DNA of 42,609 nt from contig CP070716.1 of assembly GCA_020350425.1 (NCBI GenBank), positions 195,348 to 237,956 of the forward strand, written 5' to 3'. The notes below the pieces were generated by a model, which saw only the letters and a list, made by a program, of their open reading frames with translations, made no database searches and was not told the origin of the DNA. Below are positions 1 to 42,609 of the stretch, one piece after another (positions within the stretch are counted from its first letter, which is position 1; each line of letters begins with the position of its first letter). The position numbers and the translations under genes were made by a program. Origin of the DNA: Gemmatimonadota bacterium (GTDB lineage: Bacteria > Gemmatimonadota > Gemmatimonadetes > Gemmatimonadales > GWC2-71-9).

Positions 1-1119
1 GAAGTAGCCCATGCGGTCCTGCACCCACTCGAAGTAGCTCACCGTGACCCCCCCGGCGTTGGCCAGGATGTCGGGGATCACGAACACGCCCTTGTCCTCC
101 AGGATGCGGTCCGCGCCGGCCGTCGTGGGGCCGTTGGCTCCCTCCGCAACGATCCGCACGCCCTTGCCGATGAGCTCGACGTTTTCCTCGGTGATCTGGT
201 GTTCGAGCGCGGCCGGAATCAGAATGTCCACTTCCTGCTCGATCCAGGCGTCGCCCGGCAGCACCTCGTACCCCAAGTCCTGTGCTTTGGCTTTGTCGAT
301 GTCGCCGAAGCGGTTCACAATGCCCAGTAGCTCGTCGAGGTCGATCCCTGCCCGTTTGCGGTACGCGTAGCTGGTCTGGTCACGCTGGTCCCAGCACGAA
401 ACGCAGATCGTACGTCCGCCGATCTGGTGGTACAGACGGACGGCGTTCTGCGCGACATTGCCGAAACCCTGCACGCTGGCCGTCGTGTCCCCGGGACGGA
501 TGCCCAGCTCCTTCAGGGCTTCGCGCAAGGTGAAGACCAGCCCGAAGCCAGTCGCCTCGGTGCGTCCCAGCGAGCCGCCCACGCCCACCGGCTTGCCCGT
601 GATGAAGCCCGGCTGCTTCGAGCCGTGGATGGCCTCGAACTCGTCGAGCATCCACAGCATGTGCTGAGCCGAGGTCATGACGTCGGGGGCGGGGACGTCG
701 AGGTGCGGACCCATGTTGCGGCCCATGCGTCGCACGTAGCCACGGCAGATCGTCTCCTGCTCGCGGAGGCTCAGGTTGTGGGGGTCGCACACCACCCCTC
801 CCTTGGCACCGCCCAGGGGTATGTCGACGACGGCGCACTTCCAGGTCATCCACATGGCCAGGGCGCGCACCGTGTCCAATGTCTCGAGCGGATGGAACCG
901 GATGCCCCCCTTGCAGGGGCCCTTGGCGTCATTGTGTTGTACCCGGAAACCGCGGAACACCCGGATCGAGCCGTCGTCCATGCGGGCCGGAATGGCAAAG
1001 GAGAACTCGCGCAGGGGGAAGCGCAGCAGCTCCCGCGCGGATTGATCGAGGTCGAGGACGTCGGCGGCGGCGTCGAATTGTGCCTGCGCCATCTCGAAGG
1101 AATTGAACGGCTTGGTCAT
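1..1119 (-). CDS. gdhA: Glutamate dehydrogenase (Glu/Leu/Phe/Val dehydrogenase family), 3' end cut by window
   Basis: Catalyses the reversible oxidative deamination of glutamate to 2-oxoglutarate and ammonia in the cytoplasm. 373 codons are visible, starting MTKPFNSFEM. About 45-50 C-terminal residues, compared with the usual length near 420, lie beyond the left edge. The N-terminal half has the substrate motif PCKGGIRFHP (Lys70); KGG here is the glutamate-type signature, where leucine dehydrogenases differ. MTWKCAVVDIPLGGAKGG (Lys94, Lys106) carries further catalytic lysines, and VPAPDVMTSAQHM carries the catalytic Asp. The dinucleotide fold shows VQGFGNVAQ. After the second Rossmann strand it reads VSCWDQRD rather than the common VSDSKG, so cofactor preference (NAD or NADP) cannot be read off. 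It lies about 160 bp downstream of the kinase gene on the same strand. Family identity is secure. Confidence 0.95.
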   Translation of the reverse strand, partial: MTKPFNSFEMAQAQFDAAADVLDLDQSARELLRFPLREFSFAIPARMDDGSIRVFRGFRVQHNDAKGPCKGGIRFHPLETLDTVRALAMWMTWKCAVVDIPLGGAKGGVVCDPHNLSLREQETICRGYVRRMGRNMGPHLDVPAPDVMTSAQHMLWMLDEFEAIHGSKQPGFITGKPVGVGGSLGRTEATGFGLVFTLREALKELGIRPGDTTASVQGFGNVAQNAVRLYHQIGGRTICVSCWDQRDQTSYAYRKRAGIDLDELLGIVNRFGDIDKAKAQDLGYEVLPGDAWIEQEVDILIPAALEHQITEENVELIGKGVRIVAEGANGPTTAGADRILEDKGVFVIPDILANAGGVTVSYFEWVQDRMGYF

Positions 1120-1171
1120 CTGGCCTCGCGCCACGTTGACTGTCGGAAAGTGAGTTCCACGCAACTGTGGT

Positions 1172-1200
1172 CCCGAGCCCTACGGGGAGGGCTACTCGGG
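1172..1200 (-). other. Hairpin between kinase and glutamate dehydrogenase genes
   Basis: CCCGAG at 1172-1177 pairs with CTCGGG at 1195-1200, and an inner CCCT/AGGG pairing extends the stem with a small bulge. It lies after the kinase stop and before the dehydrogenase start on the minus strand. It may be a weak terminator or part of the dehydrogenase leader. There is no T tract, so I cannot choose between the two. Confidence 0.3.
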
Positions 1201-1281
1201 ATGGCCGGGAGGCCCCGCTGAATCATAATGCGGCATTGTGAGTTGTGTAGGCTGCGGCTCGGGGCGGCTCCGGCCCCCCCC

Positions 1282-2370
1282 TCACGCCGAGCGCGGTCGC
1301 GCCGTCTTCACTGCCTCAGCCGCCCCGTCGGGGGAATGGGTATCCCACCACCGCATGGCCCGCTCCTCGGTCCAGCGTTGTGGAGGATCGCACGCCGCCA
1401 GCCGCCGCTGGAACTCGCCGACGCTCTGCGGACGGAGGGCCGGGGCCTTCGCGAGCGACCAGAGGATCAGCCGCTCCAGCGCGGCCGGAATGTCGAGCTC
1501 GGTGCGGCGGGACGGCGGGATGGGGTCCTCGTCGAGGTGGCTCCGCATCGTCTGCTCCACGCTCTGCCCCTCGAACAGGGGGCTCGCCGTGAGCAGCCAG
1601 TACGCCACGCACCCAAGCGCGTAGATGTCGGTCCGTTCGTCCCCGGCCTCGCCCCTGGCAATCTCGGGGGCCATGTAGGCCGGTGTGCCCAGCACGCGGC
1701 CCCGCGCCCGGAGGGCGAGGTGCTCGGCCGTGGCGCCCCGCGCCGGCTTCACGAGCCCGAGGTCGGTGACCTTGAGGAAGTCGTGGTGCAGCTCCCGGCG
1801 GCACACGTGCAGATTCTCCGGCTTGAGGTCGCGGTGCACCAGGCCGTGAGCATGCATCTCGTCGAGCGCGCTGCAGGCCTGACGCAGGAAGTGCAGGGTG
1901 CGCTCGGCCGGCACCGGCCCGAACCGATCCACCAGACGTGCCAGGTCCAGTCCCGCGAGCAGCTCCATCACGATGTAGAACGTGCCGCCGTCGGTCATGC
2001 CGAAGTCGTACAGGCGCACGGCGTGGGGGGAGCGCAACCGGCTGCCCGTCTCGGCCTCGCGGCGGAACCGGCGCAGGGTGAGGAACAGGTCGTCGTCATC
2101 GGCGCGGATGAGCACTTCCGGCCGGATGAGCTTGATGGCGGCAGGCGTCCCCAGCAGGCGGTGCGTGGCTTGGTACACCTCGCCCATTCCCCCACGCCCC
2201 AGCAGCGCTCCGAGTCGGTAGGCACCGATCTCGGCCCCCTCGACCAGCGGCGGCCGGCGGCGCGCGGCGTGCCGCACCTGACCGGCGCTCACGCCGAGGC
2301 TCGGGCGCGAGACCCGTCTCGTGCGGGGGGGGTGTCGTCTGCTGAGGCGCTCCCACCAGGCCAGCGGCAT
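1282..2370 (-). CDS. Serine/threonine protein kinase (PknB/Hanks type), soluble
   Basis: A 362-residue protein kinase. A basic N-terminal stretch of about 45 residues precedes the catalytic domain. Visible motifs are the glycine loop GRGGMGEVY (58-66), the ATP-binding lysine in AAIK (Lys80), the catalytic loop HRDLKPEN (from 179, Asp181), DLG in place of DFG (203-205), and the activation segment ending in YMAPE. The domain is complete and expected to be active; DLG is a common tolerated variant. It ends soon after the kinase fold, with no transmembrane helix and no sensor, PASTA or PD40 extension, unlike many relatives. A GGAG lies about seven bases before the ATG. It is probably the last gene of the run starting at 5099, 84 bp after the serine hydrolase stop. 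Substrates are unknown; the neighbouring exported proteins are not obvious targets for a cytoplasmic kinase. Confidence 0.93.
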   Translation of the reverse strand: MPLAWWERLSRRHPPRTRRVSRPSLGVSAGQVRHAARRRPPLVEGAEIGAYRLGALLGRGGMGEVYQATHRLLGTPAAIKLIRPEVLIRADDDDLFLTLRRFRREAETGSRLRSPHAVRLYDFGMTDGGTFYIVMELLAGLDLARLVDRFGPVPAERTLHFLRQACSALDEMHAHGLVHRDLKPENLHVCRRELHHDFLKVTDLGLVKPARGATAEHLALRARGRVLGTPAYMAPEIARGEAGDERTDIYALGCVAYWLLTASPLFEGQSVEQTMRSHLDEDPIPPSRRTELDIPAALERLILWSLAKAPALRPQSVGEFQRRLAACDPPQRWTEERAMRWWDTHSPDGAAEAVKTARPRSA

Positions 2371-2454
2371 CGTGTGGCTCCACGATCTCGACGGCTGCAG
2401 GGTGGCGGACGCGCGTCAAGCGCTCGTCAAGCGCCGGGCGTGAAGGCGGACGCG

Positions 2455-3513
2455 TCAGGGCCCGACGGCCGGCATCACCTCGTGGACGATCACCTCGACG
2501 ATCTCCCACCAGTGCTGCTCGGCCTGCGACCCGGGCACGTGCCAATCGCAGGATGCCACGACCACGAGATCCAGCGTGGGCGCGACGAAGATGAATTGCC
2601 CCCCCCAGCCGGTGGCGAAGTAGAAGTCGGTCCCGTCGGCTTGTCCGATCCACCAGAAGTACCCGTAGTGCGACCCGTAGGGGACGGCGTCGTTCGTGCT
2701 GGTGTGGGCCGTCGTGGACGTCACCACCCATTCCGCGGGCACGAGCTGACGCCCGTCGAGGGCGCCGCCGTTCAGGAACAGCAGCCCCAGGGCGGCCATG
2801 TCCCTGGGAGTCACCATCAGACCGACGCCACCGAGGTTGTAGCCGCGGTTGTCGGTGAGCCAATCGCGCGCGCCGATGCCCAGCGGGCCGAAGAGGTGTT
2901 CCTCGGCGAAGGCCAACGCACTCGTGCCGGTCGCGACTTGCAGGATCGCGGCGAGGAGGTGGGCGGTGCCGTCGCTGTAGGCGAATACCGTGCCCGGCGG
3001 GTCGACGAGCGGGCTCCGGACGACGTACTCCAATTGGTCGGGCGCCCGGATCCACGCGCCGAACTCGGAGGCGCCCGTGAAGTCGCTCCACGCCCAGCCG
3101 GCTCGCATCGTCAGGAGGTTGTCGATGGTGAGGCTGCCAATCGCGTCCGGCAGGTCGGGGATGATTCCGCCTAGGTAATCGCCAACGGTCTGGTCGACGC
3201 TGGCGATGAAGCCCTCCCGGATCGCGATCCCCACCAGCGCCGACGTCACGCTCTTGGTGACCGACCGGACGTCGTGAAGGCTCTGGGGCGTCTGGCCGTT
3301 GAAGTATCCCTCCCCGACGATCGAGCCCTCCGACACCACGAGCAGGCTCTTCACGCCGGCGATCCGGCCAATCTGGGCGTAGGCCGACTCCAGGTGAGAG
3401 GGGTACTGGCCTGCCGGGTACGACGCGGGGTCGCCGCACACGGCGCCTACGGCGAGCAGCGCCGTCGCCAGCGGTCGCGTCAGGCGGCGTGCATGCCTCC
3501 ATGCGTGCGTCAT
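2455..3513 (-). CDS. Exported serine hydrolase, beta-lactamase (class C/NylB-like) family
   Basis: 352 residues, beginning MTHAWRHARRLTRPLATALL, a Sec signal peptide. The nucleophile motif SVTK (SxxK) follows HDVR. FAYSDG supplies the tyrosine motif (Y-S-D rather than Y-x-N). TGWGGQ near the C-terminus takes the place of the KTG/HxG box. This trio is typical of the beta-lactamase-fold esterases, amidases and 6-aminohexanoate-dimer-hydrolase relatives rather than of true resistance enzymes. The start was chosen because its ATG overlaps the SRPBCC stop as ATGA at 3510-3513, implying translational coupling, and because it gives a clean signal peptide. The frame stays open further upstream, but that part is antiparallel coding noise over the SRPBCC gene. 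The substrate cannot be predicted. Confidence 0.9.
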   Translation of the reverse strand: MTHAWRHARRLTRPLATALLAVGAVCGDPASYPAGQYPSHLESAYAQIGRIAGVKSLLVVSEGSIVGEGYFNGQTPQSLHDVRSVTKSVTSALVGIAIREGFIASVDQTVGDYLGGIIPDLPDAIGSLTIDNLLTMRAGWAWSDFTGASEFGAWIRAPDQLEYVVRSPLVDPPGTVFAYSDGTAHLLAAILQVATGTSALAFAEEHLFGPLGIGARDWLTDNRGYNLGGVGLMVTPRDMAALGLLFLNGGALDGRQLVPAEWVVTSTTAHTSTNDAVPYGSHYGYFWWIGQADGTDFYFATGWGGQFIFVAPTLDLVVVASCDWHVPGSQAEQHWWEIVEVIVHEVMPAVGP

Positions 3514-4136
3514 CGCTGCCCCCTGAGTCCGTTGCGGTACTCTTCCGCCCGTCGACGGATGCCCAGCATGCACTTCCGCATCATGATGATCTCGACGGCG
3601 TCGAGCATGAGTCGAACGCGGATGTCCGTCGCGTCCATGCGAAGGCGCGTTACGAGGCGCGTCCGCCCGGCAGCATCCGGGTACAGTCCCCACGCCCAGG
3701 TCCAGGGTCCATCCTCCGCCACCACGAGGAGCATGGTGCGGTTGGGCTCGAGGGCGGCGACCACGGCGTACGCCGAGCGCGCCAACGGAATCGAGTCGCC
3801 GACGGCCAGCTGCTGGAGCTCGGGAATGATGCGCTCGGCGCTGGGAATGCCGTCGTTGTCGAGCCGGTCGTAGCTGTAGAACCCGGCGCGGCGATAGCCG
3901 ATCTGGATGATCCAGGGCCATATCGCCTCGGGCGGCGCGTCGATGGTCACCGCCCGCGTGGCATTGAAGGTGGGAGCCGCCACGACGTCGTCTCCCGGCA
4001 TGGCGCGTGCGATTTCCTCGTCGGTGGCGCCCCAGTGCAGGGCCCAAGGCCGGTAGGCGAACCAGAAGAGCGCGAGCGCGGCGAGGAGGAGAGCGGCGAG
4101 CGCCGCCAACCCGCGCTTCACAGCGGTCGTTCGCAT
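3510..4136 (-). CDS. Membrane-anchored SRPBCC (START-like) family protein
   Basis: 208 residues. One N-terminal hydrophobic helix (about 8-27, LAALAALLLAALALFWFAY) is followed by a START/Bet v1-like domain. Family hallmarks are VTIDAPPEAIWPWIIQIG, then GFYSYDRLDN and a C-terminal amphipathic helix with MLDAVEIIMMRKCMLGI. SRPBCC proteins bind hydrophobic ligands in a deep cavity; this one would sit on the outer face of the inner membrane or stay anchored to it. It starts 6 bp after the SMP-30-like gene stop and overlaps the next gene by four bases. A GGGAG directly abuts the ATG, an unusually short spacing, so expression may rely on coupling to the gene before. No catalytic residues are recognisable. 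Confidence 0.8.
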   Translation of the reverse strand: MRTTAVKRGLAALAALLLAALALFWFAYRPWALHWGATDEEIARAMPGDDVVAAPTFNATRAVTIDAPPEAIWPWIIQIGYRRAGFYSYDRLDNDGIPSAERIIPELQQLAVGDSIPLARSAYAVVAALEPNRTMLLVVAEDGPWTWAWGLYPDAAGRTRLVTRLRMDATDIRVRLMLDAVEIIMMRKCMLGIRRRAEEYRNGLRGQR

Positions 4137-4142
4137 CTCCCG

Positions 4143-5099
4143 TCAGCGCTGCAGCGGCGCGCCCGCCACGCCCACTCGCACCTCCCACACCCGGCCCGTG
4201 CGGGTGGACGTGGCGTAGATCGCCTGGTGGTTGAACTCCCCCTGGCCGAACGCCAGGCTCGCGACGCCGGGCAGGTTCTCGGCGATCAGGACCGTTTCGC
4301 CGGTCGCGGGATCGACGCGCCAGATCTCGCCGGTGCCGTTGGCCGCCACGTAGATCCGTCCCGCCTCGTCCATCGCCAGGCCGTCGTTGCCCGCTCCCGT
4401 CCCGAGGTGGGCAATGACCCGCGGCGCGCCGGCGGGCCGGCCGTCCTCGAGCGGGATCGCCCAGAGCCGGTCATCGATCACCAGGGGGCGCAGGCTGGTG
4501 AAGATCTGGGCGACGTACAGGATCGAGCCGTCGGGTGCGAGCACCATCCCGTTGGGGTGGCCGATGGCATCGGTGAACAGCTGCATCGCGCCCGAGCGTT
4601 CAACCCGGAAGATCTCATCCGTCGCGTCGTCGGAGACGAGGATGGAGCGGTCGGGGAGCACCAGCACGAAGTTGGGATCGCCGATGCCGCCGTTCACGAC
4701 CCGGGTCTTGTGCCCGCCCGGCGTGATGTGCCACACGATGCCGTCGGCGTTGGGGCCCTGCGTGAACCGGTTGGTGGGCCCGAAGTCGGCCATCAAGAGG
4801 TCGCGCTCGCCAATGGGGGCGAGGCCCAGGTTGCTGTACACGTCGGTGACCTTCGCGACCTCGCCGGAGGCTCGCACCTGCCAGACGGCTTGGTTCCCCG
4901 CGACGAACAGCTTGCCCTCGCCGTTGAACGCGATTCCCTCACAACGCTCGAACACGCCGTCCACCAGCACCCTGGCCTCGACGGGGAAGGCCTGCTCCTG
5001 CCGCACGCCCGCGGGCTGCTGTGCACGCACCGCGAATGGAATCATCACGGTCCCGAGCGTCAGCACTGCGAGTGAGCGGCGAGGGGTGTCACTGCGCAT
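4143..5099 (-). CDS. Exported SMP-30/gluconolactonase/LRE-like six-bladed propeller
   Basis: 318 residues. The signal peptide is MRSDTPRRSLAVLTLGTVMIPFAVRAQQ. The remainder is a beta-propeller of the SMP-30/gluconolactonase type. CEGIAF supplies the family's metal-binding glutamate, GHPNGMVLAPDG the asparagine, and GNDGLAMDE the aspartate, so the divalent-cation site looks intact. Repeated strands of the form D-E-A/G-R-I-Y-V-A-A mark the blades. The family hydrolyses lactones, but substrate cannot be inferred here and it may only bind. The frame is open another 140 codons upstream, but the chosen ATG gives the signal peptide. It heads the tight run SMP-30, SRPBCC, serine hydrolase, kinase. 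Confidence 0.85.
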   Translation of the reverse strand: MRSDTPRRSLAVLTLGTVMIPFAVRAQQPAGVRQEQAFPVEARVLVDGVFERCEGIAFNGEGKLFVAGNQAVWQVRASGEVAKVTDVYSNLGLAPIGERDLLMADFGPTNRFTQGPNADGIVWHITPGGHKTRVVNGGIGDPNFVLVLPDRSILVSDDATDEIFRVERSGAMQLFTDAIGHPNGMVLAPDGSILYVAQIFTSLRPLVIDDRLWAIPLEDGRPAGAPRVIAHLGTGAGNDGLAMDEAGRIYVAANGTGEIWRVDPATGETVLIAENLPGVASLAFGQGEFNHQAIYATSTRTGRVWEVRVGVAGAPLQR

Positions 5100-5259
5100 G
5101 GCGCATCCTCCTCCCGGAACCCGTCCCACGTCTCGCCGGGGTGCCTGTGGCACGCCGCGGGCGAGACTCGACGACACGGACGGCGCGGCTGGGGGCATCG
5201 CGCCCCCCATCTGCGCTACGCGCGGTGAGGTGGTGGGGTTTCCGGGCGACGCGCCCCGC

Positions 5260-6912
5260 TCAGCCCGTCGGCAGCAGCGCGCCGATTTCGGCCGCGATCC
5301 GCGCGCCGACTTCGTCCTCCTCGTCCACCACGGTGTGCGCGCCCGCGACGTCGAGCTGCCAGCGGTGCACGTGGTAGCGAGACCGCACGACGATGCGGGT
5401 GTCGGGGGCCAGCGCACGCACCATCTGCACGACCTGGCGTGCGGATCGCGGGTCGGGGAGGGTGATGGCGACGGCGACGGCAGTGCGAATGTGCAACCGG
5501 GCCAGCACGCTCTCCCGCGTCGCATCCCCCACGACGGTGTGCAGACCGTAGGAGCGGGCCAGGTCCAGCGTGCCCGCGCTCAGGTCCGTGACCACGATCG
5601 GGACGTCACTCCGCCCCATCAGCGTCTCGGCCACGCGCTGTCCCGCGGGTCCGAACCCCACGATCACGAGGTGCCCGCTCAGGATTTCGTCGCGGCCGGC
5701 CGCCGCCTCGGCCGCGGTCATCACCTTGTGCTCCTGGGTCATGATCCGTCCCACCGCCGTCGCGAGGCGAGGGGCGAGCGCGGCAAGGTACGGCGTGAGG
5801 AAGAGGGTCACGATCATGGTGGCGACCATGAGGTCGAACAGGCTCGAGCCGATGACCTGGCCGTCGCGCGCCAGGATCGCGAGGATCAGGGAGAACTCGC
5901 CCAGCTGTGCTAGGACCAGGCCCGTTGCCACGGCCGGACCCGGAGGGAAGCGGAACAGCCGAACGATGCCCGCCGTGACGGCGGTCTTGCCGGTGACGAT
6001 CAGCAGCACGGTGCCGGCGAGCAGCGCCCAGTGCTCGCTGGCCCAGGCCGGATCGGCCAGCATCCCGATCGCGCTGAAGAAGAGCGTCACGAACAGGGTG
6101 TGAAGCGGCGCGATGTCGGCCCGGATCTGCACGGCGAAGGGCGATTCTGCGAGTACCATGCCGGCCACGAACGCCCCCAGCACGGGTGAGAAGCCCAGCG
6201 CGTGTGAGAGCCACGCGGCACCCGTGGCCGTCACGATGGCGAGCAGGATCGACAGGTCGCGGTTCGCGACCACGATCTCCGCGCCCAGCAGCCTCGGGAG
6301 CGCGTAGCTCACCACCAGGTAGAGCGCGCCGGCCAGCGCCGTGGCCAGCCCGAGCGCCTGCACGACGGCCCACCCCACCTGAGCGACGCCCCCGCCGACC
6401 CCCAGTGCAGCCACGAACAGGGCGGCCGGCACGACCGCCATATCCTGCAGCAGGAGGATGCCGAGCGCGTTGCGGCCGTGCACGGCATCGATCTCCTGGC
6501 GGCCCGCCAGCACCCGCACCACGGCAGCGGTGCTGCTCATGGCCACGATCGCCCCAATGGCGAGTGCCGTGGAGCCATCCAGGCCGAGCAGCCGGCCGAG
6601 CAGGGCCGTGGCAGCGCCGGTGAGCAGGAGCTGCAGTGTGCCGCCTCCGGCCGCGATGGCGCCTACGCTGCGCAGGCGCCGCCACGAGAACTCCAAACCG
6701 ATGGAGAAGAGGAGCAAGGCGATTCCGAGCTCGGCGATGGTGGACACCGCCTCGTAGCTGGGCAGCACGTTGAGCGCGTTCGGGCCCAAGAGGGTGCCGG
6801 CGAGCAGGTAGCCCAGCAGGGCGCTCTGCTTGATCCGCTCGCACAGCGCCCCCAGGAGCATGGCGGCGCCCAGGAGGATCAGGATATCCAGCAGAGAGTC
6901 CCAGAAGCCCAT
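5260..6912 (-). CDS. Kef-type cation:proton antiporter (CPA2) with RCK/TrkA-N domain
   Basis: 550 residues. The first about 385 form a Na/H-exchanger fold of roughly 12 helices with characteristic segments LLGYLLAGTLLGPNAL, ELGIALLLFSIGLEFS, AMSSTAAVVRVL and LGILLLQDMAVVP. The last about 150 residues are a cytoplasmic TrkA-N Rossmann domain (GHLVIVGFGPAGQRVAE, VVGDATRESVL) that gates such transporters on NAD(H)- or thiol-type signals. The architecture matches YbaL/KefB-like potassium or sodium:proton antiporters. No C-terminal RCK_C domain is visible after VVRSRYHVH...DEEDEVGARI, so it is shorter than full KefC. It starts 7 bp after the DUF6116 gene, whose end contains a possible AAGGG ribosome site. 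Likely role: ion and pH homeostasis at the inner membrane. Confidence 0.92.
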   Translation of the reverse strand: MGFWDSLLDILILLGAAMLLGALCERIKQSALLGYLLAGTLLGPNALNVLPSYEAVSTIAELGIALLLFSIGLEFSWRRLRSVGAIAAGGGTLQLLLTGAATALLGRLLGLDGSTALAIGAIVAMSSTAAVVRVLAGRQEIDAVHGRNALGILLLQDMAVVPAALFVAALGVGGGVAQVGWAVVQALGLATALAGALYLVVSYALPRLLGAEIVVANRDLSILLAIVTATGAAWLSHALGFSPVLGAFVAGMVLAESPFAVQIRADIAPLHTLFVTLFFSAIGMLADPAWASEHWALLAGTVLLIVTGKTAVTAGIVRLFRFPPGPAVATGLVLAQLGEFSLILAILARDGQVIGSSLFDLMVATMIVTLFLTPYLAALAPRLATAVGRIMTQEHKVMTAAEAAAGRDEILSGHLVIVGFGPAGQRVAETLMGRSDVPIVVTDLSAGTLDLARSYGLHTVVGDATRESVLARLHIRTAVAVAITLPDPRSARQVVQMVRALAPDTRIVVRSRYHVHRWQLDVAGAHTVVDEEDEVGARIAAEIGALLPTG

Positions 6913-6919
6913 GGTGGTG

Positions 6920-7138
6920 TCAGTCCCTTGGTGGTGGTGCGGGCGGCCGCTCCGCCCGACGCCGGCGCAAGCTGCCGAGCAGTACGGTCCCCAGCCCCAG
7001 GAGGATCTCGTCCACGAAGGGGATGGCGTCGGGAAGCGCGAGATCCACGCCGAAGAGCGTGAGCATCAGCAGCAGCAGGCGGGGATAACGCAGCCGCCCG
7101 GCGTATCGCTGCACGAGGGAGTTGACGGGGCCTGGCAT
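6920..7138 (-). CDS. Small membrane-associated protein, DUF6116-like
   Basis: 72 residues. A short amphipathic start (MPGPVNSLVQRYAGRLRYP) is followed by two hydrophobic stretches (LLLLMLTLFGVDLALP and IPFVDEILLGLGTVLLGSL) and a basic, proline-rich tail. The pattern RLRYPRLLLL...P(D/F)xIPFVDEILLGLGT is the one I know from the DUF6116 family of about 70-residue proteins. The function is unknown. It lies immediately before the antiporter gene, so a shared message is likely and an accessory role to that transporter is possible, but this is inferred from position alone. Confidence 0.75.
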   Translation of the reverse strand: MPGPVNSLVQRYAGRLRYPRLLLLMLTLFGVDLALPDAIPFVDEILLGLGTVLLGSLRRRRAERPPAPPPRD

Positions 7139-7246
7139 CCTGCCCGGAAATTACCGTGGCCGGCGCCGATCCGCCGCTTCCGGGCCAGGACGGGCTCCGA
7201 GGGACCGCGGCCACCGCGTACGGCCACGACCCCACCCGGCGCCCTC

Positions 7247-7936
7247 TCAGCCGTCGGGATCGGCAGGCCGCCCCGCCACGAGCATCCACTGGTGCGAGCG
7301 GCGGTAGCCGTCTGCCTCGGCAAAGTCGGCATCGCGGGCGCGGATCTCGAAGCCGGCTTCGACGAGCTCGCGCTCGGCGATCTCGATGGCAATCCTGTGA
7401 CGCGCCGTCTGTTCGCGGCGCGACGCGGACGGGTCGGGCGGGCTGAAGTCCAGCATCACCAGGCGCCCCCCCGGGACGAGCGCCTCGCGCATGCGCTCCA
7501 GCATGGCCTGGTGTTGCGTCATCTCATGGTAGGCGTCGACGACGAGCACGGCGTCGAGGGCCGCCCGAGGCAGCCGCGGATCGTCCACCTCCCCCCGGAT
7601 GACCTCCACGTTGGCGAACCCGTCGTCGTCCAACCGGTCCCTGAGCCGGCGGAGGCTCGACTCGTCGATCTCCACGGCATAGACCCGGCCGCTGCTCCCG
7701 ACCTGGTCGGCGAGCCGCACGGTGAAGTAGCCGCTCCCGGCCCCGATGTCCGCCACGTGGCTCCCCTCGCCGATCTCGAGGGCCGCAAACACGTCGGGGA
7801 CGCGTTGCCAGCCGTCGCGCGCCGCCTCCTGCTGTGCGGCGAGGCCGCCGGAAAGGCCCGTCGCTGCCACGAGGATGGCGGTTGCGACGCGCGTCACATC
7901 CACTTTCCCGAGACGCCGGTAGGGTGTATCTGCCAT
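7247..7936 (-). CDS. Exported or membrane-anchored SAM-dependent methyltransferase
   Basis: 229 residues from the ATG at 7936, which has GGAG six bases upstream. Residues about 12-35 (VDVTRVATAILVAATGLSGGLAAQQ) form a signal peptide or anchor, unusual for a class I methyltransferase. The catalytic domain follows: motif I VADIGAGSGYFTVRLA, acidic strand end AVEIDESSL, motif III-like EVIRGEVDDPRLP, motif IV DAVLVVDAYHEM, and LVPGGRLVMLDFSPPD. The fold is complete. Export of a SAM enzyme poses a cofactor problem, yet AAQQ is exactly the cleavage style of the other exported proteins here. Methyltransferases of this kind are common in this sort of genome; the substrate is unknown. Its start codon overlaps the start of the divergent gene. 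Confidence 0.85.
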   Translation of the reverse strand: MADTPYRRLGKVDVTRVATAILVAATGLSGGLAAQQEAARDGWQRVPDVFAALEIGEGSHVADIGAGSGYFTVRLADQVGSSGRVYAVEIDESSLRRLRDRLDDDGFANVEVIRGEVDDPRLPRAALDAVLVVDAYHEMTQHQAMLERMREALVPGGRLVMLDFSPPDPSASRREQTARHRIAIEIAERELVEAGFEIRARDADFAEADGYRRSHQWMLVAGRPADPDG

Positions 7937-8699
7937 GATCGACTCCAAAGACTGGGGCACGGTTCAGTTCGCGTCGGTGATCACCGAGGCGGAGTTGCGT
8001 TGGCGCAACCAGGTGCTCCCGGAGCTCCGGAAGTCGCCCGGCCTCCAGGCGCGCATCCAGCAGGATCCGCTCCTGCGGGAAGCGTTGCTGGTGCTCACGG
8101 CGCCGTCGCAAGATGAAGCGGTCGCAGCGGCGCAGCGACTCCGCGCCCGCTGGTTTCCATTCCACGGCCTCAATGAAGATGGGGAGAAGCGCCGCAAGTG
8201 GCTGGGCAACCTCCAGGAGGCGACGGCCAGCGAGGCCCGCAAGCAGGGGGTCACCGAGGAGCGGCTCAAGCAACTGCTGGGCGAGCAGGCCGTGTGGCTC
8301 GCTGTAATGCGCTCACCGGTCAAGAGTACCGAGCCCGCCACCTGGAAGCAGGCGCTGAAGCGCTGGATCCAGGAGTACAAGGGCGACGCCTTGACGGAGG
8401 TGCAGGCGCCAGCGAGGTCGCGCGGGCGGCCGCCCGTCCAGGCCGTCGAGTATGCACCGCCCTCGCCCGCGCGGTTCTTCGCGGAAACGCGTCTGCTCGC
8501 CGTGGAGAGCCTCAACACCGTGTGGCTGTGTGAGAAGGCGGGGACCCAGCTCAGCGACGCCCAGAAGAACGTTCTGCGGCTCACCTACGTGACCGGTCTC
8601 ATGGAGGATCACATCGCGTTCGAGATGGCGCTTTCCGTCGAGGCGGTGAGCAAGCTCAAGCGCAACGCGATGGCCGTGCTCCGCGCGCCCACCGTCTAG
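7935..8699 (+). CDS. Unrecognised protein with AT-hook-like motif and sigma-region-4-like C-terminus
   Basis: 254 residues, soluble and charged, with no signal peptide. The N-terminal about 150 residues look helical (for example ELRWRNQVLPELRKSPGLQARI and EEAR/KQLLGEQAVW-type segments). Residues 161-167 read RSRGRPP, an AT-hook-like RGRP core in a flexible stretch. The last about 50 residues (TQLSDAQKNVLRLTYVTGLMEDHIAFEM, then SVEAVSKLKRNAMAVLRA) resemble the helix-turn-helix of sigma-70 region 4: initial L-S-x-x-Q/R, turn, then S-x-x-A/T-V-x-x-x-x-x-R-A. There is no sigma region 2, so it is not an ECF sigma factor. I do not recognise the family. Its ATG overlaps that of the divergent methyltransferase. 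A GTG at 7977 is an alternative start that would remove the overlap. Confidence 0.8.
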   Translation: MIDSKDWGTVQFASVITEAELRWRNQVLPELRKSPGLQARIQQDPLLREALLVLTAPSQDEAVAAAQRLRARWFPFHGLNEDGEKRRKWLGNLQEATASEARKQGVTEERLKQLLGEQAVWLAVMRSPVKSTEPATWKQALKRWIQEYKGDALTEVQAPARSRGRPPVQAVEYAPPSPARFFAETRLLAVESLNTVWLCEKAGTQLSDAQKNVLRLTYVTGLMEDHIAFEMALSVEAVSKLKRNAMAVLRAPTV

Positions 8700-8718
8700 C
8701 ACGCCGGCCCGGGCCGGC

Positions 8719-8799
8719 TCACTCCCACTTGTCCCACGCGATCAACAACATCCGCCACAGCAGGAACGCGACGAGCGCCAGGCCCAGGTAAACGAGCAC
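8719..8799 (-). CDS. 26-residue single-span membrane peptide
   Basis: A GTG-initiated frame encodes (M)LVYLGLALVAFLLWRMLLIAWDKWE, with about 17 uninterrupted hydrophobic residues and a charged tail. GGAG lies six bases before the GTG, inside the last bases of the peptidase gene, which stops at 8809. That spacing suggests translation from the same message. No homologue is recognised. Such mini-proteins often modulate a membrane partner. The frame, strong ribosome site and hydrophobic design make it more than chance, but conservation is untested. Confidence 0.5.
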   Translation of the reverse strand: MLVYLGLALVAFLLWRMLLIAWDKWE

Positions 8800-8808
8800 G
8801 CGCGGCTC

Positions 8809-9417
8809 CTACGGCTCCGGCAACACGGCGCCGTGGGCCGAGAGGTGGTCGCTGGGATCGAGCCACTGCGAGCGTTGCTGCTCATGCGTGGCCTGGGGGC
8901 AAGCGCGCGTATAGCCCACGTACAGCCACGCGCCGCAGATCGTGGAGTAACGGTCGAAGTCACCGCGCCGGATGCCGAAGTGCATGTGTGGCCCCCAGGA
9001 GCCGCCATCCTCGTCATCATCGGCGATGAAGGCGATGAACTCGCCCGCACTGACGAAGTCTCCGACTTCCACCGGGGTCCCGCGCCGGCTCGAGATGTGG
9101 CCGTACAGGGCCGTCACGGTTTCGCCGGGGAGCTCGTGCTCCACGAGCATGATGCCGCCGTAGCCCCTGGCAACGTTGTTCAGTATGAGCTCCTGGACGA
9201 CGCCCCGCGCGATGGCGAACACGGAGTCGCCGCCGGCGGCCGTCGCGTCCTCGGCCAGGTGGTACCCGCCCCACGAGTCGTTCCATCCGCCGAAGTCCTG
9301 TGACAGCGCCCAGGTACGCAACGGGAATCGGACCGCGGCCGAGGGAGGCTCGGTCGAGCTGCTGCATGCGCCAGACACCAGGAGCACCACGAGGGGGACC
9401 GCACGGAGAAACCGCAT
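8809..9417 (-). CDS. M23 family metallopeptidase, lipoprotein
   Basis: 202 residues. The signal is MRFLRAVPLVVLLVSGAC, with Cys18 in a PROSITE-style lipobox (VSGAC), followed by a Ser-rich linker. The LytM/M23 domain has the first zinc ligands in GYHLAEDATA (His53 and Asp57, HxxxD), then GGIMLVEHELPGETVTALYGHIS, and the HxH motif in WGPHMHFGIRR. All expected zinc ligands are present, so active peptidoglycan endopeptidase activity in the periplasm is likely. The C-terminal about 45 residues (with two Cys: TICGAWLYVGYTRACP) extend past the domain and could form a disulfide. Upstream in-frame starts exist, but this ATG gives the best lipoprotein signal. Confidence 0.88.
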   Translation of the reverse strand: MRFLRAVPLVVLLVSGACSSSTEPPSAAVRFPLRTWALSQDFGGWNDSWGGYHLAEDATAAGGDSVFAIARGVVQELILNNVARGYGGIMLVEHELPGETVTALYGHISSRRGTPVEVGDFVSAGEFIAFIADDDEDGGSWGPHMHFGIRRGDFDRYSTICGAWLYVGYTRACPQATHEQQRSQWLDPSDHLSAHGAVLPEP

Positions 9418-9760
9418 CGTCGGATCGATCATAACACACATCATACGGCGGCGCGCCTGCCGGAGTTCCAGCGTCGCGACGGTGTACCGGGGGTCTCGCG
9501 GTGCTCTCGACTCAGGTCTGCACACCGGGTGCGGAGAAGCCCTCTCCACAATTCCACACGGCGTGGGAAACCCGCGTCACGCAGCGCGAGGACTCCACTG
9601 TCCCCTCCACACTGGACGCACACGGTGCTCGAGACGCCGAAGAAACCACGGCGCTTGCGGCTCGCGGTGCGCTGCGTAGCTTGAGCCACCTCCTCGGTGG
9701 TCAGGTACCCTCCCGTCCGGCCACGCGTCCACAACAACCAAGGAAATCAAGTGCCCTGAG
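9418..9760. other. 343-bp intergenic stretch, no convincing gene
   Basis: This separates the divergent peptidase and small hypothetical genes. A 98-codon open frame on the minus strand contains GYLTTEEVAQATQRTAS, faintly like the start of an excisionase-type helix-turn-helix, but then becomes Arg/Cys-rich with no domain. I see no tRNA fold, strong promoter or terminator. It presumably holds the promoters of both flanking genes. Confidence 0.5.
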
Positions 9761-10105
9761 ATGGCCGACTACAGCGTCCTTGGGATTCACAAGATTGCCC
9801 GCCAAGCAGCTGCCGACCTCGGCATCATCCGCTGCCCCCGCGACGGGGCCGTCATGCGGGTCGTCGCCTCACGCGCAGAGCACACGAGTCGCAACGGGAC
9901 GATCCTGCGGGAGTTCGACCGACTGCCACGGGGAGCCGAGTGGCTGATCGTTGACCTCGACCTCGAGTGCCCCGCGTGCCGGCGCCGCGCCGCTGGCGTG
10001 CGCCCCGCCGGGGACGTCGAGTGCCCCTATCAGTGGGGCCTGTTCGAGGGGCGTCGCCACAGCGACCCGGGCTCCAAGCGAAAGCTGGAGGCCGGCTCGG
10101 CGTAG
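9761..10105 (+). CDS. Hypothetical 114-residue protein with CxxC motif
   Basis: Starts MADYSVLGIHKIARQAA. It has one Cys-Pro (RCPRDGAVMRV) and, further on, ECPACRRRAAG followed by ECPYQWG. CP...ECPxC...ECP could form a small zinc-ribbon-like site. The middle (GAEWLIVDLDLECPACR) alternates like beta strands, as in zinc-ribbon hairpins. It has no signal peptide or membrane segment. The ribosome site is weak (AAGGA about 20 bases upstream, GAG immediately upstream). I do not recognise the family. Base composition and reading direction are consistent with a real gene, but support is moderate. Confidence 0.55.
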   Translation: MADYSVLGIHKIARQAAADLGIIRCPRDGAVMRVVASRAEHTSRNGTILREFDRLPRGAEWLIVDLDLECPACRRRAAGVRPAGDVECPYQWGLFEGRRHSDPGSKRKLEAGSA

Positions 10106-10225
10106 CGGCTCTCGCCCGGGGGGCGCCCTACCTCCTTCCCAAGCCAGAGCGATGCCGTCGTGGCCCCCGCCACTGGAGCGTCTCGCGTCAGCCTGCGGGT
10201 GTGGCCTGTATCGGACTCCGGCGGA

Positions 10226-11812
10226 TCAGGAGTCGCACTGAATCTTGAGCAGCCGCGTCGCGGTCTCGCCGTCCACCGGCTCGGAGTAGAGGAAGCCCTG
10301 TCCCTCGTCGCACTTGAGGAACTTGAGCCGCGCCGACTGCTCCTGTGTTTCGATCCCCTCGGCCACGACGCTGATGCCGAGATCGCGTGCGAGGCCCACG
10401 ATGGCCTGGATGACCTGGGGTTTCTGCCCGGACACGTCGAGGTCGCTCACGAAGGAGCGGTCGATCTTGAGCGTGTCGATGGGGAGCTGCTGCAGGTAGC
10501 TGAGTGAGGAATACCCGGTGCCGAAATCGTCGATGTTCACCTGGATGCCCAGCGCGCGCAGCTCGTTGATCGTCTCGACGCTGACGTCCACCTCTTCCAT
10601 CAGCACGCCCTCGGTGATCTCGAAGCGCAGGCGGCGGAAGTCGAACCCGCTCCGCTCGATCGTCTCCTTCACACGCTCCACGAGGCGGCTCTCCTGAAAC
10701 TGCTTGGGTGAGAGGTTCACGCTGACGGAGAGCTCCGGCATGTCGGTGAACTGCTCCAGCCACAGGGACATCTGGCGGCACGCCTCCCCCAGCACCCACC
10801 AGCCGAGCGGAATGATCAGGCCGGTCTCCTCGGCCAGGGGGATGAAGTGGCTGGGTTGCAGCAGACCCTGCTCCGGGTGATTCCAGCGCACCAGGGCCTC
10901 GAAGCCCGTGATGCGGCCGGTCTCCAGCGACACCACGGGCTGGAAGTAGAGTCGCAGCTGGTCGTGCTCGATGGCGTGTCGGAGGTCGGTCTCCAGGCGG
11001 ATGAGAGCCAGCGCCCGCGCATGCATCGTCTCGTCGTACAGCTCGTAGCGGTCGCGCCCGTGCGCCTTGGCCCGGTCCATCGCGGTGCCGGCGTCGCGGA
11101 TCAGCGTCCCGGCATCGTACGAGTTCTCGTCGGTGACGATGCCGATGCTCGCCGTGACCGGTTGCTCCTGGTCTGCCAGCCCGTACGGTGTCTTCAGCAC
11201 CGCCTGCACGCGCTTCGCGACGCGGATGGCATCGCTGCTGTCCTTGATCTGGTGGAGCAGGATGCCGAACTCGTCCCCGCCGGTGCGCGCCACCACGTCG
11301 CCGGGGCGCAGGCAGGTGAGCAACCGGCGTGCCACGGCGATCAGCAGCTGGTCGCCGGCGGCGTGTCCCAGCGTCTCGTTGATCAGCTTGAACCGGTCGA
11401 GCCCCACGATCAGCACCGCGAGACTCGGCGGTTGCTGCCGCTCCGCGCGGCGGGTGGAGCGCTCCAGCAGGTTGAGGAAGGAGGCGCGGTTCGGCAGTCC
11501 GGTGGCGGGGTCGTAGAACGTTTCGCTGGATATGGCCGAGCTCGAGAGGGTGCGGCTGAGGACCATCACGGTGACGAGCGCCAGGACGCTGACGCCGAGG
11601 GTGGCGATGTCAACGGCCTGCAGGGTCAGGACCAACCCCTGCGACAGCATCGGCGCGAGCACGACGATCGTGCCGGTGATGGCCACCACGCCGAGCACGG
11701 CGCCCAGCACGGCGAGCTGCCGGTCGCGCAGCCGGAAGAGCAGCGTGATGCACCACCCCGCTGCCGTGAGCAGGATGGCGATCGAGACCAGCAACAGCGG
11801 TGTGACGGCCAC
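10226..11812 (-). CDS. GGDEF-EAL cyclic-di-GMP signalling protein, membrane-bound
   Basis: 528 residues. The N-terminus has three hydrophobic segments (about 4-26, 33-56, 62-86). A diguanylate cyclase domain follows (about 97-262; DPATGLPNRASF start, GGDEF at 178-182 intact, inhibitory I-site RPGD at 169-172). The EAL phosphodiesterase domain begins near 275: EAL at 305-307 in GFEALVRW, then SVNLSP, EITEG, IDDFGTGYSSL, LKIDRSFV, VAEGIET and QGFLYS. All canonical active-site motifs are present, so both synthesis and hydrolysis of c-di-GMP are possible. Such tandem proteins are often biased one way. There is no recognisable extracellular sensor domain, so the membrane part may sense directly. 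It is a single-gene unit, with its promoter in the following 350-bp spacer. Confidence 0.95.
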   Translation of the reverse strand: MAVTPLLLVSIAILLTAAGWCITLLFRLRDRQLAVLGAVLGVVAITGTIVVLAPMLSQGLVLTLQAVDIATLGVSVLALVTVMVLSRTLSSSAISSETFYDPATGLPNRASFLNLLERSTRRAERQQPPSLAVLIVGLDRFKLINETLGHAAGDQLLIAVARRLLTCLRPGDVVARTGGDEFGILLHQIKDSSDAIRVAKRVQAVLKTPYGLADQEQPVTASIGIVTDENSYDAGTLIRDAGTAMDRAKAHGRDRYELYDETMHARALALIRLETDLRHAIEHDQLRLYFQPVVSLETGRITGFEALVRWNHPEQGLLQPSHFIPLAEETGLIIPLGWWVLGEACRQMSLWLEQFTDMPELSVSVNLSPKQFQESRLVERVKETIERSGFDFRRLRFEITEGVLMEEVDVSVETINELRALGIQVNIDDFGTGYSSLSYLQQLPIDTLKIDRSFVSDLDVSGQKPQVIQAIVGLARDLGISVVAEGIETQEQSARLKFLKCDEGQGFLYSEPVDGETATRLLKIQCDS

Positions 11813-12161
11813 TACCCCCCCGAGTCACGGGTTACCGGCAGCGCACCCGCGCACGATGCCGTGGCGGCAGTGGTTTCACAGTGACGGGACTCACGCGGCG
11901 CCGCCCTCGCGATCGCCCCAGCGACGCCTTTTGTATCTGCTTGTTTCACAATGACTTACAATACGCGTTTTCGCGCGGTGGCCGGCTGGCCGCGCGCGGG
12001 TTGAGATACTCGGCCACCTGGTTAGAATACGGCGCCGTGCCGAGCGGGCCCCAGAACTCGGCGTGCGGAGGTTTGCCCCAGGGGGATGGGTGAGGGCGGG
12101 GGCGTCGCGTGCGGACTGGTGCGTGGCGGAAAGTGACCCTAGACGACGCAGGAGAGAGTAA
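11813..12161. other. 349-bp divergent intergenic region with an AT-rich patch
   Basis: This holds the promoters of the GGDEF-EAL gene (minus) and the solute-binding-protein gene (plus). Bases around 11929-11970 are strikingly AT-rich for this genome. Two near-identical 12-mers, TTTCACAGTGAC (11874-11885) and TTTCACAATGAC (11944-11955), lie 70 bp apart in the same orientation. No gene is visible. Confidence 0.6.
12001..12028 (+). promoter_or_regulatory. Sigma-70-type promoter of the solute-binding protein gene
   Basis: TTGAGA (12001-12006), a 16-bp spacer, and TAGAAT (12023-12028), both five of six matches to consensus. It leaves a leader of about 125 bases before the ATG at 12162, which has AGGAG upstream. 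The leader is GC-rich and could fold, but I recognise no riboswitch in it. Confidence 0.6.
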
Positions 12162-12980
12162 ATGTTGCGAGTAAACCGAATTGTCGTCCTGACCCTGCTC
12201 CTCGTGGGCGGCCTGTGCGCCGGCGTACGCACCGCCGCCGCCCAGGAGTCCCCCGTCCTGGACCGGGTGGTCCAGGCTGGCGAGCTCAGGGTCGGGATGT
12301 CCGGCAACCAGCCGCCGTTCAACATGCGCGACCGCGCGGGCAATCTCATGGGGATCGACGTGGACGTCGCGACCGCGTTGGCGGGGGCCATGGAGGTCGA
12401 GCTGAACATCGTCACCAGGCCGTTCGGCGAGCTGCTGAGCGCGCTGGAGGCCGGTGAGGTGGACGTCGTCATTTCCGGGATGACGATCACGGCCGAGCGG
12501 ACGCGCCGCGTGTCGTTCGTGGGTCCATACATGCTGTCGGGCATGTCGATCCTCACCAACTCGCGCGCGCTGGCGGCGGCCGACGCCACCGAGGACTTCG
12601 ATCAGGCGAGCCTCAAGCTGGCGGCGCTCAGGGGCTCCACCAGTGAGCGCTTCGTGGAGCGCTACCTTCCGGCCGCGCAGTTCACGGCGGTGGAGGACTA
12701 TGACCGGGGCGTGCAGATGGTGCTGGCAGACGAGGTGGACGCGCTGGTGGCCGACATGCCGATCTGTTTGCTCTCGGTGATGCGCAACCCCAATGCCGGC
12801 CTGCTCACCCTGGACGAGCCGCTCACGATCGAGGCGATCGGGATGGCCCTGCCGAAGGGTGACACGCAGTTCCACAACGTGGTGGAGAACTACTACCGCG
12901 CGTTCGAGGGCACCGGGATCCTGGAGGCGCTCAGAGCGAAGTGGCTGGAGGACAGCTCCTGGATCGCGGCGCTGCCGTAG
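12162..12980 (+). CDS. Extracellular solute-binding protein, family 3 (amino-acid type), orphan
   Basis: 272 residues with signal peptide MLRVNRIVVLTLLLVGGLCAGVRTAAAQ. The two-lobed SBP_bac_3 fold is clear: LDRVVQAGELRVGMSGNQPPFNM, LMGIDVDVATALAGAM, LLSALEAGEVDVVISGMTIT, ERTRRVSFVGPYMLSGMSIL, KLAALRGSTSERFVE, QMVLADEVDALVADMP and IGMALPKGD. Such proteins bind amino acids or related small acids in the periplasm and feed an ABC importer. No permease or ATPase gene is nearby, and the gene has its own promoter and terminator, so it works with a distant importer or as a sensor or enzyme-like relative (for example cyclohexadienyl-dehydratase-like). An AGGAG site precedes the ATG. Confidence 0.92.
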   Translation: MLRVNRIVVLTLLLVGGLCAGVRTAAAQESPVLDRVVQAGELRVGMSGNQPPFNMRDRAGNLMGIDVDVATALAGAMEVELNIVTRPFGELLSALEAGEVDVVISGMTITAERTRRVSFVGPYMLSGMSILTNSRALAAADATEDFDQASLKLAALRGSTSERFVERYLPAAQFTAVEDYDRGVQMVLADEVDALVADMPICLLSVMRNPNAGLLTLDEPLTIEAIGMALPKGDTQFHNVVENYYRAFEGTGILEALRAKWLEDSSWIAALP

Positions 12981-13042
12981 GGCGCCGCGGGTGATGCGAC
13001 GGTCCGGAGTCGGGACATCCGGTCGTCGCCCGCGAGGTTCTT

Positions 13043-13069
13043 GAGGCCCCGGCGCAGCGCCGGGGCCTC
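13043..13069 (+). terminator. GC-rich hairpin terminator after the solute-binding protein gene
   Basis: A perfect 12-bp stem (13043-13054 with 13058-13069) around a CAG loop, 62 bp after the stop codon. No T run follows, as is common for terminators in GC-rich genomes. Confidence 0.7.
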
Positions 13070-13182
13070 GTCACAGGTGGGATTCGCGGCCGGTCCAGCC
13101 GTTCATGCAAATTTCACGCTGTCTTCAGGTAGTGAGCCCGTAATGAGCCCTTAGCGGAATCCGTTTTCCAAAGGGGGTCATC

Positions 13183-13437
13183 GTGCTGGTGCGTTTCATG
13201 GGGGCTCTCAAGAAGGGCGGTGTGGGCTTTGCGACCCTCCTCCTCATCCTGATGCTGGGGCTCGCGCTCGGGATGTCGGCGACCCAGACGGGGTGCAGCG
13301 AGGAGCAGTGCCTGTCTTCGGGGGAGAACTGCACGCAGTCGTACCTGGAGAACAACGACCTGCAGGGGTATCACTGCTGTAACGGCCAGGTTTGCGAGGC
13401 CGGGCTCATCTCGGGCATTCTGATCTGTCAGTACTGA
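13183..13437 (+). CDS. Exported 84-residue Cys-rich peptide, knottin-like spacing
   Basis: The start is GTG at 13183 with AAAGGGGG five bases upstream. Residues 1-12 are basic and 15-31 hydrophobic (GFATLLLILMLGLALGM), a signal peptide or anchor. The remaining about 50 residues hold seven cysteines (38, 43, 50, 65, 66, 71, 82) and few basic residues. The last six read C-x6-C-x14-CC-x4-C-x10-C, the C-C-CC-C-C order of inhibitor-cystine-knot peptides, though the third loop is long. Cys38 follows Q-T-G, which is not a good lipobox. An acidic, disulfide-bonded, exported mini-protein is the best description, and no family is recognised. It converges on the PD40 gene and shares its last ten bases with it. 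Confidence 0.75.
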   Translation: MLVRFMGALKKGGVGFATLLLILMLGLALGMSATQTGCSEEQCLSSGENCTQSYLENNDLQGYHCCNGQVCEAGLISGILICQY

Positions 13438-15221
13438 GCAGCTGATTCGGCGGGAGCGGGGGCGCCGCGGATCCACGCATCCGAGGTGAACTCGTCGATG
13501 GAGCAGGCGAGCGACTGCGCATCGCGGCTGATGGAGAGTTCCGCGATATCGCACGGCGCTGGCAGCCGCCATACCGCGGCCGTGCCGCCCCCGGAGACAG
13601 ACTGGCGCCCCACTTCCGAGGCGCGGTAGGGAAGGTCCTGCCGCGCAAAGTAGAGGTCCCCGTTCCCGGTCCACCGCAGCGGCCGGTCGGGCCCGGTGGT
13701 GAGCCGGGTCGGGGGACCGCCCTCCAACGCAAAGAGCCAGATGCCGCGGCCGCCCGGTCCGACCCGGGCGGCGGCCACGCGCGCACCGTCGGGCGAGAGC
13801 ACGGCGTGCAGCGCCTCCGTGCCGGGTGGCCCGACGGGCGCCATGCGGCCGCCCTCGCTGGCCTCCACCAGTGCCAGCCTCGTGCCCTCCAGCAGCGCGT
13901 ACAGCACGTACCGCCCGTCGGCCGACCAGTCGGGCTGCCCGTACGGGTGCGCGGGCGCGTTGCCGAGGGGCGCCACGCGACCCGACGCCGTGTCGACCGT
14001 CATCAGCCAGGGTCCCCGCCCGCTCTCCGAGAGGAACGCGAGCCGGTCGCCGTCGGGGGACCACGCGAGCGCGCGCTTGGGACGCCGATCGAACGTGACC
14101 CGCCGTTCCTGCCGGCCGTCGAGCGGTCGCAGGAAGATGTCGCTCTCCCCCGTGGGGCCGGTGCCGACGTAGGCCACGACGTCGCCCCCGGGCGAGAGCG
14201 CCGGGCTGCCGTACGACCGGGTCGGGTCGCGCGGTGCGAGCGCCACGCGGGGCGCTCGGCCGTCCCGCGGGAACAGGTAGAGACGGCGTCGGCTGGCGCC
14301 GTCCGCGTACGCCAGCAATGTGCCGTCGTGCGAGACGTCGAAGCCGACGTTGTGCGGCAGGTCGCCCAGCACCTCGGCCGGATCCCTGCCGAGCGCGTCG
14401 GCCCGGAGGTGCGCGATGGCGCGGCGGCCCGCGGCCCAGTGGGTGTAGTAGATGAATCCCTCGGCGGTCCACACGACGCGTCCCGACGTGGCGCTGCCCA
14501 GGTTGTAACCCTCCGGCAGGCCCCCGAGCAGCGTCCGCTGCGCCGCCGTGCCGGGCACGACCCGAGCGATCACGCCTGTGCCGTCGTACGCCACGGCGTG
14601 ATAGGCGACGTCCGCTCCTGCGGGGGCCGCGGCCACCCCCACGACCCACGCGGCCACGCCGCGCAGGTCCGCCAATGTGCCGTCCGCGACGACCGAGTCG
14701 CTCCCCACGAGCGTCAGGGAGGCCGGTCGCGTGCCCCGATAGATCCAGGGGCCCGCCGCCGTCGCGAGGAGGTAGTCCCCGTCCGGCGCGAAGTCGTACG
14801 CCGTGATGCCGACGCCGGGGTGGAGGGCGACCGTATCGCCATCGCCCCCTGCGGCCGGCACGCGGCACAGCGCACGGGGCAGGGGGCAACCGAAGAGCAG
14901 CAGGTCACCGTTGGGATGCCAGCGCGGCGCACCGAGCGGCACGTCGCCGCGCAGCAGCTCGGCGGGCGCACCGTCCGGCAGCGGCTGCACCGCGAGGGCG
15001 GTGCCGCCCCGCGTGAGATAGGCGATCCGCGAGCCGTCGGGCGAGAGCGCAACGTCGCGCGCGTCACCCGACGTGGTGAGCGGGCGGGCATCCGGGGCCG
15101 GCTCGGCGGGGGGCGGAGACACGGCGCGCGGGAACAGGGCCGCGGCGAGCAGGGTCACGAGCGCCACGGCGACGATCGCGACCCAGTGGCGCGAGAGGAA
15201 CGAGCGGTACTCGCCGCTCAT
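13428..15221 (-). CDS. Membrane-anchored PD40/TolB-like beta-propeller protein
   Basis: 597 residues from the ATG at 15221, which overlaps the DUF4105 stop as ATGA. A short cytoplasmic start (MSGEYRSFLSRHW) and one transmembrane helix (about 13-31, VAIVAVALVTLLAAALF) precede a periplasmic domain of many PD40/WD40-like repeats: ARDVALSPDGSRIAYL, APRWHPNGDLLLFG, GSPALSPGGDVVAYVG, ALAWSPDGDRLAFLS, QPDWSADGRYVLYAL and others, about two propellers' worth. The layout matches the C-terminal half of kinase-TM-PD40 receptors, but the kinase part is absent. The frame stays open upstream only as noise over the next gene. It is the last gene of the serine hydrolase, DUF4105, PD40 set. Confidence 0.85.
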   Translation of the reverse strand: MSGEYRSFLSRHWVAIVAVALVTLLAAALFPRAVSPPPAEPAPDARPLTTSGDARDVALSPDGSRIAYLTRGGTALAVQPLPDGAPAELLRGDVPLGAPRWHPNGDLLLFGCPLPRALCRVPAAGGDGDTVALHPGVGITAYDFAPDGDYLLATAAGPWIYRGTRPASLTLVGSDSVVADGTLADLRGVAAWVVGVAAAPAGADVAYHAVAYDGTGVIARVVPGTAAQRTLLGGLPEGYNLGSATSGRVVWTAEGFIYYTHWAAGRRAIAHLRADALGRDPAEVLGDLPHNVGFDVSHDGTLLAYADGASRRRLYLFPRDGRAPRVALAPRDPTRSYGSPALSPGGDVVAYVGTGPTGESDIFLRPLDGRQERRVTFDRRPKRALAWSPDGDRLAFLSESGRGPWLMTVDTASGRVAPLGNAPAHPYGQPDWSADGRYVLYALLEGTRLALVEASEGGRMAPVGPPGTEALHAVLSPDGARVAAARVGPGGRGIWLFALEGGPPTRLTTGPDRPLRWTGNGDLYFARQDLPYRASEVGRQSVSGGGTAAVWRLPAPCDIAELSISRDAQSLACSIDEFTSDAWIRGAPAPAESAAQY

Positions 15222-16450
15222 CCCCCTCCGGTCGACCGGACCCGCCGCAGCGCGAGCCACGCCAGCGCCAGGTTGGGCGGCACGGCCAGGGCGACGAGGT
15301 CGCCGTTCACTTGCACGAGCAGAGGCTGGAGGAGCAGGCCGATAGCGGTGAGGCCGCCGAGCGCCGCGGCCAGCACCGCCGTGGGCCGGTGCGCCCATCG
15401 CACCGGGACCAGCGTCAGCGGGATCAGCGCGGCGAGGGCGAGCGCCAGCGGATTGTAGAAGAACAGATTCTCGTTCCAGTACGCCGACACGTGGTCGGTG
15501 AAAAACCAGAGGCCGGTCAGCACCAGACCGCCCACGCCCGTCGCGACCACCCACACGATCGCGACCAAGGTGGAGGCGACCGCGGCCGCCCGCGGCACGC
15601 CGGACTTGAGCCCACCCAGCATCATCACCCCGGCGAGCAGGAGCCCCGCGAGCAGGTACCAGTGCGCTCGGAAGGGTGGCGCGTCGCGCTCCGGCGCGCC
15701 GGTGCTCTGGTAGAGCGTGTACTCGGTGTGCACCAGGGGCACCTCGCCGCCCGCGCCGTCGGGCACGGTCACGCCGCGCAGGTGCTCCCGCACCTTGAGC
15801 GGCAGGAACATCTCCTCCCACACGGAGATGGGGCGGTCCACGTACGGTCCGAGCGCGAGCAGCAGGCCCGTGGAGGCGGCCACGTCATCGGCCGTGAGGC
15901 GCTGCGTGTGGAACCGGAACGTGGTGCCGGAGGCCGAGTCGGCCGTGGCCTCGTGGATGCGGCCCCCGAGCACCCGGTCGATCGCGTCGCGGATCCGGGT
16001 GGAGCAGTTGTCGAGGTAGTAGTCGTAGCGGTAGAAGCGATTCTCCGGCGTGTCGTTCCACGCGAGGAAGTCGGCTAGCTCCGCGAGCTGCTCCGGCGTG
16101 AGGTTCAGGTCCTGCACCCACAGCGACCGATCCGCCGCGACGTACGCGGCGAAGTGGGGCGCCGACTCGAAGCCCTTCATCCAGTAGAGGAGCCGCCCCT
16201 GCAGGAAGCGTCCCACGTAGCCCTCCTGCTGGAAGCTGAACATGCCGTAGTTGTAGACGCGGTCGAAGCCGGTCACGCTGTCCCGCACCCACAGCGCGTT
16301 GTGGCCGAACCGCTCCCACACGCGCTCGCCGGGGCCCATGGTCACGAGCGCGATCGAGAGGGTGGACCCGTCGGACGGCGCGGCCGTCTGCTGCGCCGCC
16401 CCGGTGGCCGGGAGCAGCGTGAGCAGGAGCAGGTACCGGAGAGTGGTCAC
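15218..16450 (-). CDS. DUF4105 (Lnb N-terminal-like) membrane protein
   Basis: 410 residues, starting at the GTG at 16450 that overlaps the previous stop as GTGA. The signal peptide is MTTLRYLLLLTLLPATGAAQQ. The periplasmic DUF4105 domain spans about residues 25-200: GERVWERFGHNALWV, YNYGMFSF, GRLLYWMKGF, and the hallmark YDYYLDNCSTRIRDAID with its conserved Asn-Cys-Ser. The domain resembles NlpC/P60-like papain folds, so an amidase or peptidase role using that Cys is plausible but unproven. The C-terminus has five hydrophobic helices (from about residue 250). The tight coupling on both sides argues that hydrolase, DUF4105 and propeller proteins work together, perhaps in cell-envelope turnover. 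Confidence 0.87.
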   Translation of the reverse strand: MTTLRYLLLLTLLPATGAAQQTAAPSDGSTLSIALVTMGPGERVWERFGHNALWVRDSVTGFDRVYNYGMFSFQQEGYVGRFLQGRLLYWMKGFESAPHFAAYVAADRSLWVQDLNLTPEQLAELADFLAWNDTPENRFYRYDYYLDNCSTRIRDAIDRVLGGRIHEATADSASGTTFRFHTQRLTADDVAASTGLLLALGPYVDRPISVWEEMFLPLKVREHLRGVTVPDGAGGEVPLVHTEYTLYQSTGAPERDAPPFRAHWYLLAGLLLAGVMMLGGLKSGVPRAAAVASTLVAIVWVVATGVGGLVLTGLWFFTDHVSAYWNENLFFYNPLALALAALIPLTLVPVRWAHRPTAVLAAALGGLTAIGLLLQPLLVQVNGDLVALAVPPNLALAWLALRRVRSTGGG

Positions 16451-17877
16451 CGCACCTTGGGGCTGAAGTTGCTGTGCTGCCACATGCGCAGCACGCGTCC
16501 CGCGTCGTCCACGTCGAAGCGGATCTCCTCTCCCAGCGAGCCGTCGTCGCGGATCCGCCGGAAGGTGTGGCCCTCCACGTGCTCGAGCTTCATCAGCGCG
16601 TCGAGCGGATCGGTGGTCGGCAGGTAGAGCACGGCGAGCTTGCCCTTCCAGGGGATCACGGCCGCCTCGCCGCTCCAGGGCAGCTCGCTATAGGTCCCCA
16701 GGTACCGCGCGAACGCCGGGTCGAGGCGCGTCGTGTCGGCCGCGGCCGCGAGCGCCGGCGCCATGATCTGCTGCGCCTGCTGCGCGAACGCCCCGGCGTT
16801 CACCCCGTTGGCGTTCGCCATGAAGATCGTCGCGAGGCGGTCGTCCACCTGGAGCGTCAGTTGCGAGCGGTACCCGGGGCAGCTTCCCCCGTGCCCCACG
16901 AAGGTCTTGTCGTTGCTGCGCCACACGCCGAAGCCGAGCCCCCGGCCCGGTGACCAATCCGGATCGAGCCAGTGCACGCGCTGCATCTCGCGCAGGGTGT
17001 TGCGCCCCAGCACCTCGTTCGCGCCGTGGTACAGCACGCGGAACTGCCACGACGCGAATTTCGCGAGATCCTCGACGGTGGACGCGAACCCCATCGCCGG
17101 CGCGATGCCGCGGGGCGTGAACAGCGGGAGTCGCTCGCGCCGTCCCTCCCGCGTCATGGCCGTGTAGCCGCTCGCCAGCCGGTCGTCGGGGGCGATGGCG
17201 GGCGTGGTGTGCGCCATCCCGAGCGGATCGAGGATGTGGCGGCGCTCATACGCGCCGTACGGCTCCCCCGACAGCGCGGTCACGATCTCCCCGGCGAGCG
17301 TCAGTCCCAGGTTGGAGTACTGGTACCAGGTGGCGCCGGGATAGAGCTCACGCTGCTCGCGCAGGCGGGCGACCAGCTCGTCGTGGGTGGGGAAGGGGAA
17401 GTCGGGCGGCGACCAGTACGGGTAGTCCGACTCGCGCGGCAACCCCGAGGAGTGGGTCAGGATCCCCTGCACCGTGACCGGCGGCCCGTCGGGGTAGGTG
17501 TCCTGGATGTCGAACCACGACAGGTGCCGGCCTACCGGGTCGTCCAGTCTGAGCTTCCCCTGATCGCGCAGCTGCATGACGGCCACCGAGGTGAACAGCT
17601 TCGAGATCGAGCAGATCGAGTACTGCGTCTCCGCCGTGGCCGGCGTCTCGGCCTCGCGGTCGGCGTAGCCGAAGCCGGCGCTCCACAGCAGGTCCTGATC
17701 GTGCACCACCGCCACGGACACGCCGGGGATCTGCTCGTACGCGCGCTGGGCCTCGATCCAGACGCCGAGGAGGTGCAGCGCTTCCTGCACGCGCGGGTTG
17801 GTCGGGTCGACGGACTGCTGGGCGAGGCACGGTGCGGCGAGTGCCAGTCCCACTATCGAGAGGATGAGCCGCTGCAT
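16447..17877 (-). CDS. Exported serine hydrolase, beta-lactamase/PBP4-like family
   Basis: 476 residues from the ATG at 17877. The signal peptide is MQRLILSIVGLALAAPCLAQQ. The class C beta-lactamase fold has nucleophile motif SISK (Ser90-Lys93, in YSICSISKLFTS), tyrosine motif YQYSNLG (YSN), and HGGS (HxG box) in VGHGGSCPGY. A C-terminal about 100-residue extension (RYLGTYSELPWSGEAAVI...LEHVEGHTFRRI) is the lipocalin-like beta-barrel often attached to this family. Likely a D-aminopeptidase, DD-peptidase or esterase in the periplasm; beta-lactam hydrolysis is not implied. It is the first gene of a coupled three-gene set and shares the minus strand with the penicillin-binding protein gene upstream. 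Confidence 0.9.
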   Translation of the reverse strand: MQRLILSIVGLALAAPCLAQQSVDPTNPRVQEALHLLGVWIEAQRAYEQIPGVSVAVVHDQDLLWSAGFGYADREAETPATAETQYSICSISKLFTSVAVMQLRDQGKLRLDDPVGRHLSWFDIQDTYPDGPPVTVQGILTHSSGLPRESDYPYWSPPDFPFPTHDELVARLREQRELYPGATWYQYSNLGLTLAGEIVTALSGEPYGAYERRHILDPLGMAHTTPAIAPDDRLASGYTAMTREGRRERLPLFTPRGIAPAMGFASTVEDLAKFASWQFRVLYHGANEVLGRNTLREMQRVHWLDPDWSPGRGLGFGVWRSNDKTFVGHGGSCPGYRSQLTLQVDDRLATIFMANANGVNAGAFAQQAQQIMAPALAAAADTTRLDPAFARYLGTYSELPWSGEAAVIPWKGKLAVLYLPTTDPLDALMKLEHVEGHTFRRIRDDGSLGEEIRFDVDDAGRVLRMWQHSNFSPKVR

Positions 17878-17958
17878 GAGGGTGACTCCGGTGGTGGTGA
17901 GGGGGCAGCCTCCAACTACCACCCGGAGCTGGCGGACGTCAAGCGCTGGCGCGCCGCC

Positions 17959-20400
17959 CTAGTTTCCCCCGCGCCGCGCGCGGCGCCGCAGCTCCGCGAG
18001 CAGCGGGGCGGTCCAGTCCCGCAGCCGGTCGCGCGCGTCGCCGTACCGCGCGGCGAACCCGTACCCGGAACAGGTTTCCTCCGGCGCCGTACCCTCGAGG
18101 AAGACCTCGCGCTCGCCGCGGCACCCCCACCCGGCCCTGAGCCCCGTCTCCCGATCGACCTCGACGATCTCCACCCCCCAGGGGCGCTGAAAATCGGTTT
18201 GTGTGTAACCGTCCGGGGCGCCCGCCATGAAGCGGGCGAAGATCGGTAGTGCCGCCCCCGAGCCCGGGAGCCCGATACTGCGCCCGTCGTCGAATCCCAC
18301 CCACACGCCGACCACGAGCGTGGGCGTGTAGCCGATGAACCAGGCGTCACGGAAGCCGTTCGTCGTGCCCGACTTGGCCGCGACCGCCCCGCCGAAGCCG
18401 AAGCGGCGCAGTCCGCGTCCCGTCCCGCGCTCCACGGCGCCCCGCAGCGCCGACGTCACGAGATAGGCCTCGGCCGCGCTGTACTGCCGCTCGCGCGCGA
18501 CCTCCCGCTGCTCGAGGATCTCGCTGGCGGGCGTGAGCACGCCCAGCGTCGCGTGCAACTCGGCGCGGTATCCCTCGGCCGCCAGCACGCCGTAGGCCCG
18601 TGTGAGCTCCAGCGGCGTGACCTCGAAGGCGCCGAGCGCAATGCTGGGGTACGGGTCGAGGGGACTCTCGATGCCGAGACGGCGGGCGGTCTGCACGACG
18701 TGCTCGGGACCCACGGCCAGCCCCAGGCGCGCGAAGGGAACGTTGAGCGAGCGCTCGAGGGCCTCCCGCAGCGTGAGCTGCCCGCGGAAGCGACCATCGT
18801 AGTTGGTGGGTTGCCACGGTCCCGCGGGGGTCTCGACCGAGAGCGGTTCGTCATCGAGCAGGGACGCGAGCGTGAATCGCGGCTCCTCCAGGTCGTCGTC
18901 GTCACGTCGCCACGCCAGCGCGGTCAACGCCACGACCGGCTTGAAGGAGCTGCCCGGCTGGCGGCGCGCGTGGGCGGCCCGATTGAACTGCGAGGTGCCG
19001 TAGTCGCGTCCACCCACCATGGCGAGGATCTCACCGGTGCGGGGATCGAGGGCCACGAGCGCCGCCTGCAAGGGCGTGCCGTCGGTGAGGTACGGCGCAT
19101 CCGCCTCCAGCCGCGCGAGTCCCTGCCGCACCGCGTCCTCGGCGAGCTGTTGCAGGCCGGCATCGAGGGTGGTGAACACCGAGAGCCCGCCCGCGAGCAC
19201 GTCCCCGCCGTGGCGGTCCCGGAGCTGCTCCGCCGCGTAATCCACGAAGTAGCGGCCGGCGCGCGCCTGGTGCGGGCGCGTGCGCAGGCCGAGGGGGGCG
19301 CGCGCCGCCCGACGATACGCCTCCGGGGCGAGGACCCCGCGCTCGTGCATCAGTTGCAGCACGAGGTCGCGCCGCTCCCGGGCGCGGTCGGGATGTCGAA
19401 ACGGCGAGTAGAGGCTCGGCCCGCGGATGATTCCCGCGAGCAGCGCCGCTTCGGCGACGTCGAGCTGGCTCACATCCTTGCCGAAGTAGTGCTGGGCCGC
19501 CTGCCCCACGCCGTGGATCGCGAAGGCCCCGTTCTGGCCCAGGTAGACCTCGTTGACGTACGCCTCGAGGATCTGGGGCTTGGAGTGGCGCGCCTCGAGC
19601 ACCACGGCCATCGCGAGCTCGCGCAGCTTGCGGGTCGGCGTACGCCGCGCCGAGAGGTACAGATTCTTGGCCAGCTGTTGGGTGAGCGTGCTGGCGCCCT
19701 CGACGACGCGCCCGGCGCGCACATTGGCCAGCGTGGCCCCGACGACGCGCCGGAGGTCGAGGCCCCCGTGATCGAAGAAGCGCTGGTCCTCGACGGTCAG
19801 GATCGCGTCGACCAGGTGCTGGGGCACGTCGTCGAGCGGCACGGGCAGACGCTCCTCAAGCAGCGTGCCGTAGCTACTGCGCAGCAGCTCCGGCTCAAGG
19901 GCCAAGTAGGGAACGCGATCACCCTGTCCGTCCCGCACGTCCCGCACGCGTCCGCTCCAGTCCACGCGGATGGTCGCCACGCCGCCGGGGTCGAGGCGGT
20001 CGTAGTGCCGGAACGCCCGGCGTCCGATGATCCAGGTGGAGGAGGTGCGGGAGTACTCGCCCAGCTCGACCCGTCGGCTGCGCACGCGGCGGTAACCTAG
20101 TCGCTCGAGCGTGCGCTCGACGCGCGAGGGATCGAGCACCATGCCGGGCTGAAGCACCAGGGGCCGGGCGTAGAACCGGGTGGGCGCGAGCAACAGCGCG
20201 CTGTCGAGGCGCGCGCGCACCAGCGCCTCGAGCGTGACGGCGGCGGTGCCGCCCGCCGCGGTCAGCAGGACCGCCGCGACGGCGAGCCGGAGCTTCGGTT
20301 TGCGGCGCCGCCACACCGCCGCCACGGCGAGCCGGAGCTTGGGCCGGCGGCGCGCCATCGCGAGCAGGCGGACGCCGAGGTACCGCACGTGGGGTCCCAT
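17959..20400 (-). CDS. Class A penicillin-binding protein (PBP1b-like), bifunctional
   Basis: 813 residues from the ATG at 20400 (GAGG four bases upstream). The order is a very basic cytoplasmic segment with a duplicated 15-residue unit (KLRLAVAAVWRRRKP), a transmembrane helix, a UB2H-like domain (RFYARPLVLQPGM...VERTLERLGYRRV), and glycosyltransferase GT51 with EDQRFFDHGGLD, GASTLTQQLAKNLYL, KPQILEAYVNEVYLGQ and LLAGIIRGPSLYSPF. A transpeptidase follows, with active-site SSFK (in PGSSFKPV), SLN (in LERSLNVPFAR) and KSGT (in AAKSGTTNGFRDAWF). All catalytic boxes are intact. UB2H places it with E. coli MrcB, which is activated by LpoB; no LpoB homologue is seen nearby. It polymerises and cross-links peptidoglycan. 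Confidence 0.95.
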   Translation of the reverse strand: MGPHVRYLGVRLLAMARRRPKLRLAVAAVWRRRKPKLRLAVAAVLLTAAGGTAAVTLEALVRARLDSALLLAPTRFYARPLVLQPGMVLDPSRVERTLERLGYRRVRSRRVELGEYSRTSSTWIIGRRAFRHYDRLDPGGVATIRVDWSGRVRDVRDGQGDRVPYLALEPELLRSSYGTLLEERLPVPLDDVPQHLVDAILTVEDQRFFDHGGLDLRRVVGATLANVRAGRVVEGASTLTQQLAKNLYLSARRTPTRKLRELAMAVVLEARHSKPQILEAYVNEVYLGQNGAFAIHGVGQAAQHYFGKDVSQLDVAEAALLAGIIRGPSLYSPFRHPDRARERRDLVLQLMHERGVLAPEAYRRAARAPLGLRTRPHQARAGRYFVDYAAEQLRDRHGGDVLAGGLSVFTTLDAGLQQLAEDAVRQGLARLEADAPYLTDGTPLQAALVALDPRTGEILAMVGGRDYGTSQFNRAAHARRQPGSSFKPVVALTALAWRRDDDDLEEPRFTLASLLDDEPLSVETPAGPWQPTNYDGRFRGQLTLREALERSLNVPFARLGLAVGPEHVVQTARRLGIESPLDPYPSIALGAFEVTPLELTRAYGVLAAEGYRAELHATLGVLTPASEILEQREVARERQYSAAEAYLVTSALRGAVERGTGRGLRRFGFGGAVAAKSGTTNGFRDAWFIGYTPTLVVGVWVGFDDGRSIGLPGSGAALPIFARFMAGAPDGYTQTDFQRPWGVEIVEVDRETGLRAGWGCRGEREVFLEGTAPEETCSGYGFAARYGDARDRLRDWTAPLLAELRRRARRGGN
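20271..20340 (-). repeat. Tandem 45-bp duplication in the 5' end of the PBP gene
   Basis: Bases 20271-20295 and 20316-20340 are 25-mers differing at one position, with period 45 bp (15 codons). It duplicates a K-L-R-L-A-V-A-A-V segment flanked by R-R-R in the cytoplasmic/membrane-entry part of the protein. The high identity suggests a recent slippage or duplication. Confidence 0.75.
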
Positions 20401-20505
20401 GGGGCCTCTACGATGTTGGATGGCCGGGGGTTTCGTTGCGTCGCCCCGACGTCCGGCGACCGCCGTGCGTCGCACTTTCGCTCACCCTCCGAATCCGCTA
20501 TTCTG

Positions 20506-20519
20506 TCGGCATTCCGACG
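20506..20519 (+). promoter_or_regulatory. Inverted repeat in the promoter region of the fatty acid hydroxylase gene
   Basis: GTCGG-CATT-CCGAC lies just downstream of a possible -10 element TATTCT (20500-20505) and 30 bp before the ATG at 20549. Its position would let a bound protein block transcription. No -35 consensus is clear. Confidence 0.4.
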
Positions 20520-20548
20520 GCTGTGCGTTGCGTGTGGAGGTGTGAACG

Positions 20549-21244
20549 ATGGCGAAGAAGTATGTGTCGAACAAGGACGAGACGGTCAGGATGTTCAAGA
20601 GTGACTTCATGGAGAAGTTCACTCATATCCCTCCGACCCTGCCACACATCATCTTCGTGCCGGTCGTGGCGGCGTTGCTCTACTGGAGCACCGCGCTCGA
20701 GGTCCCGGTTGGCCGCACCGCCCTGTTGTGCCTCGTTGGGTTGGCGATCTGGACGCTGACCGAGTACGTAGTCCATCGCTTCGTATTCCATGTCGACGAT
20801 GCGACGATGGAGGAAGTGACGCGCATCGTGGCGTCGGTGGAACCGGGACAGCCGGTCTTCCCGGCGCTCAAGACACTCAAGCAGAAGCACTACTTCATCG
20901 CGCACGGCGTGCATCACGACTTCCCCAATGATTCGAGGCGGCTGGTGATGCCGCCCGTCATCAGCGTACCGCTGGCCGTCATCTTTTACTTCGTGTTCCG
21001 CTTGATCTTCGGGGCCGTGGCGGCGCCCGCGGTGCTCGCCGGGATGGTCGTGGGCTACCTCATCTACGACACGACCCATTACGCCGTGCACCACTGGCGA
21101 CTGCACGGCCGGGTGACGCTCTACCTCAAGAAGCATCACTTCCGGCATCACTACCAGAACCCCGACAAGGATTACGGTGTGAGCTCGCCGTTCTGGGACA
21201 TCATCTTCCGCACGTGGGGTCAGGCAGGCAAAGCGGCCTCGTAG
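20549..21244 (+). CDS. Fatty acid hydroxylase/sterol desaturase superfamily protein (FA2H-like)
   Basis: 231 residues, start backed by GGAGG eight bases upstream. Four hydrophobic segments surround a dense set of histidine motifs: VVHRFVFH, HYFIAHGVHHDFPND, THYAVHHW and KKHHFRHHYQNPDKDYGVSSPFWD. These are the di-metal (iron or zinc) ligands of the fatty acid hydroxylase superfamily. The HGxHHxxPxD and HHxxHH spacing is closest to the Scs7/FA2H group, which 2-hydroxylates acyl chains of ceramides. This would act in the inner membrane on lipid acyl chains. There is no cytochrome b5 domain, so an external electron donor is needed. The next gene's TTG start abuts its stop codon, so the two are probably co-translated. 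Confidence 0.88.
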   Translation: MAKKYVSNKDETVRMFKSDFMEKFTHIPPTLPHIIFVPVVAALLYWSTALEVPVGRTALLCLVGLAIWTLTEYVVHRFVFHVDDATMEEVTRIVASVEPGQPVFPALKTLKQKHYFIAHGVHHDFPNDSRRLVMPPVISVPLAVIFYFVFRLIFGAVAAPAVLAGMVVGYLIYDTTHYAVHHWRLHGRVTLYLKKHHFRHHYQNPDKDYGVSSPFWDIIFRTWGQAGKAAS

Positions 21245-22120
21245 TTGACACCGGGCTCCCAATCCGAGACCGGCACCATCAAACGACTGGTGCTGAAGCA
21301 CGCGAAGGATGCGTTCGCGAGCGACATGACCGTGGCGCGCCAGTGGCGCGACCTCGGGTATCGGGAGCGCCCCGACTTTGCCCGGGCCGTCGACGAGTAC
21401 GATCGCTTCGTGGCGCTCCTCGGCGATCTGGGAGTGCAGCCCGAGTTCTTGCCGGCCGATGAGGCGGTCGGTCTCGACTCGATCTATGTGCGCGATGCGT
21501 GCGTGGTGTGTGAGCGCGGTGTCGTGCTCGGCAACATGGGCAAGGAGGCGCGGCGCACCGAGCCGGCGGCGCAGGGAGCGGCGTACGCGGAGATGGGGAT
21601 TCCCGTGTACGGGGCGATCAACGGGGAGGGGCGGCTGGAAGGGGGTGACGTCGTGTGGCTCGACGAGCGCACCCTAGCCGTGGGGTGGGGGTACCGCACG
21701 AACGAAGAGGGCATCGGGCAGCTCGAGAGCTTGCTGGTGGACTGTTACGACGAGCTGATCGTGGTGCCGCTGCCGCATTGGGACGGAGCGGCCGGCGTCT
21801 TCCATCTCATGTCCATGTTGAGCCCGCTCGACCGGGACCTGGCGCTCGTCTACTCGCGCCTGCTCCCGGTGCCCTTTCGTGAGCACCTGCTCGAGCGGGG
21901 GATCAAGTTGGTGGAGGTGCCCGACGAGGAGTACGGCACCATGGCCTGCAACGTGCTGGCCGTGGCGCCCCGTCGCTGCGTGATGCTGAGCGGTAACCCG
22001 CAGACGCGGGCCCTGCTGGAGCGCGCCGGGGTAGAGGTGTACGAGTACGAGGGGTGGGAGATCAGCTGGAAGGGAGCCGGCGGGCCGACCTGCCTCACGC
22101 GTCCCGTCGTGCGCGCGTAG
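21245..22120 (+). CDS. Amidinotransferase/DDAH-fold hydrolase (dimethylarginine dimethylaminohydrolase-like)
   Basis: 291 residues. The TTG at 21245 directly follows the previous stop. It is favoured because IKRLVLKHAKDAF, the first conserved strand of this fold, begins at residue 12 and no ATG or GTG precedes it in frame. The guanidino-modifying fold shows DSIYVRDACVV (conserved Asp), RLEGGDV, the catalytic His in GVFHLMSML, and the catalytic Cys near the C-terminus in GGPTCLTRPV. The Cys-His-acid set looks complete, so it should hydrolyse or transfer from a guanidino compound, such as arginine, methylarginine or another. The precise substrate cannot be told. Its 3' end converges on the DUF523-DUF1722 gene with a gap of 15 bp. 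Confidence 0.85.
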   Translation: MTPGSQSETGTIKRLVLKHAKDAFASDMTVARQWRDLGYRERPDFARAVDEYDRFVALLGDLGVQPEFLPADEAVGLDSIYVRDACVVCERGVVLGNMGKEARRTEPAAQGAAYAEMGIPVYGAINGEGRLEGGDVVWLDERTLAVGWGYRTNEEGIGQLESLLVDCYDELIVVPLPHWDGAAGVFHLMSMLSPLDRDLALVYSRLLPVPFREHLLERGIKLVEVPDEEYGTMACNVLAVAPRRCVMLSGNPQTRALLERAGVEVYEYEGWEISWKGAGGPTCLTRPVVRA

Positions 22121-22135
22121 CGCGGCCCGGGGTCG

Positions 22136-23098
22136 CTAGTTCGCCCGCGCCGAGTCCCTGAGGTCCAGCAGCTCCAGCGGGTAGGGTTCGAGGAAGGACT
22201 GCTCGCGCAGGTATGGCTGGTCGAAGCGCTCGATCCACGATTGCAGCAGGACGAGCGGAGCGCTGAGGCTCATGCGGCCACCGCGGTACTCGTCCAGCGC
22301 GTGCAAGAAGTGCCGCTTCTCCCCCGCAGACAAGCCGTCCGACACGTATCCCAACGCGTGCATCATGACGTTGATGTTGGAGGTATTGCGCGGCGGACGC
22401 TCGAGCGCGTGCGCGAGGTGCTCCTCGTAGGCTGCGGCGACCTCCGCGAACGGGCGCCGGTCCGGGTTCGCCACGATGCGCCCCAGCGCCCGCAGCTCCG
22501 TCTGGTGGTAGGCCATGAGCGTGAGCTTGTTCTCGGCCTGGAACCGCACCAGCTCGGCCATCCGGCCGGAGGCCGTGACCGCCCGGAACGAAGCCCGCGC
22601 GAACAGCTTCGTGAGGAAGTGATGCCGCAGGCGGTAGTTGGTGAGCCGCCCCTCGTCCTCGACCGCGGCGAGCGGGAACCGCTCGAGCACCGCGCCACCG
22701 AACATCCCCGGGCCCTTGCCGAACGGCTGCTTGCCATCCTCCCCGCCGTAGACCTTGGTGTCCTTGATCCCGCACGACGGCGAGCGGCTCTTCAGGATGA
22801 ATCCATCCACGTCGCCGAGCCCGCCGAGGTACCGGTCGTTGAAGTCGAGCATGGCCTGGGTGACGTCACGGTCCGTGTCGGGCTGGTACAGGGTGAGCGC
22901 GGTCCCGCGCTGCACGAGGCGGATCGGCGGCCGGGGAATGCCGAGGCCGATCTCGACCTCCGGACAGATCGGCGCGAGCTCCACGAACGGCATCAGCTTG
23001 AGCACGAACGGCGCTCGAATGAGCTGCCCGTTGTAGCGGCACGCGTCGAGCTCGAGGCACTTGCTCATGACGAGAGTGGGGCGGGGGTGTTTGCGCAT
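22136..23098 (-). CDS. DUF523-DUF1722 fusion protein (YbgA-like)
   Basis: 320 residues. The N-terminal about 150 form DUF523, with its conserved cysteines in MSKCLELDACRYNGQ, APICPEVEIGLGIPR and SRSPSCGIKDTKVY, a likely metal or Fe-S site. The C-terminal about 165 are DUF1722 (LRHHFLTKLFARASF, FQAENKLTLMAYHQTELRALG, NTSNINVMMHALGYVSD). E. coli YbgA is the DUF1722 part alone and is encoded beside the photolyase gene phr. In several bacteria fusion versions lie in light- or stress-induced clusters with an SDR gene. The biochemical function is unknown. Here it follows the SDR/DUF2867 gene on the same strand, about 110 bp away, under the promoter at 24779-24808. No photolyase or MerR gene is in the window. 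Confidence 0.9.
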   Translation of the reverse strand: MRKHPRPTLVMSKCLELDACRYNGQLIRAPFVLKLMPFVELAPICPEVEIGLGIPRPPIRLVQRGTALTLYQPDTDRDVTQAMLDFNDRYLGGLGDVDGFILKSRSPSCGIKDTKVYGGEDGKQPFGKGPGMFGGAVLERFPLAAVEDEGRLTNYRLRHHFLTKLFARASFRAVTASGRMAELVRFQAENKLTLMAYHQTELRALGRIVANPDRRPFAEVAAAYEEHLAHALERPPRNTSNINVMMHALGYVSDGLSAGEKRHFLHALDEYRGGRMSLSAPLVLLQSWIERFDQPYLREQSFLEPYPLELLDLRDSARAN

Positions 23099-23109
23099 CG
23101 CGGGCTCGC

Positions 23110-23205
23110 TCAGATTCGCAGGGTCACGCCGAAGGTGCCGTAGTGCACGAGAGCCAAGTTGACCCCCCGGTCCACGTTCGCGCCACCTTCGAGCGGCCGC
23201 CGCAT
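23110..23205 (-). CDS. Possible 31-residue mini-gene between SDR and DUF523 genes
   Basis: An ATG one base after the SDR stop opens a 31-codon frame, MRRPLEGGANVDRGVNLALV, ending GTFGVTLRI. The end alternates like a beta strand and vaguely resembles the last strand of an outer-membrane barrel. It may be a remnant of a lost gene or a chance frame. No homologue is recognised. Confidence 0.25.
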   Translation of the reverse strand: MRRPLEGGANVDRGVNLALVHYGTFGVTLRI

Positions 23206-23206
23206 C

Positions 23207-24709
23207 TCAGTGGTTCCCGCCCCTCGAGTGCGCGCGTGTCGTGGGAAGCGCCGCTGCCGGCGCCGAGTTCGCCGCCCGGGCGATCCCCCGCAGCATTCCC
23301 TCGAAGACGAGCGTGTGCAGCGGGTACAGCGCATACCAGTACAACAGGCCGAGGAGGCCGACCGGGTCGAAGATCGCCGTCTGGCGAACGCGCGAGCCGG
23401 ATTCGGACGGCTCGACCTCGAACTGCAGCCACGCCCGACCGGGGAGCCTCATCTCGGCCGTGAGCGAGAGCAGTCGGTTCGGCTCGACCCGCTCCACGCG
23501 CCAGAAGTCCACCGTGTCGCCGGGCTCGACCTGCTCGGGGTTGCGCCGCCCGCGGCGCACCCCGACGCCCCCCACCAACAGGTCGAGGAACCCCCGCACC
23601 CGCCACAGCCAGTCCCCGTAGTACCACCCGGTCGCGCCGCCGAGGCGGCGGATCGGCGCGAACGCGTCCGCGGGGGCCACGGCGACGTCGGTGCTGCGGG
23701 AATCCACCAGGCGCGAGCCGAATCGCTTACCGCCCCACTGGCGCCCGGCGCCGGCCGAGGACAGCGCGTCCGACCAGCGGGTCTCCGCGACGACGCGGTC
23801 CTCGTTCTGCAGGGCTCGGGCAATGGCATCGGCGATCCCGCGCGGCCGAATCGCGAAGGCGGAGAGCGCCCGCTCATCGTGGACCACCGTCGGATTTCGC
23901 AGGCTATCCACCAACTTGCGGCCCACGCGCGCGTAGATCGGCGTGACCAGGCCAAGCCACAAGCCGGAGAGCCGCGGCGACAGCACCGGGACGGGAATCA
24001 TCATGCGGCGCAGGCCGCGCTGGCGCGCGTACTCCCGCATGATCTCGCCGTAGGAGACCCGGTCTGCGCCACCGATCTCATACACCGTGCTCTCCGTCCC
24101 CGGAAGCTCACGGGCCGCCAGCAGGTAGGCGATGACGTCCTCGATGGCGATCGGCTGCGCCGGCACGCGCACCCAACGCGGGGTGATCATGACCGGGAGC
24201 TTTTCGGTGAGCGCGCGAATCATCTCGAACGAGAGGCTGCCGGAACCGATGACGATCGAGGCGCGCAGCTCGATCGTGGGCACGCCCGAGGCGCGCAGGA
24301 TCTCTCCCACCTCGTGGCGGCTGCGGAGGTGAGCCGACAGGGCCGATCCGCTCCCGAGGCCGCCGAGATAGACGAGGCGGCGCACGCCTGCCGCCTTGGC
24401 GGCCTCGCCAAAGAGTCGGGCGGCGCGCCGGTCCTCACGCTCGAAGTCGCCCGCCGACCCCATGCTGTGCACCAGGTAGTAGGCGGTGTCGATGCCGCGC
24501 ATGGCGGGCCCCAGACTGCTCGCGTCGAGCACGTCTCCCTGAACCACCTCGGTGTCTGGGCCGGCCCGGCCACGCAGGAACCCGGGATGGCGCGCGAGAC
24601 ACCGGACCGGCGTCCCACGCTCCTCGAGCGCCCGCAGCAAGCGGCCCCCCACGTAGCCCGAGGCGCCGGTCAGCAGGATCCGTTGCGCTCCCTCTGGACT
24701 GCGCGGCAT
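23207..24709 (-). CDS. SDR (NmrA-like) oxidoreductase with C-terminal DUF2867-like domain
   Basis: 500 residues from the ATG at 24709 (AAAGAGG upstream). The N-terminal about 300 form an NAD(P)-binding extended Rossmann domain: RILLTGASGYVGGRLLRAL (glycine motif GASGYVG), VQGDVLDASSL, and HSMG in YYLVHSMGSAGDFE in place of the catalytic YxxxK region. It is thus closer to the atypical NmrA/YbjT-type proteins. The C-terminal about 180 (ATGWYYGDWLWRVRGFLDLLVGGVGVRRGRR, VDFWRVERVEPNRLLSLTAEMRLPGRAWLQF) form a DUF2867/SRPBCC-like lipid-cavity domain. The function is unknown. The same fusion recurs with DUF1722 proteins in photo- or redox-responsive clusters (my recollection). It is transcribed from a promoter with an embedded palindrome. 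Confidence 0.88.
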   Translation of the reverse strand: MPRSPEGAQRILLTGASGYVGGRLLRALEERGTPVRCLARHPGFLRGRAGPDTEVVQGDVLDASSLGPAMRGIDTAYYLVHSMGSAGDFEREDRRAARLFGEAAKAAGVRRLVYLGGLGSGSALSAHLRSRHEVGEILRASGVPTIELRASIVIGSGSLSFEMIRALTEKLPVMITPRWVRVPAQPIAIEDVIAYLLAARELPGTESTVYEIGGADRVSYGEIMREYARQRGLRRMMIPVPVLSPRLSGLWLGLVTPIYARVGRKLVDSLRNPTVVHDERALSAFAIRPRGIADAIARALQNEDRVVAETRWSDALSSAGAGRQWGGKRFGSRLVDSRSTDVAVAPADAFAPIRRLGGATGWYYGDWLWRVRGFLDLLVGGVGVRRGRRNPEQVEPGDTVDFWRVERVEPNRLLSLTAEMRLPGRAWLQFEVEPSESGSRVRQTAIFDPVGLLGLLYWYALYPLHTLVFEGMLRGIARAANSAPAAALPTTRAHSRGGNH

Positions 24710-24778
24710 CGCTGTATCCTCTTTGCTGCAAATGAGTCGTGAATCGTGGCGGCGGCGGCGCCGCAACCATCAGTGGTC

Positions 24779-24808
24779 AATATAATGTCCAGGACATTAC
24801 TGTAACAA
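24779..24808 (-). promoter_or_regulatory. Promoter with 17-bp palindromic operator in the spacer (SDR gene)
   Basis: Read on the minus strand: TTGTTA (24803-24808), an 18-bp spacer, then TATATT (24779-24784). The spacer contains TAATGTCCTGGACATTA (24783-24799), 8-bp arms around one base, overlapping the -10 by two bases. It leaves a leader of about 63 bases. An operator inside a long spacer is the classic arrangement for MerR-family regulators, but other dimeric repressors could bind. Confidence 0.6.
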
Positions 24809-24842
24809 GCTGCTTGGGTGGTGACGCCGGACCAAACGCGAG

Positions 24843-24877
24843 CGGCCCCACCCCTCGCCGCCCGAGAGGTGGGGCCG
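24843..24877 (-). terminator. Hairpin terminator after the secreted propeller gene
   Basis: A 10-bp stem (24843-24852 with 24868-24877), 18 bp after the stop of the gene ending at 24896. On the minus strand it is followed by CTCGCGTTTGG, only a short T run. Confidence 0.6.
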
Positions 24878-24895
24878 CCGCCGAGGGGCCGAGCC

Positions 24896-26041
24896 CTACA
24901 GCCTATACCGCTCGAGCCACTGCAGGTCGTCTTCGTCGCTGCGGATCACGTAGACCACGCCGTCGCCGAAGGCGACGACGCGCCGGTCGCTCGGCAGGCT
25001 CACCCGCTCGACCAGATTGCCCCGCGCGTCGAACACGTCATACGTCCGCATCTCCGCGTCGGAGGGAGCCGAGCGCTCCACCCAGAGCCTTCCATCCGGT
25101 GCGATCCGCGCGGTGCGGTGCACGGTGGGCGGCATGTAGTCGGGCCAGTCCACGTTGTCGATGTTGGGTCGCGGCGGCCGCCCGACGCGGCGTCGGCCGT
25201 TCTCGACGTGTATCGTGACGCCGCGGCTCGTCATTGCGTCGGCCCAGGCCTCTTTATCCTCGGTCGTGATCCTGACCGGCTTGAAGTCCGCCGGGGGTCC
25301 CTCCGTCGCCGCACCGTCGCTCGTGATCCACTGGATGCTGTAGTCCGCGTAGCGCACCAGGGCGACCGTGCCGTCTGGTGTCACCGCCCAATCGTCCTGC
25401 GGCTGGTACGCGCCCCCGCCGATATTGACCACGGCTGCACCGGGCCCGGCAGGCTCCATGGGGGGGAAGTGCACGTAGCCCAAAGTGTCCACCACGTCCG
25501 CCGAGCGGTCCCAGCGCAGCACGGGGGCGATGCCCCGTACCGCGCTCTCCTCGAGGCCCGGCAGCATCATCCCCGCCAGGTCGAAGTAGATGCGCCCGGC
25601 TTGGTCCACTCCCCGTGGAAGAATGGGGTAGCCCGCGGGGTGCCTGAGCGGAATCGTCTCTTCGCTCAGCCGTCCGTCGGGAAGGATGACGTTGAAGCGG
25701 CGGTTCATGATGTCGGACATCAGCGTGGAATCGCCCGGCAACGCGTACAGCGGGCCCGGCATCTGGAACTCACCCGGCCCTCCGCCCTGTCGCCCCAGCT
25801 GCTCGTAGGTCCCGCTCGCGAAGTCGAGCCGCACGAGCGTCATTTCGATGCGGTCGGAGATGAGGACCTGGCCGTTGCTCAGTTCCCGGACACCCAGAAC
25901 GGCGCTGAAGGGTTCGGGGAAGGCCGCGTCGGGCGCACCGAGCTCAACCGATCTGGCTGCGGACTGGGCCGCGACGGTATGGGTTGCGAGACCGAGGGCG
26001 GCCAGTGTGGCGAGCCCTGCCCGCAGGACAGTTTGACGCAT
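24896..26041 (-). CDS. Secreted 6-bladed beta-propeller (NHL-like) protein, copy 1
   Basis: 381 residues, with GGGAG before the ATG. The signal peptide MRQTVLRAGLATLAALGLATHTVAAQ has no lipobox, so the product is released into the periplasm or outside. The body is a beta-propeller with the family signature LGRQGGGPGEFQMP, the same GxxGGGPGEF box found in the propellers at 30617 and 35056. Blade strands include VLGVRELSNGQVLISDR and RIAPDGRLWVERSAP. The family, common in Gemmatimonadota and Bacteroidota, has no known activity; propellers usually serve as binding platforms. It is transcribed away from the RND operon, starting 180 bp from it, and has its own terminator. Confidence 0.85.
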   Translation of the reverse strand: MRQTVLRAGLATLAALGLATHTVAAQSAARSVELGAPDAAFPEPFSAVLGVRELSNGQVLISDRIEMTLVRLDFASGTYEQLGRQGGGPGEFQMPGPLYALPGDSTLMSDIMNRRFNVILPDGRLSEETIPLRHPAGYPILPRGVDQAGRIYFDLAGMMLPGLEESAVRGIAPVLRWDRSADVVDTLGYVHFPPMEPAGPGAAVVNIGGGAYQPQDDWAVTPDGTVALVRYADYSIQWITSDGAATEGPPADFKPVRITTEDKEAWADAMTSRGVTIHVENGRRRVGRPPRPNIDNVDWPDYMPPTVHRTARIAPDGRLWVERSAPSDAEMRTYDVFDARGNLVERVSLPSDRRVVAFGDGVVYVIRSDEDDLQWLERYRL

Positions 26042-26179
26042 ACGCTCTCCCTGTGATTGCTTCCGATTGGCCTGCCGCACTAGATGCCTCGCGGACCGGA
26101 AGAGTCGCACCTTTGCGCGTGCAACCCTGGGGCTGGGCCGGGCGTCTACCAAGCGGGCCGCGTGCTCGCCATTCGGCGC

Positions 26180-26203
26180 TATAATACGGATTAAGGGTAC
26201 CCT
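26180..26203 (+). promoter_or_regulatory. Promoter -10 and palindrome ahead of the RND operon
   Basis: A perfect TATAAT (26180-26185) with no recognisable -35 at the usual distance, followed by the 10-bp palindrome AGGGTACCCT (26194-26203) at about the start site. This suggests an activator-dependent promoter or a repressor site. The adaptor ATG is at 26222. Confidence 0.5.
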
Positions 26204-26221
26204 GGCTGAGGAATCGGTGGA

Positions 26222-27409
26222 ATGACCTTGCGGCGGTTACTCGGATCGGCGATCGCCGTCGTGGTGATCGGCTCACTCGTGGGGGGCGTGTACCTGCGGA
26301 GCCGGGGCGACGATGACGAGGGTGGCGGCACAGCCCTCGCCGAGGTCCCCGAGGGCGGTGCCGAGGCGGTGTCGTCCGCGCGCACGTTCTCGACCGACGT
26401 CGCCATTCCGGTCGAGGGGGCGCTGGTGGTGCGGGACACGCTCGTGGTCTCGGTGTCGGCCGCCGCGGAGGCCGCGGCGTTCCGGCAGGCCGTCCTGCGG
26501 GCGCAAGTGGAGGGACGCATCACGGGCCTGCGCGTGGCGGAGAGCGATGCGGCGCGGCGCGGCCAGCTCCTCATCCAGATCGACACCGCCGAGTATGCGC
26601 TGGCGGTGGAGCGCGCGCGCGCCCGCCTCGCCACCGCGACCGCCACGTACGACGAGCTCACGATGTTCGACGACGAGATCGAGGACGAGCGAATCCGCGT
26701 CGAACGTGCTCGCTTCGCCCGGGCGAAGAGCGGGCTCGCCGACGCCGAGCTGGGGGTGCGCGAGGCCGAGCTCCAGCTGCAACGCACCCGCATCGAGGCG
26801 CCGTTTGCCGGGCGCGCGGCCTCGCTCCGGGTCGTCGAGGGGCAGCAGGTTCGGCCCGGCGACGAGTTGCTGACGGTGGTGGACCTCGATCCGATCAAGG
26901 TCGAGGTGCAGGTCTTGGAGAGCGAGGTGGGACTGCTCGCCGAAGGCCGGGGCGCGACGATCGCGTTCGCGGCGTTCCCGGGCGAGTCATTCTCCGGCCG
27001 CATCGCCACCATCAATCCCGTTGTGGAGCGCGACACCCGCACGGCGCGCGTCACCGTGACCATCCCGAACCCGCAGGGACGAATCCTCCCCGGGATGTAC
27101 GCCCGCGTCTCGCTCGAGGCGCGCAAGTTCCCGGACCGCGTCTTGGTGCCGCGGGGGGCGATCCTCGAGCGGGACCGGCGCACGATGCTGTTCGTGTTCG
27201 AGGGCGAGAACGACGTCGGCTTCGCCAAGTGGCGCTACGTGACGCCCGGGATGATGAACGACTCGCTGGTGGAGATCGTCGCCGATCCCGAGACCGACAT
27301 GGTCGAGCCCGGCGAGTGGGTGCTGACCGACGGGCACTATACCCTGATCCACGACGCACGGGTACGACTGGTGGAGAGCGTGCGGGCCGAGGGCGGGCGG
27401 CCGCAGTAG
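26222..27409 (+). CDS. RND efflux periplasmic adaptor (membrane fusion protein)
   Basis: 395 residues. The N-terminal anchor helix (about 9-26, GSAIAVVVIGSLVGGVYL) has no lipobox, so the protein is inner-membrane tethered. The usual order follows: biotinyl-lipoyl half (LRAQVEGRITGLRVAESDAARRGQLLIQID), a short coiled-coil hairpin (YALAVERARARLATATATYDEL...ARFARAKSGLADAELGVREAELQLQ), the second lipoyl half (RTRIEAPFAGRAASLRVVEGQQVRPGDELLTVVD), beta-barrel (IKVEVQVLESEVGLLAEGRGATIAF) and membrane-proximal domain. The acidic linker (GDDDEGGG) is long. It is the only adaptor for two permeases downstream, so both may share it. It starts the operon; the RND gene begins 10 bp after its stop. Confidence 0.92.
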   Translation: MTLRRLLGSAIAVVVIGSLVGGVYLRSRGDDDEGGGTALAEVPEGGAEAVSSARTFSTDVAIPVEGALVVRDTLVVSVSAAAEAAAFRQAVLRAQVEGRITGLRVAESDAARRGQLLIQIDTAEYALAVERARARLATATATYDELTMFDDEIEDERIRVERARFARAKSGLADAELGVREAELQLQRTRIEAPFAGRAASLRVVEGQQVRPGDELLTVVDLDPIKVEVQVLESEVGLLAEGRGATIAFAAFPGESFSGRIATINPVVERDTRTARVTVTIPNPQGRILPGMYARVSLEARKFPDRVLVPRGAILERDRRTMLFVFEGENDVGFAKWRYVTPGMMNDSLVEIVADPETDMVEPGEWVLTDGHYTLIHDARVRLVESVRAEGGRPQ

Positions 27410-27419
27410 CGCCCGACGG

Positions 27420-30400
27420 ATGTCCCTCACAAGCCGCTCCGTCCGTCGCCCCGTTGCCGTGGCGATGCTCTTCCTGAGCGTCGTCTTCCTGGGGCTGATC
27501 TCCTTCGCTCGTATTCCCATCGATCTGCTGCCCGACGTCGCCTACCCGCGGCTCGTGGTGTACACGCAGTATCCCGACGTCGGTCCGTCGGAGGTCGAGC
27601 GATTCGTCACGGAGCCCGTCGAGCGCGGGGTGAGCCGGGTGCCCGGTGTGGAGCGCGTCGAGAGCGTGTCCCGCGAGGGTGTCTCGCTGGTGACGTTGCG
27701 GTTCTCGTGGGGCACGGACATGGACTTCGCCGTGCTCAACGTGCGCGAGCAGCTCGACAACCTGGTCGAGGAGTTGCCCGAGCTCGTGTCGCGCCCAGTG
27801 GTGCTGCGGACCGATCCCAACTCCGAGCCCATCATGGCGCTCTCGCTGGCGGGCGGGACCGACCTGGCCGCGCTCAAGGAGCTGGTCGAGAACGTCTTCA
27901 AGCGGCGCCTGGAGCAGATCGACGGCGTGGCGGAGGCAGCGCTGGCCGGGGGGCTGGAGCGCGAGATCCACGTCGAGATCGACCCGCGGCTGCTCGAGAG
28001 CTACGGCTTCACCGTGCAGGACGTGCTGGAGGCGCTCGACGCCGCGAACCAGAGCGCGCCGGGCGGGACGATCCTGCGGGGCCGCTACCGCTACGCGCTG
28101 CGCACGCTCGGGGAGTTCCAGGCGGTTGAGGAGATCGAGCGGGTCCCGCTCGGCTCGAGCCCGAGCGATACCGCGCAGAGCGGCCTGGTGCTGCTGGGCG
28201 ACGTCGCCAGCGTGGAAGACGGCTTCAAGGAGCGGGAGTCGCTGGCTCGGTTCAGCGGCCAGGAGTCGGTCGGCCTGCTGCTTTTCAAGGAATCGGGTGC
28301 CAACACGGTGCGGGTCGCCGAGCGGGTCGATGCGGTACTAGGGCAACTGCGCGCACAGTTTCCCGAGGTCCGCATCGACGTCGCGATGAGCCAGGCGGGA
28401 TTCATTACCGAGGCCATCTCGAACGTGGTGCAGGCGCTGGTGTTGGGCGGCCTCTTGGCCTTTCTCGTGCTGTTCCTCTTCCTCCGCGACGCCCGCTATC
28501 CCGTCGCCATCGCACTCGCGATTCCCATTTCGGTGGTGGCCACGTTCGTGCTGCTCGATCTCGCCGGCGTGTCGCTCAACATCATGAGCCTGGGTGGTCT
28601 CGCCCTCGGCGTCGGGATGCTCGTCGATAACTCGATCGTCGTGCTCGAGAACATCTTCCGGCACCGCGAGCGGGGGGAGGACGCCGAAGCGTCGGCAGTG
28701 CGGGGGGCGGAGGAAGTGAAGGGAGCCATCACCGCATCGACACTCACGACGATTTCGGTGTTCGGGCCGATCATTTACGTGGAGGGGGTAGCCGGCGAGC
28801 TGTTCGGAGATCTCTCGCTCGCGGTGGCGTTCGCCTTGCTGGCCAGCCTCCTGGTGGCGCTTACCCTGCTCCCCATGATGGCGGCGCGGTGGGCCGGCGT
28901 GAGCGAGCAGCGGGGACGCACGAGGGTCGGGCGTGCGCTGCGGAGCGCGCTGGCGCGACTCAGGCGTGGGGTGGCCGCCCTGGTTCGGCCCCTCCTCGAT
29001 TGGTTCGACCGACGCTTCGCCGCGTTTGCGGAGTGGTATCACGGGCTGCTGGAGCGCGCCCTCGAGCGGCGTGGCCGGGTGGTGGGATTTGCCGCGGCGA
29101 CTCTCGTGCTGGGCATCCTGGTCGGCGCGGGGCTCGACCGCGACGTGCTGCCGCAGGTGGACCAGGGAGCGTTCACGGTGCGACTGGAGTTGCCGCGCGG
29201 CGCCCCGGTCGAGCAGACGGCGGAGGCGGCGGCCCACATCGAGCAGATCTTCCTCGACGATCCCACGGTCGAAGCGGTGTTCACGCGGGTGGGGCGGCAG
29301 GAGGCGATCGCCGGTGTCGAGGACGAAGAGAGCGGACTCAACACGGCGAGGGTGGAGGTGCGGGTCGCGGAGGGCGAGCCGACGGCCGCAGCGGTGGAAC
29401 GTGCCCGTCCGCGGCTTGCGCGGTTCCCGGACGGCGTGGTGGCCGTCGAGACGGGCACCGCGACCGCGCTCGGGAGACTGCTCGGCGGTGGCGAAGCCGA
29501 TCTAGCCATACGGGTCCGTGGAGATGACCTGGACGAGACTTGGCGGCACGCCCAGGCCGTGACCGCCCGGCTCCAAACCGTGGGCTCGCTAACCAACGTG
29601 CGGCTCGGCACCGATGAAGGACAGCCGGAGATTCGGGTGGAGATCGACCGTGAGCGTGCAGCCTCCTACGGCGTCGAGCCGCGACTCATCGCGCAGACCG
29701 TCGAGCGATACATGCGGGGTGAAGTGGCCACCGACTTCGTCGATTTCGACGAGAAGGTGCCGGTGCTCGTGCGTCTGCCGGAGGCGGAGCGTCGCTCGCT
29801 CGAGACGCTGCGCGTGTTGCGCGTCAACGGGATCCCGCTGCGGGAGCTCGTCAACACGTACGAGGAGGTCGGGCCGGCGGAGATTCGGCGGCTCGAGCAG
29901 GCACGAACGGTGACCGTGTACGCGGATGTGGCGCGAGGGGGGTTGGACGGCGCGGTGGCCGACGCGCGGGCGGCGCTGGTCGAGGTTCCCGCGCCCCGCG
30001 GCCTGCGCGTGGAAATCGGCGGGGCGAACGAGGAGCGGGATCGCAGCTTCCGGGACCTGGCCTTCGCCTTCGCCCTCGCGTTGCTCCTCGTGTACATGAT
30101 CCTGGCCGCCCAGTTCGAGTCGTTCGTGCATCCCTTCACGATCCTGCTCAGCGTCCCGTTGGCCACGGTCGGTGCGGCGGTGGCGTTGTACATCGCCGGC
30201 GAGGGTCTCAACACGATGAGCCTCATCGGGCTCGTGATTCTGGTCGGGATCGTGGTGAACGACGCCATCGTGAAGGTGGACTTCATCAATCAGATGCGCG
30301 CGCAGGGCATGGCAATCCGCCAGGCAATCCTGGAAGCGGGCCGCGTCCGTCTGCGGCCGATCATCATGACCACCGTGACCACGGTGTTGGGGCTGACGCC

Positions 30401-30620
30401 GATGGCATTGGGCATCGGGCGGGGCGCCGACCTGCGTGCGCCCCTCGCCCTTGCCGTGATCGGCGGATTGATCAGCGCGACCGCACTCACGCTGGTCGTG
30501 GTGCCGGTGGCGTACGACCTGTTCGAGGAGTTGCGCGGCGGCCTGCGGAGCCTGGCGGGCTTGGGCGATCCACGGAGCCGGCGCAAGCCGGCCGTGCAGC
30601 CGGCGGGAGGATCGGAATGA
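27420..30620 (+). CDS. RND efflux permease (AcrB/HAE family), first of two
   Basis: 1066 residues, full length for the family, with two repeats of six helices and two large periplasmic loops. The start MSLTSRSVRRPVAVAMLFLSVVFLGLISFARIPIDLLPDV is canonical. The proton-relay region in TM4 reads GMLVDNSIVVLENI with Asp403-Asn404, where AcrB has Asp-Asp; D-N is typical of a large subgroup whose substrates are less well known. TM10-11 contain GIVVNDAIVKVDFINQMR. The cytoplasmic linker (about 495-540) is long and basic. Substrate class cannot be assigned; the sequence is nearer drug/lipid-type (HAE) than metal-type (CzcA). Its stop overlaps the next gene's ATG (30617-30620). Confidence 0.93.
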   Translation: MSLTSRSVRRPVAVAMLFLSVVFLGLISFARIPIDLLPDVAYPRLVVYTQYPDVGPSEVERFVTEPVERGVSRVPGVERVESVSREGVSLVTLRFSWGTDMDFAVLNVREQLDNLVEELPELVSRPVVLRTDPNSEPIMALSLAGGTDLAALKELVENVFKRRLEQIDGVAEAALAGGLEREIHVEIDPRLLESYGFTVQDVLEALDAANQSAPGGTILRGRYRYALRTLGEFQAVEEIERVPLGSSPSDTAQSGLVLLGDVASVEDGFKERESLARFSGQESVGLLLFKESGANTVRVAERVDAVLGQLRAQFPEVRIDVAMSQAGFITEAISNVVQALVLGGLLAFLVLFLFLRDARYPVAIALAIPISVVATFVLLDLAGVSLNIMSLGGLALGVGMLVDNSIVVLENIFRHRERGEDAEASAVRGAEEVKGAITASTLTTISVFGPIIYVEGVAGELFGDLSLAVAFALLASLLVALTLLPMMAARWAGVSEQRGRTRVGRALRSALARLRRGVAALVRPLLDWFDRRFAAFAEWYHGLLERALERRGRVVGFAAATLVLGILVGAGLDRDVLPQVDQGAFTVRLELPRGAPVEQTAEAAAHIEQIFLDDPTVEAVFTRVGRQEAIAGVEDEESGLNTARVEVRVAEGEPTAAAVERARPRLARFPDGVVAVETGTATALGRLLGGGEADLAIRVRGDDLDETWRHAQAVTARLQTVGSLTNVRLGTDEGQPEIRVEIDRERAASYGVEPRLIAQTVERYMRGEVATDFVDFDEKVPVLVRLPEAERRSLETLRVLRVNGIPLRELVNTYEEVGPAEIRRLEQARTVTVYADVARGGLDGAVADARAALVEVPAPRGLRVEIGGANEERDRSFRDLAFAFALALLLVYMILAAQFESFVHPFTILLSVPLATVGAAVALYIAGEGLNTMSLIGLVILVGIVVNDAIVKVDFINQMRAQGMAIRQAILEAGRVRLRPIIMTTVTTVLGLTPMALGIGRGADLRAPLALAVIGGLISATALTLVVVPVAYDLFEELRGGLRSLAGLGDPRSRRKPAVQPAGGSE

Positions 30621-31861
30621 GAACGCAACGCGTGCGGCGTGAGGGGAGAGGGTCGGGCCGGCGCCCGCCCGCGGTTGGCATCCTGAGCGTGTTGGCCCTG
30701 CTGGGTGGCTGCACGGGCGCCGACGGCGAAGTGGGGTACAGCGTGCGCGACTCGTCGGGGGTCACGATTGTCGAGAATGCCAGCGGCACGTGGTCGGCGG
30801 ACGACGGTTGGCGTATCGCCGTCGAGCCGCGCGTCGACATCGGGATGCTCGACGGCGAGGAGCCGTATCAGCTGTTCCAGGTCTCGGGCGCGGTCCGACT
30901 GGCGGACGGTCGCATCGTCGTCGCCAACGGTGGCAGCAGGGAACTGCGTTACTTCGACGCGCGCGGGCGCTATCTGAAGTCTGCGGGTCGAAAAGGGGGC
31001 GGCCCGGGCGAGTTCGAGGGCGTGGGTGCTCCGGTCGTGGTCGGGACCGATACGATCGCGGTGTACGACTGGAATCTGCGGCGGATCTCCCTGTGGGATC
31101 CCGCTGGCGACTTCGTGCGATCGTTCGGGATTCAGTTTCCGAGCGGCTCGCCCGTGGCGGTGGGGCCCCTGGACGACGGAATGTGGCTGTTCACCAAGGG
31201 TTTCGCGTTTCGCCCCAGCGAGATCTCCACCGTGGTCCGTGACACCGCGGCGTACTTCCGGTTCGATCGGCAGGGCGAGTTGGTCGACTCGATGGGCCGG
31301 TTCCCATCCTGGGAGTTCTACGTGCAGGGCTCCAACCAGGTGGCCTGGGCGACCAGCCTGCCGTTCGGGCGCGGGTTCGCCACCGCCGTGGCTCCCGCCG
31401 GGTTCTACCACGGCATTACCGACCGGTACGAGATCATGCGCTACGCGGCTTCGGGCCAACTGGAGCGCGTGATCCGCAAACAGCACCGGCCCGTCACGGT
31501 CGGCGACGGCGACGTCGAGCGCTACAAGGCGGAGCGGTTCGAGAACGCCGACAGCGACAACTGGCGCCGCCGCCTCGAGCGGATGTTTGCCGAGATCCCG
31601 ATGCCATCCACGTTCCCGGCGTTCCAGACCTTCGAGGTCGACGCGCTGGGGTACCTCTGGGTCGCGGAGTTCGAGCGCCCGGGTGCCGAGGTGCAGCGCT
31701 GGAGCGTGTTCGACGGGGAAGGCCGGCTCCTGGGCTCGGTCGAGACGCCTTCCGGACTCCAGGTGCATCAGATCGGCACCGACTTCGTGCTGGCGTCGTG
31801 GCGCGACGATCTCGGGGTCGAGCACGTGCGGCTGTACGACCTGGTCCGGGACGGCGGCTAG
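30617..31861 (+). CDS. 6-bladed beta-propeller lipoprotein, copy 2
   Basis: 414 residues. The ATG overlaps the RND stop (ATGA), so translation is coupled. The long basic N-region (MRTQRVRREGRGSGRRPP) precedes a hydrophobic core and lipobox LLGGC (Cys32), giving an outer- or inner-membrane lipoprotein. The propeller begins near residue 45 with SSGVTIVENASGTW and carries the signature SAGRKGGGPGEFEG plus blades such as VEPRVDIGMLDGEEPYQLFQVSGAVRLADGRIVVANGGS. No enzyme motif is visible. Position between two RND permease genes argues for a role with the pumps: a lid, a docking platform or substrate binding. This is inference. Confidence 0.88.
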   Translation: MRTQRVRREGRGSGRRPPAVGILSVLALLGGCTGADGEVGYSVRDSSGVTIVENASGTWSADDGWRIAVEPRVDIGMLDGEEPYQLFQVSGAVRLADGRIVVANGGSRELRYFDARGRYLKSAGRKGGGPGEFEGVGAPVVVGTDTIAVYDWNLRRISLWDPAGDFVRSFGIQFPSGSPVAVGPLDDGMWLFTKGFAFRPSEISTVVRDTAAYFRFDRQGELVDSMGRFPSWEFYVQGSNQVAWATSLPFGRGFATAVAPAGFYHGITDRYEIMRYAASGQLERVIRKQHRPVTVGDGDVERYKAERFENADSDNWRRRLERMFAEIPMPSTFPAFQTFEVDALGYLWVAEFERPGAEVQRWSVFDGEGRLLGSVETPSGLQVHQIGTDFVLASWRDDLGVEHVRLYDLVRDGG

Positions 31862-31869
31862 GTGGACCC

Positions 31870-34800
31870 ATGATCCGGCTTTCCATCCGCCGGCCCGTCG
31901 CGGTGACGATGGCGTACCTGGGAGTGGCACTCCTGGGTGTGGCGGCATGGCGCAACATCCCCATCGAGCTGCTGCCCGACACCGCGTTGCCGCAGCTGAA
32001 CGTGGCCACGGAGTGGCGCGGCGCGAGCCCAGAGGCCATGGAGGCGTTCGTGACGGCGCCGCTGGAGGGTGCGATCCAGCAGGTGCGGGGTGTGGAGAAG
32101 GTCACGTCGGTCTCGAGCGAGCTCTTCGGATGGGCGCGCGCGAACATCACCGTGGAATTCGCGCGCGGAACCGATATGGACTTCGCGCGGCTCGACCTGT
32201 CGGAGCGGATGGCCGTGCTCTATGACGAGCTCCCGCCCGACGCCGAGCAGCCACGCATCGAGCCCTACGTGCCGGAGGAATTCCGCGAGCAGCAGCGCGC
32301 CTTCCTGCGTTACACGCTGACGGGCCCGCACACCCTGGAGGCGCTCCGGGCGCACGTGGACGACGACATCGTGCCGGAGCTGCTGCAGGTGCGTGGCGTG
32401 GCGGCGGTGGAGGTCAGCGGGGGGCGGGACCGCCTGATCGAAATCGCCCTCGACGAGCGCAAGACCCAGGCGCTGGGGCTCGATGCCGGATACGTCTGGC
32501 TGCGCATCAACGAGCTGGAGTACGTGAGCGAGGCTGGGCGCGTGGAAGATGATGGGCTGCTGCGGACCCTGGCGATCCGCCACCGCACCGCCTCCACCGA
32601 CGAGATTCGCCGGGCGCCGCTGCTCACGGACCGCGGCCGGATCGTGCGCGTCGGTGACGTGGCCACTCTGCACGACACGTACGAAGAAGCGAGGAGCTAC
32701 TACCGCATCGATGCACAGCCGGCGGTCTCCTTCGAGGTCCACAAAGAGGTGGGCGTCAATACGGTGGAGGTGGCTGACCGCGTGAAGGCGCGGCTCGACG
32801 CGATCGAGAATCTGCACCCGATCGGCGTGCGCGTGATCCTCGACGAGGACGAAAGCGATGCCATCCGCACGCAGCTCACCGACCTGCGTTACCGTGCGCT
32901 GGTCGCGGCAGGCGTGATTTTTTTGGTCCTCTTGCTGTTTCTCCGGTCGTTCCGCTCGGCCGGTATCGTGTTCGCCACCATCGCGTTTTCCATCCTCATC
33001 GCGCTGAATCTCATCTACTTCGGCGGGCTCACGCTGAACGTGCTGACGCTCATGGGACTCGCGATGGGGTTCGGCCTGATCGTGGACAACGCGATCGTGG
33101 TGCTCGAGAACATCTATCGCCGCCGGCGTGCCGGGGAGCCCGCGGGCGAGGCGTCGGAGCGTGGCGCGCGCCAAGTCGTGTTGCCGATTCTCGCGGCGAC
33201 ACTCACGACGGTCATCGTGTTCATTCCGTTCGTCTACCTGCAGGGTGAACTGCGTGTGTATTACGTGCCGCTGGCCATCGTGGTAGGGATGGCGCTGGTG
33301 GCGAGCCTGTTCGTGGCGTTCAGCTTCATCCCGGCGCTCGCGGCGAAGGTTCTCGGGAGCGGAGGCGCGGGTCGAACGGCCGCCGTCCGGTCGGGCGATG
33401 CGAGCGTGCCGGCGTACATCCGCTTCTACCGAGGCCTCCTGGGTTACACCCTGCGGCTGCCGGCGATCACGGTGATGATCGCGGCCGTGTCGCTCGGTGC
33501 ATCCTACCACTACTTCGACAAGTACGTGACGCGTGGGGTGCTGTGGCGTTCGTGGTGGGGCGAGCAGACCTACATCGATATCATCGTCCGCTTACCGCGG
33601 GGCGAGGAGCTCGACCGCACCGACGAGCTGGCGCGATTCTTCGAGGCGAAGCTGCTCCAGACTCCCGAAGTCGAACGATTCGTCACGCGCGTGCAGTCGC
33701 AGTTCTCCCGGATCACCGTGACCTTCCCGGACTCCATTGAGAACAGCTGGCAGCCGGTCGCCATCAAGGAGCAGATGGTAGCGTACAGCAACCTCTTCGG
33801 GGGTGCGGAGGTCCGCGTGTACGGCTACGGTCCCTCGTTTTACGGCGGCGGCGCCGGCCCACCCAACTACTCCATCAAGGTGCTGGGATATAACTACGAG
33901 ACGGTGCGGGTGATTGCCGAGGATGTGGGACGACGCCTCCAGCGGTTCTCGCGCATCCAGGACGTGGATGTGAACTCGGCCGGCGGGTGGTTCACCCGGG
34001 ACAAGGCCACCGAGTACGTGCTGCGGCTCGATCGGGTACGACTGGGCCTGCACGGCCTCACCGCTCGGGACGTCGTCTACCAGGTGGCGGCAGCCGTGTG
34101 GGGCCAGGTGCGTCCCGGCAACATCCGGGTGGCCGGGGAGGAAGTGCGCTTCGACGTCAAGCTCGCGGGCAACGAGGACGTGGACGTGCTGGAGCTCCAG
34201 GAGCTGCTCGTCCAGACGCCCGCCGGGCAGGGGGTGCGCCTCGCGGACGTCGCCACGCTGCGGGAGCGGGAAGTGCTCACGCGCATCGTGCGGGAGGACC
34301 AGCAATACCAGCGCTACGTGAGCTACGAGTTCCGCGGGCCGACCCGGCTGGGGGACCGGGTACGGGATGCGGTGATTGCGTCCACGACGCTCCCGGAGGG
34401 CTACGAGATCGAGGGGGAACAGGAGTGGGTCTGGTCGACCGAGGAGCAACAGCAGATCTACGTCGTGCTGGCGATCTCGTTGGTGCTGATCTTCATGGTG
34501 ACGGCGGCCTTGTTCGAATCGGTGCGGCAGCCGCTCACCGTGCTCCTCACCGTTCCGATGGCGTTGATCGGCGTGTTCCTGATGTTCATCTATACCGACG
34601 CGAGCTTCACGCGAGAGGCGTACATCGGAGTCATCATGATGGGTGGGATCGTGGTGAACAACGCGATTCTGCTGGTAGACCACATCAACTACGTGCGTCG
34701 GGTGGAGGGAGCATCGGTGCAGGACGCCATTGTCCGGGGGACGCTGGAGCGCGTGCGCCCGATCCTGATGACCAGTGCCACCACCATCTTCGGGCTGCTT

Positions 34801-35001
34801 CCCCTGGTGTTGTTCAGCGAGTATGCCGATGAGAACATTTGGAATGCGCTGGGCTACGCGCTGATCGGCGGGCTCGCCAGTTCCACGCTCCTGGTGCTCA
34901 CCGTGACGCCCGCAATCTATCTCCTTCTCGAGGAGCGCCTGCCGAGGCTGCTCGGCCTTGCACCACTGCCGGGGCCCGCCGCTGCCCCGGCCGGGATATG
35001 A
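31870..35001 (+). CDS. RND efflux permease (AcrB/HAE family), second of two
   Basis: 1043 residues from the ATG at 31870, with AGGTGG four bases upstream. It begins MIRLSIRRPVAVTMAYLGVALLGVAAWRNIPIELLPDTALP. TM4 reads FGLIVDNAIVVLENIYRRRR with Asp406-Asn407; TM10-11 reads MGGIVVNNAILLVDHINYVRR. Both repeats and both porter loops are present, including an aromatic-rich stretch after TM7 (GVLWRSWWGEQTYIDIIVRLP). It is clearly divergent from the first permease, so the two are not a recent duplication. Two different RND permeases behind one adaptor may form a heterotrimer, as in MdtBC, or two pumps sharing an adaptor. No outer-membrane channel gene is adjacent. Confidence 0.93.
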   Translation: MIRLSIRRPVAVTMAYLGVALLGVAAWRNIPIELLPDTALPQLNVATEWRGASPEAMEAFVTAPLEGAIQQVRGVEKVTSVSSELFGWARANITVEFARGTDMDFARLDLSERMAVLYDELPPDAEQPRIEPYVPEEFREQQRAFLRYTLTGPHTLEALRAHVDDDIVPELLQVRGVAAVEVSGGRDRLIEIALDERKTQALGLDAGYVWLRINELEYVSEAGRVEDDGLLRTLAIRHRTASTDEIRRAPLLTDRGRIVRVGDVATLHDTYEEARSYYRIDAQPAVSFEVHKEVGVNTVEVADRVKARLDAIENLHPIGVRVILDEDESDAIRTQLTDLRYRALVAAGVIFLVLLLFLRSFRSAGIVFATIAFSILIALNLIYFGGLTLNVLTLMGLAMGFGLIVDNAIVVLENIYRRRRAGEPAGEASERGARQVVLPILAATLTTVIVFIPFVYLQGELRVYYVPLAIVVGMALVASLFVAFSFIPALAAKVLGSGGAGRTAAVRSGDASVPAYIRFYRGLLGYTLRLPAITVMIAAVSLGASYHYFDKYVTRGVLWRSWWGEQTYIDIIVRLPRGEELDRTDELARFFEAKLLQTPEVERFVTRVQSQFSRITVTFPDSIENSWQPVAIKEQMVAYSNLFGGAEVRVYGYGPSFYGGGAGPPNYSIKVLGYNYETVRVIAEDVGRRLQRFSRIQDVDVNSAGGWFTRDKATEYVLRLDRVRLGLHGLTARDVVYQVAAAVWGQVRPGNIRVAGEEVRFDVKLAGNEDVDVLELQELLVQTPAGQGVRLADVATLREREVLTRIVREDQQYQRYVSYEFRGPTRLGDRVRDAVIASTTLPEGYEIEGEQEWVWSTEEQQQIYVVLAISLVLIFMVTAALFESVRQPLTVLLTVPMALIGVFLMFIYTDASFTREAYIGVIMMGGIVVNNAILLVDHINYVRRVEGASVQDAIVRGTLERVRPILMTSATTIFGLLPLVLFSEYADENIWNALGYALIGGLASSTLLVLTVTPAIYLLLEERLPRLLGLAPLPGPAAAPAGI

Positions 35002-35013
35002 CGCCACGCGGCT

Positions 35014-35029
35014 GACGCCCTGGGGCGTC
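35014..35029 (+). other. Small intercistronic hairpin
   Basis: GACGCC-CTGG-GGCGTC between the second permease and the third propeller gene, just upstream of AAGGAGG. It could tune processing or translation; it is too short to be a convincing terminator. Confidence 0.3.
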
Positions 35030-35055
35030 GGTCGCGTGAATCACAAGGAGGCCCC

Positions 35056-36258
35056 ATGCGGTTACCGGTTGCTGCAGCTGCGGTGCTCTGTCTCTCCACC
35101 CCTCTTCTCGCGGCGGGCTGCGCCCCGCGCGACTCGGACGCCGCCGCGCTGTGGCGGGGCACGCTGGACACGCTGGAGTCCGGGACGGTGGTGGTGACAA
35201 ATCCGGAGTCGGGCATCTGGACCGATGAGACCGCGTGGCGCGTCGTGGAGGAGCTCCGCATCGGAACGCTGGATGACGCCGGTCCGGACATGTTCGGGCA
35301 GATACGCGACCTGGAGGTCGACGCCGAGGGACGCCTCTGGGTGTTCGAGAGCCAGGCGCAGGAGTTGCGCGTGTTCGACGCCGCCGGCGCCCACGTGCGC
35401 ACCATCGGTCGGGAGGGTGGCGGGCCGGGCGAGTTCGCCGGGGTGATGGGGATGACATGGGCGCGCGACGGCAACCTGTGGGTCGTCGACCCCTCGAATG
35501 CCCGCATCTCCATCATCGACTCGGCCGGAACGTACGTCGGCAGCCATGGGACCATCGGCGGTTGGATGTTCGTGCCGTGGCCGGGCGGCGTAGACACGCA
35601 GGGTCGGTTCTGGAACTTCGTGCCGGATATGACCGCGACCGAGGTACGGATCGTGATGGTAGCCCACGACGACGCGATGAACCCCGTGGATACCGCGCAG
35701 GTACCGGAGTACCCCGGTGAACGGCCAACCTTCGAGTTGCGCAACGAAGACACCCACTTGGTGACGGGCGTGCCGTTCGCACCGAGCCTGGAGTGGCGCT
35801 TCGACCCGCGGGGGTACATGTGGTTCATGCTCACTGGTGAGTACAGCATTACCCAACTCTCGCTCGAGGGTGACACGCTGCGGAGGATCTCGCGTGAGTA
35901 CGAGCCGCTGCGCGTGAGCGAGGAGGATGTCGACAGCGCGATGGTTGGCCTCGACTGGTTCGTCCGGCACGGAGGCAAGGTCGACCGGTCCCGCATCCCG
36001 GACACCAAGCCGGCCACCGACGAGTTCCTGCTCGACGATCAGGGCAACATCTGGGTCCTGCCGGTGACGGGGCGAGCTGAGGAGGGCAGGGTCGTCGACA
36101 TCTTCGATCCGGAGGGGCGGTTCCTGGGGAGGATCGGGCTCCCGTTCCGGCTCTCGACGAATCCGCCTCCGGTGTTCCGAGAGGGATACCTCTACGCCGT
36201 GACCGAGGACGAGCTCGAGGTGCCGTACGTGGTGCGGGCCCGCATCGAGAAGCCCTGA
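35056..36258 (+). CDS. 6-bladed beta-propeller lipoprotein, copy 3
   Basis: 400 residues with the strongest ribosome site in the operon (AAGGAGG, four bases from the ATG). The signal MRLPVAAAAVLCLSTPLLAAGC ends in a lipobox with Cys22. The propeller includes TVVVTNPESGIWTDETAWRVVEELRIGTLDDAG, IRDLEVDAEGRLWVFES, the signature IGREGGGPGEFAG, and EFLLDDQGNIWVLPVTG. It shares signature and blade order with the copies at 24896 and 30617 but is well diverged from them. The function is unknown. The proline racemase gene starts 2 bp after its stop, so it belongs to the same message. Confidence 0.88.
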   Translation: MRLPVAAAAVLCLSTPLLAAGCAPRDSDAAALWRGTLDTLESGTVVVTNPESGIWTDETAWRVVEELRIGTLDDAGPDMFGQIRDLEVDAEGRLWVFESQAQELRVFDAAGAHVRTIGREGGGPGEFAGVMGMTWARDGNLWVVDPSNARISIIDSAGTYVGSHGTIGGWMFVPWPGGVDTQGRFWNFVPDMTATEVRIVMVAHDDAMNPVDTAQVPEYPGERPTFELRNEDTHLVTGVPFAPSLEWRFDPRGYMWFMLTGEYSITQLSLEGDTLRRISREYEPLRVSEEDVDSAMVGLDWFVRHGGKVDRSRIPDTKPATDEFLLDDQGNIWVLPVTGRAEEGRVVDIFDPEGRFLGRIGLPFRLSTNPPPVFREGYLYAVTEDELEVPYVVRARIEKP

Positions 36259-36260
36259 CC

Positions 36261-37313
36261 GTGCGATTGGACGAGCGCATCACCGTGGTGGACGCTCACG
36301 CGGGTGGGGAGCCCGGACGCGTGATTACCGGCGGTGTGCACGACGTGCCCGGCGCAACCATGTTCGAGAAGAAGGTCCATCTCGAGACCCACGGCGACCA
36401 TCTCCGCAGGGTCATGCTGCGCGAGCCCCGCGGCTACCCGGCGCTGTGCTGCAACGTGATTCTCCCGCCGACGCACCCTGAAGCCGACGCGGGCTTCGTC
36501 ATCATGGAGCAGACCGAGTACCCCCCCATGTCGGGCAGCAACATCATCTGCGTGGTAACGGTGCTGATCGAGACGGGGATGGTGAAGGCACGCGAGCCCG
36601 TGACTGAGCTGCTGCTCGAGGCGCCGGTGGGGCTCGTGCGGGTCCGGGCCGACGTCGTCGCCGGGAAGGTGACCAGCGTGACGTTCGAGAACGTGCCGGC
36701 GTTCGCGCTGCACCTGGATGCCAGGATCGAGGTGCCGGTGTTGGGAGCGGTGAACGTCGACGTCGCCTGGGGGGGGATGTTCTACGTCATCGCCGACGCC
36801 GAGCAGTTCGGCCTGCGGCTGGTGCCCGAGGAGGGGCGCGAGATCGCGCGCGTCGGGAGGATGTTGCAGGCGGCCGCCGCCGAGCAGCTTCCGGCGGTGC
36901 ATCCGGAACACCCGGCGATCGTCGGCGTCTCGATCTCGCAACTGTCGGGCCCGCCCTCACGGCCGGAGGCCGACCGCAAGAACGCGGTGGTGGTGGCTAC
37001 GGGGGCGCTCGACTGGAACCGTCCGGAGACCTGGACGGGCGCGCTCGATCGCTCGCCGTGCGGGACCGGCACCTGCGCCAGGATGGCCACGCTCCACGCC
37101 AGGGGTGAGCTGGCGCTGGATCGCGACTTCCGGCACGAGGGAGTGTTGGGGACGGTGTGGACCGGCCGCCTGCTGCGCGAGGTCACGGTCGGGTCCACGC
37201 CCGCCGTGGTGCCCAGCCTCACGGGCCGGGCCTGGATCACCGGGGACGGTCAGTTCGCGGTGGACCGCGAGGATCCCTTTCCCGAGGGCTTCACCCTGGG
37301 AGACCTCTGGTAG
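36261..37313 (+). CDS. Proline racemase family enzyme with Ser/Cys active site (hydroxyproline epimerase/dehydratase-like)
   Basis: 350 residues, GTG start two bases after the preceding stop. The racemase fold opens with DERITVVDAHAGGEPGRVITGG. At the first catalytic position, where proline racemase has MCGHG, it reads MSGSN (Ser91). The second is intact: DRSPCGTGT (Cys267). A Ser/Cys pair has been reported for trans-3-hydroxy-L-proline dehydratases and some bifunctional 4-hydroxyproline epimerases, so a hydroxyproline substrate is likelier than proline racemisation. The protein is cytoplasmic. Its place at the end of an efflux operon is unusual: either it shares only the promoter or it links the pump to imino-acid metabolism. 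It converges on the oxidoreductase beta gene with a three-base gap. Confidence 0.88.
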   Translation: MRLDERITVVDAHAGGEPGRVITGGVHDVPGATMFEKKVHLETHGDHLRRVMLREPRGYPALCCNVILPPTHPEADAGFVIMEQTEYPPMSGSNIICVVTVLIETGMVKAREPVTELLLEAPVGLVRVRADVVAGKVTSVTFENVPAFALHLDARIEVPVLGAVNVDVAWGGMFYVIADAEQFGLRLVPEEGREIARVGRMLQAAAAEQLPAVHPEHPAIVGVSISQLSGPPSRPEADRKNAVVVATGALDWNRPETWTGALDRSPCGTGTCARMATLHARGELALDRDFRHEGVLGTVWTGRLLREVTVGSTPAVVPSLTGRAWITGDGQFAVDREDPFPEGFTLGDLW

Positions 37314-37316
37314 CGG

Positions 37317-38321
37317 CTACGGCACCTCCCAGGTGCGACCGCCACGCAGCACGGCATCCATCTCCGCCTCGCTTGCGGGTCTGGCGCCCGCTTGCTGGAG
37401 CTGCTGCTGCACATCGTGCTCGTAGCTCGGCATCGGGTCGCAGTACAGCACCCCGATCGCCATGGGGAACGCGGGCGGCTTCAGGTCGACCAGCATCGCG
37501 GCGAGCGTACGGCTCGTCTCGTCGTGTACCAGGATGTCCCGCTCGGTGACGCCGTTCTGACCCAACGTCACGACCTCCACCTCCAGTGAGCCTGGCTTCA
37601 CGCGCAACCCCTTCGTGCGCTCCGCTCCGAACACCAAGGGCTTGCCGTGCTCCACATGGAGTTGTGCCTCCGACGCCACGCCCTTCCCCGTGAACGCGGC
37701 GTGCGCGCCGTCGTTGAACACCAGGCAATTCTGGAAGATCTCCACGAACGACGCGCCGCGGTGCGCGTGGGCGCGCGTCAGCACCTCCACGAGGTGTGGC
37801 TGCATGGTGTCGATCGACCGGGCGATGAAGCGCCCGCCTGCACCCAACGCGACCGCGCACGGCGCCACCGGAAGCTCGAGCGAGCCCTGCGGGCTGGAGG
37901 GCGAGCGGGTGCCGCGCTTCGAAGTCGGAGAGTACTGTCCTTTGGTGAGTCCGTAGATCTCGTTGTTGAACAGCACGACTTGCAGGTCCACGTTGCGACG
38001 CAGCACGTGCAGCATGTGATTGCCGCCAATGCTGAGGCCGTCGCCGTCACCGGTGATCACCCAGACATCGAGCGCGGGGTTGGCCAGCTTGATGCCGGTG
38101 GCGAAGGCCGGCGCCCGCCCGTGGATCGTGTGAAACCCGTAGGTGGAGACATAGTAGGGAAAGCGGGCGGCGCACCCGATCCCCGAGACGAACACCGTGC
38201 GCTCACGCTCCACGCCGAGGTCGGCGAGCGTCTTCTGCATTGCCTTGAGGATGGCGTAGTCCCCGCACCCGGGGCACCAGCGCACTTCCTGATCGGAGGC
38301 GTAGTTCTTGGGGGCGATCAT
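37317..38321 (-). CDS. korB: 2-oxoacid:ferredoxin oxidoreductase beta subunit (KorB-like)
   Basis: 334 residues starting MIAPKNYASDQEVRWCPGC, one base after the alpha-subunit stop. Cysteines Cys16 and Cys19 (CPGCG), with SGIGCAARFPYY and FQNCLVFND, coordinate the [4Fe-4S] cluster. Thiamine-diphosphate binding is shown by GDGDGLSIGGNHMLHVLRRN and NNEIYGLTKGQYSPTS. Together with alpha it converts 2-oxoglutarate (or another 2-oxoacid) and CoA to the acyl-CoA with reduced ferredoxin. The two-subunit form with gamma fused to alpha is that of aerobic KorAB. Substrate preference is not certain from sequence. Confidence 0.93.
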   Translation of the reverse strand: MIAPKNYASDQEVRWCPGCGDYAILKAMQKTLADLGVERERTVFVSGIGCAARFPYYVSTYGFHTIHGRAPAFATGIKLANPALDVWVITGDGDGLSIGGNHMLHVLRRNVDLQVVLFNNEIYGLTKGQYSPTSKRGTRSPSSPQGSLELPVAPCAVALGAGGRFIARSIDTMQPHLVEVLTRAHAHRGASFVEIFQNCLVFNDGAHAAFTGKGVASEAQLHVEHGKPLVFGAERTKGLRVKPGSLEVEVVTLGQNGVTERDILVHDETSRTLAAMLVDLKPPAFPMAIGVLYCDPMPSYEHDVQQQLQQAGARPASEAEMDAVLRGGRTWEVP

Positions 38322-38322
38322 G

Positions 38323-40206
38323 CTAGCGCTCCAGTCTCGTGCGAATCGCGTCGAGGATCTCACTCACCTTGAACGGCTTTCCCGTCACCTTGCTCACGCC
38401 CTCCGCCGCCACCAGGTAGGTGCTCCGCAGGATGGTCACGAGCTGACCCGTGTTCATCTCGGGTACCATGATCTGTTCGAAGCTCCGCAGCAGGTCCCCC
38501 AGGTTGCGGGGTAGCGGATTGAGGTGGCGCAGGTGGAGGTGCGAGACCTCCAGTCCCTCCTCCCGCGCGCGCCTCACCGCCTGGTAGATCGGTCCGTAGG
38601 TCGAGCCCCAGCCGACCACCGCCAGCGCGCCGCCCGGCGTGCCGACCTGGATCTCCTGTTCCGGGATGTCATCGGCGATCCGCCGCACCTTGGCGAGGCG
38701 CGCATCGGTCATGCGCTGGTGGTTGTCGGGGTCGTACGAGATGTGCCCCGATTCGGCGTCCCTCTCGAGCCCCCCGATGCGGTGCTCGAGGCCCGGCGTG
38801 CCGGGGATCGCCCAGGGGCGCGCGAGCGTGTGCGGGTCGCGGCGAAACGGCTGGAAGCCCTCAGGCTCGCTGCGGAACTGGACGGGAAACCGCGGCAGCT
38901 CGTCGGCATCGGGGACCAGCCACGGCTCGGCGGCGTTGGCGAGGTAGCCGTCGGTCAACATCACGACCGGCGTCATGTACTTGGTCGCGAGCCGCACCGC
39001 CTCCAGCGCCACGTCGAAGCAGTCGGCGGGCGTGGCGGCCGCCAGCACGGGCAGCGGCGCGTCGCCGTTGCGGCCGTACACGGCCTGGTAGAGGTCGGCC
39101 TGTTCGGCCTTGGTCGGCATGCCGGTGGAGGGGCCGGCGCGCTGGCTGTTGACGATCACGAGCGGCAGCTCGACGGCGACGGCGAGGCCCATTGCCTCTC
39201 CCTTGAGGGCGATGCCCGGCCCGGAGCTCGAGGTGACCCCCAGGACCCCCGAGTACGACGCGCCAATGGAGGCGCAGATCGCCGCGATCTCGTCCTCCGC
39301 CTGGAAGGTGAGCACCCCCTGGCTCTTGAGGCCGGCCAGCACGTGAAGCAGGGAGGTCGCCGGCGTGATCGGGTACGAGCCGAAGAACAGCTGCGGCAGG
39401 CCGGCGGCCTGCGTGCCCGCCAGCAGCCCCCAGGCCGTGGCCTCGGTGCCGGTTACGGTGCGGTAAATGCCCGGCGGCACGTCGGCCTTCGCCACCGTGT
39501 ACCCTACCACGTCCATCGGCATCTCGACCGTCTCGCCGAAGGCGTGGCCGGCGTTGAGCGCGGCGACGTTCGCCCGGGCGATCTCGGGCTGCTTGGCGAA
39601 CTTCCGCTCGACCCACTCGGCGGTCGCTGAGCGGTCCTGGCCGAACATCCAGAGCATCAATCCCAACGTCCACAGGTTGCGCGACCTGAGCGCGTCCTTC
39701 TGCTTGAGCCCGAGTCCCTCGAGCGCGTCGAGGGTACGCTGCGTGATGTCCAGCTTCAGCACCTGGTACGGCGCCAGCGTGTCGTCGTCGAGCGGGCTGG
39801 TCTCATAGCCCGCCTTGCCCAGGTTGCGTTTGGTGAACGCACCCGTGTCCACCACGATCAGGCCGCCGATGCGCAGGTCCTGGTAGCTCACCTTGAGGGC
39901 GGCCGGGTTGAGCGCCACCAGCACGTCGGGCGCGTCGCCGGCGGTGGTCAGATCGCCGCCGCCGAAGTGGATCTGGAAGGCCGAGACGCCGTAGGTACTG
40001 CCGGCCGGCGCGCGGATCTCGGCCGGATAGTCGGGAAAGGTGGCGATGTCGCTGCCGGCGAGAGCGGCTTCGAGCGTGAACTGGGAGCCGGTGAACTGCA
40101 TGCCGTCGCCGGAGTCGCCGGCGAAGCGGATGACCACCGAGTCCCGTACCTCCCGCGCCTTGACGCCGCGGAGGTCGGGAGAGGAGGAGGTGAATCGGTC
40201 TCTCAT
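38323..40206 (-). CDS. korA: 2-oxoacid:acceptor oxidoreductase alpha subunit, gamma-alpha fusion (KorA-like)
   Basis: 627 residues from the ATG at 40206. The N-terminal gamma domain has VIRFAGDSGDGMQFTGSQF, FPDYPAEIRAP and LVALNPAALKVSY. The alpha domain carries FFGSYPITPATSLLHVLAGL, FQAEDEIAAICASIGASYSG, TSSSGPGIALKGEAMGLAVAVELPLV and SQRAGPSTGMPTKAEQADL, as in KorA and related 2-oxoacid oxidoreductases. A GTG at 40257 would add 17 residues, but a -10 element only a few bases upstream (40266-40271) would make that start nearly leaderless, so the ATG is preferred. It is co-transcribed with the beta subunit and diverges from the ferritin gene. Confidence 0.92.
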   Translation of the reverse strand: MRDRFTSSSPDLRGVKAREVRDSVVIRFAGDSGDGMQFTGSQFTLEAALAGSDIATFPDYPAEIRAPAGSTYGVSAFQIHFGGGDLTTAGDAPDVLVALNPAALKVSYQDLRIGGLIVVDTGAFTKRNLGKAGYETSPLDDDTLAPYQVLKLDITQRTLDALEGLGLKQKDALRSRNLWTLGLMLWMFGQDRSATAEWVERKFAKQPEIARANVAALNAGHAFGETVEMPMDVVGYTVAKADVPPGIYRTVTGTEATAWGLLAGTQAAGLPQLFFGSYPITPATSLLHVLAGLKSQGVLTFQAEDEIAAICASIGASYSGVLGVTSSSGPGIALKGEAMGLAVAVELPLVIVNSQRAGPSTGMPTKAEQADLYQAVYGRNGDAPLPVLAAATPADCFDVALEAVRLATKYMTPVVMLTDGYLANAAEPWLVPDADELPRFPVQFRSEPEGFQPFRRDPHTLARPWAIPGTPGLEHRIGGLERDAESGHISYDPDNHQRMTDARLAKVRRIADDIPEQEIQVGTPGGALAVVGWGSTYGPIYQAVRRAREEGLEVSHLHLRHLNPLPRNLGDLLRSFEQIMVPEMNTGQLVTILRSTYLVAAEGVSKVTGKPFKVSEILDAIRTRLER

Positions 40207-40265
40207 GGGCTGCCAACCTGCTCCGAACGTGGCGGTGGGGAAAGCGGAGTGGTCCACTACGCTTT

Positions 40266-40271
40266 ACTATA
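40266..40271 (-). promoter_or_regulatory. Probable -10 element of the korAB operon
   Basis: TATAGT on the minus strand, about 60 bp before the ATG at 40206. A TACAAT six bases further upstream is an alternative. No good -35 is seen. Confidence 0.4.
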
Positions 40272-40296
40272 CCATTGTAGACGGAAGGTGCCGCGC

Positions 40297-40323
40297 GGGC
40301 CACTACAGTATATTTCCTGGCCC
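40297..40323 (+). promoter_or_regulatory. Ferritin promoter -10 framed by an inverted repeat
   Basis: TATATT (40309-40314) lies between GGGCCA (40297-40302) and TGGCCC (40318-40323), a 6-bp inverted repeat with 15-bp spacing. A regulator bound here could control ferritin, and possibly korAB because the divergent -10 elements are about 40 bp apart. It does not resemble a Fur box. Confidence 0.4.
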
Positions 40324-40352
40324 ATTCAGACCCAATCGCACGGAGAAACGCA

Positions 40353-40862
40353 ATGGCCAGTACGGCAGTGGTCAAGGCGATCAACGACCAGATCGCCATG
40401 GAGTTCAAGGCCGCATACACCTATCTCTCGATGTCGGCGTACTTCGAAAACAAGAACCTCCCGGGCTTCGCCCGCTGGATGCGGATGCAGTATGAGGAAG
40501 AGCTGGCCCATGCGCTTCGGCTGTTTGACTTTCTCACCGACCTGGGCGCGCGGGTCGAGCTGCAGCAGATCCCGCAGCCACCGGCCGACTACGACAGCAC
40601 GCTGGCTGCCTTCCAGGCGGCCCTGCAGCACGAGCAGAAGGTGACGGCTTCGATCAACAAGATCTACGATCTCGCGGTCAAGGAGAGCCACTACCCGACC
40701 CAGCTCCAGATGCAGTGGTTTGTGAACGAGCAGGTCGAGGAGGAGAAGTCGGTGGGAGACGTGATCTCCCAGTTGCAGCTGGTGGGTGACAACGGGCCGG
40801 CACTGCTGATGCTGGACAAACAGCTGGGCGGACGGACCGGTGAGGGTGGAGAGGGACCCTAG
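40353..40862 (+). CDS. ftnA: Ferritin (FtnA-type)
   Basis: 169 residues with GGAG seven bases before the ATG. The four-helix ferritin fold has ferroxidase ligands: Glu17 (QIAMEFKAAYTYLSM), the Glu and His of YEEELAHALRLFDFL, the Glu in AALQHEQKV, and the Gln/Glu of VNEQVEEEKSV. It lacks the haem-binding Met typical of bacterioferritin and resembles the non-haem ferritins. It stores iron as ferric mineral in 24-mer cages in the cytoplasm. The Gly/Glu-rich tail (GGRTGEGGEGP) is slightly extended. It diverges from the iron-sulfur enzyme korAB. Confidence 0.95.
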   Translation: MASTAVVKAINDQIAMEFKAAYTYLSMSAYFENKNLPGFARWMRMQYEEELAHALRLFDFLTDLGARVELQQIPQPPADYDSTLAAFQAALQHEQKVTASINKIYDLAVKESHYPTQLQMQWFVNEQVEEEKSVGDVISQLQLVGDNGPALLMLDKQLGGRTGEGGEGP

Positions 40863-40888
40863 GGCGCCCCGGGCATAAGAGGCGCGAT

Positions 40889-40926
40889 CGGCCGGCCCCG
40901 GTGGCACTCCGCCCCGAGGCCGGCCG
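40889..40926 (+). terminator. Hairpin after ferritin
   Basis: CGGCCGGCC (40889-40897) pairs perfectly with GGCCGGCCG (40918-40926) around a 20-base loop. It starts 27 bp after the ferritin stop. No T run follows. Confidence 0.45.
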
Positions 40927-41014
40927 CTTAACATCTCGACTGTCCGACTCGTCTTACCCGACGGAACCCACGCATCGGCGGACGACCGCCGGTGCCCCAG
41001 CAAGGAGGACGAGG

Positions 41015-41629
41015 ATGAGGGCAGTCACGAGAGTCCTGCCGGGTGTGGCGGTCGCGGCGGTCCTGCTAATCGGCGTGTTGCCGGCTCAGGAGCCCGAAGC
41101 GGCACCCGACACCAGACCGCGCCGGATGCGTCTGCACGAGCCCGGGACGGGACTACAGGGTGGACCGGCCATGCGGCAGCGGATCGGGATGGCCGCCGGG
41201 GAGCTGGCCGGCGTGCGGGCGTTCTCGCCGCAGGCGCTGATTCAGCGCAAGGACTTCCTCGGGCTCACCGAGGAGCAGGTCGCCCGGCTGGAGCAGCTCG
41301 GCGAGGAGTTGCAGGGCGTCCACGACCAGGCCGTCGAGGAGGCTCGGTCCAGCCACGAGGCACTGCGCGAAGCGTGGCAGGCGGACCAACCGGACGCCGA
41401 AGCGGTGCGGCGCTACGCCCGGCAGGCGATGGAGGCGCACCAGGCGGCGCAGCTAGCCATGGTCGGAAGCGCGGCACAGGCGAAGGCCCTCCTCAGCCCC
41501 GAGCAACAGGGCAAGATGCAGGGCTGGATGGAGGGGAGGCGCCAAGGAGGGCAGATGCGAGGGAGCCGGCCCGGCATGCGCCACGGCTGGATGGGTCACC
41601 GGCAGCACTCGCCCCGGCGCCGACCGTAA
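41015..41629 (+). CDS. Exported Spy/CpxP-like (LTxxQ) protein
   Basis: 204 residues. AAGGAGG lies six bases before the ATG. The signal peptide is MRAVTRVLPGVAVAAVLLIGVLPAQ. Mature helices carry the two LTxxQ-type motifs of the Spy/CpxP family: FLGLTEEQVARLEQLGEEL and ALLSPEQQGKMQGWME, separated by a long Glu/Ala/Gln-rich helix. The C-terminal about 35 residues are Met, Gly, Arg and His-rich (GQMRGSRPGMRHGWMGHRQ), suggesting metal or anion binding. Family members are periplasmic chaperones or metal-resistance proteins. No two-component system is adjacent. Confidence 0.75.
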   Translation: MRAVTRVLPGVAVAAVLLIGVLPAQEPEAAPDTRPRRMRLHEPGTGLQGGPAMRQRIGMAAGELAGVRAFSPQALIQRKDFLGLTEEQVARLEQLGEELQGVHDQAVEEARSSHEALREAWQADQPDAEAVRRYARQAMEAHQAAQLAMVGSAAQAKALLSPEQQGKMQGWMEGRRQGGQMRGSRPGMRHGWMGHRQHSPRRRP

Positions 41630-41657
41630 GCACGGTACGGCCCGCAGTCCCCCAGAG

Positions 41658-41692
41658 GCACCGCCCCGACGGCACCCGCCGCGGGGCGGTGC
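41658..41692. terminator. Bidirectional terminator
   Basis: An 11-bp stem (41658-41668 with 41682-41692) whose loop adds a 4-bp CGGC/GCCG pairing. It lies between the convergent Spy-like and phosphatase genes, one base from the phosphatase stop. TTCATT follows on the plus strand. Confidence 0.7.
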
Positions 41693-41693
41693 T

Positions 41694-42164
41694 TCATTGG
41701 TCCGGTGCGACGTCGGGCGTGACGATCCAGCGCAGCGCCCATCCCTCATCCGCCCGCGGTGCGAGGCAGACGACCCCCCCGTTGTGAAAGGCCACGATCT
41801 CCCGCCCCGGATCGCCGGTGACCAGCCGGGAACAGAGGCGACTCAGGTGCGGCAGGTGCCCCACGAGCATCACGGGCGCCGCGAAGGCGGCGATGGCGCG
41901 CGCGGCCGCCGCGGGTTCGTCCATGGGAGCCAGGCCCTGCATGCGGCTGGGGACGAGACCCGGATGCAGCGCCTCGGCCAGGATTCGGGCGGTCTGCTCG
42001 GCTCGAAGTTTCCCCGAGTGATAGATTCCGGCTGGAGCGATCCCGGCAGCGGCCAGGGCCCGGGCGACGCGGCTGACCTGCCGCCGGCCGAGGTCGGTGA
42101 GCGGACGCGAGGGGTCCTGCTCCTCGGACGCTGCCTCGCCGTGCTGTACCAGGTAGAGGTCCAC
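41694..42164 (-). CDS. SixA-like histidine phosphatase family protein with QHG motif
   Basis: 156 residues from the GTG at 42164, giving VDLYLVQHGEAASEEQDPSRPLTDLGRRQ, the expected start for SixA proteins of about 160 residues. An ATG at 42251 would add 29 residues but overlap the divergent gene. The usual R-H-G catalytic motif reads Q-H-G: His is kept and the first Arg is Gln. Other family boxes are present: SGKLRAEQTARILAEAL (second Arg), and the second His in MLVGHLPHLSRL. E. coli SixA dephosphorylates phosphohistidine on signalling or PTS proteins. No ribosome site is evident before the GTG, so the message may be leaderless. Confidence 0.85.
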   Translation of the reverse strand: MDLYLVQHGEAASEEQDPSRPLTDLGRRQVSRVARALAAAGIAPAGIYHSGKLRAEQTARILAEALHPGLVPSRMQGLAPMDEPAAAARAIAAFAAPVMLVGHLPHLSRLCSRLVTGDPGREIVAFHNGGVVCLAPRADEGWALRWIVTPDVAPDQ

Positions 42165-42204
42165 GGGGCAAGCGTGGGGGTCAACCAGTAGCGAGTCAAG
42201 TGGT

Positions 42205-42609
42205 ATGGAGCGTCGAAGCGACGAGCGAATCCGGATCACGTACGAGCTCACCTTGCCGGAGGGGGAGCGGGCCGAGGCGCGGGCACGACAGATTGCGCTC
42301 GAGCAGACGGTTGAGCTGCCCGACGGCTGCTATCCGGAGGGGATCGAACAGCGCGTGGTCGGCCGGCTCGAGGAGATTGAGGAGCTGGGCGGTGCCCGCT
42401 GGCGGCTCGCGATCTCCTACGATCCCGTCCTGGTCGGATCGGAGTCCCCGCAACTGCTGAACCTGCTCTTCGGCAACGTCTCCATGCATCCTGGAACGCT
42501 GGTCACCGACCTGCAGCTCCCGGCGGCCGTCGTGCAGCGCTTCCCCGGCCCGCAGCACGGGATTGCCGGAGTGCGCGCCGCGTGCGGCGGCGTCGAACGC
42601 CGGCCCCTG
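42205..42609 (+). CDS. RuBisCO-like protein (form IV), N-terminal part, cut by window
   Basis: 135 codons from the ATG at 42205 to the right edge, open throughout. It begins MERRSDERIRITYELTLPEG and matches the N-terminal alpha/beta domain of the RuBisCO large-chain family: QTVELPDG, LLNLLFGNVSMHPGTLVTDLQLP and FPGPQHGIAGVR. The segment NLLFGN(V/I)S-x(2)-PG is a strong family marker. The long insert EQRVVGRLEEIEELGGARWRL and lack of the form I start suggest a form IV RuBisCO-like protein, not a CO2-fixing enzyme. The catalytic lysines and carbamate site lie beyond the window, so the class (enolase, decarboxylase, transcarboxylase or other) cannot be told. It starts 40 bp from the divergent phosphatase. 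Confidence 0.85.
   Translation, partial: MERRSDERIRITYELTLPEGERAEARARQIALEQTVELPDGCYPEGIEQRVVGRLEEIEELGGARWRLAISYDPVLVGSESPQLLNLLFGNVSMHPGTLVTDLQLPAAVVQRFPGPQHGIAGVRAACGGVERRPL

Follow-up and report, generated by a model that had tools for sequence, protein, structure and literature searches.

Two genes on the minus strand of the 42.6-kb stretch of DNA that we analysed as a whole (the window) lie downstream of a sigma70-like promoter (Table 1). The first, an SDR gene, starts about 70 bp downstream of this promoter and is followed by the gene for RudS, in which PF04463 (at 10-149) precedes PF08349 (at 191-307); a search for solved structures resembling the RudS protein returned none at E <= 0.01. 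On the upstream side the neighbour is a beta-propeller-like gene ending at 24896, a reading of our own for a sequence with no Pfam match, and on the downstream side a convergent gene of the arginine-deiminase/DDAH type. Scanning positions 22000-26300 against Rfam at gathering thresholds revealed no riboswitch or other family.

The -35-like and -10-like elements of the promoter, 18 bp apart, were recovered as a pair by a promoter scan (mean in shuffles of the region, 0.0). The palindrome TAATGTCCTGGACATTA, which the initial annotation had placed in the spacer between them, is indeed found there, is perfect (8+1+8), and also extends into the -10 by 2 bp. When perfect palindromes with arms of at least 8 and a loop of 0-1 were counted over the whole window, 8 were observed versus 4.25 in dinucleotide shuffles, and arm length by itself is therefore unremarkable in this DNA. 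Palindromes with no more than 7 G+C, of which TAATGTCCTGGACATTA is one, occurred on average 0.025 times per shuffled window.

Table 1. Features of the locus in window positions, followed by regulator genes and a gene cluster elsewhere in the same genome
Feature	Position	Strand	Basis or remark
RudS gene: TudS/DUF523 (2-thiour_desulf) fused to DUF1722	22136..23098	minus	Pfam
SDR gene (NmrA/NAD_binding_10) with C-terminal DUF2867	23207..24709	minus	ATG at 24709, preceded by RBS-like AGAGGA
Predicted LitR/CarH operator (R1 positions 2-36)	24774..24808	minus	R1 and de novo motif
Second 11-bp repeat with TTGACC, degenerate (C for last A), over the -10	24774..24784	minus	pattern
-10-like TATATT	24784-24779	minus	promoter scan
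Palindrome TAATGTCCTGGACATTA	24783-24799	minus	
11-bp repeat with TGGACA, complete match to CarH TnnACA	24785..24795	minus	repeat rule of PMC9304148
-35-like TTGTTA	24808-24803	minus	promoter scan
LitR1	G000:C1:2149278		own genome
LitR2	G000:C1:2828881		own genome
Cluster FAS1-photolyase-SRPBCC-thiI, facing litR2	L106:5376-9520 (G000:C1, about 2824375-2828519)	minus	

Direct repeats within the palindromic promoter

CarH operators are described as tandem 11-bp repeats, nnnnTnnACAn, of which one or two full copies together with degenerate ones can suffice (PMC9304148). In the window, TTGACC begins exactly 11 bp past TGGACA and satisfies three of the four fixed TnnACA positions, and the repeat that contains it overlaps TATATT, as is expected of CarH operators, which overlap the -35 or the -10 of promoters of the sigma70 type. 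The site has only one full 11-bp repeat, the second being imperfect and a third not being seen. Three bases before the T of the repeat, furthermore, the window has T where the CarH consensus nAnnTnnACAn has A. At the position of the second repeat relatives carry TTGACA, TAGACA or TGTACA, and the second unit fits TnnAC or better in 10 of the 11 training sites of model R1 (see below), the exception being the litR site of genome G050, which has ATAACA. Both the window site and the litR-crtI promoter of G050 contain TGTTACAGTAATGTCCT(G/A)GACAT. Exact TnnACA-N5-TnnACA occurs at 13 places in the own genome, versus 5 for the backwards control, and five of these 13 places are located at three LitR/FAS1 intergenic regions; the window site is absent from them because its last base differs.

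The spacer filled by a palindrome had been taken in the initial annotation for the geometry used by MerR-family regulators. In classical MerR activation, a dimer would sit on the true dyad within an over-long spacer, twist the DNA and switch the promoter on. The dyad does lie inside the spacer, and the 11 training sites for the most part retain the left TGT arm too, with T at position 16 in at least 90% of them. Promoters activated in this classical manner, however, have spacers of 19-20 bp, and the 18 bp seen here are in the ordinary range and fit CarH-style 11-bp repeats over the -10 instead. In relatives, conservation is seen in a pair of TnnACA units spaced by 11 bp. Even though (pseudo)palindromes are reported as the normal binding sites of MerR proteins (PMC8156234), CarA of Myxococcus xanthus and the protein paired with it seem to read direct repeats and not the inverted repeats first proposed (PMC9304148). 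We consider activation of this kind unlikely. In the operator of the M. xanthus carotenoid operon, the inverted repeats once ascribed to CarA coincide with 11-bp direct repeats, as at the window site, with the difference that its several repeats are upstream of and over the -35 (PMC9304148) and those of the window site over the spacer and the -10. Read in the same way, the site described here illustrates that direct repeats of a CarH operator can be masked by a palindrome.

Related sites in the own genome and in relatives

Model R1 was built on 11 sites, the window site being left out. Because these training sites had been chosen partly for their likeness to the window, a second motif was made de novo, for which relatives supplied 29 LitR promoters and both the own genome and the carotenoid-heading LitR of G050 were left out. 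This motif reads TGTCtAaGTttTGTCAAG, which corresponds to the 11-bp repeats, and over the 42.6-kb window it gives the top places to the window site on both strands (27.0 and 23.8 bits; third place, 7.7 bits). None of 1000 column-permuted de novo models did as well at the site, and the matrix from the 11 sites of R1 outscored 2000 of 2000 permuted matrices in the window. The only R1 match inside the window is the site itself, which ranks first in the whole genome (E 4.5e-5), followed by the litR1 promoter, a training site (E 3.4e-4), and by a FAS1 promoter (E 0.063). The litR2 promoter was missed by R1 in this genome and was found by the repeat pattern alone.

Among the 102 genomes of the family, R1 yielded 14 matches in 12 genomes at E <= 0.01, four of which were not training sites, namely the window site and three sites directly upstream of LitR genes. 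At E <= 0.02, a search of the order (288 genomes) gave 28 matches in 21 genomes, which include all 11 training sites and 17 others. Besides the window site, there are thus 16 non-training matches, 11 of which stand immediately before LitR; another two (L164, L168) have it at a distance of no more than about 1.5 kb. One match (L169) precedes FAS1, and the remaining two (L157, L170) belong to genome G080, no farther than 34 kb from its LitR. In a family not used for training, 8 of the 12 matches stand directly before LitR genes. Since half-sites like this one serve several families of regulators, and the binding protein is predicted here from sequence, another regulator with a common half-site (another MerR protein, or one of the TetR or GntR type) might read the site; yet a motif derived from LitR promoters alone finds it, and R1 matches elsewhere are mostly at LitR genes, and we therefore regard such a regulator as quite improbable.

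As an exact word, the palindrome behaves differently from the degenerate operator, for which alone enrichment was seen. The 17-mer is present once in the own 2.87-Mb genome, where allowing up to 3 mismatches uncovered no place besides the window site, and in the phylum 22 of 395 genomes have it when up to 2 mismatches are allowed, versus 20 for the backwards control (hand count). Since it is not enriched over this control, we rejected the 17-mer as a genome- or phylum-wide signal, and the word itself does not mark a regulon. The initial annotation had proposed to look for further copies of the palindrome before photolyase, carotenoid or MerR/LitR genes, and had counted their absence as a refutation; the exact sequence has indeed no second copy, though only because the operator is degenerate, and related sites do precede LitR-carotenoid, folE and FAS1 genes. 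That a palindrome arose by chance in an ordinary constitutive promoter is very improbable, since against the single copy of the 17-mer and its near-control frequency in the phylum stand the permutation tests (0/2000 and 0/1000), the first rank of the site genome-wide with R1, and the association of R1 matches with LitR genes in another family.

Five places in other genomes of the family match the 17-mer with two mismatches, two of them directly before telling genes: the site in G050 precedes a gene for a MerR regulator with B12-binding domain, followed by a phytoene-desaturase-like gene, and the one in G199 precedes folE (GTP cyclohydrolase I). Further look-alikes of the window site were seen in the upstream regions of 30 SDR loci, the own one included, with an R1 match at E <= 1 in only 8 of the 30, and none of the 22 RudS loci of other genomes, including the rudS contig of G402, has an R1 match. 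In G220, which belongs to the same genus, a strong R1 site (a training site; L112:3543-3578) precedes an outer-membrane beta-barrel gene. Genome G080 has four R1 sites within 34 kb, the strongest of which (L157) lies at a putative small lipoprotein gene with CNPFRSP near its start; the same putative gene is divergent from LitR in L158 and L160.

LitR/CarH proteins and their gene neighbourhoods

With the G050 protein as query, 44 of the 102 family genomes proved to have LitR-like genes, the own genome having two. A LitR/CarH-type site before the SDR and DUF523-DUF1722 genes had been suggested from the start, together with a check for a MerR/LitR regulator in the genome, and both suggestions gain from this result and from the kinship of the site with LitR promoters. 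LitR1 and LitR2 each combine a MerR HTH with B12-binding_2 and B12-binding domains (Pfam) and match the structure of Thermus thermophilus CarH (E 6.9e-31 and 3.1e-30, respectively). The Wx9EH motif that caps the adenosyl group is kept in both, as WRGGELGIAHEH in LitR1 and WHDGTLTPAHEH in LitR2; as for the cobalt-ligand motif E/DxHxxG, LitR2 fits it with ERHEMG, and LitR1, with QMHELG, keeps the ligand His and has Q for E/D. The LitR of the G050 carotenoid operon (L004:1540-2511) also keeps Wx9EH and has QVQELG in place of the CarH ExHxxG; with the cobalt-ligand His lost, this protein may function independently of B12 or bind it in another way.

The litR1 gene is apparently the first of an operon, which goes on with genes for a CrtI-like desaturase, a phytoene/squalene synthase, a polyprenyl synthase, a carotenoid-biosynthesis protein and a glycosyltransferase. 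The litR1 promoter contains ATTGTCCAGTACATGTCTTGGACATATATTGTACATC, in the same arrangement as the window site. LitR2 faces the FAS1-photolyase-SRPBCC-thiI cluster, and the gap between litR2 and FAS1 contains TGGACA-N5-TTGACA on one strand and TTGACA-N5-TAGACA on the other. As described for the CarH systems of T. thermophilus, Bacillus megaterium and myxobacteria (PMC9304148, PMC8156234), we find a MerR HTH with B12 domains and Wx9EH, TnnACA repeats 11 bp apart that overlap the -35 or the -10, and a carotenoid operon and the regulator's own gene as apparent targets. At the window site, unlike in those systems, a full repeat and a degenerate one merge with an inverted copy to form a perfect palindrome, repeat position 2 is T and not A, and the predicted target is SDR-rudS. 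The class II LitR proteins of Pseudomonas (PplR/PmlR) control a light regulon with photolyase, SDR and folE, genes that recur here, but are reported to use T(G/A)TACA-N12-TGTACA, which is another half-site with an 18-bp phasing versus 11 bp here (PMC9758184).

The link of the SDR to light- and photolyase-related gene sets, which the initial annotation had proposed, is borne out by the relatives, in which this gene adjoins LitR or photolyase. LitR is present in 29 of the 31 SDR genomes and in 15 of the 71 others (Fisher 2.8e-12; 102 family genomes), although relatives are not independent and the p-values given here are therefore optimistic. The SDR gene lies no more than 40 bp from a LitR gene in 9 of the 31 SDR genomes (positions compared by hand). 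In G220 a photolyase-litR pair faces FAS1-SDR-rudS, and in both G050 and G199 the SDR gene faces photolyase.

Another observation concerns FAS1 (Fasciclin) genes, which in two families are repeatedly the neighbours of LitR genes or of R1 sites (L106, L112, L125, L128, L161-L164, L169 and L119:7141-7641). In the own genome there is a second FAS1 gene, whose R1 site is weak and which also has TnnACA repeats in opposed pairs; behind this gene lies what we read as an RmuC-like gene, as in G050. A brief literature search found no published link between FAS1 and LitR.

Probable light control of SDR-rudS and tRNA 4-thiouridine

The site, its likeness to LitR promoters, the two LitR genes, the operon and the neighbourhoods in relatives are all supported by sequence. 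Taken together, they make it probable that a B12 photoreceptor repressor of the LitR/CarH type has its operator here, with the palindrome as the core, and SDR-rudS would be repressed in the dark and released in the light; the 11-bp repeats overlap the -10, which indicates dark repression. In the dark, LitR1 and/or LitR2 loaded with adenosylcobalamin would bind the TGGACA and TTGACC repeats over the spacer and the -10, and the bound protein would block transcription of SDR-rudS. Light would break the cobalt-carbon bond, LitR would leave, and the SDR and RudS would be made. RudS might then remove 4-thiouridine (s4U), which is sensitive to near-UV, from tRNA, and so provide photoprotection alongside carotenoids and photolyase. 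Binding, the sign of regulation, the response to light and the enzyme activity of this particular RudS are steps that we infer.

RudS proteins are reported to strip s4U from tRNA and, when made in E. coli, to lessen the growth delay caused by UVA; their genes are often part of light-responsive operons, one LitR operon of Pseudomonas encoding PhrB, LitR and RudS, and ThiI is present in most genomes that encode them (PMC11417400). To call the downstream pair one of unknown function is hence outdated for one of the two genes, DUF523-DUF1722, the family function of RudS as a tRNA s4U desulfidase being published (PMC11417400). The RudS of the window is like the published ones (PMC11417400) in the TudS-DUF1722 fusion, in the presence of ThiI in the genome and in its light-linked setting, and unlike them in that its gene stands behind an NmrA-like SDR with DUF2867, in a part of the genome apart from litR and phr, with a predicted LitR operator of its own. 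The operator evidence supports the proposal of light-induced s4U removal that the authors of that work based on gene neighbourhoods (PMC11417400). It would extend a known scheme of bacterial light response to a little-studied phylum, and it provides a concrete candidate light regulon for a family of Gemmatimonadota, for which our search, which reached few subscription papers, found no published light regulon.

The own genome encodes, alongside RudS, the s4U writer ThiI, whose gene lies about 53 bp behind SRPBCC in the cluster facing litR2. In the family, the RudS domain (DUF1722) occurs in 4 of 102 genomes, all of them among the 8 of 102 that have ThiI (p 1.6e-5). A location of thiI beside litR or phr was not seen as a rule of the family; among the 8 ThiI genomes, the own one alone has thiI next to one of the LitR-like genes found with the G050 protein (positions compared by hand). 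It is a tentative idea, drawn from one genome and a putative operon for thiI, that both writer and eraser of s4U are here under the control of light, rudS through the predicted LitR operator of the window and thiI, as last gene of the litR2-facing cluster, through the 11-bp repeats in the gap between cluster and litR2. If this were true, light would start a cycle of s4U erasure and rebuilding, coupling the near-UV sensing of tRNA to the B12 photoreceptor. In G402, rudS (match of 59%) lies next to thiI, the two genes diverging from a gap of about 50 bp; a LitR site between them was considered and discarded, as L132 has no R1 match. Genome G020, where a DUF1722 search found nothing, has on the minus strand (L137:6100-6414) a RudS-like fragment of 54 residues with 56% identity, about 1 kb from thiI, which is probably a decaying rudS.
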